This document shows, piece after piece, positions 1 to 64,000 of a DNA stretch of 64,000 bases. Below the pieces are notes generated by a model. That model ran no database searches and was not told the DNA's origin. It was given only the letters and a program-made list of their open reading frames with translations. Source of the stretch: Cyanobacteriota bacterium (GTDB lineage: Bacteria > Cyanobacteriota > Cyanobacteriia > PCC-6307 > Cyanobiaceae); NCBI GenBank assembly GCA_026389335.1, contig JAPLIB010000033.1, forward strand, positions 1-64,000, given 5' to 3'. Every line of letters begins with the position of its first letter. The stretch's first letter is position 1. The position numbers were made by a program, and so were the translations under genes.

Positions 1-1
1 C

Positions 2-2196
2 CGGAACCCCGTTCCGGCCACGTTCGAGCTTTTTGCAAAGCCCGGCCACTTCGACCGCACCCTGGCCAAAGGTCCCAAAACCACCACCTGGGTTTGGAAC
101 CTCCACGCCAACGCTCACGATTTCGACAGCCACACGAGTGACCTCGAAGAGGTCTCTCGCAAGATCTTCTCAGCTCACTTCGGCCATTTGGCCGTCATTT
201 TCGTCTGGCTCAGCGGCGCCTTCTTCCATGGAGCCCGCTTCTCCAACTTCACTGGTTGGTTGGCCGATCCCCTGCACGTCAAGCCCAGTGCCCAGGTGGT
301 CTGGCCAATTTTCGGCCAGGAAATCCTTAATGGCGATGTGGGTGCCGGCTTCCACGGCATTCAGATCACCTCCGGCCTCTTCCATGTCTGGAGGGCCTGG
401 GGCATCACCAATGAGACGCAGTTGATGGCTTTGGCCATCGGTGCTCTGGTGATGGCCGGCCTGATGCTCAATGCAGGCGTCTTCCATTACCACAAAGCAG
501 CACCCAAGCTGGAGTGGTTCCAGAACGTTGAGTCGATGCTCAACCACCATCTGGCCGGTCTGCTGGGCCTGGGTTCCCTGTCCTGGACAGGCCACCTTCT
601 GCATGTGTCCCTGCCCACCACCCAGTTGATGGATGCCATCGACGCCGGCAAGCCGCTGGTGCTCAACGGCAAGACCATCGCTTCGGTGGCGGACATCCCC
701 CTGCCCCACGAGTTCCTCAACCAGGATCTGCTGGCCCAGCTTTACCCCGGCTCACCTTCAAGGGTGGGCTGAATCCTGTCACCGGCAGTCTCTGGATGAC
801 CGACATTGCGCATCACCATCTGGCGATTGCGGTGTTGTTCATCGTGGCCGGTCACATGTACCGGACCAACTGGGGTATCGGTCACAGCATCAAGGAGATT
901 CTTGAGGGTCAGAAGGGCGATCCCCTGCTGTTCCCTGCTCCTAAAGGTCATGACGGACTCTTCGAGTTCATGACCACCTCGTGGCACGCCCAATTGGCAG
1001 TGAACCTGGCAATGCTTGGTTCACTGACGATCATCGTGGCTCACCACATGTATGCGATGCCGCCGTATCCCTACATCGGCATTGACTATGCAACCCAGCT
1101 GTCGCTGTTCACCCACCACACCTGGATCGGTGGCTTCCTGATCGTCGGTGCCGGCGCCCACGCCGCCATCGCCATGATCCGCGACTACGACCCCGCCAAG
1201 CACATCGATAACGTGCTGGATCGGGTGCTCAAGGCTCGCGATGCCCTGATCAGCCACCTCAACTGGGTGTGCATCTGGCTGGGCTTCCACAGCTTCGGTC
1301 TTTACATCCACAACGACACGATGCGTGCCCTGGGCCGTCCCCAGGACATGTTCAGTGACACTGCGATCCAGTTGAAGCCGATTTTTGCTCAATGGATCCA
1401 GGGTCTGCACGCCGCTGCCGCCGGCACCACCGCTCCCAACGCCCTTGCCGGTGTGAGTGAGGTGTTCAACGGTGCCGTTGTTGCCGTTGGTGGCAAGGTG
1501 GCCGCCGGTCCGATCCCGCTGGGAACGGCCGATTTCATGGTCCACCACATTCACGCCTTCACGATCCACGTCACCGTGCTGATCCTGCTGAAGGGCGTTC
1601 TCTATAGCCGTAGCTCCCGCCTCGTTCCCGACAAGGCGAATCTGGGCTTCCGCTTCCCCTGCGACGGCCCCGGCCGTGGCGGTACCTGTCAGGTGTCGGC
1701 TTGGGACCACGTGTTCCTCGGCCTGTTCTGGATGTACAACTCCCTGTCGATCGTCATCTTCCACTTCAGCTGGAAAATGCAGAGCGACGTGTGGGGCACC
1801 GTCAATGCCGACGGCACCGTCCAGCACATCACCAATGGCAACTTTGCGCAGAGCGCCATCACCATCAATGGTTGGCTGCGTGATTTCCTCTGGGCTCAGG
1901 CCGCACAAGTGATCAACAGCTACGGCTCGAGCTCCAGTGCGTACGGTCTGATGTTCCTTGGTGCCCACTTTGTCTGGGCCTTCAGCCTCATGTTCCTCTT
2001 CAGTGGCCGCGGCTACTGGCAGGAGCTGATTGAGTCCATCGTCTGGGCTCACAACAAGCTGAGGGTTGCTCCCGCCATCCAACCGCGGGCGCTCTCCATC
2101 ACCCAGGGCCGTGCGGTCGGTGTCGCTCACTATCTGCTGGGCGGTATCGCAACGACCTGGTCCTTCTTCCTGGCCCGCATGATTGCGGTCGGCTGA
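2..2196 (+). CDS. psaA: Photosystem I core protein PsaA (P700 apoprotein A1), 5' truncated by window edge and frameshifted
   Basis: PsaA is one half of the PSI reaction-centre heterodimer in the thylakoid membrane; it binds P700, A0, A1 and shares the FX 4Fe-4S cluster with PsaB. The frame opens at base 2 (the start lies outside) and matches the family as far as LAQLYPG. It then shifts at about 750/751: frame 2 runs to a stop at 770-772, and the protein resumes in frame 1 with [12 protein letters not shown] and continues to ...ARMIAVG at 2196. The FX-binding loop [12 protein letters not shown] is present in the second part. About 20 codons that the family has between LYP and LTF are missing, an estimated deletion of 58 nt, which explains the shift. 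psaB follows 20 nt downstream. Identity is certain; whether the break is real or an assembly error cannot be told from this sequence. Confidence 0.95.
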
Positions 2197-2216
2197 CCTC
2201 CACCTGACCTTTCCCA

Positions 2217-4447
2217 ATGGCAACGAAATTTCCTTCGTTCAGCCAGGGTCTGGCACAGGACCCGACAACCCGCCGTATTTGGTACGGCATCGCCACGGCT
2301 CACGACTTCGAGAGCCATGACGGAATGACGGAGGAGCGGCTTTACCAAAAGCTGTTCTCCACCCACTTCGGTCACCTGGCGATCATCGGCCTCTGGGTTT
2401 CGGGCAACCTGTTCCATATCGCCTGGCAGGGCAACTTCGAGCAGTGGGTCGCCGATCCCCTGCATGTTCGTCCCATCGCTCACGCGATCTGGGATCCCCA
2501 CTTCGGCCAAGGCGCCATCACCGCCTTCACCCAGGCGGGCGCTTCCTCTCCGGTGAACATCGCTTATTCCGGTCTGTACCACTGGTGGTACACGATCGGC
2601 ATGACGACCAACGCCGAGCTGTATCAGGGTTCCATCTTCATGATGATCCTGTCGGCCTGGGCTCTGTTTGCCGGTTGGCTCCACCTTCAGCCCAAGTTCC
2701 TGCCTTCCCTGGCCTGGTTCAAAAACGCTGAATCCCGCCTCAACCACCACCTCGCCGTTCTGTTCGGCTTCAGCTCGATTGCCTGGACTGGTCACCTGGT
2801 TCACGTTGCGATTCCTGAATCCCGTGGTGTGCATGTCGGTTGGGACAACTTCCTCTCGGTGGCTCCCCACCCCGCAGGTCTGGCTCCCTTCTTCACCGGC
2901 AACTGGGGCGTCTATGCCCAGAACCCCGACACGGCCAGTCAGCTGTTCGGCACCTCAACCGGTGCAGGTACGGCGATCCTTACCTTCGTTGGTGGCTTCC
3001 ATCCCCAGACCGAATCTCTCTGGCTCACGGACATTGCCCATCACCACCTGGCGATTGGTTGTCTGTTTGTGATCGCTGGTCACATGTACCGGACCAACTT
3101 CGGTATCGGCCACTCGATTCGCGAGATTCTTGAAGCCCACAACCCCCCCAAGGGCACGGCACTCCTTTCGGAGGTGCTCTCGGCGCTGGCCACAAGGGCC
3201 TCTACGACACCATCAACAACTCCCTGCACTTCCAGCTGGGTCTTGCTCTGGCGTCCCTCGGGGTGGTCACAAGCCTGGTGGCGCAGCATATGTATGCGCT
3301 GCCGTCCTACGCGTTCATCGCGAAGGACTACACAACGCAGGCTGCGCTGTATACCCACCACCAGTACATCGCCATCTTCTTGATGTGCGGTGCCTTCGCT
3401 CACGGTGCGATCTTCTTCATCCGCGACTACGACCCCGAGGCCAACAAGGACAACGTCCTGGCCAGAATGCTTGATCACAAGGAAGCCATCATCAGCCATC
3501 TCAGCTGGGTTTCCCTGTTCCTCGGCTTCCACACTCTGGGTCTGTATGTCCACAACGACGTTGTCGTTGCTTTCGGAACGCCCGAGAAGCAGATCCTGGT
3601 GGAGCCAGTGTTTGCCCAGTTCGTCCAGGCCGCCAGTGGCAAGGCCCTGTACGGCATGGATGTGTTCCTCTCCAACCCCAACAGCCTGGTCAGTAATGCA
3701 CCTGGCCTCGGTGCCGTCTGGCTCCCCGGTTGGCTGGATTCGCTCAACGCCGGCAACAACTCCCTGTTCCTCCAGATCGGTCCTGGTGACTTCCTGGTGC
3801 ACCACGCCATTGCGCTTGGTCTCCACACCACCACCTTGATTCTGGTGAAGGGTGCCCTTGATGCTCGTGGTTCGAAGCTGATGCCCGATAAAAAGGACTT
3901 CGGTTATTCGTTCCCTTGCGACGGCCCCGGCCGTGGCGGCACTTGTGACATCTCTGCCTGGGACTCTTTCTATCTGGCTCTCTTCTGGGCGCTCAATACG
4001 GTGGCCTGGGTCACCTTCTATTGGCACTGGAAGCACCTAGCCATCTGGCAGGGCAACGTCGCTCAGTTCAACGAATCCAGCACCTACTTGATGGGCTGGT
4101 TCCGCGACTACCTCTGGCTCAACAGCTCACAGCTGATCAACGGGTACAACCCGTTCGGCTCGAACAACCTGGCCGTCTGGTCCTGGATGTTCCTGTTCGG
4201 CCACCTGGTCTGGGCAACCGGCTTCATGTTCTTGATCTCCTGGCGGGGTTACTGGCAGGAACTGATTGAGACCATTGTCTGGGCGCACCAGCGCACCCCG
4301 CTGGCGAACCTTGTCGGCTGGCGTGACAAGCCCGTTGCTCTCTCGATCGTTCAGGCTCGCGTGGTCGGTCTAGCTCACTTCACTGTGGGCTTCATCCTGA
4401 CCTACGCTGCTTTCCTGATCGCTTCCACCTCCGGCAAGTTCGGCTGA
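2217..4447 (+). CDS. psaB: Photosystem I core protein PsaB (P700 apoprotein A2), frameshifted
   Basis: PsaB is the partner of PsaA in the PSI reaction centre and holds the other ligands of FX. The start [12 protein letters not shown] is standard. Family-like sequence runs to HNPPKGT at about 3157, where the frame breaks; it resumes two frames over with [15 protein letters not shown] and continues to a normal C-terminus (TSGKFG). The break coincides with a tandem copy of GGCAC (3153-3157 and 3158-3162); removing one copy restores one continuous frame. The FX loop [12 protein letters not shown] lies in the second part. It sits 20 nt after psaA, the usual dicistronic arrangement, and ends in a strong terminator at 4483-4513. 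Length without the insertion would be about 740 residues, normal for PsaB. Confidence 0.95.
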
Positions 4448-4482
4448 TCTTCAGCTCTTGCTTGTCCTCTCGAGGGACGTTT

Positions 4483-4513
4483 AAAACCCCCGGCCCGGTG
4501 CCGGGGGTTTTTT
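4483..4513 (+). terminator. Rho-independent terminator of psaAB
   Basis: A 12-bp stem AAAACCCCCGGC / GCCGGGGGTTTT with a short loop is followed by a run of T, about 36 nt after the psaB stop. It should end the psaA-psaB transcript. Confidence 0.9.
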
Positions 4514-4937
4514 GTGGAGTTCATGGATCGGAGTGCCTTGGGAGTGCGATGCCTGCCGTTTTGGTGGTGGCGGTGGGATCGTGTAACTGTTCAATGGGCG
4601 GGGATGAAAGCCGGAATTTCTTGCACTGTATTTTGACTTCGGCTTGTTATCAGGGATTTCACTTTGGCCAGGAAGGTTTCTGGCGGCTATGAGCAGCCTG
4701 TTTCCCGTCTCGTAGGAGCAGTTCAGAGCGGATGGGGCAGTGCCCTTGGATTGCTCAACCGCTACATTCGGCTCTCGAATAGATGTTGGCTTCTTGTATT
4801 ACGGCCAAGGGGCCAGTGCGATTGAAGGCGGCCATGCCTCTCGCAACAATCGGGCTGATGCCTGTGATACCAGCTGAACTGCTCAGCTGCATCACTTCTG
4901 TTCTTTTGCCCAGGCCTGCAACACCCACCTCAGGCCC
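4514..4937. other. Gene-free interval between psaB and psaL
   Basis: About 420 nt between two facing terminators with no recognisable gene. Base composition is visibly less GC-rich than the neighbours. Short ORFs of 76 codons (+) and 65 codons (-) overlap the flanking terminators and resemble nothing I know. A small perfect inverted repeat CAGCTGA-ACTGC-TCAGCTG lies at about 4872-4890. I see nothing else to call. Confidence 0.5.
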
Positions 4938-4965
4938 ATAAAAAAGCCCCACGAATGTGGGGCTT
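4938..4965 (-). terminator. Rho-independent terminator of psaI-psaL
   Basis: The stem AAGCCCCAC / GTGGGGCTT (4944-4952, 4957-4965) with a GAAT loop is followed, on the minus strand, by a T run. It lies about 40 nt beyond the psaL stop. Confidence 0.88.
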
Positions 4966-5006
4966 AGGGACGATCGATCTGATCTGTAGCGCTCAACGCA
5001 AAGTGA

Positions 5007-5498
5007 TCAGTTGACGCTCCAGACGCCACCGGCGATGTTCACCAGTGGCGCAACCAGGGCCGTGCTGCAAAGGAACCAGGCGAAGGCGGCACCACCGCAG
5101 CCACCGAGCCAGAAGCCGCTGGCAAACTCGGCCCAGCCGGCCTTGGTGAACAGATCAGCGGGAGGATTGTCGATGGTGGCGTCTGGGGGCTGGACGTTGG
5201 GGCCATTTCCGGCCGTGCCATAGATCGAGAGGCACACCGTGAGGATCGACACCAGACCGATGGTGGCCAGCAGGCCGGCGGTGCTGGAGTATTCCGTGGC
5301 GCGCAGCGGACCGGTGATGGCAAAGGGGCCGTAGAGAAAGAAGCCATGGGCCATGCCCACTTCCAGTCCCCGACGGTTGGGCGAGAGGGATGGCCTGTAG
5401 GCGGGTAGAGCGTTCAGGAACGCCCGGGTGAAATAGCTGCTGTTGACGGGGGTCGCCAGGTTGCCGACGCAGGGGTCGGCCACGGGGGTCACGGTCAT
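5007..5498 (-). CDS. psaL: Photosystem I reaction center subunit XI (PsaL)
   Basis: PsaL is the integral membrane subunit at the centre of the PSI trimer and is needed for trimerisation in cyanobacteria. The 163-residue product has the typical hydrophilic N-terminus ([20 protein letters not shown]), the [12 protein letters not shown] segment around residue 45, and hydrophobic stretches at about 65-95 and 120-155. It lies just downstream of psaI (55 nt gap), the usual psaI-psaL pair, and is followed by its own terminator. Length and sequence are normal for picocyanobacteria. Confidence 0.96.
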
Positions 5499-5553
5499 GG
5501 GGCGCTCTTGGGCTCGGTAGGGGGCTCGGTGAGGGTTCGGGGCTGCGGACAGA

Positions 5554-5670
5554 TCAGTCGCGCGCTTCGATCACGTTGAACAGCAGGGCCATGGCAACAG
5601 CTGGGCCGAGGATCCCCACCAGGGGAACAAGCACGGATGGGAGCCAGGCGGCCGCAAATTCTCCAGTCAT
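5554..5670 (-). CDS. psaI: Photosystem I reaction center subunit VIII (PsaI), 38 aa
   Basis: PsaI is a single-span PSI subunit that docks PsaL and supports trimer formation. The 38-codon ORF begins [19 protein letters not shown] and ends NVIEARD before TGA; the middle is one continuous transmembrane helix. Size, the PxxxxPLVGILxPA pattern and the position directly upstream of psaL all fit PsaI. The shared promoter should lie in 5671-5791, the interval facing the divergent gene at 5792. No clear RpaB (HLR1) or NtcA site could be defined there. Confidence 0.93.
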
Positions 5671-5791
5671 GGCATTGGCCACGTACAACCGCCGGTACTG
5701 TAAGGAGACCCCTCAGCCCCACTCTCACCGCTTGGATTGGGTGACATAAAAGTTCAGCAGAACTCGCCTGCTCTGCGCGCTGTCCACGCCC

Positions 5792-6358
5792 ATGAATCCC
5801 TCTCTTCTCGGTGTCCTTGCCGCCATTGTTCTGTCCGGTCTGTGGCTGACAACCCGTCGGCGACCGCAGCCGTTTCTGCGCTCGGGCGACACCCGTGCCG
5901 TAGCGGCCCTCAACCGCGCCCAGATTGCCTTGGTGACGGTTCGGGACTCGTGCCAACCGTTCTCTCAGGACGCGGAGGAGGTGGGATCGGAGCGAGAGAT
6001 CCCCTGCCAGTCCAGTGCTGTTGCCCTGGCATCCGTGCCGCTGCCGCCCGTCGGTGCCGTGCGCCATCGGCTGGCCCTGCTGCGCCAGCTGGATGGTTGG
6101 TCGCGGGGCAGCGCCGCCGAGCGCCGCCAGGCCATGGCCCTGGCCCGGTCCTGGGGCCATCCCTCCGCCCTGCCACTGCTGCGCCGTGGTCTCAGGGATC
6201 CTGATCCGCTGGTGATGGCTGAGGCCGCCGCTGCGATGCAGGCTTTCCGCGGCCGCAGTCAGGGCACGACGTCCCAGGTCAGATCCCTCCGCAGCCAGCT
6301 TCAGGCCTCCGACTCCGATCCCAGTGGCCGACCCCGCAAGGTGCTGCGCACGCGGTAG
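5792..6358 (+). CDS. Membrane-anchored hypothetical protein with HEAT-like repeat
   Basis: A 188-residue protein with one N-terminal hydrophobic segment (about residues 5-20, followed by TTRRRP, a positive-inside pattern), then a soluble part. Residues 105-150 (ERRQAMALARSW, SALPLLRRGLRD, DPLVMAEAAAAM) look like a HEAT or PBS-lyase-type repeat, a scaffold fold often used for protein contacts. No catalytic motif is visible. It is transcribed away from psaI, and its last 58 nt overlap the end of the convergent glycosyltransferase. The function is unknown. Confidence 0.7.
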   Translation: MNPSLLGVLAAIVLSGLWLTTRRRPQPFLRSGDTRAVAALNRAQIALVTVRDSCQPFSQDAEEVGSEREIPCQSSAVALASVPLPPVGAVRHRLALLRQLDGWSRGSAAERRQAMALARSWGHPSALPLLRRGLRDPDPLVMAEAAAAMQAFRGRSQGTTSQVRSLRSQLQASDSDPSGRPRKVLRTR

Positions 6359-7305
6359 ATCGGCCGTCCCTGGCTCTCGTGGTACGTGCGCATCTGCAGT
6401 TCCGCCAGCAGGCCGAAGCTGAACAGCTGGACCCCACTCAGGATCGCCAGCACCGCCATCAACAGCAGCGGGCGGTTGCCGATGTCCATACCCAGCATCA
6501 GCTTTTCGCCCACCAGCCAGAGCGCCAGCCCCAGTCCCATGCCCAGGCTCACCAGGCCGGCAAAGCCGAAGACATGCATGGGCCGGGTCAGGAACCGCTT
6601 CATGAACCACACGGTCAGCAGGTCCATCAGCACCCGGAAGGTGCGATCAAGGCCGTATTTGCTTTGGCCGAAGCGGCGTGGATGATGGTTGACCCGCACC
6701 TCGCCGATGCGGGCGCCCTCGATGAAGGCCAGGGCGGGCAGGAAGCGGTGCAGTTCGCCGTAGAGGTTCATGTCGGCCACCACCTCGCGGCGGTAGGCCT
6801 TGAGCGAGCAGCCGTAGTCGTGCAGTTTCACCCCGGTGACCCGGGCGATCAGCCGGTTGGCCAGCAGCGATGGCAGCAGGCGGCTGATGGTGTTGTCCTG
6901 GCGCTGATGGCGCCAACCACTCACCAGATCAAGTTCGTTCTGCTCCAGCTGGTTCAGCAGCAGGGGGATGTCGGCTGGATCGTTTTGCAGATCGCCATCG
7001 AGGGTCACCAGGATCTCGCCACGGCTGGCATCGAATCCGGCCGCCATCGCGGCGGTCTGGCCGTAGTTGCGCCGCAGCAGCACGGCCACCAGTTCCGGCG
7101 TACGGTGCGCCAGCTCCTGCAGCAGGGCGGGGGTGCCGTCGCGGGAGCCGTCGTCGACGAGCACGATTTCGAAACTGCGGGCGAGGGGCTTGAGGGCCGC
7201 CAGCAGCTGTTCGAGCAGGTGGGGGAGGCTGCCTTCCTCGTTGTAGAGCGGTACGACCACCGACAGACTGGGACGGCCGGACTCCGCCATGGTCGGTTGG
7301 TGCAC
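6301..7305 (-). CDS. Family 2 glycosyltransferase, polyprenyl-phosphate sugar transferase type
   Basis: The protein resembles dolichol-phosphate mannosyltransferase, GtrB and ArnC enzymes, which move a sugar from a nucleotide donor to a polyprenyl phosphate at the membrane. The 334 residues contain the GT-A fold: SVVVPLYNEEGSLP near the N-terminus, the metal-site VDDGSRDGT around residue 50 and TLDGDLQND around 95-103. Two C-terminal transmembrane helices lie at about 245-267 and 280-303, as in GtrB. The start could be M1 or the ATG five codons later. It sits 13 nt downstream of an NlpC/P60 gene on the same strand, suggesting a cell-envelope unit. Donor and acceptor cannot be told. Confidence 0.87.
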   Translation of the reverse strand: MHQPTMAESGRPSLSVVVPLYNEEGSLPHLLEQLLAALKPLARSFEIVLVDDGSRDGTPALLQELAHRTPELVAVLLRRNYGQTAAMAAGFDASRGEILVTLDGDLQNDPADIPLLLNQLEQNELDLVSGWRHQRQDNTISRLLPSLLANRLIARVTGVKLHDYGCSLKAYRREVVADMNLYGELHRFLPALAFIEGARIGEVRVNHHPRRFGQSKYGLDRTFRVLMDLLTVWFMKRFLTRPMHVFGFAGLVSLGMGLGLALWLVGEKLMLGMDIGNRPLLLMAVLAILSGVQLFSFGLLAELQMRTYHESQGRPIYRVRSTLRGRPLGSESEA

Positions 7306-7318
7306 AGGGCCCCTGAAC

Positions 7319-8056
7319 TTAGGGGGGCAGGGGGCTGCCGTCGTGGCTGTGCATCACCCGTCCGGCGCCGCGCAGCTCCTGGCGGTAATGGCTGGCCACC
7401 GGATCCTGGTTCTGGGGGTTGAGGTCATCGATACCCAGGCCATTGCGGCCATGCTCTCGACCGGAACTGTGCAGGTAGCGCCCTCCGCCCAGGTGCAGGC
7501 CCACGTGGGTGCAACGCTGCGATGTGCCGAAGAAGATCAGATCCCCGGCTTCCAGCAGGCTGGTCATCCCTGGCCGCACCGCCACGGGCCGGCAGAAGCG
7601 TTCCTGCAGATAGGCGTCGCGCGGCAGCCAGATGCCCGCCGCCGCGAAGCTGGTCTGAATCAGGCCCGAGCAGTCGAAATCAGGCCCGAGGCTGCCGCCC
7701 CACAGATAGACATTCGGCTGGATCCTTGCCGCCTGGGCAAAGTTCAGCACCTGCACCAGCCTTGGGGCGATGGTGGCTCGCTGCAGCCGCGGCAGCTGGG
7801 CCGGTGTGGCTGGCCGGCCCTGGCTGCTCAGTTCCGAGCACTCCAGCCAGCAGGGGTAGCCGTCCTCCAGCAGCCTTACCCGCAGCCGGCCGCTGATTGC
7901 CGGTTCCAGCACCCGCAACCGCCGGCCGGCGGCCACCTGGGTGGCGAGGCCAGGGCCCTGAGGCCGGCTGTAGGCATCGAGGGGATGCTGCAGTTGCCAG
8001 AGGCTGCCGGGCAGGAAGGCCTCTGCTCCGCTGCCGGTGCCTAGTCTCGCCATCAT
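7319..8056 (-). CDS. NlpC/P60 family cell-wall hydrolase with N-terminal SH3-like domain
   Basis: This is a likely gamma-D-glutamyl-meso-diaminopimelate endopeptidase cutting peptidoglycan stem peptides, similar to the cyanobacterial NlpC enzymes of known structure. Of 245 residues, about 15-90 resemble the bacterial SH3-like domain and 100-240 the papain-like NlpC/P60 domain. Catalytic Cys129 lies in DFDCSG, His184 in CTHVGLHLG, and a third polar residue (His196) in RYLHSSG. No signal peptide is visible. The start (ATG at 8056 or 8053) is only 14 nt from the divergent serine hydrolase start, so the promoters must overlap the neighbouring coding sequences. Confidence 0.9.
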   Translation of the reverse strand: MMARLGTGSGAEAFLPGSLWQLQHPLDAYSRPQGPGLATQVAAGRRLRVLEPAISGRLRVRLLEDGYPCWLECSELSSQGRPATPAQLPRLQRATIAPRLVQVLNFAQAARIQPNVYLWGGSLGPDFDCSGLIQTSFAAAGIWLPRDAYLQERFCRPVAVRPGMTSLLEAGDLIFFGTSQRCTHVGLHLGGGRYLHSSGREHGRNGLGIDDLNPQNQDPVASHYRQELRGAGRVMHSHDGSPLPP

Positions 8057-8070
8057 TCGTATCTGGGGTG

Positions 8071-9003
8071 ATGGCGTTCTACAACCCGGATCCGTCGATG
8101 GGCCAGACCCTGCGGTCTCTGGTGGCTGCGCTGGAGAGCGGTGGCCGGCTGGGTTTGTCTCAGCAGCTCTCGATCACCTGGGTGCGCTATCCCGCTTCCC
8201 TGGTGCAGCGGGCTGCCAATCTTGACGCCAGCGGCTTCATGGCTCTGCCGGCGCGCGGTGCCAGCTGGGGGGGCGAGCGCCAGCGTTATCCCGCCAGTGT
8301 GGTCAAGCTGGTGTACCTGATCGCGGCCGAAGCCTGGTTGCAGCGTCAGTTGCTTGAGGACGGCGAGGAACTGCGCCGCGCCCTGGCGGACATGATCCGT
8401 GATTCAAGCAATGACGCCACCGGACTGCTGCTGGACTTGCTCAGTGGCACCACCAGCGGTCCGTCCCTGCCGCCGGAGCGTTTCGGGCCCTGGGTGCGCC
8501 AGCGGCAGCTGGTCAATGGTTGGCTGACCGATCTGGGCTGGCCCGAGCTGGAGGGCTGCAATGCCTGCCAGAAGACCTGGGGCGATGGTCCCTATGGGCG
8601 CGAGCGGGATTTCTACGGCCCGCAGCTGGACAATCGCAACTGCCTCAGCACCGAGGCCACCGCCAGGCTGCTGCACACCGTGATCGCCGGCGCCATGGTG
8701 TCGCCGCCCGCCTCGGCGCGCATGCAGGACCTGCTCAGCCGCTCGTTGGATCCGGAGCAACGGGCCGCCGATCCGGAGAACCAGGTGGATGGCTTTCTCG
8801 GGGCTGGCTTGCCCCTTGAGGCCCGGCTTTGGAGCAAGGCCGGTTGGATGAGCCAGGCGCGCCATGATGCGGCCTATGTGGAGGTGGATGGAGCTGATCC
8901 CTTCCTGCTGGTGGTGTTCAGCGAGGGGAAGCAGGCGGCCGGCGATGAGGAGCTTTTGCCGTCGATCGCCGCTCGCTTGTTGCAGGCCTGCCGCCAGAGC
9001 TAG
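8071..9003 (+). CDS. Serine hydrolase with class A beta-lactamase-like fold
   Basis: A 310-residue protein with the three signature elements of penicillin-binding and beta-lactamase enzymes: S76-V-V-K79 (SxxK), S112/S113-N114 (SxN-like) in RDSSNDATG, and a KAG triad in LWSKAGWM. Family members in cyanobacteria are usually annotated as serine hydrolases of unknown substrate. The ATG at 8071 was chosen because upstream codons in the open frame overlap the divergent NlpC gene and show no similarity. No signal peptide is visible, so a cytoplasmic or non-classical location is likely. Its head-to-head position with a peptidoglycan hydrolase suggests a role in wall or peptide turnover, which is inference. 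Confidence 0.85.
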   Translation: MAFYNPDPSMGQTLRSLVAALESGGRLGLSQQLSITWVRYPASLVQRAANLDASGFMALPARGASWGGERQRYPASVVKLVYLIAAEAWLQRQLLEDGEELRRALADMIRDSSNDATGLLLDLLSGTTSGPSLPPERFGPWVRQRQLVNGWLTDLGWPELEGCNACQKTWGDGPYGRERDFYGPQLDNRNCLSTEATARLLHTVIAGAMVSPPASARMQDLLSRSLDPEQRAADPENQVDGFLGAGLPLEARLWSKAGWMSQARHDAAYVEVDGADPFLLVVFSEGKQAAGDEELLPSIAARLLQACRQS

Positions 9004-9417
9004 CTGAGCCCAGCGGGCCGCTGCGGCCACATCAACGGCATCCTGATCTGACAGCACAGGCGCTCCTGCCTCTGTCCACCCAGCTTCAAGCAATCCCAAG
9101 AGATGAACGAGCGGAGCAGGCTTGGCTCCTCTGCTTAGCGGTCGCATTTAAGCAAGAGGGGCCCCTTGCCCGGTGACGGGGCTGCCGCTGGCCTGGTTTC
9201 GGCTCGCTCTTGTGGCCCATCACACGATCGCAGCGGGGCAGGGTGGCTGGCCGCAGGGGCTGGTTCGCGTGGGATTCGGGTTTGGCACAAAGCCAGCTGG
9301 TTCAAGCCCGGGTGGCGGCTTGAACCAGCTGGTGTGGACCAGGCGGTGTGGACCATGCACAAGAAACCGACCCAGGAGCTGGATCGGTTACTGAGCTGGA
9401 CGGGAATCGTCCGGGAA
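9004..9417. other. Gene-free interval with long hairpin, upstream of tRNA-Ser
   Basis: About 410 nt with no credible ORF. It holds a bulged inverted repeat at about 9150-9172 (GCAAGAGGGG / CCCCTTGC), the perfect 16-bp hairpin at 9293-9332 listed separately, and a direct repeat GGTGTGGACCA at about 9331-9341 and 9345-9355. No RNA gene family was recognised. Confidence 0.5.
9293..9332. repeat. Perfect 16-bp inverted repeat (hairpin)
   Basis: The left arm CCAGCTGGTTCAAGCC and right arm GGCTTGAACCAGCTGG are exactly complementary with an 8-nt loop. There is no T run on either side, so it is not a normal rho-independent terminator. It lies between a serine hydrolase gene and tRNA-Ser; the function is unknown. 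Confidence 0.8.
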
Positions 9418-9506
9418 CGGAGAGGGAGGGATTCGAACCCTCGACAGAAGTTACCTCCTGTAACTCCTTAGCAGGGAGCCGCTTTCAACCACTCAGCCAC
9501 CTCTCC
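9418..9506 (-). tRNA. trnS: tRNA-Ser(GCU)
   Basis: The minus strand folds as a type II tRNA of 89 nt. The acceptor stem pairs GGAGAGG with CCTCTCC, the D arm begins GGCTGAGTGG, and the anticodon loop CTGCTAA presents GCT (GCU). A long variable arm (GTTACAGGAGGTAAC) and the T arm GGTTCGAATCC follow. It reads serine AGC and AGU codons. CCA is not encoded. Confidence 0.96.
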
Positions 9507-9603
9507 AGTGGCTCGCTGAGCTTACCTGACCACCCCGCACCCCGGGGACAATTGGCGGGGGCCGGAGCACTGGTCCACGCCTCCTGGTCCACCGCCCGTG
9601 GGC

Positions 9604-12114
9604 TCAGTCGCCGCGGAAGATCCTTTGCACCCTGCGGCTGTCAACGTTCACCAGCAGGTCGTACGGAATCGTGCCGGCGCGCTCGGCTGCCTCTTCGGGG
9701 CGCAGCACCTGGCCCTCGTGGGCGCCGAAGATCAACACGTCGTCGCCGACGCAGGCCTCAGGTAGGAGCGAGAGATCGACGGCCATCGAATCCATGGACA
9801 CCCGACCGAGCACCCGCGCCCGCTGGCCCTGGATCATCACTTCGCCGCAGTTGGAGAAGCTCCAGGGCACACCGTCGTTGTAGCCGGCGGCAACGATGCC
9901 GATCCGCTGCTGCGCAGCTTCCACCTGATAGGTGCCGTTGTAGCCCACCCGCTGGCCGCGTTGCAGGCTGCTCACCTGCACCAGCCGGCTGAGGAAGGCC
10001 ACAGCCAGCTCCAGTTCGATCGCTGCGGCCACGGCCGGCGAGGGATAGAGGCCGTAGAGGCCGAGGCCGAGGCGCACCATGTCGAAGCGGGCGGCGGCGA
10101 AGCGCACGGCGCCGGAGGTGGCGGCGGCATGCACCACCAAGGGCTCGTCACTTTCGGCGCGGATCGCGGCGACCGCCGCTTCAAAGCGGCGCAGTTGTTC
10201 CTGGGTGTAGGCATCGGCGGCAGGATCATCGGCGCTCGATAGGTGGGTCATGACCCCGCTGAGCCGCACCACCCCGGAAGCCCGCAGCAAGCGGGCCACA
10301 CCGAGGGCCTCTTCAGGCGCCACCCCGACCCGCCCCATGCCGCTGTCAATCTCAAGATGGACATCCAGACTCGCCTCCATCGTGCGCAGGGTTTCCACCA
10401 GCACCTGGGCGAAGGCCAGGGAGTAGACGACCGGGGTCAGGCGCCAGCGCACGGCCTTGTCGACTTCGTCGCTGTCCATCAACAGCACCAGCACCGGCCG
10501 ATGCACCCCCGCCCGCCGCAGGGCGGCCCCTTCATCGGCGGCCGAAACGCCGATCCAGTCGACACCGCTCTCCTGCAGGGCCAGGGCGAGGCGGGCCAGC
10601 TCGGTGCCGTAGGCCCAGGCCTTGAGCACGGCCAGGATGGCCACCCGGGGTCCGCAGACGGTGCGGAAGCGGGCGATGTTGCCTTGCACGGCATTGAGAT
10701 CCACCAGGAAGCGGCGCGGCGCCATCGATTCCCAGATGGCGCCGGCGGCGCTCGCCAGCTCCTGGCGGGCGGCACCCTTGAGCAGCACGGTGTCGCCGGG
10801 CTGGGTGAGGCGGCGCATGGCCTGCCTCAGGGCGGTGGTGTCGGCGAGTTCGATCACCGGGGCCTCCGGCCGAGCCGCCCGCCAGGCCGCGGCGGTGTGG
10901 CCCTGGGCGGGATGGGGCAGCAGCAGCAGATGGCTGAAGCCCTGGTCCGCTGCCAGTTGGCCGATCAGGGCGTGCTCATGGGCTTCGCTGCCACCCAGCT
11001 CCCCCATGCCGCCGAACACGAACAGCCGCCGTCCTTGCTCCTGGCTGGAGCTCACCGTTTCCAGCGCGGCCTGGACGGAGATTGGATCGTCGCTGGCACT
11101 GTCGTTGACGATCGTGATGCCATCCGGGGTGCGCCAGGTCTCCATGCGGGTGGGGCCGAAGTTGTAGTCCTGCAGCACGGCCACGATGTCGTCGACGCTG
11201 ACGCCCAGTTGCAGTCCGGCGGTCATGGCGATCAGCAGATCCTCCACCAGGGGAGCGGAACGGGTGCGCACCCGCAGTTGCACGGGCTGGCCGCTGATGT
11301 CGAGGCTGAGCAGCAGGCCGGCGCCATGGGGTTTCTGCGCGATCAGGCGGGGCTCGCTTTGACCCGTCTGCAGGCGACGGCAGGGCAGTGGACTGGCGTC
11401 CAGCAGGGGCTCGGCGGGGGCGAGCAGCCAGTTCTGGGGTGGTAGATCCCGGAACAGGCGCATCTTTTCGCGGGCGGTGACCTCACGGCTGCCAAAGCTG
11501 CCCAGGTGGGCCAGGCCCACGTTCACCAGCACGCCGAAGTCGGGCTGCAGGATCCTGGCGATGCGCTCCATTTCGCCGGGGGCCGACACTCCCGCTTCGA
11601 ACACTCCCAGCTCCGTGCCGGCGGGGGCGGCGAGCACGGCCAGCGGTACCCCCACCTGGCTGTTCCAGCTGCCGGGGCTGGCGGCCACGCGGTAACGCCG
11701 GGCCAGCAGGGCCGTCAGCGCGCCCTTGACGACCGTCTTGCCGTTGCTGCCCGTGATCGCCACCACCTGGTGGATGTGCTGGCGGCGATACCAGGCCGCC
11801 AGCTGCTGCAGGGCCTCGAGCGGGTCGTCGACTTCGATTCGGGGGAGATCCGCGATCGGGGGCCAGGTTGCTGAGCCGGAAGCCGCGGCGGCCGGCCAGC
11901 TCCGCTGCACCACCACCAGGCTGGCCCCCGCCGCGAGCGCGGCCGCCACGAAATCATGGCCATCACGGCTGCGGCCACTCAGTGCGAAGAAGGCATCGCC
12001 CGCCTGAACGCGCCGCGAATCGATCGCCACCGCCCGGATCGGCTCGGCAGCTGGCTGGCCGTGGAGCTGGCCTGCCAGCAGGCCGGCCAGCGTGCGGGGA
12101 TCGGGAAGGGCCAT
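9604..12114 (-). CDS. Bifunctional MurF (UDP-MurNAc-tripeptide:D-Ala-D-Ala ligase) / alanine racemase fusion
   Basis: One 836-residue frame carries two peptidoglycan enzymes. Residues 1 to about 462 are MurF: ATP-binding TGSNGKT at 121-127, MurF-like ASPGSWNSQVGVPL near 145-158, and the ligase C-terminal domain to about 460. Residues 465-836 are a PLP alanine racemase (LVDLNAVQGN, then AVLKAWAYG with the PLP lysine at K498, later VGYNGTY and GRVSMDSM). The first enzyme makes the pentapeptide precursor and the second supplies D-Ala. The lysine motif is KAWAYG rather than the KAxAYGHG of stand-alone racemases, and with SAADEGAALRRAG it resembles the fused enzymes of Bacteroidetes. No stop or frameshift separates the halves. 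Confidence 0.92.
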   Translation of the reverse strand: MALPDPRTLAGLLAGQLHGQPAAEPIRAVAIDSRRVQAGDAFFALSGRSRDGHDFVAAALAAGASLVVVQRSWPAAAASGSATWPPIADLPRIEVDDPLEALQQLAAWYRRQHIHQVVAITGSNGKTVVKGALTALLARRYRVAASPGSWNSQVGVPLAVLAAPAGTELGVFEAGVSAPGEMERIARILQPDFGVLVNVGLAHLGSFGSREVTAREKMRLFRDLPPQNWLLAPAEPLLDASPLPCRRLQTGQSEPRLIAQKPHGAGLLLSLDISGQPVQLRVRTRSAPLVEDLLIAMTAGLQLGVSVDDIVAVLQDYNFGPTRMETWRTPDGITIVNDSASDDPISVQAALETVSSSQEQGRRLFVFGGMGELGGSEAHEHALIGQLAADQGFSHLLLLPHPAQGHTAAAWRAARPEAPVIELADTTALRQAMRRLTQPGDTVLLKGAARQELASAAGAIWESMAPRRFLVDLNAVQGNIARFRTVCGPRVAILAVLKAWAYGTELARLALALQESGVDWIGVSAADEGAALRRAGVHRPVLVLLMDSDEVDKAVRWRLTPVVYSLAFAQVLVETLRTMEASLDVHLEIDSGMGRVGVAPEEALGVARLLRASGVVRLSGVMTHLSSADDPAADAYTQEQLRRFEAAVAAIRAESDEPLVVHAAATSGAVRFAAARFDMVRLGLGLYGLYPSPAVAAAIELELAVAFLSRLVQVSSLQRGQRVGYNGTYQVEAAQQRIGIVAAGYNDGVPWSFSNCGEVMIQGQRARVLGRVSMDSMAVDLSLLPEACVGDDVLIFGAHEGQVLRPEEAAERAGTIPYDLLVNVDSRRVQRIFRGD

Positions 12115-12218
12115 CGGAGCTGGAGGCTAGCCAGTTGCCCTGCGGCCAAGGGTGGTCGTGCTGGACACCGATGGGATGGCCAGCTGTCGTTAACCTTTAA
12201 GGACCTTCGGGAGGTGGC

Positions 12219-12740
12219 ATGGGCCACGTTCTCGTGCTGAACGCGTCCTACGAACCGCTCAACATCACCACCTGGCGGCGGGCAATGGTGATGGTGCTCA
12301 AGGGCAAGGCCGAGGGCCTGGAGCATGATCCCAGCCACCGGATCCGGCCAGATCACCTGCTCCCCACCGTGATCCGCCTGCACCAGTTCGTGCGAGTCCC
12401 TTACCGCCAGATGCCCCTGACCCGTCGCAATGTCTTCCAGCGCGACGGCCATCTCTGCCAATACTGCGGCTTCAGTGGGGAACCGCTCTCGATCGATCAT
12501 GTCGTGCCCAGGAGCCGCGGCGGCGCCGACATCTGGGAGAACGTCACCACCGCCTGTCTGCCCTGCAATGTGCGCAAAGGCAATCGCACCCCCCGGGAGG
12601 CCGGCATGCCCCTGCGTCGGGAGCCACGCCGCCCTCCCACCAGCCTCAACTTCGAAACAATCCGCCGCATCCATGCCGGCCCGAATCGCGAGTGGGCCAA
12701 ATATGTGATCGGGGGCCTGAACGCGATGGGGGAACGTTGA
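12219..12740 (+). CDS. HNH endonuclease domain protein
   Basis: A 173-residue protein of the HNH family common in cyanobacteria. The core has two CxxC knuckles (CQYC at 80-83 and CLPC at 113-116) framing the catalytic SIDHVVPRSRGG and an Asn in IWENVT, the zinc-stabilised beta-beta-alpha-metal nuclease fold. The N-terminal MGHVLVLNASYEPLN is typical of the conserved stand-alone group. The ATG has a GGAGG just upstream (about 12209-12213), a strong ribosome binding site that supports the start. It stands alone, divergent from the murF-alr fusion. The biological target is unknown. Confidence 0.9.
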   Translation: MGHVLVLNASYEPLNITTWRRAMVMVLKGKAEGLEHDPSHRIRPDHLLPTVIRLHQFVRVPYRQMPLTRRNVFQRDGHLCQYCGFSGEPLSIDHVVPRSRGGADIWENVTTACLPCNVRKGNRTPREAGMPLRREPRRPPTSLNFETIRRIHAGPNREWAKYVIGGLNAMGER

Positions 12741-12761
12741 TCCTGCTTCCTGCCCCAGCGT

Positions 12762-13877
12762 TCAGCCGTTGGCGCCGCTGGCCTGGCTGGCCAGCTCCTG
12801 CAGCTGGCGGCTCTGTTCGGCGGCGATGCAGGCTTCGATGACATCTTCGAGCTGGCCGTTGAGCACGGGCTCGAGTGAGAAGTTCTGGCCGAGCCGATGG
12901 TCGGTCACGCGGCTGTCTTTGGCGTTGTAGGTGCGGATTTTTTCACTGCGATCGCCGCTGCCCACCTGGGAGCGGCGCACATCCCGTTCCCGGGCGTTGG
13001 CTTCGGCCAATTGCCGCTCGTAGAGCTTGGCTCGCAGGATTTCCATCGCCCGTTCGCGGTTCTGCAGTTGGGAACGTTCCTGGGTGCAGAACACGCGGAT
13101 GCCGGTGGGTTTGTGCAGCAGGTCGACGGCGGTTTCCACTTTATTGACGTTCTGACCGCCGGCGCCACCGGAGCGGGCGGTGCTGATCTCCAGATCGCCC
13201 GGATCGATCTGCACTTCCACCGGATCGGCCTCGGGCATCACCGCCACCGTGGCAGTGGAGGTGTGCACCCGGCCCTGGGATTCGGTGGCCGGCACCCGCT
13301 GGACGCGATGCACGCCCGCCTCAAACTTCAGCTGGCTGTAGACGCCATCGCCCCGGATCGAAAGAATCAATTCCTTGTAGCCGCCAAGGTCGGCTTCGGA
13401 GGCGCTGACCGGTTGCACCTGCCAGCCACGGCCCTGGGCATAGCGTTCGTACATGCGGGCCAGATCCCCGGCCCAGAGACTGGCCTCATCGCCACCGGCA
13501 CCGGCGCGGATCTCCAGCATGATGCTGCGCTCATCGCGGGGGTCCGTAGGCAACAGGGCCAAAGTGAGGCGCTGCAGCAGCACGTTGATCCGTTGCTCGA
13601 GCGACTCGAGATCACTGACGGCCAGCTCCACCAGTTCCGCCATGGCCGGATCATCCCGGTGCTCCTTGACCAGGATGCGGCTTTCCAGCTGCTCTTGTTG
13701 CAGCTTGCGCAGCTGCTGGTGGTCGAGCACCAGGGGTTCGAGCCGGGCCCGTTCCCGGGCGATCGACTGCAGCCGGGGCGGATCGGCTGCCACTGCCGGA
13801 TCAGCGAGCTGCCGTTCCAGCGTCTCGAAGGTGTGACAGGCCCTTTCCAGGCGTTCGCTGAGCAGGGCAGGGTCCAT
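12762..13877 (-). CDS. prfA: Peptide chain release factor 1
   Basis: RF1 recognises UAA and UAG and triggers peptide release on the ribosome. The 371-residue product has the RF1 stop-recognition tripeptide P196-A-T198 and the catalytic GGQ at 240-242 in [16 protein letters not shown], plus the [16 protein letters not shown] segment near 125-140. PAT rather than SPF separates it from RF2. It is the last gene of the minus-strand ribosomal block, but a terminator (13934-13967) lies between it and rpmE, so it probably has its own promoter. Length is normal. Confidence 0.96.
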
Positions 13878-13933
13878 GGCGAATGGCGTCCGGAAGGCGC
13901 CGTAACGGCAGGCGAAGAGGCGCGGGATACTTC

Positions 13934-13967
13934 AAAACAAAAGCCGGATGCCCTGGGACATCCGGCT
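13934..13967 (-). terminator. Rho-independent terminator after rpmE
   Basis: The 9-bp stem AGCCGGATG / CATCCGGCT (13942-13950, 13959-13967) with an 8-nt loop is followed on the minus strand by TTTGTTTTG. It closes the long ribosomal transcript upstream of prfA. Confidence 0.85.
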
Positions 13968-14044
13968 CGCTGCCAGGTCTGGATGCGGCCGGCCAAGAGC
14001 CAGCTGAAGCGCCTCAGTCCTGGGGAACAGGCGTGCTCCGGAGG

Positions 14045-14356
14045 TCAGCCGGCGCTGGTTGCCACTGTTTCGTCAGCATTGTCACCAGCAGTGGCGACGG
14101 TTTCGGCCGCTGGGACGGCTGGTTTCTGGGCAGCGGTGGCGGAGTCGAGGCCAGCCATGCCGTACTTGCGCATGAAGCGATCCACGCGTCCCTCAGTGTC
14201 CAGGATTTTCTGGGTACCGGTGTAGAAGGGGTGGTTGCCGCTCCACACGTCGACGTGGAGCTCGGGACTGGTGGAGCCGGTGGTCATCACCACCTCCCCA
14301 TTGCAGATCACCTTGGCATCGGGATACCAGGTGGGATGGATGTCGGCCTTGGGCAT
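14045..14356 (-). CDS. rpmE: 50S ribosomal protein L31
   Basis: The 103-residue protein begins MPKADIHPTWYPDAKVICNG and contains SGNHPFYTGTQKILDTEGRV, both diagnostic of L31, a surface protein bridging the subunits. The zinc cysteines of type-C+ L31 are absent except one, so it is the C-minus form. About 30 residues of Ala/Val/Thr-rich tail beyond KYGMA are an extension seen in picocyanobacteria. It is the last gene before the terminator of the ribosomal block. Confidence 0.95.
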   Translation of the reverse strand: MPKADIHPTWYPDAKVICNGEVVMTTGSTSPELHVDVWSGNHPFYTGTQKILDTEGRVDRFMRKYGMAGLDSATAAQKPAVPAAETVATAGDNADETVATSAG

Positions 14357-14394
14357 GACGGGTGAAGCGGTCGGAGACGGGTACGGAGCTGGAA

Positions 14395-14802
14395 TCAGCG
14401 CTTGGAGAACTGGGGCGCCTTGCGGGCTTTCTTGAGGCCGTACTTGCGGCGCTCCTTGGCCCGGGGATCGCGGCTGAGATGGCCTTCCACCTTGAGTGGC
14501 TTGCGATTATCGGGGGAGAGATCGCACAGGGCACGGGCCGCACCTTGCTTGATGGCATCAGCCTGGCCAGTGAGGCCGCCGCCGCGCACATTCACCAGCA
14601 GGTCGTACTGGCCTTCGAGGCCGAGCGTCTGCAGGGGAGCCTTCACCGCCGCCAGGTAGACGGGGTTGTAGTTGAGATAGTTGTCGCCAGGGCGGCCATT
14701 GATGGTGACAGTGCCACTACCGGGCACAACCCGCACGCGGGCCACGGCCGTTTTGCGGCGGCCGGTTCCCCAGTAGACGACGCGGTTGGAAGAGCTGGTC
14801 AT
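14395..14802 (-). CDS. rpsI: 30S ribosomal protein S9
   Basis: 135 residues; [15 protein letters not shown] near the N-terminus and the C-terminal [10 protein letters not shown] tail, which reaches toward the P-site tRNA, identify S9. Its ATG overlaps the rplM stop as ATGA (14799-14802), so translation of the pair is probably coupled. rpmE follows 38 nt downstream. Confidence 0.97.
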
Positions 14803-15260
14803 TTGGTGGCGGCGGCGGTGGTGGCGGGATCGAGGGCGAGGATCTGGGGCTGCTGGGCGGCATGGGGATGCTCAGCGCCCTTGTAGACCTTCAGCTTGCG
14901 AAACAACTGGCGCCCGAGGGCGTTGTGGGGAAGCATGCCCTTGATGGCCACTTCGACGATGCGCTCAGGCAGACGTCCCTGCAGGTGGGCGAAGGTTTCG
15001 GTCTTCATGCCACCGGGACGGCCGGAATGGCGGCGATAGAGCTTCTGGGTGGGCTTGTTGCCGCTGATCCGGATCTTGTCGGCGTTGATCACCACGACAA
15101 AGTCGCCGGTATCTAGATGGGGGGTGTAGGTGGGCTTGTTCTTGCCACGCAGCACCTGGGCCACCTCACTGGCCAGCCGGCCGAGGGTCTGATCCGTCGC
15201 GTCGACCAGATACCACTGGCGGTCGAGTGTGTCGAGGGAAGGCAGGGTTGTCTTGTTCAT
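14799..15260 (-). CDS. rplM: 50S ribosomal protein L13
   Basis: L13 is an early-assembly 50S protein. It starts at ATG 15260 ([20 protein letters not shown]); an in-frame start 15 codons upstream is not conserved in character. The product is 153 residues with [22 protein letters not shown] and the typical [15 protein letters not shown]. It overlaps rpsI by the ATGA junction. truA lies upstream, the order truA-rplM-rpsI-rpmE being usual in cyanobacteria. Confidence 0.97.
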
Positions 15261-15446
15261 TGCGCCTGATGGGCACCGGCTGACCGGCTTGGAAGACCAC
15301 CACATCCGTGCTGTACGGCGGATGGCGTGGGCTGGAGTGAACCTACCGCGCCGACGTTCAGGTCCCGGCAGCAGGGCGGATGCCAGGCTGAGGTAACAAA
15401 GCGATGGGTTGGCAGAACAACAGCGCCAGCCTCGAATCGGCCCGAT

Positions 15447-16349
15447 CTAAGCAGGTGTCAATGACACCGGGGAGACTTCCAGAGATCCGGGTTCGCTCAG
15501 CGCTGCGTTCGCAGGGACACTGATCGATTCCGGTGCTGGAGGTGGATCGGACGATTTCAGCTGAAACCGCGGTTGGCAATCATACCAGGCGGCTTCTGGG
15601 AACATGGGTTCCGGGTAGCCCACCCGCAGCAGGCAGAGGCCCTGGGGAGGCGCGGCCTCCCGCACTTCTGACCGTGCCTGGGTGCGCCAGCGCTGTTCGA
15701 AGGCCGCCACGCTGAGGCTCCCTTCCCCTACGGCCACCAGCTGGCCCATGACCAGTCGCACCATGCCGTAGAGGAAGCCGCTGGCCTGGAGTTCCACCGT
15801 GATCAGATCGCCCTGGCGCTCCAGGCTCACCGCCTGCATCGTGGTGCGGGCATGGGCGCGACGGCTGCCGGCCCGCTGGAAGGCCGCGAAATTGTGCTCC
15901 CCCACCAGGGTGTTCAGGGCGGCGTCCATGGCCCGTTCGTCGAGGCGAAGCCGGTAGCGATGCCAGCTCCAGGCGCTGAGAAACAGGTTGGGGCTGCGGC
16001 CGTTGTGGATCGTGTAGCGGTAGCGCCGGTAGCGAGCGGAGAAGCAGGCGTGCCACTCACTCGGCACTTCGCGGGCCGCCCGCACCCGAATCGTGGCGGG
16101 CAAGCGGCCATTGAGGGCTTTGGCCCAGCGCTCGGCTGGAATCGGACCGGCGGCATCAAAGTGAACCACCTGCGCGGCGGCATGGACGCCGCTGTCGGTG
16201 CGGCCAGCGGCCACGCTGCGGATCGGGCGCTGCGGATCCAGGGCGCCGATCGCGGACTCCAACACCTCCTGGACACTGATCTGATGCGGTTGGCGCTGCC
16301 AACCGTGATAAGCCGAACCCTCGTACTGGAGGCAGAGGGCGATCCGGCG
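15447..16349 (-). CDS. truA: tRNA pseudouridine38-40 synthase TruA, start codon not identifiable
   Basis: TruA makes pseudouridine at positions 38-40 of the tRNA anticodon arm. The catalytic Asp is in [18 protein letters not shown], and [19 protein letters not shown] and [11 protein letters not shown] are also family segments. The first canonical start in frame is GTG at 16265, but the conserved N-terminal strand ([20 protein letters not shown]) lies upstream in the same open frame, to about 16349. No ATG, GTG or TTG exists in frame between there and well inside rplQ. Either a rare start such as CTG 16415 is used, or the true start was lost by an indel. The 5' limit given marks the conserved domain only. 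A Pro/Ser-rich tail of about 45 residues ends the protein. Confidence 0.85.
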
Positions 16350-16411
16350 GGTCGCGGCTCTCTCCAGGGACGAGGGTTCGGTAACGGAGCCGGGATTGGC
16401 GATTGTTGCGT

Positions 16412-16762
16412 TCAGACCAGCTCGATGATCGCCATCTCGGCATTGTCGCCGCGGCGGCGGATGGTGCGAATGATGCGCGTGTAGCCGCCGTTGCGTTCGC
16501 CGTAGCGGTCCTGGGCCTTGTCAAACAGGGCGTGGACCAGTTGCTTGTCGTAGATGTAGCCGATGGCGCGGCGGCGAGCCGAGAGGCTGCCGTCCTTGGC
16601 CAGCGTGATCATGCGCTCGGTTTCGTCACGCAGCGCTTTGGCGCGGGCCTTGGTGGTGGTGACACGACCTTCGCGGATCAACTGGGTGGTCAGGCCACGC
16701 AGCAAGGCTTTGCGTTGGTCGGCGGGGCGTCCCAGCAGGGGGACTCGGCACTGGTGTCGCAT
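16412..16762 (-). CDS. rplQ: 50S ribosomal protein L17
   Basis: 116 residues beginning [20 protein letters not shown] with [20 protein letters not shown], the L17 signature. It follows rpoA by 62 nt, the standard end of the alpha operon. The start ATG is at 16762. Confidence 0.97.
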
Positions 16763-16824
16763 GGGTCAGGTCTCGGCTGTCGCGAAAGGAGGGGCTTCGG
16801 GGAGGTGGGGACGCAGGGGAGCGC

Positions 16825-17763
16825 TCAGGCGCTCGTGCGGCTCTGGGGCAGGGAGATGCCGATCCGCTCGAGGGCTTCGATCACCTCGTCGGCCGACTTG
16901 GAACCGAAGTTCTTGATTTCCAGGAGATCCTCGTAGCTGAAGCCCATCAGGTCGGAGACGGAGTTGACCTGGGCGCGCTTGAGGCAGTTGTAGGCCCGAA
17001 CCGAAAGGTTCAGTTCTTCCAGGGGGATCTGGGCTTCGGCTGAGGGCTCGGGCTCAAGGCCCGGTTCCTCGTTCATCGTGAGGCTGGCCAACGGTTGGAA
17101 CAGGCCGATCAGCTGGTTGGCTGCCTGGGCCATGGCGTCATCGGGGGTGATGCTGCCATGGGTCTCGATTTCGAGCCGCAGGCGTTCGCGGGCTGAACCC
17201 CCTTCACCGACGGCGGTTTCGTCAACGGTGTAGTTGACGCGCTTGACCGGCATGAACACCGCATCGATCTGAAGCAGATCAATGGCACTGGTGTCTTCGT
17301 TGTGGCGGTCTACGGGGCGGTAGCCGATGCCCCGCTCGACATGCACCTCCATCTCCAGGCTGTGGCCTTCGGCCACCACGGCGATCAGCCGGGCACCGTC
17401 AATCACCTGCACCTGGGAGGAGAACTGCAGATCAGACGCTGTGACGGTGGCAGGGCCATTGACCACCAGCCGACCGATCTCCAATTCGCGGCTGCGGCTG
17501 TTGACCGGCACCGACTTGCAATTGAGGAGGATGTCCAGAACGTCTTCTTTGACGCCGGGCACTGTGGCGTATTCGTGGTTGACGTTGGCGATGCGCACTG
17601 CGGTGATCGCACTGCCCTCAAGGCCCCCGATCAGAACCCGCCGCAGGGCATTGCCCAGGGTGGTGGCCTGACCACGGTCGAGCGGACCGATCACGAAGAC
17701 GCCCGTCTGGGAACGGTCGTCGGCAATATGGTGCTCGACCCGATCGATCTGGTACTGCAACAC
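16825..17763 (-). CDS. rpoA: DNA-directed RNA polymerase subunit alpha
   Basis: The alpha subunit dimerises to start assembly of RNA polymerase, and its C-terminal domain contacts UP elements and activators. 312 residues: the N-terminal domain to about 230 ([33 protein letters not shown]), an acidic linker ([15 protein letters not shown]), and the CTD from about 245 with [15 protein letters not shown] and [15 protein letters not shown]. It lies between rpsK and rplQ as in other bacteria. Confidence 0.97.
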
Positions 17764-17822
17764 GGTCTGAGAGGGCGGAGAGGTGGACGGAGCCGGTAGG
17801 CGGTGAGGCTGAGCTGGTGGGA

Positions 17823-18215
17823 TCAGACCCGCCGACGCTTGGCACGCCGACAGCCGTTGTGGGGCAAGGGCGTGACGTCACGGATCAGGGTGATCTCGAG
17901 GCCTGCGACCTGGAGAGCTCGGATGGCGGTTTCGCGACCGGAGCCCGGACCCCTGACCAAAACTTCGATCTGGCGCATGCCTTGCTCGAGGGCACGGCGG
18001 GCGGCAGCTTCGGCGGCGGTCTGGGCGGCGAACGGGGTGCCCTTGCGAGCTCCCTTGAAGCCGCTGGCTCCCGCAGACGACCAGCTGATCACTTCACCGG
18101 CGGTGTCGGTGATCGAGACGATGGTGTTGTTGAACGTGCTCTGGATGTGCGCCACACCATTGGGCACATTGCGCTTGGCCTTCTTGGGGCCGGTTTTCTT
18201 GGCGGGCTTGGCCAT
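17823..18215 (-). CDS. rpsK: 30S ribosomal protein S11
   Basis: 130 residues with [19 protein letters not shown] and [20 protein letters not shown], ending CRRAKRRRV; typical S11 of the 30S platform. It precedes rpoA by 59 nt. The 208-nt gap back to rpsM is unusually long for this operon and has no recognisable gene. Confidence 0.97.
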
Positions 18216-18423
18216 GGAGGAAGCCCTGCAACAGCAGGGAGGTGATCGTGGAACTTGGAAACCCCGGTGACGACACCCTCAGATGGGGCAGCGGCGGGGT
18301 CGGTGCCCAGCGCCGAGGCTGGGACTTGCATGCGATGGACGTTGAGCTTGGGGCAGTTCAGGCGAAAAGCCGTGATCTGAACCTGAGCAACCAGCTGGTT
18401 TAGCTGTGCATAAGAGAAGCGAA

Positions 18424-18789
18424 TTACTTCTTCTTGCCGGCCACAGTTTTGCGGGCACCACGTCGGGTGCGAGCGTTGGTACGGGTGCGTTGGCCGCGCA
18501 CGGGCAGTCCCATGCGATGGCGACGACCACGCAGGCAACCGATGTCCTGGAGGCGCTTGAGGGCCATGCCCTCTTCGCGTCGCAGGTCGCCTTCAAGGGT
18601 GAAGGTTTCGGCGGCTCCGCGCAGTTTCTGTACGTCGGCGTCGCTCAGGTCCTTGACGCGGATGTCGGGATTGACGCCGCTCTTGGTCAGGATCTTGCGG
18701 GCACGGGTGAGACCGATGCCATAGACGTAGGTGAGAGAAATCTCGACCCTCTTGTCACGAGGGATGTCGACACCGGCGATCCGAGCCAC
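18424..18789 (-). CDS. rpsM: 30S ribosomal protein S13
   Basis: S13 sits in the 30S head and touches the P-site tRNA. The product is 121 residues if started at GTG 18789, which gives the universal N-terminus M(V)[13 protein letters not shown]; an in-frame ATG 23 codons upstream would add unrelated sequence and cross the hairpins at 18818-18856. [22 protein letters not shown] and the basic tail VAGKKK confirm the family. Confidence 0.96.
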
Positions 18790-18817
18790 GTTGGAAAAAT
18801 GATCAGGGGGGCAGGGG

Positions 18818-18856
18818 CTCCGCCTTGGGGCGGAGTGGGCCGCCTGGAAAGGCGGC
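18818..18856 (-). promoter_or_regulatory. Two tandem hairpins between rpmJ and rpsM
   Basis: Two perfect 7-bp stems with 4-nt loops lie 3 nt apart: CTCCGCC-TTGG-GGCGGAG (18818-18835) and GCCGCCT-GGAA-AGGCGGC (18839-18856). They fall about 30 nt upstream of the rpsM start in the mRNA. No T run follows, so a leader or processing structure is more likely than a terminator. The role is inferred from position only. Confidence 0.6.
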
Positions 18857-18957
18857 AAACCACGCGCCAGAAGGCGAATGGGGAGATGGTCAACGCATGG
18901 GGCGCGATCATCGATCGGGCGGTCTGGCTGAAGGGCTGGACCCGCAGGCCCAGGGGA

Positions 18958-19071
18958 TCAGCCCTGACGCTGCTTGTGCTTGGGATTGGTGCAGATGACC
19001 ATCACCCGGCCGTGGCGACGGATCACCCGGCATTTGTCGCACATTTTCTTGACTGAGGCACGCACCTTCAT
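18958..19071 (-). CDS. rpmJ: 50S ribosomal protein L36, 37 aa
   Basis: [20 protein letters not shown] and [13 protein letters not shown] make a full L36 with the zinc ligands C11, C14, C27 and H32. It is the smallest ribosomal protein. The position between adk and rpsM is the usual one in cyanobacterial spc-alpha operons. Confidence 0.96.
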
Positions 19072-19146
19072 GGGAGTTGTGCTCTCCGATTTGCAAACGA
19101 GCACCCTATCACACTGGTCAACCCATTCCCCCTTACCGCCGGCGCT

Positions 19147-19698
19147 TCAATCCGCCAGCAGCGCGCTGATGCGCTCGCCGATCGCTTCGACACTGCCGTC
19201 TGCTTCGACGGCTTCCAGCAGGCCCAGTTGGCGATAGTGCTCGATCAACGGCGCCGTCTGCTGGCGGTAAACCTCCAGGCGATGACGGATCACCTGCTCG
19301 TTGTCGTCAGCCCGGCCGCGACCCAGTAGGCGCTCGATCAACAGCCCGTCGTCGAGTTCCATCAGCACCACCCGTTCGATCCGTTGGTCGAGGTCGGCCA
19401 GCAGCAGATCGAGGGCTTCGGCTTGGACCAGGTTGCGCGGAAAACCATCCAGCAGCCAGCCCTGCTGGTGCTGCTCCAGGCGGCTGCGCACGATGGCCAG
19501 CACCAGGTCATCGCTGACCAGTTCGCCGTTGGCCATCACCGCCTCGACCTGGTGGCCGAGGTCGCTGCCGGCCTGCACCTCGGCCCGCAGCAAGTCGCCG
19601 GTGGAGAGATGCAGCAGGCCATGGTTGGCGGCCAGGCGCTGGGCCTGGGTGCCCTTGCCGGCTCCGGGGGGCCCAAGGAAGAGGAGGCGTTGCTTCAT
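19147..19698 (-). CDS. adk: Adenylate kinase
   Basis: Adk interconverts ATP + AMP and 2 ADP. The 183-residue protein has the P-loop LGPPGAGKGTQAQRLA at the N-terminus, the AMP-site HLSTGDLLRAE, and GFPRNLVQAEAL. It is the short form without the zinc or LID insertion (LLGRGRADDNEQVIRHRL at the LID position), as usual in cyanobacteria. It lies 84 nt downstream of secY in the spc operon. Confidence 0.96.
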   Translation of the reverse strand: MKQRLLFLGPPGAGKGTQAQRLAANHGLLHLSTGDLLRAEVQAGSDLGHQVEAVMANGELVSDDLVLAIVRSRLEQHQQGWLLDGFPRNLVQAEALDLLLADLDQRIERVVLMELDDGLLIERLLGRGRADDNEQVIRHRLEVYRQQTAPLIEHYRQLGLLEAVEADGSVEAIGERISALLAD

Positions 19699-19782
19699 GG
19701 CTGGAAATGGGCAGGACGTCAGGAAGAGATGACGGCGCAGGGTGTGCGGCGGGAGTCCGGTAAGGCTTCAGTCAAGTGCGGC

Positions 19783-21102
19783 TCATTGCCGGACCATGCC
19801 CTCGTAGCGCTGCGAGATCACGTAGGTCTGGACCTGTTTGGCGGTGTCGATCGCCACCCCCACCAGGATCAACAACGAGGTGGCCCCGATGCCCTGGAAG
19901 GTGCGCACCTGGGTGGAGCCCTCCACGGCGGAGGGGATGATCGCCACGAAGCCGAGGAAGAGACCCCCCAGGAGGGTGAGACGGTTCTGAACGCCGCCGA
20001 GATAGTTGGCGGTGGCCGATCCCGGGCGCACCCCCGGAATCGCCACACCGCTGCGTTTGAGATTGGTGGCAATGTCCACCGGATTGACGGTGAGCGAGGC
20101 GTAGAAGAAGCCGAAACCGAGGATCAGGGCGAAGAACACCAGCGGATAGAGCCAGGGGGTGCTGCTGTTCGGGCTCAGGTAACCGGCGGCTTTGACCAGC
20201 CAGGCATTGCGGGTGAGGTTGGCGATGGTGAGGGGCAGGAACACCACAGCCGAGGCGAAGATGATTGGCATCACACCACCGGCATTGAGCTTCAGGGGGA
20301 GATAGCTCTGGCGGGAGGAGAGCATGCCGGAGCCGCCCACCTGGCGTTTTGCGCTCACGATCGGAATGCGTCGGTTGCCTTCCTGCACGAAGATGATGCC
20401 CACGATCGTCACCAGGAACACCAGCAGCAGCACGACGATGCCGCCGACGGTGCTGCGGTCGCCGGTCTGGGCCAGCTGGATGGTGGAGCCCAGCGCATTG
20501 GGCAGGGTGGCGACGATGTTGATGAAGATCACCAGGGAGGCGCCCTGGCCAATGCCGCGCTCCGTGATCACCTCACTGATCCACATCACCACCATCGAGC
20601 CTGTGACCAGGGCCAGGCTGGTCTGCATCACGAACAGCCAGTCAGGTAAGCCGGGCAGGGCGTACTGGCGCAGGATCAGGGCGAAGACCGTGCTCTGCAG
20701 GATTCCCCAGCCCAGGGCGACGTAGCGCGTGATCTGGGCAATTTTGCGGCGGCCGGCCTCGCCCTCGTTCTTCTGCAGATCTTCAAGCTGGGGCAGGGCC
20801 GCAGTGAGTAGCTGCAGGATGATCGAGGCGTTGATGAACGGCAGGATGCCCAGGGCGAACACGCCCAGGGTGGAGAGGCCACCGCCGGTGAAGATGTTGA
20901 GGAAGCCGATCAGCTGACCGCCGCGGGAGAGGAACTCCTGGAAGGCAACGCGATCGATTCCTGGCACGGGGATGTAGATCCCCAGGCGCACCAGCATCAA
21001 CAGGCCCAGCGTGGTGAGGACCCGGTCCCGGAGCGTTTTCGCTTGGAACAGCTGGCTGATGATTTCAGCGGCGCTCGGGTTGCGCCCCCTGCTGACGACC
21101 AT
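19783..21102 (-). CDS. secY: Preprotein translocase subunit SecY
   Basis: SecY forms the protein-conducting channel of the plasma and thylakoid membranes with SecE and SecG. 439 residues from ATG 21102 (MVVSRGRNPSAAEIISQL), with ten hydrophobic segments, IPVPGIDR after TM1, the plug-side FTGGGLSTLGVFALGILPFI region, and GVRPG in the C5 loop near residue 350. An ATG 20 codons upstream is in frame but lacks family-like residues. rplO lies upstream, separated by 134 nt that hold a hairpin. Confidence 0.96.
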   Translation of the reverse strand: MVVSRGRNPSAAEIISQLFQAKTLRDRVLTTLGLLMLVRLGIYIPVPGIDRVAFQEFLSRGGQLIGFLNIFTGGGLSTLGVFALGILPFINASIILQLLTAALPQLEDLQKNEGEAGRRKIAQITRYVALGWGILQSTVFALILRQYALPGLPDWLFVMQTSLALVTGSMVVMWISEVITERGIGQGASLVIFINIVATLPNALGSTIQLAQTGDRSTVGGIVVLLLVFLVTIVGIIFVQEGNRRIPIVSAKRQVGGSGMLSSRQSYLPLKLNAGGVMPIIFASAVVFLPLTIANLTRNAWLVKAAGYLSPNSSTPWLYPLVFFALILGFGFFYASLTVNPVDIATNLKRSGVAIPGVRPGSATANYLGGVQNRLTLLGGLFLGFVAIIPSAVEGSTQVRTFQGIGATSLLILVGVAIDTAKQVQTYVISQRYEGMVRQ

Positions 21103-21170
21103 GACGGATGCTGAGGGGAGATAGGGAAGGAAGGGAAGCGGGACCCCTGGTGGGGAGCGCACAGACGCAA

Positions 21171-21209
21171 AGAGCCGCCTGCCGGCCGGAGGGCGTGGCA
21201 GACGGCTCT
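21171..21209 (-). promoter_or_regulatory. Hairpin between rplO and secY
   Basis: AGAGCCGCCTGCC (21171-21183) pairs with GGCAGACGGCTCT (21197-21209), 12 of 13 pairs Watson-Crick and one mismatch or wobble. On the minus strand the stem ends in GGCTCTTTGCG. It could be a weak attenuator or processing site lowering expression of secY-adk relative to the ribosomal genes. Confidence 0.5.
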
Positions 21210-21236
21210 GAACTTAGGCGCAGGAGCACACCGGAC

Positions 21237-21692
21237 TCAGCCGGTGATCTCGCAGGTGCCGCCAGCAGCCTCGATCTTTTCGCGGGCGCTGGTGGTGAAG
21301 GCAGCCGCCTGCACGGTGAGAGTCACCTTGAGATCCCCATTGCCAAGCACCTTGAGGGGGTGTTTAGGGCTGGTGACCAGGCCTTCCTTGACCAGTGAAT
21401 CCATGCTGACGGTGCTGCCGGCCTTGAGATCGGCCAGCTTGCTCACGTTGATGATCGTGAACTCCTTGGGGTTGACCAAGGGGAAGTGCTTGAGCTTGGG
21501 CACACGCCGATAGAGAGGCATCTGGCCGCCCTCGAAGCCGGGCCGCGTGGGCCGGCCCGAGCGTGACTTCTGGCCACGCATGCCGAAGCCGCAGCTGGCG
21601 CCCTGGCCGGCAGCGATGCCACGACCCTTGCGGGTCTTGCGCCGACGTGAGCCGGGCTGGGGCTGGAGATTGTTGAGAGAGTAAGTGGTCAT
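21237..21692 (-). CDS. rplO: 50S ribosomal protein L15
   Basis: 151 residues. The Gly/Arg-rich N-terminus [20 protein letters not shown] and [20 protein letters not shown] are the L15 signature. It directly follows rpsE; rpmD (L30), which lies between them in many bacteria, is absent, as in other cyanobacteria. Confidence 0.97.
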
Positions 21693-21700
21693 CGGGGATC

Positions 21701-22363
21701 TCAGGAGTAGAGCTGCTCAAGGGAGATACCCCGCTCCTTGGCGGTCTCCTTGTGGGTGCGAAGGCCAGCCAGGGCGACCATCGCGGCGCGGGCATTGTTG
21801 AGCGGGGTCTTGGAGCCCAGCCGCTTGGCCAGCACGTTCTTGATGCCGGCCAGTTCCAACACCGTGCGGATTGAACCGCCTGCAATCACCCCGGTACCGG
21901 GAGCAGCCGGCCGGATCAGCACGCTGGCGGCGCCATCGCGGCCGTTGCTGAGGGTGGGGATTGAACTGGTGCGGGTGAGGGGAACCTTGACCAGATGCTT
22001 CTTGCCATCGGCCACGCCCTTGCGGACGGCCCCGATCACATCACCGGCCTTGCCGACACCGACGCCGACCTGGCCGCGTTCGTTGCCGACGACGACGATG
22101 GCGCGGAAGCTCATCTTCTTACCGCCTTTGACGGTCTTGGAGACGCGGCGGATCTGGACAACCCGCTCCTGCCATTCGGAGTCGCGCTCTTGGCCGCGCC
22201 GGTTGTCCCGGCCTCGGCCGCCGCCACCGCGGCGATCGCGATCTCCACCCCCCTTGCCGCCGCCGCCACCACGGCGCTCCTGCTGCTGGCCTTCAGCCGC
22301 TGCGGGAACGTCGGAGGCTGCCGGGATGTCGTTGGTCTGGATCTGGTCGTTGGTTTCGGTCAT
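21701..22363 (-). CDS. rpsE: 30S ribosomal protein S5 with RGG-like N-terminal extension
   Basis: S5 helps form the mRNA entry site and controls decoding accuracy. 220 residues from ATG 22363 ([14 protein letters not shown]). Residues 27-60 are a low-complexity Gly/Arg/Asp stretch ([20 protein letters not shown]), an extension typical of cyanobacterial S5. The core has [20 protein letters not shown], the [10 protein letters not shown] motif and [10 protein letters not shown]. The frame is open further upstream, but there it overlaps rplR. Confidence 0.96.
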
Positions 22364-22376
22364 GGTGAGAGCAGGA

Positions 22377-22742
22377 TCAGAATTGAAGGCCCGCTTCCCG
22401 GGCGGCATCGGCGAGGGCCTTGACCCGACCGTGATACAGGTTGCCGCCGCGATCGAAGACCACCTGCTGGATGCCCTTGGCGAGGGCACGTTGGGCGACC
22501 AGTTGGCCCACGGCGATCGAAGCATCGCAGGTGGCGCCGGCCTTGAGGCTGGTGCGCAGGTCCTTGTCGAGGGTTGACGCCGAACAGAGTGTGCTCTGGG
22601 CGTCGTCGTCGATGACCTGGGCGTAGATGTGATTGTTGGAGCGGAACACCGCCAGCCTGGGCCGGACGGCATTGCCGGAGAGCAGACGACGCAGGCGACG
22701 GTGGCGCTTCTGGGTCTGCTGTTTGCGGGAGATGGAAGACAT
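22377..22742 (-). CDS. rplR: 50S ribosomal protein L18
   Basis: 121 residues; [30 protein letters not shown] and [20 protein letters not shown] identify L18, which binds 5S rRNA. It lies between rplF and rpsE in standard order. Confidence 0.97.
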
Positions 22743-22774
22743 GGGGAACAGGCTAACGGTGCTCGTGCAGACCT

Positions 22775-23314
22775 CTATTTCTTGCCGGTCTTGCCGGCCT
22801 TGCGCAGGATCCGCTCACCTTCGTACTTGATGCCTTTGCCCTTGTAGGGCTCAGGCGGACGAATGGCGCGCACCTTGGCGGCTTCGTTGCCGACCAGCTC
22901 CTTGTTGGCCCCTGAGACCAGCACGTTGGTGTTGTTCTCAACGGCGAAGGTGATGCCCTCGGGCGGCACCATTTCGACCGGGTGGCTGTAGCCGGCGCTG
23001 ACCACCAGCTTTGTGCCCTGAACCGAGGCGCGGTAACCCACGCCGACGATTTCAAGCTTGCGGGTGAAGCCCTGGCTCACGCCCTCGACCATGTTGGCGA
23101 CGAGGGTGCGGCTGAGGCCGTGGCGCTCACGGGAGCGGCGGTTGCCGCTGGTTGGAGCAACCAACAAGGTGTCGCCGTCCTGGCTGATGGAGACTCCATC
23201 GGGCAGGGTGCGGCTGAGTTCACCCTTGGGGCCTTTGACGGTGACGTCGAGGCCGTTAAGGCTGACGCTCACCTTCTCAGGGATGGGAATCGGAGCTTTA
23301 CCGATACGTGACAT
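22775..23314 (-). CDS. rplF: 50S ribosomal protein L6
   Basis: 179 residues; [20 protein letters not shown], the repeated L6 fold, and the C-terminal [20 protein letters not shown] signature. L6 binds 23S rRNA near the sarcin-ricin loop. Confidence 0.97.
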
Positions 23315-23332
23315 GGCTGTTTCCTCCCGGGA

Positions 23333-23734
23333 TCAGTAGACGTAGCAGAGCACTTCGCCGCCGACGCCCTGCTTGCGGGCATCACGGTCGCTCATCACAC
23401 CTCTGGAGGTGGAGATGATCGCCACTCCGAGACCGCCGAGCACTTTGGGCAGCTGGCGGGTGTTCTTGTAGATACGCAGGCCTGGCTTGCTCACCCGCTG
23501 CACGCGGCGGATGGTGGGCTGGCGATGCTTGCCGCTGTATTTGAGCTCCAGCACCAGTTGCTTCGTGACGCCTTCTCCGTCTTCGGAAATGGCGGCAATG
23601 AAGCCTTCTTGCTGCAGCACATTGGCGATGCTCCGGGACATGCGGGACGCAGGGATCCTGGTGCTCTCGTGACGCTTCTCACTCGCATTGCGGATGCGGG
23701 TGAGCATGTCGGAAATCGGGTCGTGGTTGGCCAT
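23333..23734 (-). CDS. rpsH: 30S ribosomal protein S8
   Basis: 133 residues from ATG 23734 ([20 protein letters not shown]); upstream codons in the open frame overlap rplE. The C-terminal [20 protein letters not shown] is the S8 signature. rpsN (S14), which lies between rplE and rpsH in many bacteria, is not here, as expected for cyanobacteria. Confidence 0.97.
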
Positions 23735-23753
23735 GGTCGGGTCCGGAAGATCC

Positions 23754-24293
23754 TCAGTTACTGCGGAACGGCATCCCCATCTCGCGGAGGAGGGCCCGGC
23801 CCTCTTCATCGCTGCGGGCGCTGGTCACGATCGTGACGTCCATTCCCCGTATGGCGTCGATTTTGTCGAAAGAGATCTCGGGGAAGATGATCTGCTCACG
23901 GATGCCCAGGGTGTAATTGCCCCGGCCGTCAAAACTCCTGGGGCTCACACCACGGAAATCGCGGATGCGGGGCAGGGCCAGGTTGATCAGACGCTCCAGG
24001 AAGGCGTACATTCGCTCACCCCGAAGGGTGACGGTGACACCGATTGGCATACCCTGGCGGATTTTGAAGGCGGCAATGGCCTTTTTCGCCCGGGTAACCA
24101 CCACTTTCTGACCAGTGATGGTGGCCAGTTCGGTGATGGAAGCCTCAAGCGCCTTGGCGTTCTGGGCGGCTTCACCAAGTCCCCGGTTGACGGTGACCTT
24201 GATCACCTTGGGAACCTCGTGGACATTGGAGAGACTCAGATCCTTCAGCAACTTGGGCTGGATCGTCTCCCGGTAGCGCTGTTTAAGTGACAT
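23754..24293 (-). CDS. rplE: 50S ribosomal protein L5
   Basis: 179 residues; [37 protein letters not shown] and [20 protein letters not shown] are L5 motifs. L5 contacts 5S rRNA and P-site tRNA. A 131-nt spacer separates it from rplX, longer than the neighbouring gaps. Confidence 0.97.
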
Positions 24294-24424
24294 GACGGAA
24301 GGAGGGAGTGCGCTTCTGGACGTGGTCAGAAGGCGGACGGGTGGGGGGAGATGGAGGGGGAAGCTATAGGGAAAAGCTGGTGGGCCTTCGCCGGTCTGGC
24401 GCTAGCGAGAGCAGCCAGCGGCGA

Positions 24425-24781
24425 TCAATCGATCACCTCACCCGTTTTCTTGAGGCGACGTTTCTTGGTGCCGTCCTTGTCCACCACGATTTCGACGCGG
24501 CTGGCGACGTTCTTGGTGGTGGAGTAAATCATCACGTTGGAGGCATGCAGGGTGGCTTCCTCCGTGACAATGCGGCCGGTCTCGCCCTCCTGGGTGGGCT
24601 TGAGATGGCGGGTGCGCAGGTTGATGCCCTGAACGATCAGGCGGTTCTCATAGGGAAGGGTGCGCAGGACCTCGCCGGTCTTGCCCTTGTCCTTGCCGGT
24701 GATCACCTGCACAGTGTCGCCCTTCTTGATGCGCATCTTGATGCGCACCGGGGTCTTCGCCTTGGGAGTTGCGGTGGCCAT
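24425..24781 (-). CDS. rplX: 50S ribosomal protein L24
   Basis: 118 residues; the KOW motif is visible in [20 protein letters not shown] near residues 20-39, followed by [21 protein letters not shown]24 is an assembly initiator of the 50S subunit. It starts 3 nt after the rplN stop. Confidence 0.97.
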
Positions 24782-24784
24782 GGT

Positions 24785-25150
24785 TCAGATCACCTCCGGA
24801 GCGAGGGACACGATCTTGGTGAAGTTGCGCTCGCGCAGTTCCCGGGCGACGGGACCGAAGACCCGGGTGCCCTTGGGATTGTTGTCGTTGCCGAGGATCA
24901 CCGCGGCGTTGTCATCGAAGCGGATCGAGTTGCCGGTGTCGCGCCGCAGGGTGGCCCTGGTGCGAACCACAACGGCTTTGACCACATCCGACTTCTTGAC
25001 TCCCATGTTGGGCATGGCGTCCTTGACGGCTGCCACGATCACATCGCCGACGTGGGCGTAGCGACGGTTGGTGCCCAGCACACGGATGCACTGGATGCGC
25101 TTGGCGCCGCTGTTGTCAGCGACATTAAGGAAGGTTTCCTGCTGAATCAT
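24785..25150 (-). CDS. rplN: 50S ribosomal protein L14
   Basis: 121 residues; [20 protein letters not shown] at the N-terminus, [20 protein letters not shown], and [19 protein letters not shown] at the C-terminus. Standard L14, 13 nt after rpsQ. Confidence 0.98.
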
Positions 25151-25163
25151 CGGGAGGTCCTCC

Positions 25164-25433
25164 TCAGGTGGCAGCCGACGGGGTGGAGCCCGCGGCCGTG
25201 GAAATCACTTCTGCCACGATCCAGCGTTTGGTGCGGCTGAGGGGGCGGGTTTCGGTGATGCGAACCCGATCGCCGACGCGGCAACTATTGGCTTCGTCGT
25301 GGGCTTTGTAGCGGGTGGTGCGGCTGACCGTTTTCAGATAGATGGGGTGAGGGAAGCGGTTTTCAACCGCCACCACCACCGTTTTGTCCATCTTGTCGCT
25401 GACGACGGTGCCGACCCTTTCCTTAAGTGCCAT
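25164..25433 (-). CDS. rpsQ: 30S ribosomal protein S17
   Basis: 89 residues; [39 protein letters not shown], and [18 protein letters not shown], the S17 signature. A short Ala/Ser/Thr tail follows. Confidence 0.97.
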
Positions 25434-25447
25434 GGGAATCGAGGGGA

Positions 25448-25657
25448 TCAGGAGGCGGTGGAGCGCTGACGCTCCTTCTGCACCGAGAGAAGGTGGGCCA
25501 GCTTGATGCGGGCCTGCTTGAAGCGGTGCGGATGCTCCAGTCGGCGGGTGGCCTGCTGGAAGCGGAGTTCGAACAGTTCGCGGCGGACGCCGTTGATTTG
25601 TTCAGTGAGTTCGCCGTCGGTGAGGTTGCGCACCGCGGTGATGTCGGGACGGGCCAT
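25448..25657 (-). CDS. rpmC: 50S ribosomal protein L29
   Basis: 69 residues; [20 protein letters not shown] and [19 protein letters not shown] match L29, located near the peptide exit tunnel. The stop of rplP lies 2 nt upstream of its ATG. Confidence 0.95.
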
Positions 25658-25659
25658 GG

Positions 25660-26163
25660 TCAGGACTCCACAAGGGTGGGCTCAGGCGCGGCCTTGGCGG
25701 CTGCGACTGCGGGCGGCTCCGCGGCGGCGCCATCCGTCTTGATCGGCTGATCGGCCAGGGAGATGAACTTTGTCTTGATGGGCAGTTTGAACTGCGCCAG
25801 ACGCATGGCCTCCTTGGCGATTTCCGGGGTGATCTCCGGACCTCCCATTTCGAACAGGATGCGGCCGGGTTTGATCACGGCCACCCAGAACTCCGGGTTG
25901 CCTTTACCGGAACCCATGCGGGTTTCGGCTGCTCGCATGGTGACGGGCTTGTCAGGGAAGATCCGGATCCAGATCTGCCCGCCCCGCTTGACGTGGCGGG
26001 TCATCGCCCGACGGCTGGCCTCGATCTGGCGGGAGGTGATCCAGCCACATTCCTGGGCCTGAAGAGCGAACTCCCCGAAGGCGATGGTGTTACCGCGAGT
26101 GGCGATGCCGCGCATGCGGCCGCGCTGCTGCTTGCGGAATTTGACGCGTCTTGGACTCAGCAT
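25660..26163 (-). CDS. rplP: 50S ribosomal protein L16
   Basis: 167 residues; [40 protein letters not shown] and [20 protein letters not shown] are diagnostic of L16. About 25 Ala-rich residues extend the C-terminus beyond the usual length, a common picocyanobacterial trait. Confidence 0.97.
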
Positions 26164-26177
26164 GGTTCAGGCCTCCC

Positions 26178-26906
26178 TCACTCCTCGTTGGAGCGGTCTT
26201 CGAACTGTTGCGGCCGGCGGTTGGCACGGCGCTTGGGCGCTCCACCCACGGGCAGCTTGTCTTGCTGGCCGGGGAGCACCTCACCTTTGAACACCCAGAC
26301 CTTGATGCCGAGAACGCCGTAGGTGGTGGTAGCAACCTTGGTGGCGTAATCGATATCGGCCCGCAGGGTGTGCAGGGGGACGCGACCCTCGCGGGTCCAT
26401 TCGGTGCGGGCGATTTCGGCGCCATTGAGACGGCCGGCGACCATCAGTTTCAGACCGAGCACCCCAGCACGCTGGGCGCGCTGCACCGCCATGCGCATGA
26501 CGCGGCGGAAGGCGACCCGCTTCTCCAGCTGCTGGGCGATGTATTCGGCCAGCAGGAAGGCGTCGGCATCGACGCGCTCGACTTCCACCACGTTGATACG
26601 CACCTGGCGGGTCGTATCACCAATGGTTTTCTGGATGCCGGTGCGCAGATCCTCAATGCCACTGCCCTGGCGGCCAACCAGCACACCGGGACGAGCGGTC
26701 TTGAGCTCGACTTCGAGCTGGTCTGCCTTGCGGGCGATCAGCACATCGCTGATGCCGGCGGAGGCGTACTTCTTGTGGATGAACTTGCGGATCCGGTCAT
26801 CCTCCTGAAGGAGGGTCGGATAGGTCTTGCTGGGGGCGTACCAACGCGAGCGGTGTTCCTGGGTGATCCCCAGGCGCAGGCCGGTTGGATGGATCTTGTG
26901 TCCCAT
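26178..26906 (-). CDS. rpsC: 30S ribosomal protein S3
   Basis: 242 residues from ATG 26906 ([20 protein letters not shown]); longer in-frame starts overlap rplV. KH domain around residues 40-110 ([14 protein letters not shown]) and the C-terminal domain with [20 protein letters not shown]. The end is extended with [19 protein letters not shown]3 forms part of the mRNA entry channel. Confidence 0.97.
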
Positions 26907-26925
26907 CGGTCGGTGTCCTCGGGGT

Positions 26926-27297
26926 TCAGGCGGAAGGGGCCGCCACACCAATGTTGATGTGGCAGGTCTGTTTTTTGATCGCGTAGGCACGGCCCTGGGC
27001 TCGTGGCCGGAAACGCTTCAGGGACGGACCCATGTCAGCGCTGGCCTCGATGACCACCAGGTTGGAGGGGTCAAGGCCGAGGTTGTGTTCGGCATTGGCC
27101 ACGGCCGACCGCAGCACCTTGGTGATGGGGCCGGTGGAGCGGTAGGGCATGAACTCGAGCATGATCAGGGCGTCGCGATAGCTCTGCCCCCGGATCTGAT
27201 CGAGCACCCGACGCACCTTGGACACGGAGCCACGGATGTAGCGGCCGTGAGCGAGGGCCTGGGCCGGATTGGTCTTGGCGGAGTTGGTGTTTGCCAT
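26926..27297 (-). CDS. rplV: 50S ribosomal protein L22
   Basis: 123 residues; [20 protein letters not shown] and the C-terminal [20 protein letters not shown] match L22, whose hairpin lines the nascent peptide tunnel. Ends 19 nt before rpsC. Confidence 0.97.
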
Positions 27298-27301
27298 TGG
27301 T

Positions 27302-27577
27302 TCAGCGGCCTCCCTTCTTGTCTTTGATGTGGCCCCGGAAGGTGCGGGTGGGGGCGAATTCCCCCAGTTTGTGGCCCACCATCTGCTCCGTCACGTAGAC
27401 GGGCACATGGGCCTTGCCGTTGTGTACGGCAATGGTGTGACCGATCATCATCGGCAGGATGGTGGAGGCGCGTGACCAGGTCTTGATCACGGTCTTGTCG
27501 TCGGCGGCGTTCTGCCGTTCCAGCTTGCGAAGCAGGCTGTCGGCAACAAACGGACCTTTTTTGAGTGAGCGTCCCAT
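27302..27577 (-). CDS. rpsS: 30S ribosomal protein S19
   Basis: 91 residues; [20 protein letters not shown] and [20 protein letters not shown], with [20 protein letters not shown], identify S19 of the 30S head. Confidence 0.98.
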
Positions 27578-27612
27578 GGCGGATCAGGCGTACAGCAGTG
27601 CGGTGTGAGTCA

Positions 27613-28476
27613 TCAGGAGTCGCGTCCGCCACGGCTCCGTTTGGAGGTGCGACGACGTTTCCGAAGCACGAACCGGTTGCTGGGCTTGTTGCGCTTGCGG
27701 GTTTTGAAACCCAGGGCCGGTTTGCCCCAGGGCGTGACCGGACCGGAGCGGCCGATCGGTGCCCGTCCCTCACCACCACCGTGGGGGTGGTCGCAGGGGT
27801 TCATGACACTGCCTCGCACCTGCGGCCGGCGACCCAGCCAGCGTTTGCGGCCGGCTTTGCCCAGGCTGGTGTTGCGCTGTTCGCTGTTGCCGACTTCGCC
27901 GAGGGTGGCGTAGCACTCACGGCGGACCAGGCGCACCTCCGTGGAGGGGAGCTTGAGAGCGACGTAGTCGCCTTCCTTGGCCATCACCTGGGCGCTGCCA
28001 CCGGCTGTGCGCACCATCTGGCCACCGCGACCGGCGTAGAGCTCCACGTTGTGCACGCTGGAGCCGAGCGGGATCGCCGCCAGGGGCAAGGCGTTGCCGT
28101 TTTCGATCGGTGACTCCGGGCCGGAGACCACGGTCTGGCCGACCTCAATGCCAGCTGGCGCCAGGATGTAGCGCTTCTCGCCATCGCTGTAATAGAGAAG
28201 CGCCAGCCGCGCGTTGCGGTGGGGGTCGTAGTGGATCGCTGCCACCCGGGCTTCAACGCCGTGCTTGTCGCGACGGAAGTCGATGAGGCGATAGAGGCGC
28301 TTGTGGCCGCCGCCGCGGTGGCGGCAGGTGATCACACCGCGGTTGTTGCGACCCTTGCGGCGGTGCTTGGCGATGACCAGGCCGCGCTCGCGTTTCTTGC
28401 CGGTGATCTCGCTGAAGTCGGTGACGACAAGCGTGCGGGTACCGGGGGTGTTGGGCCTGTAATTACGGATTGCCAT
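27613..28476 (-). CDS. rplB: 50S ribosomal protein L2
   Basis: 287 residues; [20 protein letters not shown] and [20 protein letters not shown] carry the residues near the peptidyl transferase centre, including the conserved His in HPHGGG. The C-terminus ends [10 protein letters not shown]. Standard length and position between rplW and rpsS. Confidence 0.98.
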
Positions 28477-28491
28477 GACGTTTCAGACCCC

Positions 28492-28794
28492 TCAGGACTC
28501 AGGGAACAGCTGGATGGCGTTGCCTTCGGCGAGGCGCACCACGGCCTTCTTCACCTGGGCACGTTTGCCGGCGAAGCGTCCCACCCGGCGGGAGCGACGG
28601 GGAGGATTCATGGTGCTGACACCGACGACTTTGACGTCGAACAAGGATTCGACGGCCGCCTTGATGTCGGGCTTGGCAGCCCGATGGTCCACCTCAAAGG
28701 TGTACTGATTGAGTTCGAGGGCACGGGTGGCCTTCTCGGTGATCAGCGGGCGACGGATCACATCCGCCAGCCGGCCTGCAAAACGTTCAGCCAT
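28492..28794 (-). CDS. rplW: 50S ribosomal protein L23
   Basis: 100 residues; [20 protein letters not shown] and [20 protein letters not shown] match L23, the tunnel-exit protein that docks trigger factor and SRP. Its start overlaps the end of rplD by 8 nt. Confidence 0.96.
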
Positions 28795-29422
28795 CTCCGT
28801 AGACCTCCTGAATCTTCGCGAGTGCTTCCTCGTTCAACACCAGTTTGTTGGCGTTGAGCAGATCGAAGACGTTGAGTTGATCGGCGGCGATCAGCTTGAC
28901 CCTCTCAAGGTTGCGCACCGAGAGTTTGACGGCGTCGCTGGCGCCATCGATCACCAGCAACACCTTGGCGTTGGCTGCGATGTCGAAGCGAGCCAGGGCG
29001 GCGGTGATCTCCTTGGTTCTGGGGGTGTCGAGGCCCTTGGCGAAGTCCCTCACCACAGTGATGTCACCGTTGCGGCTCATCAGGGCGGTGCGCAGGGCCA
29101 GGCGCCGTTCCTTGCGGTTCATGCCCAGCTCGTAGCTGCGGGGCTTGGGCCCGAAAGTGACGCCACCACCGGGACGCAGGGGCGTGCGGATCGAACCCTG
29201 GCGGGCTCGGCCGGTGCCTTTCTGCTTGTAGGGCTTGCGGCCACCACCGGCTACCTCGGCACGGGTGAGCGTGCTGGCGGTGCCCTGGCGGGCGTTGGCC
29301 AGCTGACGCACCACGGCGCGATGCAGCAGGTTGGCGGCGGAGGTTTCCTTGGCGACCTTGAGGTTCAAGGAGGCTTTGCCAGCTTCCTTGCCTTGCCAGT
29401 CGCGAATCACACAGTCAGTCAT
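28787..29422 (-). CDS. rplD: 50S ribosomal protein L4
   Basis: 211 residues; [20 protein letters not shown] with [20 protein letters not shown] is the extended loop of L4 that reaches into the exit tunnel. It starts 11 nt after rplC. In some bacteria L4 represses its own operon; nothing here shows whether that applies. Confidence 0.97.
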
Positions 29423-29433
29423 GGTTCTCCTCC

Positions 29434-30081
29434 TCAGTTCGCGGCTTTGCTGCCCACCCGCCTGGCCGGGCGGATGTCGAGCAGGGCGCCGGGCTTGCCG
29501 GGGACCGAACCCTTGACCACCAGCAGGTTGCGCTCGGTGTCCACCTTGAGGATGATGAGTCCGCGGGTGGTGATTTGTTTGCCGCCATAGCGGCCGGCCA
29601 TGCGCTTACCCGGATAGACACGGCCCGGCGTGGTGCCGGCGCCGATCGAGCCGGGCTCGCGGTGATTCTTCGAGCCGTGGCTCATCGGACCGCGGCTGAA
29701 GCCGTGGCGTTTCTGCAGACCGGAGAAGCCGCGGCCCATCGTGTCGCCGCTGACGTCGACTTTCTGGCCGGCTTCGAAGGCTGCGACGGTGATCGCGCTG
29801 CCGAGTTCCAGGCCGTCGACGCCTTCGACGCGGTATTCGCGCAGATGGCGGAGCGGATCGCTGCCGGATTTGGACAGGTGGCCCCGGGCCGGTTTGTTCA
29901 CGAGTTTTTCGCGAATTTCACCGAAACCGATCTGGACAGCGCTGTAGCCGTCAGTGGCCTCGCTCTTGAGTTGGGTGATGCGGCAGGGTCCCGCCTCGAT
30001 CAAGGTGACCGGGATGGATCTGCCCTCGGGGTCGAAGAACTGGGACATGCCCAGTTTCTTCCCAAGAATGCCGATGGACAT
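29434..30081 (-). CDS. rplC: 50S ribosomal protein L3, first gene of the ribosomal block
   Basis: 215 residues from ATG 30081 ([20 protein letters not shown]). [20 protein letters not shown] and [20 protein letters not shown] contain the loop near the peptidyl transferase centre. The open frame continues another 100 codons upstream, but those have no family similarity. rpsJ (S10) does not precede it, as in cyanobacteria, where it lies with the str genes. The operon promoter must be in 30082-30529. Confidence 0.97.
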
Positions 30082-30529
30082 GGGAGGGAGAACAACGCCA
30101 GCTGGATGGCGGCGCCGATCGGATACCTGAGGCATCGATACGGACGGCGGGGAGCTGAATTCGTGGAATCGCAAAGATGAAAATCGAGCCGGAGATCTCA
30201 GGGAGACTCCGAGGCGATCGTCAGGGGCTAGCGAAGGCGAATCAGCGGGCTGGGACTTCTCCGATGGTCGCGTCTGGAGTGGATTCCTGACGTACCCGGG
30301 CAGTTTCCCGACGGTGCCATCTGGGGAAGGAAGTGCTCCTTCGCCGCTGGTGCCGTACTGGCCTGGAGAGATCGTCACCAATGACGATCCCTGTGCTGCG
30401 CTCTGGAGGCCCGGCTAGCGGACGGGCACAGATCAACAGCACAAGAAACCAATGTACCCCATGACCCTGCTACCACCCTTCCTGGCGCCAGAACTGTCAG
30501 ACTCCTGCCCTGTCACGATTGACGCTCCG
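30082..30529. other. Divergent promoter interval between rplC and ndhN
   Basis: About 450 nt without a credible gene. It must hold the promoter of the long minus-strand ribosomal operon and that of ndhN on the plus strand. I could not define -10 and -35 elements or a known leader structure with confidence; no Shine-Dalgarno-like sequence stands directly upstream of rplC. Confidence 0.5.
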
Positions 30530-30991
30530 ATGCCCCTGCTGCTGACCGGCCGCGGTTTTCGCCAGGACCTCGAGCGCTCCGGAGCTCTGGCGCTGTATGT
30601 CCCCCTGGAGGGTGGCGCTGAAACCAGGCTGCTGCGCCGGCTCCGGGCCGCTGGCTACCGGGCCCAGATGACTTCGGCCCGGGGTCTGGGTGATCCGGAA
30701 GCCTTTCTGTTCCAGCTGCACGGCGTGCGACCGCCCCACCTGGGTCATCAGAGTGTGGGACGGGGAGCGGCCGTTGGGGAGGTGCAACGGGTGATGCCCC
30801 TGCTCGGTTCCCAATTTGAGGCCACGGGACCGGTGCTGCTTTGGTTGCTGGAGGGGCAGGTGCTCTCAGCCGCTGAACTGGCCGCTTTGTGTGGCTTCTG
30901 TCGCCGCGAACCGCGGCTCAAGATCGTTGTGGAGATGGGCGGCTCCCGCGCCCTGCGCTGGCAGCCGTTGGAGCAGCTTGTTGGTACCTGA
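30530..30991 (+). CDS. ndhN: NAD(P)H-quinone oxidoreductase subunit N (NDH-1 subunit)
   Basis: NdhN belongs to the oxygenic-photosynthesis-specific module of NDH-1, which serves cyclic electron flow and respiration on the thylakoid. 153 residues from ATG 30530 ([20 protein letters not shown]), with [20 protein letters not shown] and [18 protein letters not shown] conserved. Start codons 26 and 23 codons upstream give non-conserved extensions. The gene overlaps the start of the following antiporter. Confidence 0.94.
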
Positions 30992-32285
30992 ACTACAGGG
31001 ACGACTGGCTCTGATCTGGGGTGTGTCGTTCTTCTCCGGTTCCCTGGCCCAGCTGGCGGCACGCTTCAGCGGACTGCCGGCCGTGGTGATGCTGCTGGCC
31101 ACCGGTCTGCTGCTCGGTAATGCCGGTTTCGGTTGGATCCAGCCGGACCAGCTCGGGCGTGGCCTGGAGCCGCTGGTGGGCCTATTGGTGAGCCTGGTGC
31201 TCTTCGATGGCGGCCTCAATCTGCGTCTGGCCGGGCGCGATCTGCAGCGGTCTGTCCTGCAGTTGGTGCTGGTGCGCTCGGTGCTCGGTCTGGCTGGTGG
31301 CGCCGCCCTGGCCCACTGGGTCGCCGGTCTGCCCTGGCCGCTGGCGTTGGTATTCGGCGCCATCGCTCTGGCCACCGGCCCCACGGTGGTGAATCCGTTG
31401 GTGCGGCAGCTGCGCCTCAGTCCCTTCCTGGGCCGGGTGCTGGAGGCGGAGGGTCTGATTCTGGAGCCGGTGAGCGCGGTGCTGGCCTTGCTGTTGCTGC
31501 AGCTGGCCCTGGGCGATCTGGGCGGTTGGCAGGACGTGGCTTGGCGGCTGTTGCTGCGGCTCGGTGTGGGTGTGGCTCTGGGCGCCCTGGCCGGGCTGCT
31601 GCTGGCTCTGGTGCTGGAGAAGGTTGAGGCCCCTGAGCGCCAGGCCGGATCAGGAGGTGTTGATCCGGCGGCCGGCGCCCTCTCCCTGCAGCTCACCCTG
31701 GGCACCTTGTTTCTGTTGTTCAGTGGCTGCGAAGCCCTGTTGCCAGAATCGGGCTTGCCGGCGGCGGTGAGTGCTGGCGTGGTGGTGGGGCTGCGCCTCG
31801 ACACCGCGGCCAGCTCCCTCGACGAGTTGATCTCCCAGCTGGCGATGCTGGCGATCACGGTGCTGTTCCCGTTGCTGGCGGCTGATGTGACCTGGGCCGA
31901 ACTGAGCCCGTTGGGCTTGGGCGGAGTGTTGTGCGTGGTGGGGTTGATGCTGCTGCGTTTGCTGGTGGTGATGACGGCGGGTGTGGGGTTGCCGTTGAAC
32001 GGCCGCGAGAAGCTGCTGGTCAGCTGGATAGCCCCGCGCGGCATCGTCACCGCGGCGGTGGCCAGCCTGTTCGCCCTCGAGCTGGAGCAAGCGGGCGTGG
32101 CCGCCGCTGGCGCCCTCAAGGGGCTGGTGTTTCTCACCATCTTGATGACGGTGGGTCTGGGGGGCGTTTCAGCCCCTTGGCTCGCCAGCAAGCTGGGCCT
32201 GAGTGGGATGGAGCTAGAGCTGGAGGGTGCTGCTCCCTCTGATCCTGGCGCTGAGGTCGAAGCCGTGCCCAGCGGCAACGGCTGA
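30981..32285 (+). CDS. Sodium/proton antiporter, CPA1/NhaP-like
   Basis: A polytopic membrane protein of about 434 residues that likely exchanges Na+ (or K+) for H+. Twelve or so hydrophobic segments are visible. [15 protein letters not shown] and [19 protein letters not shown] fit the CPA1 core, where the canonical ND pair is replaced by [26 protein letters not shown] is the strongly conserved late helix. The TTG at 30981 ([18 protein letters not shown]), overlapping ndhN by 11 nt, is the most natural start; no ATG is in frame nearby. The C-terminal tail is short and acidic. The transported ion is not resolved. Confidence 0.86.
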
Positions 32286-32429
32286 GTTGCTGGCTGCCCC
32301 AGGCGGCTGCGACGGTTTTGCCAGCGGCGGGCTGAGGGGTTGGGATGATGGCCCTCCCTGCGCGCTGTCGCCATCGCTCCTGCCCGCTCCCCCCTCCCTC
32401 CCGAGCAGGCCCTCGAGCAGGGCCGCTGG

Positions 32430-33593
32430 GTGAAATTGATCGGCGGTGCCAGCAACCAGGACCTCGCTGCGATCGAGGATCTGGCGGGCCTGTACAGCCT
32501 GGTGGGGGTTCACTGCCTCGACCTGGCGGCCGATTCGGCCGTGGTGGCGGCGGCCCGCCGTGGCATCAGCTGGGCCGAAATCCGCGGCGCGGCAAGACCC
32601 TGGCTGATGGTGAGCCTCAGCGATGGGGCCGACCCCCACTTCCGCAAGGCCTGGTTTGATCCGGCTTGCTGCCCCCCCACCTGTGCGCGGCCCTGCGCCC
32701 GGGTCTGTCCGGCCCTGGCGATCCCGCCGCTGCCGCCGTCTGCAGCGGCCAGCCTGGGCCGGATCGATGACCCAGATCCGCGATCGGGATCAAGCCCGTT
32801 GTCGGGTCCGGGTTCTGGCGCCTCCGGTGCGGCGGCCCCCAGTGCGGCGGCCCCCGGTGTGCTGGCCGACCGTTGCTACGGCTGCGGCCGCTGCCTGCCG
32901 ATCTGCCCCCTGGGGCTGATCGAGGAGCGGGAGCAGCACCTGCCCGCCGCCCAGGTGGCCGCCCTGCTGGCGCAGTTGCAACCGGATGCGGTGGAGCTCC
33001 ACACCCGGATCGGCCGTGCCGAGGCCTTCGCCGAGCGGCTGGCCCAGGTGTGCTCGGCGGGGGTGCCGCTGCGGCGGCTGGCGGTCAGTTGTGGGCTGGA
33101 GTCGGCGCTGACGCTGGCGGGCGACGGCCCGGCGATGCCCATGCCCATGCCCATGCCGACGCCGGAGGCCCTGGCGCAGGAGCTCTGGCAGCGCCATGGG
33201 CAGCTGCTGCAGGCAGGGCTGGCGCCGCTCTGGCAGCTCGATGGTCGACCGATGAGCGGCGATGTGGGGGCCGGCACAGCCAGGGCCGCCGTGCAGTTGC
33301 TGGGCGCCGTGGCGCCGTTGGCGCCGCCGGGACCTTTGCAGCTGGCGGGCGGCACCAACGAGCGCACCCTGCCCCTGGTGCGCTCGTTGGATCCAGCCCT
33401 GGGGCGGGCCGTGGCTGGTGTGGCCTTCGGCAGCGTCGCCCGGGCGCGGCTGCAACCGCTGCTGCTGCAGGCCCAGACGCGGGGCGGACGGCTGCTTGAT
33501 CAGGTTGATCTGCTGCCGCTTGCGCTGGCGATCTGCACGGAGCTGGTGCGGCCCTGGCTCACCCGCCGCTTCCAGCGTGACCTTCCAGCGTGA
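32430..33593 (+). CDS. ldpA: Light-dependent period protein LdpA (Fe-S protein of the circadian input)
   Basis: LdpA carries Fe-S clusters and relays redox state to the Kai clock in Synechococcus elongatus, influencing CikA stability. The 387 residues contain VKLIGGASNQDLAAIEDLAG, the Cys cluster DPACCPPTCARPCARVCPA, a ferredoxin-like CYGCGRCLPICPLGLIEE, and LDGRPMSGDVGAGTARAAV. The GTG at 32430 is the first canonical start, yet family-like PPEQALEQGRW lies upstream in frame (from about 32397), and the frame has only a stop at 32346 before it; an ATG at 32345/32348 is in another frame. A 13-nt tandem repeat covers the stop. Residues 100-135 and an MPMPMPMP run are low complexity. Confidence 0.92.
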   Translation: MKLIGGASNQDLAAIEDLAGLYSLVGVHCLDLAADSAVVAAARRGISWAEIRGAARPWLMVSLSDGADPHFRKAWFDPACCPPTCARPCARVCPALAIPPLPPSAAASLGRIDDPDPRSGSSPLSGPGSGASGAAAPSAAAPGVLADRCYGCGRCLPICPLGLIEEREQHLPAAQVAALLAQLQPDAVELHTRIGRAEAFAERLAQVCSAGVPLRRLAVSCGLESALTLAGDGPAMPMPMPMPTPEALAQELWQRHGQLLQAGLAPLWQLDGRPMSGDVGAGTARAAVQLLGAVAPLAPPGPLQLAGGTNERTLPLVRSLDPALGRAVAGVAFGSVARARLQPLLLQAQTRGGRLLDQVDLLPLALAICTELVRPWLTRRFQRDLPA

Positions 33594-33601
33594 CCTTCCA
33601 G
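33569..33601. repeat. 13-nt tandem repeat over the ldpA stop
   Basis: CTTCCAGCGTGAC occurs at 33569-33581 and 33582-33594, followed by a partial third copy CTTCCAG (33595-33601). The ldpA stop lies in the second copy. Removing one unit would move the end of the protein to the TGA at about 33613. Confidence 0.85.
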
Positions 33602-33877
33602 GGCGGCCTGGTTGAAACCGCAGCGGTGGGCCCTGAGCCGTTGTCCCGCAGCCTGGGTTATGGGTAGCTCGTGGGCTTCGAGCTGATCGATGGTTTGGGA
33701 GCAGAGAAGATCGCCTGGATGCTGGCGTCGGCAACCTGCTCAAGGGCCGTCATGCTGCCGCAGCCCAGATGCAGCAGCGTGGCGCCGGTGCTCAGGCGAT
33801 CAGGGCTGGCCACTCCTGTCTGGCCGCCATGCTGACCTGGGTCCCCGTCAGCCGGCTTACTGACGCTAGAACCGGAC

Positions 33878-35602
33878 ATGGCGATGGCGGCGATCCCGTT
33901 GCGCTCGCCCCCCAAGCCATTGGTCGCTCCGCCTTCCCCCCCGACCCAGCGCATCACCGACGATCTCGATCGCCTGCTTGAGGTGTTGCCGCATGTGGTT
34001 CAGCAGCAGCTCGCCAGCGCCGCAGCCCGGGAGGAGCTGCTGGAGGTGGTGCTCGATCTGGGCCGGCTGCCCGAGGCCCGCTATCCCGGCCGGGCCGTGG
34101 CCCTCGGCGAGCTGCCGATCGGCCGTGCTGATCTGCAGGGGGTGCTGGAGCGGCTGGGGCCCTTCGGTGGGGATAACCGGGCCGGCATCGAGTGCACCCT
34201 GCATCGCATCAGTGCCATCCGCAACCGCAGCGGCGAGGTGGTGGGGCTCACCTGTCGGGTGGGCCGGGCGGTGTTCGGCACGGTGGCGATGGTGCGCGAT
34301 CTGCTCGACTCCGGCCATTCGCTGCTGTTGATGGGCCGGCCCGGGGTGGGGAAGACCACGGCCCTGCGCGAAATCGCCCGGGTGCTGGCTGATGACCTGT
34401 TGCGGCGGGTGGTGGTGATCGACACCAGCAACGAGATCGCCGGTGATGGCGATATCCCCCATCCGGCGATCGGCCGGGCGCGGCGCATGCAGGTGGCCCG
34501 GCCGGAACTGCAGCACCAGGTGATGATCGAGGCCGTGGAGAACCACATGCCTGAGGTGATCGTGATCGATGAGATCGGCACGGAACTCGAAGCCCAGGCC
34601 GCCCGCACCATTGCCGAACGGGGCGTGATGCTGGTGGCCACTGCCCATGGCAACGAACTCGCCAATCTGATCAAGAACCCCACCCTCAGCGACCTGGTCG
34701 GTGGCATTCAATCGGTGACCCTGGGGGATGAGGAGGCGCGCCGTCGTCGCACCCAGAAGACCGTGCTGGAGCGGGCCGCCGAACCCACCTTCGCGATGGC
34801 GGTGGAGATGCACAGCCGCCATCGCTGGTTGGTGCATCGTGAGGTGGCCGGCACCGTGGATCTGTTGTTGCGCGGGCAGAGCCCTCGCCCGGAGGTTCGG
34901 GAGCTTGGCGTTGACGGCCAGTTGCTGCGGCGGGAACCGGCCCCGATCGCGGTGCCGGTCCCGGCTCGCCCTGGGCTCCGCCCGGTCGTCACGCCCATTG
35001 CGGGTTCGGGCCTGCGGGGCGGCAGGCCGCTCGCCGCCGTGCCCTTGCCCGATCCCTTCGCCTCGCCACCCCGGGATCAACAGTCCCCGCCGCCGCTGGC
35101 GGCGCCTGCTCCCCTGCGTCTCTGCGCGCTCGGTTTTCCTCCCCAGCTGTTGCAGGAGGCCTTGCGCAGCAGTGGCTTACCGGCGGCAGTGGTGGCCGAA
35201 CCTGAGCTCGCCGATGCCGTACTCAGCCTGCGCGGTGAGCTGGGCCGCGATCCGGAGCTGCGGCGCCGGGCCCAGGCCCTCGGCTTGCCGATCCTGGTGA
35301 TCAAATCTGACAGCCTGCATCAGCTGCAGCGCGCCATCCAGCGGTTGCTGGAGCGCCGCCGGCCGCCGCTCGTGCCGGATGCCCTCGAGGCTGGCCAGCG
35401 GCTGGATGATGACCTCGCGGCCCTGGAGGAGTGTCGTCTGGCGGTGGAGCAGGTGGTGCTGCCCCAGGGCCGACCGGTGGAACTGCTGCCCCGCAGTGAT
35501 CGGGTCAGGCGCATGCAGGAGGATCTGGTCAGCCATTACCGTCTGCGCTGCGCCGTATTCGGGCGGGGAGCCCAGCAGCGGCTGCGGGTGTTTCCCTCTT
35601 GA
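33878..35602 (+). CDS. Ycf45/R3H-domain AAA+ ATPase (single-stranded nucleic acid-binding)
   Basis: 574 residues. A SpoIIIAA/Ycf45-like ATPase occupies about 25-350 with Walker A GRPGVGKT (153-160), Walker B VIVIDEIGTELEAQAARTIA, and the sensor-like VATAHGNELANLIKNPTLSD. A Pro-rich linker of about 60 residues follows, and the C-terminus carries an R3H motif (RRMQEDLVSHYRLRC). This architecture is found in cyanobacteria, some plastid genomes (ycf45) and, in part, in spore-forming Firmicutes. The cellular role in cyanobacteria is not established. A second in-frame ATG lies two codons later; the first is used here. Confidence 0.88.
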   Translation: MAMAAIPLRSPPKPLVAPPSPPTQRITDDLDRLLEVLPHVVQQQLASAAAREELLEVVLDLGRLPEARYPGRAVALGELPIGRADLQGVLERLGPFGGDNRAGIECTLHRISAIRNRSGEVVGLTCRVGRAVFGTVAMVRDLLDSGHSLLLMGRPGVGKTTALREIARVLADDLLRRVVVIDTSNEIAGDGDIPHPAIGRARRMQVARPELQHQVMIEAVENHMPEVIVIDEIGTELEAQAARTIAERGVMLVATAHGNELANLIKNPTLSDLVGGIQSVTLGDEEARRRRTQKTVLERAAEPTFAMAVEMHSRHRWLVHREVAGTVDLLLRGQSPRPEVRELGVDGQLLRREPAPIAVPVPARPGLRPVVTPIAGSGLRGGRPLAAVPLPDPFASPPRDQQSPPPLAAPAPLRLCALGFPPQLLQEALRSSGLPAAVVAEPELADAVLSLRGELGRDPELRRRAQALGLPILVIKSDSLHQLQRAIQRLLERRRPPLVPDALEAGQRLDDDLAALEECRLAVEQVVLPQGRPVELLPRSDRVRRMQEDLVSHYRLRCAVFGRGAQQRLRVFPS

Positions 35603-35648
35603 GCCCCAGCCCTGTTGACGAAGGACCGGCCGCTGTGGGTAACTAGCA

Positions 35649-35680
35649 AGGCACCGGCGTCGCCGGAGCCTGTCGGTTTT
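35649..35680 (+). terminator. Possible terminator after the R3H ATPase gene
   Basis: AGGCACCGGCG (35649-35659) pairs with CGCCGGAGCCT (35661-35671), 10 of 11 positions, followed by GTCGGTTTT. The one-base spacer means several pairs must open to form the loop, and the T run is short, so the call is weak. Confidence 0.4.
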
Positions 35681-35685
35681 CTGAC

Positions 35686-35736
35686 CGAACCAACCCTGGT
35701 CTCCTTTGTGGACCAATCTGGTTCCTCTGAGGACCA
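35686..35736. repeat. Two imperfect copies of a short inverted repeat before tRNA-Gln
   Basis: CTGGTCTCCTTTGTGGACCAA and the similar unit CTGGTTCCTCTGAGGACCAA lie next to each other. Each can pair TGGTC or TGGTTCCTC with GGACCA. They end about 6 nt before the tRNA 5' end. The function is unknown. Confidence 0.5.
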
Positions 35737-35741
35737 ACCAA

Positions 35742-35813
35742 TGGGTCGTCGCCAAGCGGTAAGGCAGCGGGTTTTGGTCCCGCCATTCCTAGGTTCGAAT
35801 CCTAGCGACCCAG
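35742..35813 (+). tRNA. trnQ: tRNA-Gln(UUG)
   Basis: 72 nt with acceptor TGGGTCG / CGACCCA and discriminator G, D arm with AAGCGGTAAGGC, anticodon arm GCGGG-TTTTGGT-CCCGC presenting TTG (UUG), and T arm CTAGGTTCGAATCCTAG. The U1-A72 start pair is typical of tRNA-Gln. CCA is not encoded. Confidence 0.97.
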
Positions 35814-35855
35814 TTTTGAAGTCTTGTTGCGGTCCTGATCCGCTTCCCTGAGCCG

Positions 35856-36614
35856 ATGGTTGTCGCTTCGCCATCGGGTCCCTTGCTGGTCTTTGATTTT
35901 GATGGCGTGCTGGTGGATGGCATGCGCGAGTACTGGTGGTCGGCCCGTCGTGCCGCCCTGGCTCTGGCACCCCAGTTGTCCCTGCCCGAGGACGCCCCTG
36001 TCGGCTTTGCCCGCTTACGGCCGCTCATCCATCACGGCTGGGAGATGGTGCTGATGGCGGCCGAGCTGGGCCGGGCCGATGGTGATCTGGCGAGTCTCCT
36101 GGCGGATTACGACGGCGCCCTCAAGCCGGCCCTGGAGCGCTGGGGGTGGAGCCCCCAGCAGCTTCAGGGGGCTTTGGAGTCGGTCCGCTGTGAGGCCATC
36201 GCCAGCGACCGCAGCGGCTGGCTGGCCCTGCATCGCTTCTTCCCCGGTGTGCCGGAGCGGCTGGCCGCCCTGGGGCAGGAAGGGGCGTCATGGGCGGTGC
36301 TCACCACCAAAGGCAGAGCCTTTGCTGCGGAGTTGCTGGCCGCGGCCGCTCTCGAGCCGGCAGCTCTGTATGGCCATGAGCAGGGCAGCAAGACCGAGGT
36401 GTTGCTGCAGCTGCGGCACCGGCCCCTCTGGTTCATGGAAGATCGCCGCCCCACCCTTGAGCTGGTGCGAGCTACCCCAGGGCTGGAGGCGGTGCGTTGC
36501 TTCCTGGTGGCCTGGGGCTATCTGGCCCCGGGCGATCGCCAGGGACTGGAGGCCGCCGGTCTTCACTGGCTGGAGCCGGCGACCTTCCAATCCCCCCTGG
36601 CGCACTGGCCCTGA
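35856..36614 (+). CDS. HAD-superfamily hydrolase
   Basis: 252 residues of the haloacid dehalogenase fold. Motif I VFDFDGVLVDG (nucleophile and acid/base Asp near 13-15), motif II WAVLTTKGRAF around residue 146, and motif IV-like WFMEDRRPTLELV around 193. The helical cap lies between. Such proteins are usually phosphatases; the substrate cannot be inferred. It lies between tRNA-Gln and recA, on the same strand. Confidence 0.85.
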   Translation: MVVASPSGPLLVFDFDGVLVDGMREYWWSARRAALALAPQLSLPEDAPVGFARLRPLIHHGWEMVLMAAELGRADGDLASLLADYDGALKPALERWGWSPQQLQGALESVRCEAIASDRSGWLALHRFFPGVPERLAALGQEGASWAVLTTKGRAFAAELLAAAALEPAALYGHEQGSKTEVLLQLRHRPLWFMEDRRPTLELVRATPGLEAVRCFLVAWGYLAPGDRQGLEAAGLHWLEPATFQSPLAHWP

Positions 36615-36622
36615 CCCGCTAG

Positions 36623-36636
36623 AGTACGCCCGTACT
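36623..36636. promoter_or_regulatory. Putative LexA (SOS) box upstream of recA
   Basis: The palindrome AGTAC-GCCC-GTACT lies 175 nt before the recA ATG and just after the HAD gene stop. It fits the AGTAC-N4-GTACT layout reported for cyanobacterial LexA sites, apart from the base allowed at the last spacer position. Regulation of recA by LexA is inferred. Confidence 0.55.
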
Positions 36637-36810
36637 ATGCGCCAGTGGTACGCCGGCCTTCGCCGGTGGCACTAGCTCTCCAGAGGCCGCAGGATGGCCG
36701 CCGGGCTGGTTCCGGTTGTTGTCCGGCTCCTGGCCCGGCGTCCGGCTCTGGTGTCGGGCTCCGGTTTCAAGCTTCTGCCCTGCGGCCTGTTTCCATCGCT
36801 CCTCTTTTCC

Positions 36811-38043
36811 ATGCCTGCCGATTCCAAGGCCGCATCCGGCGCATCCGGCTCCCTGACCACTCCTTCCTCAGCCTCCAAGGCGGCCTCCGCCGCTGACGCC
36901 AAGGCCATCGCCGAGCGCGACAAGGCCCTGGGTCTGGTGCTGAACCAGATCGAGCGGAACTTTGGCAAGGGCTCGATCGTGCGCCTGGGTGACGCCTCCC
37001 GCATGCGGGTGGAAACGATCTCCACCGGCGCTCTCACCCTCGATCTGGCCCTGGGGGGCGGCTATCCCAAGGGCCGGGTGGTGGAGGTTTACGGCCCGGA
37101 GAGTTCCGGCAAAACCACCCTCACCCTGCATGCCATCGCCGAGGTGCAGAAACGCGGCGGCGTGGCCGCCTTTGTGGATGCGGAGCACGCGCTGGATCCG
37201 GTCTATGCCGCTGCCCTCGGGGTCGATGTCGAAAATCTGCTCGTCTCCCAGCCGGATACCGGTGAGATGGGCCTGGAGATCGTCGATCAGTTGGTGCGTT
37301 CCGGTGCGGTTGACATCGTCGTGGTGGACTCGGTGGCGGCGCTGACGCCCCGGGCGGAGATTGAAGGGGAGATGGGGGATCTGGCGGTGGGCAGCCAGGC
37401 ACGCCTGATGAGCCAGGCGATGCGCAAGATCACCGGCAACATCGGCAAGTCCGGTTGCACCGTGATCTTCCTCAACCAGCTGCGCCAGAAGATCGGGGTC
37501 ACCTACGGCAACCCCGAAACCACCACGGGTGGCAATGCGCTCAAGTTCTATGCCTCCGTGCGGCTCGACATCCGCCGCATCCAGACCCTCAAGCGCGGGA
37601 CGGAGGAATACGGCATCCGCGCCAAGGTGAAAGTGGCGAAGAACAAGGTGGCGCCGCCGTTCCGCATCGCTGAGTTTGATATCCTCTTCGGCCGTGGCAT
37701 CAGCACCGTGGGCTGCCTGCTCGATCTCGCTGAGGAAACGGGCGTGGTCTGCCGCAAAGGGGCCTGGTACAGCTACGACGGCGACAACATCGGCCAGGGT
37801 CGCGACAACACGATCATCTGGCTGGAGCAGAACCCTGGCCCGAAGGAGGTGATTGAGCAGCTCACCCGCCGCAAGCTCACTGAGGGTTCGGAGGTCACGG
37901 CCAATTCGATGAAGCCCCTGGCCGCCGCCGCCAAGCTCGCCGCCACCGCCTCTGGTGCGGCCGATGCGGATACCGATTCAGAGGCCGATGCCGATGCTGA
38001 TGCGGAGGAGGCAGAACTGGGCACCCTGCCGACGGCCGGCTGA
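36811..38043 (+). CDS. recA: Recombinase RecA
   Basis: RecA forms filaments on single-stranded DNA for homologous recombination and promotes LexA self-cleavage. 410 residues from ATG 36811 ([15 protein letters not shown]); the frame extends 39 codons further up, but that part is not RecA-like. Walker [10 protein letters not shown] is near 95-103, Walker B is in [14 protein letters not shown], and the L2 region follows in [20 protein letters not shown]. The N-terminal 30 residues are Ala/Ser-rich, and the tail is strongly acidic ([18 protein letters not shown]). A LexA-like site lies upstream. Confidence 0.97.
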
Positions 38044-38637
38044 GCTACTCCGCTGGGGAGCTAGGCCGACCGCCGTGCGCCCCGAGCGTGAAAAGGGCGA
38101 GCCAGAGGCGATCCCCCAGGCTCTCCAGCCCCCCACCACCGGTGTCATTGCGGGAGCGTTAGCTCGATCCTGCGATGACACTGGGCTGGTCCAGAGTCGG
38201 CGGCTGGCCGGTGAGGCCGAGGCTCGACGTGGTCGGTTCGGGTTCGGACTCCTTCCGGGGCCTCAACTGCGCTTGGGGCTGGGTTCCAGCGCTGCGATTC
38301 TCGGTCTGCCAGCGCTGTCCCGCCGCTGGGTCATCGATGACACTGCGCAAGGTTCAATCCTCAAAGATCAACCCTCAAAGATCAACCTGCCCAGATCAAC
38401 CTGCAGCGCTCAACGCGGGACTTGATGGCCCATCCAGCTCCGCGGCGTTGCCTGGTGGCGCTTGGCGGAGCTTGTGGTTCCCAGTCCAATCAGGACAGGG
38501 CATGGGCGTGAGATTGGCTCCCACGGAATTAATCCGGCTCACCAAGGCATGGGGCGTTGTTGGGGACCACGGCTGATCGCAGACTGCTGAACACAGACGG
38601 TGGGTCACAGCACGCTGGGCCTGGCCCCCGTTGCGTC
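38044..38637. other. Interval without a supported gene, recA to DUF1815
   Basis: About 590 nt. Two overlapping + strand ORFs of over 130 codons pass through, but neither resembles a protein family, and their composition is irregular. A direct repeat CTCAAAGATCAACC appears twice, with a third related CCCAGATCAACC, at about 38358-38402. No RNA gene was recognised. Confidence 0.5.
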
Positions 38638-39027
38638 TCAGGCCGCTTCCGGTCTTGAGCCGAGCTGGGTCGGGGCCACGGCATCGATGACCGGCCGGCC
38701 GGCGGCCTTCGCTGGGAGCGGGGTGGATTGCAGGATTGCGGCGACCCGGTGCAGTTCCTGGATCGCTTCGGCCCCTTCCAGCTTCACCAGCTCATGGCCG
38801 TCGCGGGATTCAATCCAGCTGATGCCGAAGTCCGAAACCAGGAAGCGCGCCATGTGGTTCTCGCCCAGGTCGGCGACAAAGGAGGCCCCCTGACAGTCAC
38901 TGCCGTCGCCACAGCCGTAGCAGCTGGCGACATGGCCGCGTTTCTGCAGGCTGCTGGCGAGGGCCTGCAGGCTCATCACCAGATCACGCACCAGGGCCCG
39001 GTATTGCTCGGCCAATCGGGGAAACAT
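38638..39027 (-). CDS. DUF1815 family protein
   Basis: 129 residues. MFPRLAEQYRALVRDLVMSL, RGHVASCYGCGDGSDCQGAS and FLVSDFGISWIESRDGHELV match the cyanobacterial DUF1815 family, a small soluble protein of unknown function. Four cysteines (CYGC, and one in DCQG) might bind metal, which is speculative. The C-terminal 30 residues are a variable Pro/Ala tail. It appears to be a single-gene unit. Confidence 0.85.
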   Translation of the reverse strand: MFPRLAEQYRALVRDLVMSLQALASSLQKRGHVASCYGCGDGSDCQGASFVADLGENHMARFLVSDFGISWIESRDGHELVKLEGAEAIQELHRVAAILQSTPLPAKAAGRPVIDAVAPTQLGSRPEAA

Positions 39028-39228
39028 CAGGGACCCGAGAAGGACATCAGGGTCAAATCTAAGGTTTTCTTCCGATTTGCGGAGCGGAACGGGGCCAAGT
39101 CAGTGGATCCACGTTTCCCCTGGCCTTCGGGTGGTCTGCCGGTCTGGGGTTGAGTCGCCCGTGGCGGCCCCATCCGTAGACCGCTGAACCCAGGGGTGGT
39201 GGGGTTGATTCGGCGCTCTGATGGGACC

Positions 39229-39471
39229 TCAGCTATCGGCCAGGCTCCACCAGCCCGCCGCCGGGCCGATGAAGCGCACCGTGACCCAGAAGAGCACCAG
39301 GGCGCCGATGCCGAACCAGGCGCCGCGGGTGGTGAGCGAAACAAATCGGTCTGCCTGATTGCGGCTGAGCGGCAGCCAGGACACGATTCGTGGCGAGGTG
39401 TCTAGGGGTTTGTCGACCTTCTTCTGGCGTGGTGGCAGGCCCTGGATGGCGCGGCGCTTGGCTTCCCCCAT
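39229..39471 (-). CDS. DUF2839 family small membrane protein
   Basis: 80 residues. The N-terminal MGEAKRRAIQGLPPRQKK is the hallmark of the cyanobacterial DUF2839 family. One transmembrane helix follows at about 50-70 (FGIGALVLFWVTVRFIG). Function unknown. It stands alone between DUF1815 and a gene-poor interval. Confidence 0.85.
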   Translation of the reverse strand: MGEAKRRAIQGLPPRQKKVDKPLDTSPRIVSWLPLSRNQADRFVSLTTRGAWFGIGALVLFWVTVRFIGPAAGWWSLADS

Positions 39472-40010
39472 GGGGGTGGTTTCGGCAACTGGCTGCAGGC
39501 TAGGTGCGATGCGTCCCCCTGCTCCGCCAGGGCCGCAGGGGGCTCCGGGGCCGGTTCGCCGCGCTCAGGTCGCTCGACGGACCGAAGCATGGGCAGACCC
39601 GCCCTCTTGGTGCCTGCCATGACTGGATGCCCCCCCGCCGGTGCTGGCCCGGTTCATCAGGCGCAGAAGCAGCGGACCACAGCAAAATCTCAGCTGAGGC
39701 CCAAGCATGGGCGGCCAAAGACCGCTGCCAGGGTGCTGGTTGAACGCCGTTGGGGCCCAGCCCTTCCCTGCAGGGGATTGGCGCCATCCCGGAGCGATCT
39801 GGTTCATTAAGAGGTGGCCAGCTGCCAACAGCTGGCCACCGAGTGTGCCGTGTCAGGCGGTGCCAAGCCGCCAACACGTCCGCAGGTCCCAGCTCGTTGG
39901 CGCCTGTGTGGTGCGCTCGCCCCATGGCTGTGCTCCTGAGCGGCTTCCAGCTGGAGGCCCGGGCCAGATCCCCCTGAGCCGGTGTGTCCGGGGAGGATCG
40001 GGAGGGGCGA
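39472..40010. other. Interval without a supported gene, DUF2839 to helicase-like gene
   Basis: About 540 nt. Several ORFs in different frames cross it, none resembling a family. It contains a perfect 12-bp inverted repeat at 39813-39840 (listed separately) and a weak SRP-RNA-like string that I rejected. No promoter could be assigned. Confidence 0.5.
39813..39840. repeat. Perfect 12-bp inverted repeat (hairpin)
   Basis: GGTGGCCAGCTG pairs exactly with CAGCTGGCCACC around a CCAA loop. Neither side has a T run. The core CCAGCTG also occurs in the arms of the 9293-9332 hairpin. Confidence 0.8.
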
Positions 40011-41468
40011 TCACCTGGGCAGGAGCCGGTTCAGTTGGACCCAGGGCTCAAGGGCGCTGAACACCTGCCGTCCCCAGCTGCGGGCGCGCAGGCGGCCATC
40101 GAGCACCGCCAGTCGCCCGCCCTGGCGCCGCAGGCTGGCCAGGCCCCGCTGCAGCCGATTCAAGGCATCGGGCAGCAGCAGTTCCCGGAACCAGTCCCGC
40201 CCCTGGCGGCGCAGCTCATTGACCTGGGCCGCCGTCAACGGATCCTCCAGGCTGGCGATCGGCAGCAGCGCCACGATCAGCTGGCTGGGCTGGGGCAGCC
40301 GGCCTTGGTGGTCCAGCCACCAGCTCCAGCGGCAGCAGATCACACCATTGCTTTCGGGGGCGGTGCTTTCCTGGCCGACGCGGCTGCCGAACTCGGCCGC
40401 CAGGCCGCTGGTGAGGCGCCGGCGCAGGTCGGCATCATCGAGCAGCACGATCGTCAGGCCCGCCTGGCCCAGCACCAGTCTGCGGCTCTGGTCCAGCAGG
40501 TGCTCGGCGAACTGGGGGCTGTTCGGCAGGGGCTGGCGCAACGGCGCATAGAGGGGGAGCGGGTCGGCCAGGGGGGGATCGCCCAGGTCTACGGTCACCG
40601 CCGGTTTCAGCCCCAGGGCGAGGGCGCTGGCGGGTGGCCCCTGGCTCCGGTCCGATCCGGCCAGCTCACCCACCAGAATGGCGCCGCGGCCACCGAGCAG
40701 GCCCTTCAGCTCCCGCAGCGGTGCCAGGGGCTGGCGATGACCCTGCCATTGCAACAGGTGGGGATCCACCTGGGCCCAGCTGCACCAGCCTTCCCCCTTG
40801 GCAGCCAGCCAGCGGTCCCAGGGGTCGGGCAGGGGGGCCAGCAGCGACAGCAGCTGGCGGATGGGCGCCTCCTCCTCCGGGGCCAGCGCCACCGGCTGAC
40901 GGCCATGGCCTGGATGGCTGAAGATGCGCTGGCTCAGGCGTTGATGCAGTTTCAGCAGGCTGTCTTCGACGGCTGGCTGCGAGCGCCGCAGTCGGTCCCA
41001 GTCCTGGGGCTCGAGGCGGATGCCCATGGCCTGGCGCAGCTGCCACTCCAGCTTTTCGGCTTCCGGAATCACCAGCTGGCGTGGTCCCAGGCTTCCCTGG
41101 CGCCAGGCCTTGAGCAGTTCCTGATGGCTCAGCAGCCAGAGTTGACCCTCAGGCGCCGCCGTTGATCCTTGCCAGCAGGGCAGGGACAGCCCCACCGCCT
41201 GGAGGCGGGGCCATTCCACCTGCAGCAGGCGCAGGCGCAGGGCATCGCTCACCACCAGGGCCAGGGGGGTCTCGCCCAGGGCCAGAGGCACCAGCAAGCC
41301 GATCCACCAGCTCGGGTCGGTGCCCGGCACCAGTCGCACCAGGGTGTGATCCTGACGCCGCAGGCTGCGGGCCACCAGCCGGCTCAAGGTGAGATGGTGC
41401 GGCCAGCGTTCTGCTCCCTCTCCCTGCAGGAGAGCCTTGAGCTGCCGGTGGGCGCTGGCTTCCAACAT
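40011..41468 (-). CDS. Helicase-like protein of picocyanobacteria
   Basis: 485 residues from ATG 41468 (MLEASAHRQLKALLQG). The protein has no clear Walker A, but WLLSHQELLKAW, QLIVALLPIASLEDPLTAAQ and ELLLPDALNRLQRGLASLRR resemble the end of XPD/DinG-type superfamily 2 helicases, where the last block is motif VI-like. Picocyanobacterial homologues are often annotated as possible ATP-dependent helicases. With the P-loop not visible it may be a degenerate or regulatory relative. It is divergent from tyrA (43 nt between starts). Confidence 0.6.
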   Translation of the reverse strand: MLEASAHRQLKALLQGEGAERWPHHLTLSRLVARSLRRQDHTLVRLVPGTDPSWWIGLLVPLALGETPLALVVSDALRLRLLQVEWPRLQAVGLSLPCWQGSTAAPEGQLWLLSHQELLKAWRQGSLGPRQLVIPEAEKLEWQLRQAMGIRLEPQDWDRLRRSQPAVEDSLLKLHQRLSQRIFSHPGHGRQPVALAPEEEAPIRQLLSLLAPLPDPWDRWLAAKGEGWCSWAQVDPHLLQWQGHRQPLAPLRELKGLLGGRGAILVGELAGSDRSQGPPASALALGLKPAVTVDLGDPPLADPLPLYAPLRQPLPNSPQFAEHLLDQSRRLVLGQAGLTIVLLDDADLRRRLTSGLAAEFGSRVGQESTAPESNGVICCRWSWWLDHQGRLPQPSQLIVALLPIASLEDPLTAAQVNELRRQGRDWFRELLLPDALNRLQRGLASLRRQGGRLAVLDGRLRARSWGRQVFSALEPWVQLNRLLPR

Positions 41469-41511
41469 GGCTGGATCGTAGGAAGCTGGCAGCCATGACT
41501 TCGCAGCGACG

Positions 41512-42411
41512 ATGACAGCTCTCTGGCAGCGCCATCCGGTGGGGATCGTCGGTCTGGGCCTGATCGGTGGTTCTCTTGGCCTCGATCTGCTTGCCAGGGG
41601 GGCAACGGTGCGGGCCCTCGTGCATCGGCAGGCCACGGTCGATCGGGCCAGGCAGCGGGGCCTGGCCAGCGAGGTGTCCATCGAGCCGGAGGTGCTGCGC
41701 GACTGTGGCCTGGTGGTGCTGGCCCTGCCGCTCGATCGCTTGCTGGACCCTTCGCCCCAGCTGCTGGCTGCCCTGCCGCCCGATGCGGTGATCACCGATG
41801 TGGGATCGGTGAAGCTGCCGGTGCTTCAGACCTGGACCTCCCTGCTGGGACCTGGGCGGGCCGGGCGTTTTGTGGCCTCGCACCCGATGGCGGGGACGGC
41901 CCAGGCCGGGGTGGAGGCGGGGGTGGCCGGCCTGTTCCAGGGGCGGCCCTGGGTGGCGACCCCGGCGGAAGGCACGGACCCCCAGGCCCTGGCGGCGGTG
42001 GCGGACTTGGCCGCGGCCCTCGGCGCTCGCTGGCTCACCTGTGCCGCCGCCGACCACGACCGGGCGGTGGCCTTGATCTCCCATCTGCCCGTGCTGGTGA
42101 GCGCCGCCCTGCTCCAGGCCGCTGATCACGGTGCTGCCGCTGCGACGGCTCTGGATCCCGGGGCGCGAACGTTGCCCCAGCTGGTGCGTTGTCTGGCCTC
42201 CAGTGGCTTTGCCGACACCACCAGGGTCGGGGGCGGCAACCCGGAGCTGGGCACCCTGATGGCGCGGGGCAATCGGGTGCCGCTGCTGGCGGCCCTCGCC
42301 CAGTACCGCCAGGCCCTGGCCGATCTGGAGCAGTTGGTGGCCGGCGAATGCTGGCCTGAGCTCCAGGCCTCCCTGGCCGAGGCCTCGCGGCTGCGACCGG
42401 AATTTCTCTGA
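41512..42411 (+). CDS. tyrA: Prephenate/arogenate dehydrogenase TyrA
   Basis: TyrA catalyses the oxidative decarboxylation leading to tyrosine; cyanobacterial enzymes usually use arogenate and NADP. 299 residues: Rossmann motif VGIVGLGLIGGSLGLDLL at about 10-27, ITDVGSVKLPVLQTW near 95-109, the catalytic-region ASHPMAGTAQAG, and DHDRAVALISHLPVLVSAAL with the conserved His. Length is typical, and no ACT domain is present. The short gap to the divergent helicase-like gene must contain both promoters. Confidence 0.93.
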   Translation: MTALWQRHPVGIVGLGLIGGSLGLDLLARGATVRALVHRQATVDRARQRGLASEVSIEPEVLRDCGLVVLALPLDRLLDPSPQLLAALPPDAVITDVGSVKLPVLQTWTSLLGPGRAGRFVASHPMAGTAQAGVEAGVAGLFQGRPWVATPAEGTDPQALAAVADLAAALGARWLTCAAADHDRAVALISHLPVLVSAALLQAADHGAAAATALDPGARTLPQLVRCLASSGFADTTRVGGGNPELGTLMARGNRVPLLAALAQYRQALADLEQLVAGECWPELQASLAEASRLRPEFL

Positions 42412-42430
42412 AGGGGGCTCCGGCGGGGCT

Positions 42431-43936
42431 TCAGGTGTTGAGGATGGGGTGATCGAGCTGCAGCGCCCGCCCCTGGCGCTGCAGCAGCTGACGGCAGGCC
42501 ATCAGGGCCGAGAGGCTGACCCCGGCGGTGCCCTCGCCGGGGTGGATCGAATCGCCGCACAGCCACAGGCCCGGGATCGGCGTACGGCTGGCCAGGCCGA
42601 AGGGCCCGAAGCGCAGGGGCTGCTGGCCCAGGCCGCCCACCCAGCCCCAGGGCCGCCCGGTCCAGCCCGCGAAGCCGCGGGGGGTGGCCAGTTCCTGGTG
42701 GCGCCATGCCTCAGGCCCCAGGCCCAGCAGCTGGCCGAGACCGGCCTGAATGCCTGCGATGGCGCTCTGTTTGCGGGCCTGATACCCGGCTTCGTCGCCC
42801 TCGAACCAGGGCCGGGCCGGGGTGAACACACTGGCGATCACCGTGGCCTGCCCCGCTGGGGCCCGCCCGTCGCCCTCCTGGCTGATCGAGACGAACAACG
42901 GACCCGGATCGCCCCAGTCGAGCTGCAGGTGGGAGGCACAGTCCGGGGGCAGCTGGTCGCGCGCGACGGCGCCATAGAACACCAGGGCGCCGCTGGGTTC
43001 CGGCAGCTGGGCGAGGCGCTGGCGGTAGCCGCTGGGGAGCTGGCCACCCAGCAACGCCGGCAGGCTCTGGGGCGGCAGGGTGACGATCACATCGTCGGCT
43101 TCGAGGACAAAGGGGCGTTGACCAGGCGCTTCGCCGTGCAGGCTCCAGGCTCTGTCCTTGCCGGGGGCTTCGATCCGCTGCACCCGGTGGCGGAGCCGCA
43201 GCCGGCCACCCGCCTGGGCCAGCCCCTGCTCCAGGGCCGCGGCCAGGGTTTGCATCGAACCCTGGAGATGCCAAAGCCCCAGGGGTTCCTGCACCATTGA
43301 GAGCACGGTGGCGCCATAGAGGGCGGCAGTGCGTGCCGCCGGTTCCTGGGAATAGAGCCGCAGCTGCAGATCGAGAAAGCGCCGCAGGCGGCGATCGTCA
43401 CCGCAGCCGCTGAGGTTCTGCAGATCGGCGATGCTGGCCGTGGTCAGCAGGCCGCTCAGCAGGTTGCCGGCGCTGAGAGCGCCCAGCAGTTGCCCCAGAT
43501 CCCACCAGCTACGGGGCGGCAGCACCGGATCCCTGGCAGCGAAGCCCCAGTTGGCCTGATGAATGGCCTCACAGAGGCGCCAGAAGCTCTCGCTGCCAGG
43601 AAATTGGCGCTGGCGTTCCTGGCGCCAGCGCTCGGGATCCCGGTGGATGCGCACCGGCGCCCGCCCATCGGCCAGATCCACGACGCAGCCGGGATCCAGC
43701 GGTTCGGCGGCCGGTGGCGCCACGTTCAGATGCTGGAACAGGCGCTGATGAATGCCGCCGGCCTCCAGTCCTGCCACCTGGGTGGCACCCACATCGAACA
43801 CATAGGACCCGCGGCGGAACGTGCCGGCGCAGCCGCCGCTCTGGTGGTGGGCCTCCAGCAGCTCCACCCGCAGGCCCTGTTTGGCCAGCAGGCTGGCGGC
43901 CGTGAGGCCGGCAATCCCAGCACCCACCACGGCCAC
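42431..43936 (-). CDS. crtD: FAD-dependent carotenoid desaturase, CrtD-like (C-3',4' desaturase)
   Basis: 501 residues of the phytoene desaturase-like flavoprotein family. The dinucleotide-binding motif [20 protein letters not shown] is at the very N-terminus, followed by [20 protein letters not shown]. The C-terminal FAD site is [20 protein letters not shown]. The family resemblance is closest to the cyanobacterial C-3',4' desaturase in the route to myxoxanthophyll-type carotenoids, but related retinoid or bis-desaturases are possible. The start is GTG 43936; an unrelated Pro-rich open stretch lies upstream without a start codon. It ends tail to tail with tyrA, 19 nt apart. Confidence 0.8.
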
Positions 43937-44130
43937 GTCGATGGGGCGGGGTGCTTCCGGGCGTTGGGGGCTATCCGGCGCAGGCGCCTCGGGCGGATCG
44001 GTTGAAATGGCGGGCCAGATTCTGGGGCTGACCCTAGGGATCCTCTGGCTGGGGCTGGGGCTGGCCGGTGCTGGGGCTGCCGCGGCAGCGCCTGGGCGTC
44101 AGGCTGAACCGTTGTTTCCGTTGCGCAGCC

Positions 44131-45069
44131 ATGGGGCGTTCCGGCTTCGCGTCGCTGGCCCCCTGGCTGGCCGAACACCTGGGGGTGACGCTGCAGGCGC
44201 AGCGCTCCGTCGCCGGCGGTGACATCCACAGGGCCTGGCGGCTCGAGCTGGAGGGGGGTGGCCGCCTGTTTGCCAAAACCACCCGGGCCGAGGCCCTGGC
44301 GTTGCTGGAGGCCGAGGCCGATGGCCTGGCGGCCCTGGCGGCGGCGGCCGATCCAAGGCGGCTGACGGTGCCCCAACCCCTGGCCCTGGGGCTGGTGGGG
44401 GCGCAGGCCGTGCTGGTGCTGCCTTGGCTGGAGCTGGAGTCAGGGGGGCAAAGCGCCGCTGGCTGGCTGGCCTTTGGGGCCTCCCTCGCCGCTCTGCACC
44501 GTCGCAGCCTGGCGGCGGCCATGGCCCCGCACGATCGCTGCGACGGCAGCTTCGGCTGGGGCCGCGACAACGTCATCGGCGCCACGCCTCAGGCCAATGG
44601 CTGGGGCCGCGACTGGGGTCGCTTCTTCGCCGAGCGCCGGCTGGCGCCCCAGCTGGAGCTCCTGGCCTGCAACTCCGGGGCGCTGCCGGGAGCCGCGGAG
44701 CTGCTGGAGCGACTGCCGATCTGGCTGGCCTCGCACCAGCCCGAGGCCGCTCTGGTGCATGGCGATCTCTGGAGCGGCAATGCCGGCCTGGAGTCCGCCG
44801 GCCGCGGCGCCCTGTTCGATCCGGCGGTGCACCGGGCCGACCGGGAGGTGGATCTGGCGATGGCCCGGCTGTTCGGAGGCTTCCCGGCGGGGTTCTTCGC
44901 CGGCTACGAGCGGTCCTGGCCCCTGCCGGCCGGCCATCAGCAGCGGCGGCCTCTGTACAACCTGTATCACCTGCTCAACCACGCCAACCTGTTCGGCGGT
45001 GGCTATCGGCAGCAGGCCCAGCAGTCGATCCAGACCTTGCTGGGCCAGGGCCCCAATGGATTGGGTTGA
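44131..45069 (+). CDS. Fructosamine/ketosamine-3-kinase family protein
   Basis: 312 residues with a protein-kinase-like fold that in this family phosphorylates sugars attached to protein amines, aiding deglycation. The catalytic loop is LVHGDLWSGNAGLE (Asp and Asn), the metal-site LFDPAVHRADREVDLAM replaces DFG, and SVAGGDIHRAWRLE is the N-lobe start. YNLYHLLNHANLFGGGY is diagnostic near the C-terminus. The ATG at 44131 was chosen because the open frame upstream (21 codons) has no similarity. Bacterial members may have small-molecule substrates. Confidence 0.9.
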   Translation: MGRSGFASLAPWLAEHLGVTLQAQRSVAGGDIHRAWRLELEGGGRLFAKTTRAEALALLEAEADGLAALAAAADPRRLTVPQPLALGLVGAQAVLVLPWLELESGGQSAAGWLAFGASLAALHRRSLAAAMAPHDRCDGSFGWGRDNVIGATPQANGWGRDWGRFFAERRLAPQLELLACNSGALPGAAELLERLPIWLASHQPEAALVHGDLWSGNAGLESAGRGALFDPAVHRADREVDLAMARLFGGFPAGFFAGYERSWPLPAGHQQRRPLYNLYHLLNHANLFGGGYRQQAQQSIQTLLGQGPNGLG

Positions 45070-45218
45070 GCGCCGTCGCGATCCGCGCCCTGGTCTTGAT
45101 CAGCAGCGCCAGGGCCGGTCCTGGTGGGATCAGCCCCAGCTGGATGCGGCCCACGTTGGGCAGCCGCGGCCGGAGGATGGGCCTTGGTTCTGGTCAACAG
45201 AGAGTTCAGCCAACAACA

Positions 45219-45243
45219 AAGCCTGCCCCAAGGGGGCAGGCTT
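45219..45243 (-). terminator. Likely terminator of the CAAD-domain gene
   Basis: AAGCCTGCCC pairs with GGGCAGGCTT around a short loop. On the minus strand it is followed by TGTTGTTGG, a poor T run. The position, about 60 nt after the CAAD gene stop, supports a terminator that may work for both convergent genes. Confidence 0.65.
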
Positions 45244-45301
45244 GCGTTTCAGGCCGGGGCAGGCTGCTCGGCCCGCTCAGTTCCGCTCTTTTCCGTGCAG
45301 C

Positions 45302-45712
45302 TCAGCCGAGGTATTCCTTGCGCACACCCTGCAACTTGGCGATCACGGCGTTGCGCTTCTCGCCGGTGGTGAGGTTATGCCAGCTCCATTGGCCCACCAC
45401 GACGAGGCCGAGCAGCTCCAGCAGGCCCGGAATGATCGGCAGCAGATTGATGGTGTCGAGCACGCCCTTGATCAGGATCTGGGCAACGATCACCGCCAGG
45501 ATGATGCCGGCGGCTTTGCCGATTTTCCCCATCTGGGTCCAATCCACCTTGTCGAGGGTCTCGTTGACCTTGCCGATCACCTCGCCGTAGCGCTCGCTGA
45601 AGTCAAAGCCCCCATCCGCTGGGCTGCCCGAAGCCTGGCTGCCGGCAGCCTTGGAGCCAGCGACGCTTTCCATTACCTCGTTGCTGGTGTCACTGGTGGT
45701 GGTGTCACTCAT
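45302..45712 (-). CDS. CAAD-domain membrane protein
   Basis: 136 residues. The acidic, Ser/Thr-rich N-terminus (about 35 residues) precedes an amphipathic helix (ERYGEVIGKVNETLDKVDW) and two transmembrane helices at about 68-84 and 92-108 (LLPIIPGLLELLGLVVVGQW). This is the CAAD module (cyanobacterial aminoacyl-tRNA synthetase appended domain), which in stand-alone form is a thylakoid protein and in plants is CURT1-like. The tail NLTTGEKRNAVIAKLQGVRK is conserved. Divergent from the JAMM gene, 44 nt apart. Confidence 0.88.
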   Translation of the reverse strand: MSDTTTSDTSNEVMESVAGSKAAGSQASGSPADGGFDFSERYGEVIGKVNETLDKVDWTQMGKIGKAAGIILAVIVAQILIKGVLDTINLLPIIPGLLELLGLVVVGQWSWHNLTTGEKRNAVIAKLQGVRKEYLG

Positions 45713-45756
45713 GGAGGGGAAGTACTCACGTACGGCACGGCCGGTAACTTACCGCT

Positions 45757-46215
45757 GTGGACCCTTACTTGCCAGGGGAGATCAGGATCGATCGGCTGGC
45801 GCTGACGGTTCTGCGGGCCGATCTGGGCGGTGCCCTGCCCCTGGAGGGCTGTGGGCTGTTGCTGGGTCTGCGTGATGGGCCCCTCTGGCGGATTCGGCGG
45901 ATCTGGCCCTGTCGCAACATCTGGGAGCCGGCCGCCGAGCGCCCGCGGCGGTTTGCGATTGATCCGCGCGAGCAGCTGCTGGCCCAGCGCTGGGCTCGGC
46001 AGCACGGCTGGCAGGTGCTGGGCTCGGCCCACAGCCATCCCAGCAGCGAGCCGGTGCCCTCAGCGATCGATTGCCAGCTGGCCTTCGCGCCGACGCTGAT
46101 GCTGATCCTGGGGCTGGCCGCAGCCCCTGAGCAGGAGCTCACCGCCTGGTGGCTGGAGGGTGAGGCTCAGCCAGGCAGTCCTTACCGGCGCCTGGGGTGG
46201 AGAATGGAGGATTGA
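45757..46215 (+). CDS. M67/JAMM metallopeptidase
   Basis: 152 residues with the complete JAMM zinc site: Glu30 in LEGCGLLLG and H92-S-H94-P followed by S102 and D105 in SHPSSEPVPSAID. Family members remove ubiquitin-like proteins or process sulfur-carrier precursors; bacterial ones release the C-terminal Gly-Gly of ThiS- or MoaD-like proteins. It lies 52 nt upstream of an E1-like/rhodanese gene on the same strand, which supports a shared pathway. No ubiquitin-like partner is visible nearby. Confidence 0.92.
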   Translation: MDPYLPGEIRIDRLALTVLRADLGGALPLEGCGLLLGLRDGPLWRIRRIWPCRNIWEPAAERPRRFAIDPREQLLAQRWARQHGWQVLGSAHSHPSSEPVPSAIDCQLAFAPTLMLILGLAAAPEQELTAWWLEGEAQPGSPYRRLGWRMED

Positions 46216-46267
46216 GCCGTAGGCAGCCGTACTGCTGCGGCAAGTGGTTCACGCTTTCTCCCCAGCC

Positions 46268-47440
46268 ATGATTCCTCCCGACACCAGCGGCGTTCAGCTC
46301 AGTCCCGATGAGGTGGCCCGTTTTTCGCGCCATCTGATCCTGCCGGAGGTGGGGATGGAGGGCCAGAAGCGGTTGAAGGCGGCCTCGGTGCTCTGCGTCG
46401 GTACGGGCGGCCTGGGATCACCGCTGCTGCTCTATCTGGCCGCCGCCGGCGTGGGCCGTCTCGGCATCGTTGATTTCGATGTGGTGGACCACAGCAACCT
46501 GCAGCGGCAGGTGATCCACGGCACCAGCTGGGTGGGCAAGCCCAAGATTGAATCGGCGAAGGCCCGCATCCTCGAGCTCAATCCTCACTGCCAGGTGGAT
46601 CTCTACGAGACCGCGCTCACCAGCGAGAACGCCCTGGAGATCATCGCCGGCTACGACCTGGTGTGTGACGGCACTGACAACTTCCCCACCCGCTACCTGG
46701 TCAACGACGCCTGCGTGCTGCTGGGCAAGCCGAATGTGTATGGCTCGATCTTCCGCTTTGAAGGCCAGGCCACGGTGTTCAATCTCGATGCCGCCAGTCC
46801 CAACTACCGCGATCTCTTCCCCGAGCCGCCACCGCCGGGCATGGTGCCCTCCTGCGCCGAAGGCGGCGTGGTGGGGGTGCTGCCCGGCATCATCGGTGTG
46901 ATTCAGGCCACCGAGGCGCTGAAGATCATCACCGGCATCGGCACCACCTTGAGTGGCCGCCTGCTGCTGTTCGATGCCCTGCAGATGAAGTTCCGCGAGC
47001 TCAAGTTGCGGCCCAATCCGGAGCGCCCGGTGATCGAGAAGCTGATTGACTATCAGGAGTTCTGCGGAGTGGGTGGCACCGCTCCCGGTCAGGAGGAGGC
47101 AGGAGCCGTGATCAGCATCAGTGTCAAGGAATTGCAGGCGTTGCTGGCGGGCGATACCGGTGGTCTGGTGCTTCTCGATGTGCGCAATCCTCCCGAAGTA
47201 GAGATTGCGGCTATTCCCGGCGCCCTGTTGATTCCCCTGGATCGCATCGAAAGCGGTGAGGCGGTGGAGGAGGTGCGCCGGCTGGCTGCGGGCAAGACCC
47301 TCTACGTGCATTGCAAGCTGGGCGGGCGCTCGGCCAAGGCGCTGATCGCCTTGGCACGGCACGGCATCGAGGGCGTGAATGTGGCCGGTGGTATCCAGGC
47401 CTGGAGTCAGGAGGTGGATCCCTCCGTGCCCCAGTACTGA
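46268..47440 (+). CDS. moeB: MoeB/ThiF-type E1-like adenylyltransferase with C-terminal rhodanese domain
   Basis: The enzyme adenylates the C-terminal Gly of a sulfur-carrier protein (MoaD, ThiS or similar), and its rhodanese domain can supply sulfur. 390 residues from ATG 46268. The nucleotide site VGTGGLGSPLLLYLAAAG is near 44-61, with the DxxxxSNLQRQ motif in FDVVDHSNLQRQVIHG and CDGTDNFPTRYLVND. SCAEGGVVGVLPGIIG holds the region of the E1 cysteine. Rhodanese from about 285, active loop HCKLGGRSAKAL. The zinc CxxC pairs of E. coli MoeB are not evident. The pairing with JAMM resembles bacterial ubiquitin-like modification or sulfur-transfer gene sets. Confidence 0.9.
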   Translation: MIPPDTSGVQLSPDEVARFSRHLILPEVGMEGQKRLKAASVLCVGTGGLGSPLLLYLAAAGVGRLGIVDFDVVDHSNLQRQVIHGTSWVGKPKIESAKARILELNPHCQVDLYETALTSENALEIIAGYDLVCDGTDNFPTRYLVNDACVLLGKPNVYGSIFRFEGQATVFNLDAASPNYRDLFPEPPPPGMVPSCAEGGVVGVLPGIIGVIQATEALKIITGIGTTLSGRLLLFDALQMKFRELKLRPNPERPVIEKLIDYQEFCGVGGTAPGQEEAGAVISISVKELQALLAGDTGGLVLLDVRNPPEVEIAAIPGALLIPLDRIESGEAVEEVRRLAAGKTLYVHCKLGGRSAKALIALARHGIEGVNVAGGIQAWSQEVDPSVPQY

Positions 47441-47445
47441 GCACG

Positions 47446-48261
47446 GTGCCCCCCTTGCCGATCGAGCGGCGGCGGCCAGCTTTCAGTCGGGCGCGCCTGG
47501 CCCGGCTGGAGCGCCAGTTCTTGCCGCTGCTGCTCACGGTGCTGCTGCCGATCCTGGTGTTGCCCCAGACGGCCACGGGTCATCGGCCTGGCAATGCGCT
47601 GTTGGCCATCGTCGTTTCGGTGCTGGTCCTGCAGTCGATCCGCACCTTGGGTCGGGCCGGCAGTGAGGAAGGGCTTGCCCTGCGCCACCGGGGCTATGCC
47701 CTGTTTGGTCTGCTGGTGATGACCACACTTTGGATTCCGGTGGTGTGGGGCAGCTGGCAGCTCCCGGCGTTGAAGGCCACGGTGTTGACCAGCCTGTCGC
47801 TGTTCTTCCTGATCACCTCGGTGCGACTGGTGCGGCTGCTGGCCCGGGTGCCGCGGGTGAATGCCCAGGTGATGGCCGGGGCGGCCGCCGGCTATCTGCT
47901 GCTGGGGTTCACCGGGGGGGTGCTGGCGACCGCCACGGAGGTGTTCAAGCCAGGCAGCTTTCTGTTGGGTCACCTTGCTAATCAGCAGCTGCTGCTGGAT
48001 CGGCTCACTTATTTCAGCTTCGTCACGATTGCCGGTCTGGGCTATGGCGATGTGCTGCCCGGTAATGCTGTCGGCGAGCGCTTTGTGATTCTGCTGAGTG
48101 TATCCAGCACTCTCTATGTGGCCCTGTTGGTGGGGCTGCTGCTGGGCCGTTTCATCGCCTCCCAGGAGGTGCTGATTCTGGAGGAAGACAGCCTGCTGGC
48201 GGGGGGTAATCCTGCGGCGATCGAGCGTGGCGATAATGACGGGAATTCAGAGCCTCAGTAA
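47446..48261 (+). CDS. Potassium channel family protein (two-pore-helix type)
   Basis: 271 residues from GTG 47446, only 5 nt after the moeB-like stop. Five to six hydrophobic segments are visible. The pore has TYFSFVTIAGLGYGDVLPG, with a selectivity filter ending GYGD, so it probably conducts K+. The part before the filter reads TIAGL rather than the classic TVG, a small departure. No RCK or cyclic-nucleotide domain is present; the tail is short and acidic. No ATG is available near the start, so GTG is inferred. Confidence 0.85.
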   Translation: MPPLPIERRRPAFSRARLARLERQFLPLLLTVLLPILVLPQTATGHRPGNALLAIVVSVLVLQSIRTLGRAGSEEGLALRHRGYALFGLLVMTTLWIPVVWGSWQLPALKATVLTSLSLFFLITSVRLVRLLARVPRVNAQVMAGAAAGYLLLGFTGGVLATATEVFKPGSFLLGHLANQQLLLDRLTYFSFVTIAGLGYGDVLPGNAVGERFVILLSVSSTLYVALLVGLLLGRFIASQEVLILEEDSLLAGGNPAAIERGDNDGNSEPQ

Positions 48262-49448
48262 TCAACACCCCGCTTGAGATCCACGCCCCGTTCGGCGTAG
48301 TGCTTGTGGCACACCATTTCCGAGTGCACGCTGGCCAGGTCGAAGTAGGCAGGGCGGCTCTTGCAGCGACCGGTGATGATCACCTCGGTTTCGGCGGGTT
48401 TGCGCAGCAGGGTTTGCACAATCGGCTCCACCGGCAGTAACTCGAGATCCACGGTGGGGTTGAGTTCATCGAGGATCACGGTTTTGTACAGCCCGCTGGC
48501 GATCGCCGCCCGGGCGATCTCCCAGGCCCGCTCCGCCTCCACGTAGTCGATCGGCTGCTGTTGGCCGCGCCAGACGATCGCATCGCGACCGGAACGCAGG
48601 TGATCCACCAGGTGGGGATAGCTCTCGCGCAGGGCGGCGATGGCGGCATCTTCGGTGTAGCCGCTGCCGCCTTTGAGCCATTGCAGGATCAGCACCCGAT
48701 GGCTCTTGTCCTGGCTGATGCCGCGGCCGATCGCCTGCAGGGCCTTGCCCAGGGCGCTGGTGGACTTGCCCTTGCCTTCGCCGGTGTAGATCTCGATGCC
48801 ATCGAGACCGGCTCCATTGATCTGGATGTCGACCGCTCCGTCCGGCAGGCGGCGGCGATGGGCGCGCATTTCCGAGTGCAGATCGGCCAGCTGCACCAGC
48901 TGGGCCGGCGCCCCGCGGCCGGTGCAGATCACCTCCATTCCGGCGGGCTTGGCAGAGAGGGTGCGCACCACTTCCGCTGGATCCAGCAGGCCCAGATCCA
49001 GCACCGGGTTGATTTCATCGAGCACCACGACCGAATAGAGGTTGCTGGCGATGGCGCCCTTGGCGATATCCCAGCCCCGCTGCGCCTCCTGGCGGTCGAA
49101 GCTGCTGGCCTGCTCGGCGGTGAAGAAATCGCCGCGACCGGTGCGCACCTGATCGATCAGATGGGGGAATCCCTGCTGCAGGGCCTCGATTGCACTGTCT
49201 TCGTCGTAGGAGCGGCCGGGGCCTTTCAGGAAGCGCAGCAGCAGCACGCGGGTGCGTTTCTGTTCGCAGATGCCCAGCCCGATGGTGCGCAGCACCACGC
49301 CCAGGGCCGCCTGGCTTTTGCCCTTGCCGTCGCCGTCGTAGACGTGCAATTGGCCATGGTCGCGCTCCTCGCTGCCGGCGGCGGTGCGGATGCCAATCCC
49401 CCGGCCGGTGCCCCGTTGCGGTGTCTGGGTGCTGCTTGAGCCTGGCAT
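48255..49448 (-). CDS. cobO: Corrinoid adenosyltransferase with two tandem CobO/BtuR domains
   Basis: 397 residues containing two complete copies of the CobO/BtuR ATP:corrinoid adenosyltransferase fold. P-loop 1 is GDGKGKS (39-45) and P-loop 2 GEGKGKS (223-229). Each is followed by a conserved VLDEINPVLDLGLL or ILDELNPTVDLELL block and an HSEM near the domain end. The enzyme makes adenosyl-cobalamin in the pathway to pseudocobalamin. Copy 1 and copy 2 differ clearly, so the duplication is old. The gene ends on the minus strand overlapping the K+ channel tail by 7 nt. Confidence 0.92.
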   Translation of the reverse strand: MPGSSSTQTPQRGTGRGIGIRTAAGSEERDHGQLHVYDGDGKGKSQAALGVVLRTIGLGICEQKRTRVLLLRFLKGPGRSYDEDSAIEALQQGFPHLIDQVRTGRGDFFTAEQASSFDRQEAQRGWDIAKGAIASNLYSVVVLDEINPVLDLGLLDPAEVVRTLSAKPAGMEVICTGRGAPAQLVQLADLHSEMRAHRRRLPDGAVDIQINGAGLDGIEIYTGEGKGKSTSALGKALQAIGRGISQDKSHRVLILQWLKGGSGYTEDAAIAALRESYPHLVDHLRSGRDAIVWRGQQQPIDYVEAERAWEIARAAIASGLYKTVILDELNPTVDLELLPVEPIVQTLLRKPAETEVIITGRCKSRPAYFDLASVHSEMVCHKHYAERGVDLKRGVDY

Positions 49449-49511
49449 GGACTGGGTGTTCAGAACCTGATGCTACCCAGGTTGGACCGTGCGTTTGCCA
49501 GGATCGCCCCC

Positions 49512-50411
49512 ATGCCATTCACCTTGCTGGAGTCGCTCCCCCCCGAGCTCGAGCGGGCCCTGGCGGCCTTGAGGCGGCAGTTGGCCGCCTGGGATCAGGT
49601 GGTGGTGGCCTATTCCGGTGGGGTGGACAGTGCGCTGGTGGCGGCCCTGGCAGTGGAGGCCCTGCAGGAGCGTGCCCTGGCGATCACCGGGGTTTCCCCC
49701 GCCCTGGCGCCCCATCTGCGCCAGGAGGCCCGGGCCCAGGCGGCCTGGCTGGGCCTGCGTCATCGGGAGCTGGCCACGGCGGAGCTGGATGATCCCGCCT
49801 ATGCCGCCAATCCCGAGGATCGCTGCTACGCCTGCAAGCGGGAATTGCATCGTGTGCTGGCACCGATCGCGGCGGCGGCGGGGGCGGCCGTGGTGCTCGA
49901 TGGTGTCAACCGCGACGACCTCGGTGATCACCGACCCGGCATCCGCGCCGCCCGCGAGCAGGGGGTGCGTTCACCCCTGGCGGAACTCGGTGTGGACAAG
50001 GCCGGCGTGCGCCAGATCTCCCGGGCCCTGGGCTTTCCCTGGTGGGACAAGCCGGCCCAGCCCTGCCTGGCCTCCCGCTTCCCCTATGGCGAGCCGATCA
50101 GTGCCGCCCGGCTGGCGCGGGTGGCGGCGGCGGAGGCGTGGCTGCGGCAGCGCTGGGGGGGGGCACTGCGCGTGCGCAGCCAGGGCGAAACGGCCCGCAT
50201 TGAACTGCCGGCGGATCGCCTGGCCGAGGTGCTGCAGCAATTGGCCGCGGGTGACCGGCGCCAGGAGTTGGTGGCCGCCTTCTCAGGGCTGGGTTTTGCG
50301 GCCGTGTCCCTCGATCTCGAGGGCTTGGTTAGCGGCAAGCTCAACCGGGTGCTGGTGGAGCCCCAAGCCACGCAGCCGCCGGAGCCAGATCAGGGGGCTC
50401 CCCAACAGTGA
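49512..50411 (+). CDS. larE: LarE-family ATP-dependent sulfur transferase
   Basis: LarE adenylates and thiolates the biotinidase-like nickel-pincer precursor in lactate racemase maturation; other family roles are possible. 299 residues from ATG 49512. PP-loop SGGVDS at 35-40 binds ATP, then DRCYACK with C105 and C108, and AQPCLASRFPYG with C185. The three cysteines fit the subgroup reported to hold a 4Fe-4S cluster rather than the one-cysteine sacrificial type. No larA, larB or larC is in the window. The longer in-frame start at 49470 lies within the divergent promoter region. Confidence 0.9.
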   Translation: MPFTLLESLPPELERALAALRRQLAAWDQVVVAYSGGVDSALVAALAVEALQERALAITGVSPALAPHLRQEARAQAAWLGLRHRELATAELDDPAYAANPEDRCYACKRELHRVLAPIAAAAGAAVVLDGVNRDDLGDHRPGIRAAREQGVRSPLAELGVDKAGVRQISRALGFPWWDKPAQPCLASRFPYGEPISAARLARVAAAEAWLRQRWGGALRVRSQGETARIELPADRLAEVLQQLAAGDRRQELVAAFSGLGFAAVSLDLEGLVSGKLNRVLVEPQATQPPEPDQGAPQQ

Positions 50412-50515
50412 GTGATTGAAGCAGTCGCCAGCAGGACAGCCAACCATGGATCCATCGATTCAAACCGTGGACCAGCTGATCCAAACCGGTGACGGGCAAC
50501 GGCGATTGAGCCCCT

Positions 50516-50557
50516 AAAAAAGACAGCGGCAAAGCCTGATCGAGGCTTGCCGCTGTC
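50516..50557 (-). terminator. Rho-independent terminator of speD
   Basis: GACAGCGGCAA pairs with TTGCCGCTGTC, the inner AGCC/GGCT extending the stem with one bulge, and TTTTTT follows on the minus strand. It lies about 40 nt after the speD stop. Confidence 0.88.
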
Positions 50558-50593
50558 GGGGGGGACGCGATGAACGGCGGCTCTAACGCAGGA

Positions 50594-51100
50594 TCAGGCG
50601 GCAGTGAGCACGGGATCGCGTTCACTGCCTTCAATCGTGGCCGGAGTTTCGCGCCGGAAGCTGGTGAGCTTATGGCGACCCGCATGGAGCTCCTCACACA
50701 GCACCTGACAGGCCCTTTCGGGCATGGTGTGATCGCCACAGGTGAACACATCGACCGCCGCATAGCCGGATTCCGGCCAGGTGTGAATCGAGATGTGGGA
50801 CTCGGCCAGCAAGGCGAGGCCAGTGACGCCCTGGGGTTCAAAGCGGTGGGTGATCAGATTGAGCAGGGTGGCACCAGCACGTTTTGCTGCTGTCGTGATG
50901 GTGTCCCTGAGGAAAGCTTCGTCGTCGAGCCGCGAACTGTCGCAGTCGTAGAGCTCGAGGATGCAATGTTTCCCAACCGCGTCAGTGACGTTCGGCGGGG
51001 GGGCAATCTCGCTGCTGGCCTTGGCTTTGAGGGGGAGTGGCTGGTGGGCGGCTCCGTTCCATCCCGGATTGGGGTGGAGGCAGGGCAGGCTCTGGTTCAT
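50594..51100 (-). CDS. speD: S-adenosylmethionine decarboxylase proenzyme
   Basis: SpeD supplies decarboxylated SAM for spermidine synthesis. The proenzyme cleaves itself between Glu100 and Ser101 in [13 protein letters not shown] to give the pyruvoyl group. [13 protein letters not shown] (about 42-54) and [17 protein letters not shown] are family motifs. The start was set at ATG 51100 ([13 protein letters not shown]); another at 51133 is possible. The first 40 residues are poorly conserved. Terminator at 50516-50557. Confidence 0.92.
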
Positions 51101-51178
51101 CAGGGGTCCAGGCAACAACAGAGCGATCACCATACGTCTCGGGCGGCATTAGGGCGGCCTTAAGTCCAAAGCTGTCGC

Positions 51179-52339
51179 TCATTGCCCACAGAGGTGGCCG
51201 GCTTGCACGCGCACCACCTGGGACTCTGAACGCCAGCCGCCGCTGAAGGCATCGAGATGGGTGGCACTCACCAGACACTGGTGGCCGGTGCCCACCGCTT
51301 CCAGCAATAGCTGCTGGCGTTGGGGGTCGAGCTCGGCGAGCACGTCGTCGAGCAGCAGCAGCGGCGCCTGGCCCACCACCTGGCCCACCAGCTCCAGTTC
51401 AGCCAGCTTCAGGGCCAGCACCAGGGTGCGTTGCTGGCCGGCTGAGCCGTAACGGCGGGCCGGTTGGTCGGCCAGCAGCAGGGTGACGTCGTCGCGATGG
51501 GGGCCCACCAGGCACTGGCCCAGCCGTTCCTCCTGGGGGCGCTGCTGCCGCAGTTGCTCCTCCATGGCCATGCGCCACAGCTGTTCCTGATCGCTGTCTT
51601 CGGCTGCGCTGGTGAGCTCGGTGCCGCTGCGGTAGGCCAGGGCCAGGGGCTCGCCGGAGCCGCCGATCCGCTGCTGCCAGGCGCTCGCCAGTGGTTCCAG
51701 CCGCCGCAGGGCCCGCCAGCGGCGCCGGTGCAGACGGGTGCCGATCAGAGCCATCTGCTGGTCGAAGACATCGAGCAGGCCGGCCCGATCGGCCAGGCCC
51801 AGGCCGCGGCGCAGCAGTTGGCTGCGCTGGCGCAGCAGGCGGCCATAGCGGCTGAGCAGGGCGCCATAGACCGGCTCCAGTTGCAGCACCACCCGGTCCA
51901 GCCATTGGCGGCGCAGGGCGGGTTCGCCGCGCACCAGATCCAGATCGAGGGCGCTGAAGCCGACGCAGCGCAGCGGTCCGATCAGATCGTGTTGGCGTTC
52001 CAGCAGCTTGTCGTTGCGCAAAGCCTGGCGCCCGCCCCGGCCGCGCAGGCGCAGCTCCAGGCTGTCGCCGTCGCCGGTGAGGGCTCGCAGCCGGCTGGCG
52101 GGTTGGCCGTGGCTGATCAGATCCCGATCACTGGCGCAGCGGTGGGAGCGCAGGCTGGTGAGCAGTTCCACCGCCTCCAGCAGATTCGATTTGCCCGCCC
52201 CATTGGCGCCGATCACCAGCAGCCTGGGGGCTTCCAGGGTCAGCTGCAGCCCGGCCAGATTGCGGAAGTGGAGAAGCTCCAGGCGGTGCAGCCGGATAGG
52301 TCTGGGGCGATCAGCGGCTAAGGTACCCCCAACAGGCAT
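51179..52339 (-). CDS. recF: DNA replication and repair protein RecF
   Basis: RecF is an ABC-type ATPase that with RecO and RecR loads RecA at single-strand gaps. 386 residues with Walker A GANGAGKS (44-51), the signature region [20 protein letters not shown] and Walker [36 protein letters not shown] is the N-terminal mark. tRNA-Arg lies upstream. Start at ATG 52339, where the frame first opens with [14 protein letters not shown]. Confidence 0.95.
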
Positions 52340-52410
52340 GGCCGCAGGCGTCGTCGTCGCATGGATGAGTTTTCATCCGCTGCAACCGACTCTCAGGCTT
52401 CCCTGGTTTT

Positions 52411-52484
52411 GGGCATGTAGCTCAGTTGGATAGAGCGTCAGATTCCGGTTCTGAATGTCGGGGGTTCGAGTCCCTCCATGCTCG
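52411..52484 (+). tRNA. trnR: tRNA-Arg(CCG)
   Basis: 74 nt: acceptor GGGCATG / CATGCTC with one G-U pair, D arm GCTCAGTTGGATAGAGC, anticodon arm TCAGA-TTCCGGT-TCTGA presenting CCG, T arm GGGGGTTCGAGTCCCTC, discriminator G. It reads the arginine CGG codon. CCA is not encoded. Confidence 0.97.
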
Positions 52485-53108
52485 TTGATATCTTCCGCCG
52501 CCGGAACGGTGAAGATGATCAGATTGAGTCGTCGACGTGGGTCCTGGCTTCAGTGGAGCCGAGGGCAAGTTCGCACCCGCTTGAAATCGTTGCAGTAGGC
52601 CAAGTTTCTGTGGCGGGAAAAGTCAGAAGAAATGGCCGGGATTGGCTCGCTCCTGTGCCTGACTTCGACTCCAGCTGTTGGTGGGTCTTGATGACCACCC
52701 AGAAAGGTCTGTGAAGCCAGAGACAGTGGTCAGGGAGCTGATTGATCGCAGCTGGAGGGGTCGCATCCTTCCTGTCTGGGATCGGCACGCCACGGAGCTA
52801 TCTGGACACTCAATGGATGGTTTGGCCTGGTTCTCTCCTTGGAGTGATTGACACATCGATCCCCAGGCTGAATTCGAAGATCTTTCTGCTATCAAGCAGA
52901 TTGAATCCGGAATCAGGCCGAGACAGCAGTGAATCAATCTTGATGTGCTGACCCGCATCCATCTATTGCCCAGCAATCGCGTCCAAGCGCCAGGCGTGTC
53001 TGATGTCCACGCCATCGGCCACCCCAGGACCTGGTTGTACAGCTCCCTCCCGCAACGGCAGCCGCAGGGTTGAAGGCCCCTGGCCAGGCAGCGGCCCGCC
53101 AAGGGCCA
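52485..53108. other. Interval next to tRNA-Arg with possible degraded coding sequence
   Basis: About 620 nt, less GC-rich than its surroundings. Plus-strand frames give fragments such as WVLASVEPRASSHP (in the ORF ending 52714) and, two frames over, RILPVWDRHATELSGHSMD (after about 52760), which read as parts of a decayed gene. Minus-strand ORFs of 89 and 159 codons cross the same area without resemblance to known proteins. No integrase, repeats or attachment site were found, but the position beside a tRNA is noted. Confidence 0.4.
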
Positions 53109-53570
53109 TCACGGCTCCTTCAGGTTCAGTCCCATGGCCCGGATCCCCCCGGGATCCACCACGAAACCAGCCCGGGTGACCGCGTGCAGCGCCTCCGGTG
53201 GGGCGGCCAGGGAGACGCTGCAGCCGCCCATCTCCCGCCGCAGCCGGCTCAGGGCTGCCTGCACGAGGGCCTGGATCACCTCGTCGCGGCTCGGGTCGGC
53301 CGGATCCGCCAGCAGATCCCAGAGGTTGGCGTTGAGGGCCTGATCGCTGGTGGCCCGGATGAAGCCCACGAGTCTGTCCTGGTCGCTGCGGACGGCCAGG
53401 TGCCAGGCGCTGCGCTCCAGTACCAACCCCCAGCGCCCGGCGCCCCGGGGCCGGTCGCCGCACTCCTGCAGCAGATGGTCGAGTTCGTCGGCATCCCAGG
53501 CCGGCTGGTGGAGCAGCTGATAGCCCTCCCGCAGGCGGGGCTGGGGTGGTTGGCTGCGGAAGGGAATCAA
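53109..53570 (-). CDS. GNAT-family N-acetyltransferase
   Basis: 153 residues with the GNAT fold: LVLERSAWHLAVRSDQDRLVGFIRA is the beta2-beta4 region (WHLAVRSDQDRLVGFIRATS), and ANLWDLLADPADPSRDEVIQ with ALVQAALSRLRREM fits the alpha3 acetyl-CoA site in a loose form (the QxxGxG/A motif is not clear). Substrate unknown. It starts 36 nt downstream of the ppc stop and could be co-transcribed. Confidence 0.72.
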   Translation of the reverse strand: MIPFRSQPPQPRLREGYQLLHQPAWDADELDHLLQECGDRPRGAGRWGLVLERSAWHLAVRSDQDRLVGFIRATSDQALNANLWDLLADPADPSRDEVIQALVQAALSRLRREMGGCSVSLAAPPEALHAVTRAGFVVDPGGIRAMGLNLKEP

Positions 53571-53606
53571 GAAGGAGATGCTCTGGCCGGGGGGAAAGGG
53601 TGGGGC

Positions 53607-56600
53607 TCAGCCCGTGTTGCGCATGCCGGCGGCAATGCCGTTGATCGTGAGCAGCGCCCCTTGGAGCAGGTCGCTGCGGCTGTAAGTGCGGCCATCGCTG
53701 GCCTTGCCGGCCCCCTCGCTCATCGGTGGCTGGCGATTCTGATCGCGCAGCAGACGCAGCAGGGCCACCTGCAGATAGCCGAGGGGAATGATGGTGCGAT
53801 TGCGCAGCTCCACCGACAGCTGCAGGGCGGGATCGCCATCCAGCAGCCGTTTGTGGCCGCTGATCGCCAGCACCAGATCCCGGGTGAGGGTGAACTCGGC
53901 GGTGATCGACGCCAGGATCGCCGCGAAGGCCTCGCGGTTGGCCTCGCGGCCGAGGGAGCGCACGTAGTGACCGGCCAGATCCAGGTCCACCTTGGAGAGC
54001 GTCATCTCCACCTTGGAGATCAGCATGCGGAAGAAAGGCCAGCGCTGGTACAGCAGCTGCAGCAGTTCCATTTGATCGGCATCCTGTTCCAACTCAGCCT
54101 GCAGGGCTGCGCCCACGCCGTACCAGCTGGGCAGCAGGAAGCGGCTCTGGGTCCAGCCGAACACCCAGGGGATGGCCCGCAGACTGGAGAGATCCCGGGT
54201 GCTGCTTTTGCGACGGGCCGGCCGGCTGGAGATCTGCAGCTTGCTGATCTCTTCGATCGGCGTGACCTGCTCGAAGAAGGCCACCAGATCGGGGTTGTCG
54301 TGGACCAGGGCGCGGTAGTGGTCGCGGGAGCGGGCGGCCAGCCGCTCCATCAGCTGGTTCCAGCTGGGGGTGTTATCGAGCGGCAGGGTGACCATGCTGT
54401 TTTGCAGCACGGCCGTGGACACCGTTTCGAGGTTGTAGAGGGCCAGCTCCGGCAGGGAGTATTTGGAGGCCAGCACTTCTCCCTGTTCGGTGATCTTGAT
54501 GCGGCCTTTGAGGGTGCCACTGGGCTGGGCCAGGATCGCCTGATAGGCCGGGCCACCACCGCGGCCCACCGAGCCACCGCGGCCGTGGAACAGGCGCAGG
54601 GCCACGGCGTGTTCATCGGCAAGGCGCTGCAAAGCGATCTGGGCCCGGTGGATTTCCCAGTTGCTGGAGAGGAAGCCGGAATCCTTGTTGCTGTCGGAGT
54701 AGCCGAGCATCACTTCCTGCAGGGGCTGGCCACTGTCGGTGTTGCTGGTGAGCAGCTCCCGGTAGAAGGATTCGGCGAACATCCGACCCATCACCGCTGG
54801 GGCTCGCTGGAGGTCTTCGACGGTTTCGAACAGGGGAATCACCAGCAGCTCGGAGCGCTGGGCCAGGGGATCGATCAGGCCCACTTCTTTGGCCAGCAGC
54901 AGCACCTCCAGCAGATCCGACACCGTGTGACTCATCGAGATCACATAAGTGCGGCAGATCCGGGGTCCGAACTCCTGCTGCAGGCGATGCAGCATGCGGA
55001 ACACCGCGAAGGTTTCCGCCGTGGCCGCGCTCCAGCGGGCGGCGGGCGGCAGCAGGGGCCGGCGGGTCTGCAGTTCGGCCAGCAGCCAGGTCACCCGCTG
55101 CTCCTCGTCCATCGCGCCGTAGGCGATCGGCAGCAGCAGATAGCGGCTGAGTTCGTCGATGGCGTCGCTGTGGCGGGTGCTCTCCTGGCGAATATCGAGG
55201 CTGGCGAGCCAGAAGCCGAAGATGTGCACCTGGGTGAGCAGATCACGCAGGGTTTCGCATTTGAGCCCTGTGGCATCCAGGCTCTCCTTGAGCAGCTCCA
55301 GGTCATTGCGGAACTCGTCCACCGAGCCGTAGTGCAGATCCTGCAGACCCACACCACCGGAAGGCAGACCGAAGGAGGTGTCGAGGGCCGCGGTGGAGGG
55401 GCCATCACCGGGGGATTCCCAGCCGGCTTCGGCCAGTTGGTCGTTGCGTCGCTGGCTTAGGTGCAGTCGCTCAAGGATATAACTGAGTTTGAGTCTGTAG
55501 GGCTCCTTGCGATAGCTGGTGGCCCGTTCTTCGTAGATCTCCGGGAAGCGCAGCCGATCCATCTCCAGCGATTCGAGCAGGGCCTTGCTGGGGGGGCTCC
55601 ACTGCATCGAGATGCTGAGTTGATCGCGCAGATCCTCCACGGCATGGATGTAGCGCTTGAGCATCAGCTTGCGCTGATAACAGGCGGTGCGCCATGTGAT
55701 CTCCGGGGTCACCGAGGGGTTGCCGTCGCGGTCGGAGCCGACCCAGGATCCAAAGGTGCAGAACGAGTCCCGCGGGGGCACCACATCCGGATAGCTGCTG
55801 GCCAGGGCGGCGCGCATGCGCTGCCGCAGCTGGGGCATGGCATTGAAGAGCACCTGCTGGAAGTAATGCAGGGCGTAGTCGACTTCGTTGATCACCGAGG
55901 GTTTGAACTGATGCAGTTCATCGGTGCGCCACCACAGCCGGATCTCCTCTTCCAGTTGCTGGCGCAGATGTTGGCGCTCATCCGGGTTGATTGCCGGACT
56001 GAGCTGCAGCTTCTGGATCAGGGCCGCTACCCGCCGTTGCTTGTGGCGCACCGTGTGACGCACGATCTCGGTGGGGTGGGCGGTGAACACCAGGCGGATG
56101 TCGAGTTCCCGCAGCAGGTTTTCCAGTTGGGCCGGGGGTACGCCCAGGGCCCGCAGGCGCTCGAACAGCTGGCGGAAGGTGGCCGGTTCGCTCTGGCTGG
56201 CCAGGGGCGGCAGGAAGGGATCGTTGCTGCCGCTGACGGTCGCTGTCTTGAGGCTTTCGAGGTAGCTGTCTTCCTCAATGTGCTGCTCGAGGATGTTGAC
56301 CAGCTGGAAGTAGAGGGAGAAGGCCCGGGCGGCGGCGATGCCGTCGGCCAGATCCATCTCCTTGATCAGCTGCACGATCCCTTCGGTGTCGACACAGCTT
56401 TCGTCGGCGAGTTCCGTCGGGGTGACCGGACCACTCAATTGCTTGAGCTTCAGCAGCCGTTCGACCCGCTCCGGTGGACACTCGCTGCGCAGCACCGATT
56501 GCCAGAGATCCTCCACCAGCTCCAGCCGTTCGGCCAGCAGGCGGATCACCCGGGGTGTGGGCTCCATGCTCGCCGTCGCGGCGAGCGGAGCTGAATTGCT

Positions 56601-56642
56601 GGTGGGCGTCACGGCCATGGGAGCTGCTGAGGGCTGCCGCAT
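53607..56642 (-). CDS. ppc: Phosphoenolpyruvate carboxylase
   Basis: Ppc makes oxaloacetate from PEP and bicarbonate, feeding the TCA branch and amino acid synthesis. About 1011 residues from ATG 56642; alternatives are ATG 56621 and a TTG at 56705 that overlaps gshA by 32 nt. [19 protein letters not shown] carries the catalytic His, [20 protein letters not shown] and [20 protein letters not shown] the PEP and bicarbonate sites, and the protein ends ...[10 protein letters not shown] as expected. Order trpE-gshA-ppc with overlaps suggests one transcript. Confidence 0.96.
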
Positions 56643-56673
56643 GGGGGCAGACGGGACGGGAAGGGACCCATCA

Positions 56674-57831
56674 TCATCCCAAAGCACACGCTGCGTCTGT
56701 CGCAAGCCATGCTTCCAGCCGATCCTCCTGCGCCTGCATGGCCGCAGCCTCGCTGCTGAGGATCGCGGTGATGCTCTCTCCCTGCCGTTGTCGCTGCCGC
56801 CAGCGCATGGCCTGGTTGCCGTCGCGGAGCAGGGAGGCGAGGGGGGCGAGGGCTTCGCTCAGGCCCAGTTCTGCCGCCAGGGGCTCCATCGCGTTCAGCT
56901 CCCTGGCGATCCAGGCCCGGGCCCCAATCGGTTCGCCGCTGCGCCAGTCGCAGAGGGTGCTGGTGAGGCTGCTGCGGGCCGCGGCCCGGTCGTTGGCGTC
57001 GGCCAGATCCGCCAGGGCGGCGAGGCTGAAGCGGCTGGCCAGCTGCGGATCGTGGCGCTCCGGTTCCGCCTGCAGCTGATGCAGGCGCAGTTCGGCAAAG
57101 GCGGTCACGGCCAGCAGCAGGCGGGGATCGTCGATCAGATCGCAGATGCGGATCTCGAGGCGATTGAGATTGTGGGGCCGGTCATCGCCGTTGGGCCGCA
57201 CCGAGGTCCAGAGATGGCGCACGTTGAACATGGCGGCGGCAGCCAGCTGCTCGTGCATCCAGTCGATGTAGTGCTGGTGCCCGCTGAACAGGGGCACCAG
57301 CGGCGGCGTGAGCGGAAACTGCAGCCAGCGCTGGGAGTCGGCGCCGGTGATGGCGTTGTCGAGGAAGGGCGAACTGGCGCTCATCGCCAGCAGCAGGGCC
57401 GCCTCGCAGCGCATCAGTCGCAGACCGGCGAACAGGTGCTCCATATCGCTGATGCCCAGGTTGATGTGGACACTGGCGGTCACCACCCGGGTGCCATAGG
57501 TCTGTTCGATCGTGTCGTGGTAAGCGTTGCTGGGATCGGAGCGCTCGAAGCGATGGCTGTCGCCCAGGCTCAGGGTGCTGCCGGGCAAGAGGGTGAGACC
57601 CCGCGGCGCCAACCAGGCCCGCAGCCGGCGGCGCGGCTCCAGCAGCAGCTCCAGCTGGCGCCGGTAGCTGGCATCCGGGGCGGTGATGTGCTCGAGGTTG
57701 CGGTTGTCCGGTTCGGTGACGAAGCCTTCCAGGGCCGCGGTGGCTGCGGCGGCGCAACCGACCACCGTGCCATCGGGGCGGCCGGTGTACATCTCCACCT
57801 CAAAACCCTTGAGCAGCAGACGGTCGCTCAT
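56674..57831 (-). CDS. gshA: Glutamate-cysteine ligase, cyanobacterial type
   Basis: The first enzyme of glutathione synthesis, joining Glu and Cys. 385 residues; [20 protein letters not shown] at the N-terminus, [20 protein letters not shown] and [20 protein letters not shown] are recognisable blocks of the cyanobacterial GCS family, distinct from E. coli GshA. The ATG overlaps the trpE stop as ATGA (57828-57831), so it is probably translationally coupled. The end overlaps the extended frame of ppc. Confidence 0.9.
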
Positions 57832-59495
57832 CGCGGCGACTCCGTGGCGGCGGCTGCCGGCAGCAGACAGGCGATCGCCTTGAGCATGCCGCGGGCCTTG
57901 TTGAGGGTTTCTTCGTACTCCGCCTCCGGCCTGGAGTCGGCGACGATGCCGGCGCCGGCCTGCACCTGCACCCGCCAGCGCCTGGCTGCACCCTCGGCCG
58001 CTGCCACTCCTTTGTCCACTCCTTCGTCTCCTGCTTCGCCTGGGGCTTGCGGCAGCACCACCATGGTGCGGATCGTGATCGCCGTGTTGAGAGCACCGTT
58101 GAGATCGACGGCGCCGTACACCCCGGAATAGGGACCCCGGCTGTCCGGTTCCAGTGCGTGAATCAACTGCATCGCCCGGATCTTGGGGGCGCCACTGACG
58201 GTGCCGGCCGGAAAGCAGGCCATCAGCAGATCCCAGATGTCGTGGTCGGCTGCAAGTACCCCCTGCACCTGGCTGACGATGTGCATCACGTGCGAGTAGC
58301 GCTCGATCACCATCAGCTCGCCCACGGCGACAGTGCCCGGCCGGCAGACGCGGCCGAGATCGTTGCGGCCCAGGTCGACAAGCATCACGTGCTCCGCCCG
58401 TTCCTTCGGATCGGCGAGCAGTTCCCTTTCCAGGGCCTGGTCCTCGTGCTCGTTGTTGCCGCGGGGGCGGGTGCCGGCGATCGGCCGCACCGAGGCCAGG
58501 ATGGTGCCGTCCGCCGCCGGTTCGGCCTTCACCATCACCTCGGGGCTGGAGCCGATCAGGTGCCAGTCGCCGAAGTCGAAGAAGGCCATGTAGGGCGATG
58601 GATTGACCATCCGCAGGCTGCGGTACAGATCGAAGGGATCGCCGCTGATGCTGGTTTCCAGCCGCTGGCTGAGCACCAGCTGGAAGACATCGCCGGCCTC
58701 GATGTGCTGTTCGCCCTGCAGCACTGCCGTCTCGAAGGCGGCTCGGCTCATTGTGCTGGTGGTGACCAGCTGGCTCGCCACATCAGCGGCGGTGGCGTCA
58801 TGCCAGGCCAGGGGCTTGATCGACGCCGGCAGGGGGGCCTGCATGCTGGCCTCCAGGCGGTCGATGCGGGCGCTCGCCTGGTTCCAGGCCTGTTCGGCGT
58901 CGCGGTGATCAGTGCCACTCCCCGACAGATCCACGTAGGCCAGGGCTGTGATCTGACGCCGCACCTGGTCAAATACCAGCAGGTTGTCAGCCAGCAGCCA
59001 GCAGCCGTCCGGCGGGGCGCCTGCCGGGGTGGGATGCACTGGCACGCTGGGTTCGATCCAGCGGATCAGTTCGTAGCCCCAGAAGCCGAACAGCTGGCCC
59101 ACCGGCGGTAGCCCCGGCACCGGCGCGGGACGCAGATGGCTCAGGCACTGGCGCAGCAGCTGGAAGGGGTTGCCTTGCAGGTTGTCCTGGCGGCCGTCGC
59201 GCCAGAGCCGCTGGCCGTGCTCCCCACGGCAGGTGAGGGTCCAGAGCGGATCGCTGACGACAAAACTCCAGCGGCCCAGCTGTTCGCCCCCCTCGACCGA
59301 CTCCAGCAGCACGCCATGGCCACGGCCGGCACCCACCTTGAGCCAGGTGGTGAGCGGCGTTTCCAGGTCGGCGGGCCAGCGCTTCCAGAGCGGGATCAGG
59401 TTGTGGCCGCCGAAGGCTGTGTCATCGCCGGCCAACCTGCGGGCGGCCTCAGCCAGGAAGGCATCGCGATGGGGGGGCTGGACGGGACCGGGCAT
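57828..59495 (-). CDS. trpE: Anthranilate synthase component I
   Basis: TrpE converts chorismate to anthranilate with ammonia from TrpG. 555 residues from ATG 59495 (MPGPVQPPHRDAFLAEAARR); the frame opens further up, but those codons are not conserved and overlap the psaD terminator. The catalytic part has SPYMAFFDFGDWHLIGSSPE, SVRPIAGTRPRGNNEHEDQA, LVDLGRNDLGRVCRPGTVAV, and FPAGTVSGAPKIRAMQLIHA. A 17-residue Gly/Asp-rich insert (near 495) is unusual. It precedes gshA and ppc and follows psaD. Confidence 0.95.
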   Translation of the reverse strand: MPGPVQPPHRDAFLAEAARRLAGDDTAFGGHNLIPLWKRWPADLETPLTTWLKVGAGRGHGVLLESVEGGEQLGRWSFVVSDPLWTLTCRGEHGQRLWRDGRQDNLQGNPFQLLRQCLSHLRPAPVPGLPPVGQLFGFWGYELIRWIEPSVPVHPTPAGAPPDGCWLLADNLLVFDQVRRQITALAYVDLSGSGTDHRDAEQAWNQASARIDRLEASMQAPLPASIKPLAWHDATAADVASQLVTTSTMSRAAFETAVLQGEQHIEAGDVFQLVLSQRLETSISGDPFDLYRSLRMVNPSPYMAFFDFGDWHLIGSSPEVMVKAEPAADGTILASVRPIAGTRPRGNNEHEDQALERELLADPKERAEHVMLVDLGRNDLGRVCRPGTVAVGELMVIERYSHVMHIVSQVQGVLAADHDIWDLLMACFPAGTVSGAPKIRAMQLIHALEPDSRGPYSGVYGAVDLNGALNTAITIRTMVVLPQAPGEAGDEGVDKGVAAAEGAARRWRVQVQAGAGIVADSRPEAEYEETLNKARGMLKAIACLLPAAAATESPR

Positions 59496-59509
59496 CGGGC
59501 GGTGGGCAG

Positions 59510-59538
59510 AAAAAAGGCGGGGCCTCGGCCCCGCCATT
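59510..59538 (-). terminator. Rho-independent terminator of psaD
   Basis: GGCGGGGC (59516-59523) pairs with GCCCCGCC (59528-59535) around CTCG, followed on the minus strand by TTTTTT. It separates psaD from trpE. Confidence 0.9.
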
Positions 59539-59574
59539 AAAGATGCTCGCCGGAACGGCTCAGAAACTGAGAGC

Positions 59575-60006
59575 TCAGGCTTCGTAGGTGGCTTTGCCGC
59601 TGAACTTGAGGCCGGCGGGGTTGGGGTTGGCGCCGATGCGGCGGGGGTTGTGACCCACCATGGGGCGGCCTTCATTCACCCGCTCGGGGAAGACGCCGTC
59701 CTTGGGATGGAGGAACTCGGTGTCGCCGCCGGGGAAGATCCGGTAGATCTTGTAATCCTCGATGCGGGGCTTGAACTTGGTGCGCAGCTGGGTGCCGAGG
59801 GCCAGGCACTGCTCCTTCCGCGCAAAATACATGAGGTTTTCGCCCTCATTCATTTCGGCGGCGCCACCGGTGGGCAGTTCAAAGGCCTGGGCCTTGGAAC
59901 TGGTCCAGGTGATGGCGTACTTCTCTTCGGTTTCGGCTGCGTTCAGCAGACCACCGGTGCTGCCGATGTACTTCGGAAGTTGACCCTTGAGGGCAGTCGC
60001 TGACAT
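59575..60006 (-). CDS. psaD: Photosystem I reaction center subunit II (PsaD)
   Basis: PsaD is the stromal (cytoplasmic-side) extrinsic PSI subunit that docks ferredoxin. 143 residues; [40 protein letters not shown] and [20 protein letters not shown] are hallmark blocks. It is followed by a terminator and then trpE, an arrangement usual in picocyanobacteria. Confidence 0.97.
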
Positions 60007-60132
60007 GGCTCGCTGACCGTTTCAGGCGGAAACTAGCACCGAGTTTTCGACCCTTTGCGGGTGGGCGCGGCAGTCTTCACACTCCGTCGACAAATGGCGC
60101 TGCCTGGCTGCGGCCCCGGCCGGCCCGGGCCT

Positions 60133-61563
60133 TCAGGGGCCGGCTTCGGCCAGGGGGAAGAACACGGTGAGATGGCTGCCACCCCGTTCGGTGAGGCGGC
60201 CGCCGAGGCGGTGGAAGAGTTGGCGTGTGGCCTGCCGGCTCAGTTGCAGGCTGCCGGTGCAGGGATTCCAGCTGAGCACCGGGCCGACCCGCTCGGTGTT
60301 GGTGCCGGCTGAGGTGCTGCCGGCCGGGGGGGGCAGCGGTGGCTCGCCGCGGCTGCTCTCACCCTTGGGATTCTGGCTGCCGAGCTGCAACTTCAGGCGC
60401 GATCCGGCCGGCTGCAGGCTCAGCTGCACCAGGCTGCCACTGGGTAGACCTCGACTGAAGCGATCCATCAGGCCGCCGAGCATGGTTTCCAGTCGGCTGG
60501 GATCGCTCAGCACCGGCGGCAGATCCGGTGTGATCGCCAGCTGCAGCTGCAGACCGCGGCGGGCCAGCTGGCGCTGCCAGAGCTCCTGCATCTGCTCCAG
60601 CAGCTGGCTGAGATCGGTGCGGGCCAGCTCCTGGGCCGTCAGGGCCTGACCGCTGCCGGGTTGGCGCTGCAGTTCGGCGGCCAGGAAGATCAGGCCGAAG
60701 CGGTCGATCTGTTCGCTGCACTCGCCGTCGATCTGCTCCAGGCGCTGGCGCACCAGGGGGGTGAGCTCGCTGCGGCGCAGCAGCGAGCGAATCAGGGTGC
60801 GGATCGTGGCCAGGGGCGTGCGCACCTCGTGGGTGAGGGCTTCGAGCAGGGCCAGTTCGGCGCTGTTGCCGTTGCCGGGGCGCTCGCTCGTCGCCCCGGG
60901 GCTGGCGGGCCGGGAGTGGGGCCGGCTGGCGATCGGCTGCAGGGTCACACTCGGGGCCATGGTGGCCAGCCGTTCCGCCAGCAGGGGCCAGAAGCGCAGG
61001 GCCAGATCGGGGTCGTTCTCCAGGCAGCCCAGCGCCTGCAGCGCCGCCCGCAGCCTGGCGGCGCCGGCGGGGTTGTCGTGGTCGAGCCGGCGATCGAGCA
61101 GCTGCAGGGCGCCGGCGAGCACGGCGGCATCGAAGCGCACCAGCAGACGCCGGGCTTCGGGGGGGCCCTCCAGGGCCAGAGCCACCTGCAGGCGGGGGGT
61201 GATCAGCACCAGCAGCGGGTCCGTGCCGTCGGCGTCGCGCAGGGGCAGGCGCTGGAAGCTGGCGCCGGGAGCGGCCGTCGCGCCGCGGCTGCTGGGCAGC
61301 AGGGCTGCGGAGGCCGGCAGCAGCTGGTCGATGCCGGCTGGGGCCCAGACCCAGCCCTGGAGGCGCAGCAGCAGCCGCGGCTCGTAGAGCGCCGGCAATG
61401 GCGCCGCCAGCCAGAGGCCTTTGGGGGAAGGCCCGGGCAGCAGCAGGTCCTCCTGCAGGGTGGCCAGGGCTGCCCACCACTGGCGCCGCACGCTGTCTTC
61501 ATCGCCCCGACCCGGTGGCACCCCTTCGGCCAGGAGCTGGCGCAGCTGCTGCAGGTTCACCAC
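60133..61563 (-). CDS. Sensor histidine kinase-like protein with degenerate ATPase domain
   Basis: 476 residues from GTG 61563, which lies inside the rodA stop region (overlap about 7 nt), so translation is probably coupled. The H-box LLEALTHEVRTPLATIRTLI has the phospho-accepting His and follows a long, weakly conserved sensor part of about 240 residues without transmembrane helices. A coil with LTPLVRQRLEQIDGECSEQI comes next. The catalytic part lacks a normal N-box; SRLETMLGGLMDRFSRGLPS stands in its place, and only a G2-like ERGGSHLTVFFPLA is seen. It may be a weak kinase, phosphatase or scaffold. No response regulator is adjacent. Confidence 0.78.
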   Translation of the reverse strand: MVNLQQLRQLLAEGVPPGRGDEDSVRRQWWAALATLQEDLLLPGPSPKGLWLAAPLPALYEPRLLLRLQGWVWAPAGIDQLLPASAALLPSSRGATAAPGASFQRLPLRDADGTDPLLVLITPRLQVALALEGPPEARRLLVRFDAAVLAGALQLLDRRLDHDNPAGAARLRAALQALGCLENDPDLALRFWPLLAERLATMAPSVTLQPIASRPHSRPASPGATSERPGNGNSAELALLEALTHEVRTPLATIRTLIRSLLRRSELTPLVRQRLEQIDGECSEQIDRFGLIFLAAELQRQPGSGQALTAQELARTDLSQLLEQMQELWQRQLARRGLQLQLAITPDLPPVLSDPSRLETMLGGLMDRFSRGLPSGSLVQLSLQPAGSRLKLQLGSQNPKGESSRGEPPLPPPAGSTSAGTNTERVGPVLSWNPCTGSLQLSRQATRQLFHRLGGRLTERGGSHLTVFFPLAEAGP

Positions 61564-62840
61564 CAGCGCTGGCCGGCCCGGCTGCGGCGCGCCACCGAGG
61601 CGCAGAGCCCGAGGGCGAGGAAGTTCACGAGCATGGCCGAGCGGCCATAGCTCACCCAGGGCAGGGGGATGCCGGTGACGGGGCCGAGGCCGATGGTCAT
61701 CGAGATGTTGATCACCACCTGGAACAGCAGCATGGCGGCCGTGCCCACCACCACCAGCGATTCGGCGTCGGTGCGGGCGTGGGCGGCGATCTGCAGTAGG
61801 CGCCAGGCCAGCAGCACAAAGGCCGCCATGATCAGCAGCGAGCCGACGAAGCCCAGCTCCTCGCCCACGGCACTGAAGATGAAGTCGGTGTGCTGCTCCG
61901 GGATGAACTGCAGCTTGGTGAGCAGGCCGTGCATCAGGCCGGTGCCCCACAGGCCGCCGGAGCCGATGCCCACCTTGCTCTGCAGCAGGTGATAGCCGCC
62001 GCCGAGGGGATCCTTGGAGGGATCGAGAAACAGCACCAGACGATCCCGTTGATAGTCCTTGAGGCCATGCAGCCACAGGTAGGGCGTGATCACGGCGAAC
62101 AGCCCCTGAATCGCCAGTACGGCGGCCATGGCGAGGCGCGGCCAGGGCAGGGAGCGCCAGGCGATCAGTCCCATCAGCGGCACCCAGGCCAGCAGGACCC
62201 AGGGCCAGGCGCCCGCCAGGATCGCCGTGACCAGGGGCGAGAGCAGCAGCACCAGCCAGCTCAGGGGCAGGCCGGCCCAGAACAGCATCACCAGCAGCAC
62301 GGCGCCGAACACCAGGGAGGTGCCCAGATCGGGCTGCAGAAACACCAGGGCCCAGGGGAGCGCGATCAGGCCGATAGGCCGCACCAGGTCCACCGGCCGC
62401 TCCACCGGATAGCGGGAGAGCACCCCGGCCAGCAGCAGGATCGCCGCCAACTTGGCGAACTCCGAGGGCTGCACATGGAATCCGCCGATGCTGATCCAGC
62501 GCTGGGCCCCCAGGGCTGAGGTGCCCACGAGGCGTACGGCCGCCAGGCTGGCAATCGTGGCGCCATAGATCAACCAGCGGAACGCAGCCAGGCGCTCCAG
62601 GGGCAGCCGGGCCACCTGTATGGCCAAAACCAGCCCCACGGCGGCGGTGATCCAGTGTTGGTACCAGTCGGCATAGTCGGCCTGCCGCTGGGTGCTGGCG
62701 ATCAGGATGCCGGCCACAAGGGTGAGTGCGAGGGGCACGCCCCAGAGAATCCAGTCGATGCTGGCGAGGCGGCTGCGCCGACCTCGAGTCCCCGATCCGG
62801 CGTAGCCGCCTCGCCGGACTCGGGGGCTCAGGACCGCCAT
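61557..62840 (-). CDS. rodA: Rod shape-determining protein RodA (SEDS peptidoglycan polymerase)
   Basis: RodA polymerises glycan strands with a class B PBP for cell elongation. 427 residues from ATG 62840 (MAVLSPRVRRGG), which lies 4 nt after the mrp stop; the in-frame ATG at 62873 overlaps mrp. About ten membrane spans. SEDS motifs include AQRWISIGGFHVQPSEFAKL, VFLQPDLGTSLVF and FIPEQHTDFIFSAVGEELGF near the catalytic Asp. The C-terminal TGIPLPWVSYGRSAML is typical. Order mrp-rodA-histidine kinase, closely packed. Confidence 0.95.
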   Translation of the reverse strand: MAVLSPRVRRGGYAGSGTRGRRSRLASIDWILWGVPLALTLVAGILIASTQRQADYADWYQHWITAAVGLVLAIQVARLPLERLAAFRWLIYGATIASLAAVRLVGTSALGAQRWISIGGFHVQPSEFAKLAAILLLAGVLSRYPVERPVDLVRPIGLIALPWALVFLQPDLGTSLVFGAVLLVMLFWAGLPLSWLVLLLSPLVTAILAGAWPWVLLAWVPLMGLIAWRSLPWPRLAMAAVLAIQGLFAVITPYLWLHGLKDYQRDRLVLFLDPSKDPLGGGYHLLQSKVGIGSGGLWGTGLMHGLLTKLQFIPEQHTDFIFSAVGEELGFVGSLLIMAAFVLLAWRLLQIAAHARTDAESLVVVGTAAMLLFQVVINISMTIGLGPVTGIPLPWVSYGRSAMLVNFLALGLCASVARRSRAGQRWW

Positions 62841-62844
62841 CGCT

Positions 62845-64000
62845 TCAGGCCAGGGCCGTCGTTGGGGCGCCACTGGCGGCGAGGCGAGCGGCCAGGGCCA
62901 GGAAGGCCTGACCCGTGGCGGAGTCGGGTGCGCTCAGCACCACTGGGCGGCCGCTGTCGCCACCTTCGCGCACCGGCATTTCCAGGGGCAGCTGGGCCAG
63001 CAGCGGCACCTCGGCCTCCTGGGCCAGGCGGGCGCCGCCGCCGCGGCCGAAGATTTCGTAGCGCTTTTCAGGGGCGTCGGGGGGGATGAAGGCGGTCATG
63101 TTTTCCACCACGCCCAGCACCGCGACGCCCATCTGCAGGAACATCGCCAGGCCGCGGCGGGCATCCTGCAGCGACACCTGTTGGGGCGTGGTGACAACGA
63201 TCACACCTTCCATCGGCACCGCCTGGGCCAGGCTCAGCTGGGCATCACCGGTGCCGGGCGGTAGATCCACCACCAGCACATCCCGCTCACCCCAGGCCAC
63301 CTGGTAGAGGAACTGACGGATGATGCCGTTGAGCATCGGGCCCCGCCAGATCACCGGCTGGTTCTCCTGGATCAGCAGGCCCATCGACACCATGGCGATG
63401 CCACAGGTTTCGATCGGGGTGAGGATCTGCTCGTTGCCGCTGCCCTGCACCTCGGGGGTGCGATCGGCGACTCCCAGCATGGTGGGGGCGTTGGGGCCGT
63501 AGATGTCGGCATCGAGTAGGCCGACCCGCAGGCCGCTGCGGGCCAGGGCGCAGGCCAGGTTGACCGCCACGGTGCTCTTGCCGACGCCGCCCTTGCCACT
63601 GCTGACAGCGATCACCCGGGCCACTCCCGGAATGCCCTGGCGCTCGGGCAGTTGGCCCTGACCATGCCCCCCGCTGCCATGGCCGGCGCCACCGATCGGG
63701 CCACTGGAGGCCGGGGCGGCGGACTGGGCCAGTTCGATCTGCACGTCGTCGATGCCCGCGGCGCTGAGCAGGGCGCTGCGGATTTCGCCGGCGATGCGGC
63801 CCTGCTGGCTGGCGGCGAAGGCGGGCAGGGCCAGTTCGAGCACGGCTCGGGATCCCTGGCAGCGCAGCCGCCGGATCCAGCCCAGCTCCAGCAGGCTGCG
63901 GTCGCTGCCGGAGTCGCGGATGGGGGCCAGCAGGGCTGCCAGGGCCGCGGCGTCCGGATCCCCAGGCCGCTCTCCGGCTGCCGGTTCGAGGCAAAGACCG
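62845..64000 (-). CDS. mrp: Mrp/NBP35-family Fe-S cluster carrier ATPase, 5' end outside the window
   Basis: A P-loop ATPase that carries Fe-S clusters to target proteins. The frame runs off the end of the window; the visible part includes the end of the N-terminal DUF59 (MIP18-like) domain (LLELGWIRRLRCQGSR at about 63850-63900), then a Gly-rich linker, the deviant Walker A VSSGKGGVGKSTVAVNLACA, and DLPPGTGDAQLSLAQ. The CxxC of NBP35-type carriers is not visible. About 385 residues are seen. It precedes rodA by 4 nt. Confidence 0.93.
   Translation of the reverse strand, partial: GLCLEPAAGERPGDPDAAALAALLAPIRDSGSDRSLLELGWIRRLRCQGSRAVLELALPAFAASQQGRIAGEIRSALLSAAGIDDVQIELAQSAAPASSGPIGGAGHGSGGHGQGQLPERQGIPGVARVIAVSSGKGGVGKSTVAVNLACALARSGLRVGLLDADIYGPNAPTMLGVADRTPEVQGSGNEQILTPIETCGIAMVSMGLLIQENQPVIWRGPMLNGIIRQFLYQVAWGERDVLVVDLPPGTGDAQLSLAQAVPMEGVIVVTTPQQVSLQDARRGLAMFLQMGVAVLGVVENMTAFIPPDAPEKRYEIFGRGGGARLAQEAEVPLLAQLPLEMPVREGGDSGRPVVLSAPDSATGQAFLALAARLAASGAPTTALA

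Follow-up and report, generated by a model that had tools for sequence, protein, structure and literature searches.

Frame breaks in the adjacent photosystem I genes psaA and psaB at the end of a draft Cyanobium-like contig, probably caused by local misassembly

The window, the 64,000 nt analysed here, begins where contig C89 (82,588 nt) begins, and this point (position 1) falls inside psaA. Both core genes of photosystem I (PSI), psaA and psaB, lie on the plus strand in the first 4.5 kb, and neither has a single open frame over the whole protein, the break being at 750 in psaA and near 3153-3162 in psaB. Each of the four pieces, two of psaA and two of psaB, is matched by the PF00223 profile (Photosystem I PsaA/PsaB). 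The 5' part of psaA (1..772, +) begins with the contig and is closed by a stop at 770-772; in the translation of 2-772, LAQLYPG is followed by SPSRVG and then by this stop. The rest of the protein resumes in another frame from 750 and stays open to 2196 (750..2196, +; open reading frame and profile match). The sequence-only reading had described this break, and it is confirmed. At 750..751 (+) the sequence lacks 58 nt that relatives have, and the position of the gap is uncertain by 1-2 nt. The absent stretch amounts to 19 codons and 1 nt, encodes FGAGISAFFTGNWAAYSDF in close relatives, and its segment aligns gap-free in the best PDB match, the PsaA of 10kf/6kif/6kig.

The figure of 58 nt had been an estimate, offered with the proposal to align the region to related strains. 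That alignment has now been run and the estimate proves exact. The search of the genus with window 1-4447 as query returned 42 genomes including the genome itself, and 36 of the 41 others span both flanks of 750, the remaining five (G007, G010, G016, G017 and G055) not covering both sides. All 36 carry the extra 58 nt. For 33 of them the evidence is a pair of matches lying exactly 58 nt further apart in the relative than in the query; G040 and G049 show the extra sequence in the alignment, and in G050 one continuous match exceeds its query stretch by 58 nt. The psaA junction is found in 1 of the 42 genomes, namely its own. It was seen in none of the stretches of genome_contigs and viral_contigs, where the own genome is perhaps not included, and the plasmid collection gave no match when searched with psaA. 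Among the matches listed in a literature search, none dealt with a broken psaA in Cyanobium. Within the genome, no intact second copy of psaA was found. The missing 58 nt are also absent from the rest of the assembly, where the best match away from the psaA break is 19 nt long and lies in psaB.

The gene just downstream, psaB, is also frame-broken, which had been missed in the sequence-only reading. Its 5' part (2217..3158, +) and its 3' part (3159..4447, +), the latter open in another frame, are each supported by an open reading frame and a profile match. The frame is broken by a tandem GGCACGGCAC region (GGCAC; 3153..3162, +), which exceeds by 5 nt the corresponding sequence of every one of the 25 relatives that could be aligned at this place (19 in one alignment and 6 more in another). 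The two breaks lie in adjacent genes, within 2.4 kb.

The congeneric picocyanobacteria (Cyanobium, Synechococcus and Aphanothece records) have an intact psaA-psaB operon, with the same gene order, neighbours and PF00223 family. The operon of genome G054 is 97% identical to the window from 751 to 4447. Compared with these operons, psaA here is 58 nt shorter and psaB 5 nt longer. Among the fetched relatives, psaA is one open frame in 20 of 20 and psaB likewise in 20 of 20, as far as their contigs reach. In terms of codons that differ from G054, the ratio of synonymous to nonsynonymous is 14:2 to the left and 46:2 to the right of the psaA break, and 23:4 to the left and 41:2 to the right of the psaB break. 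These counts indicate purifying selection on either side of both breaks, with the downstream parts normally constrained until very recently. Constraint downstream of a break is as expected of an error, or of a very young lesion.

The contig end at psaA is accompanied by a second version of the gene, and this too had gone unnoticed in the sequence-only reading. Contig C31 (33,522 nt) carries the region upstream of psaA and the start of the gene, and ends inside it. Its last part (33113-33522) overlaps window 1-410, with 126 identical nt, then 29 mismatches, and then 78 identical nt. The mismatches mark a stretch (127..332, +) where the end of C31 has a different version of psaA. Between positions 110 and 350 the sequence on C31 agrees with that of G021, another species of the genus, at 239 of 240 nt, while the closest genome to C89 at the same positions is G054, at 97.5%. 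Just upstream on C31 (31823-33122), 10 of 13 bins of 100 nt are nearer to G054 and 1 is nearer to G021, with 2 ties. From the mismatches in the overlap and the likeness of C31 to G021, it follows that two versions of psaA meet at this gene in the assembly. A contig end or a second sequence version at the same gene is what an artefact may leave behind, and here both are found.

We also searched for changes of closest relative at the breaks. At psaA, no significant change point was obtained in any of five relatives (permutation 52 to 588 of 1000), with an uncorrected Fisher p of 0.03 for G052 and above 0.06 for the other four. At psaB, the differences to G054 number 26 of 303 left of the break and 7 of 293 right of it (Fisher p 0.001), and the best change point, at 3184 (permutation 3 of 1000), fits a join there in this one of four relatives. 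For G052 and G011 the change points fall off the break, at 3322 and 3400, and G015 has none below 0.05. A chimeric join marked by a switch of closest relative is unsupported at psaA and weakly supported at psaB (1 of 4 relatives).

Recombination between repeats shared by psaA and psaB was rejected, since the longest exact words in common measure 23 nt (1660/3917), 22 nt (850/3078) and 19 nt (1177/3419), and none is at a break. The two genes also share a 164-nt stretch at 71% identity, which has its start at 751 in one copy and its end at 3142 in the other; we take it to be ordinary psaA/psaB homology. As a separate observation, psaB in window 2920-3150 departs unusually far from each of the eight aligned relatives (76-88% in the bin 2926-3000) and has residues without counterpart in them, as if this part came from another strain or from a recombination tract.

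As for the other conserved genes, a census was made with 66 non-overlapping open reading frames of G015 that are conserved in G011, some of them likely antisense shadow frames. It covered C89 and C31, that is 116 kb of an assembly of 4.05 Mb. On these contigs 64 of the frames were found, 54 intact and 10 flagged, and after inspection of the flagged ones the clear frame breaks among the 64 are those of psaA and psaB only. In five of the other eight the stops fall early in the reference frame (query residues 4 to 113); another two show no stop in an alignment that begins at residue 20 or 52, and the last is a shadow frame antisense to an open gene. Six of these eight are flagged also in G054 or G052. 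The same census in relatives flagged 8 of 59 in G054, 8 of 60 in G052 and 3 of 66 in G011, never psaA or psaB. No genome-wide tendency to error was seen in the 116 kb of C89 and C31. A candidate third frame split at C89 67326-68230 was rejected: here the reference frame runs antisense to a gene with an open frame on C89.

Decay of other PSI genes, as would accompany a natural loss of the photosystem, was not found among psaD, psaF, psaI, psaJ and psaL, which are all open. On the minus strand of the window lie an intact psaL (5007..5498; open reading frame and profile match), an intact frame of 38 aa (5554..5670), which we take to be psaI, and psaD in an open frame (59584..59988; profile match and open reading frame). 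A break in psaF, suspected from a partial profile match, was rejected because the reading frame is complete. An open psaJ-like frame, presumably psaJ itself, lies elsewhere in the genome. Also elsewhere in the genome, rbcL is open, and so are two genes of PF00421 (PSII antenna family). The PF00124 profile (psbA/psbD family) has five matches, two full-length and open and three fragments. These fragments (C139:2-397, C31:22-234 and C69:3769-4422, the third being a locus cut short) lie directly at contig ends or close to them, which means that contig ends cut further conserved genes in this draft. The assembly is reported with a completeness of 99.39% and a contamination of 0.5%.

The sequence-only reading had left two options for psaA, a wrong sequence or an extraordinary genome, and the evidence now favours the former. 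Both breaks are very probably local errors of assembly or gap closing in the draft genome of a Cyanobium-like picocyanobacterium. This is argued from the fact that psaB is broken too, from the contig end inside psaA beside a second version of it, and from the unbroken state of the other genes checked; the purifying selection seen on both sides of both breaks also favours it. The highly conserved psaA and psaB sequence of more than one strain may have tangled the assembly, and pieces would then have been misjoined, so that one join lost sequence and the other kept a short overlap without merging it. In that case the organism would have an ordinary psaA and an ordinary psaB, and on the best reading of these sequence comparisons the record would not represent a cyanobacterium without PSI. 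Several results count against misassembly: the contamination is just 0.5%, the 58 nt are absent elsewhere in the assembly, psaA has no significant change point, and at psaB the change points of G052 and G011 fall elsewhere. If the breaks are errors, the psaAB locus of this assembly is unreliable, and the case shows why a single draft contig is a poor basis for inferring gene loss.

It also weighs against an error that deletions of microhomology size and short tandem duplications arise as real mutations. Both changes resemble such ordinary events, a deletion in psaA and a 5-nt tandem duplication in psaB, and the lesions may be real and very recent, in a culture or population with broken psaA and psaB that is either fixed or mixed with intact cells, and mixotrophic or fed by its neighbours. 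We consider this unlikely, though it is the alternative that survives best. The constraint downstream of the breaks is compatible with a very young lesion, and a mixed population would be consistent with finding two versions of psaA in one assembly. On the other hand, two independent events would be needed in adjacent genes at a contig end, the remaining genes of PSI and PSII that were checked have open frames, and neither lesion is shared by any relative.

The premise that PsaA is strictly essential for photoautotrophy, from which the two options had been drawn, needs a caveat, and this caveat speaks for real lesions: PMC13354564 describes PSI-less Synechocystis evolved to photoautotrophy in the laboratory. 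The same paper reports that evolution was unsuccessful for a psaAB deletion strain lacking the fusA change (PMC13354564), which speaks against real lesions and makes a spontaneous, natural PSI-less case less likely. If the record were true, it would resemble those Synechocystis lines in having lost PsaA and PsaB while keeping PSII and Rubisco; the lines differ in carrying engineered replacements or deletions together with adaptive fusA and further mutations (PMC13354564), a kind of adaptation to which nothing in the present analysis points. Real breaks would mean a naturally PSI-less cyanobacterium, and such a double lesion would be of interest because PSI is dispensable in the evolved laboratory Synechocystis (PMC13354564). 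A natural or cultured Cyanobium population that has both PSI core genes freshly broken and lives without PSI, perhaps by mixotrophy or beside intact neighbours, is in our estimate quite improbable.

Finally, a working PSI in spite of a true record, through programmed frameshifting or through split pieces joined at the RNA level, is hardly credible. The downstream frames are open and conserved, and Chlamydomonas chloroplasts have a psaA that is split and trans-spliced. But a frameshift at psaA would still omit 19 residues that are present in each of the 36 relatives spanning the site, the missing sequence is not even partly found elsewhere in the genome, two unlike events would be required, and the junction occurs in 0 of 41 congeners.

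Lastly, the contig CALPNT020000188.1 is titled as a Bifidobacterium breve MAG, yet it bears a Cyanobium-like psaA, and its label looks wrong.
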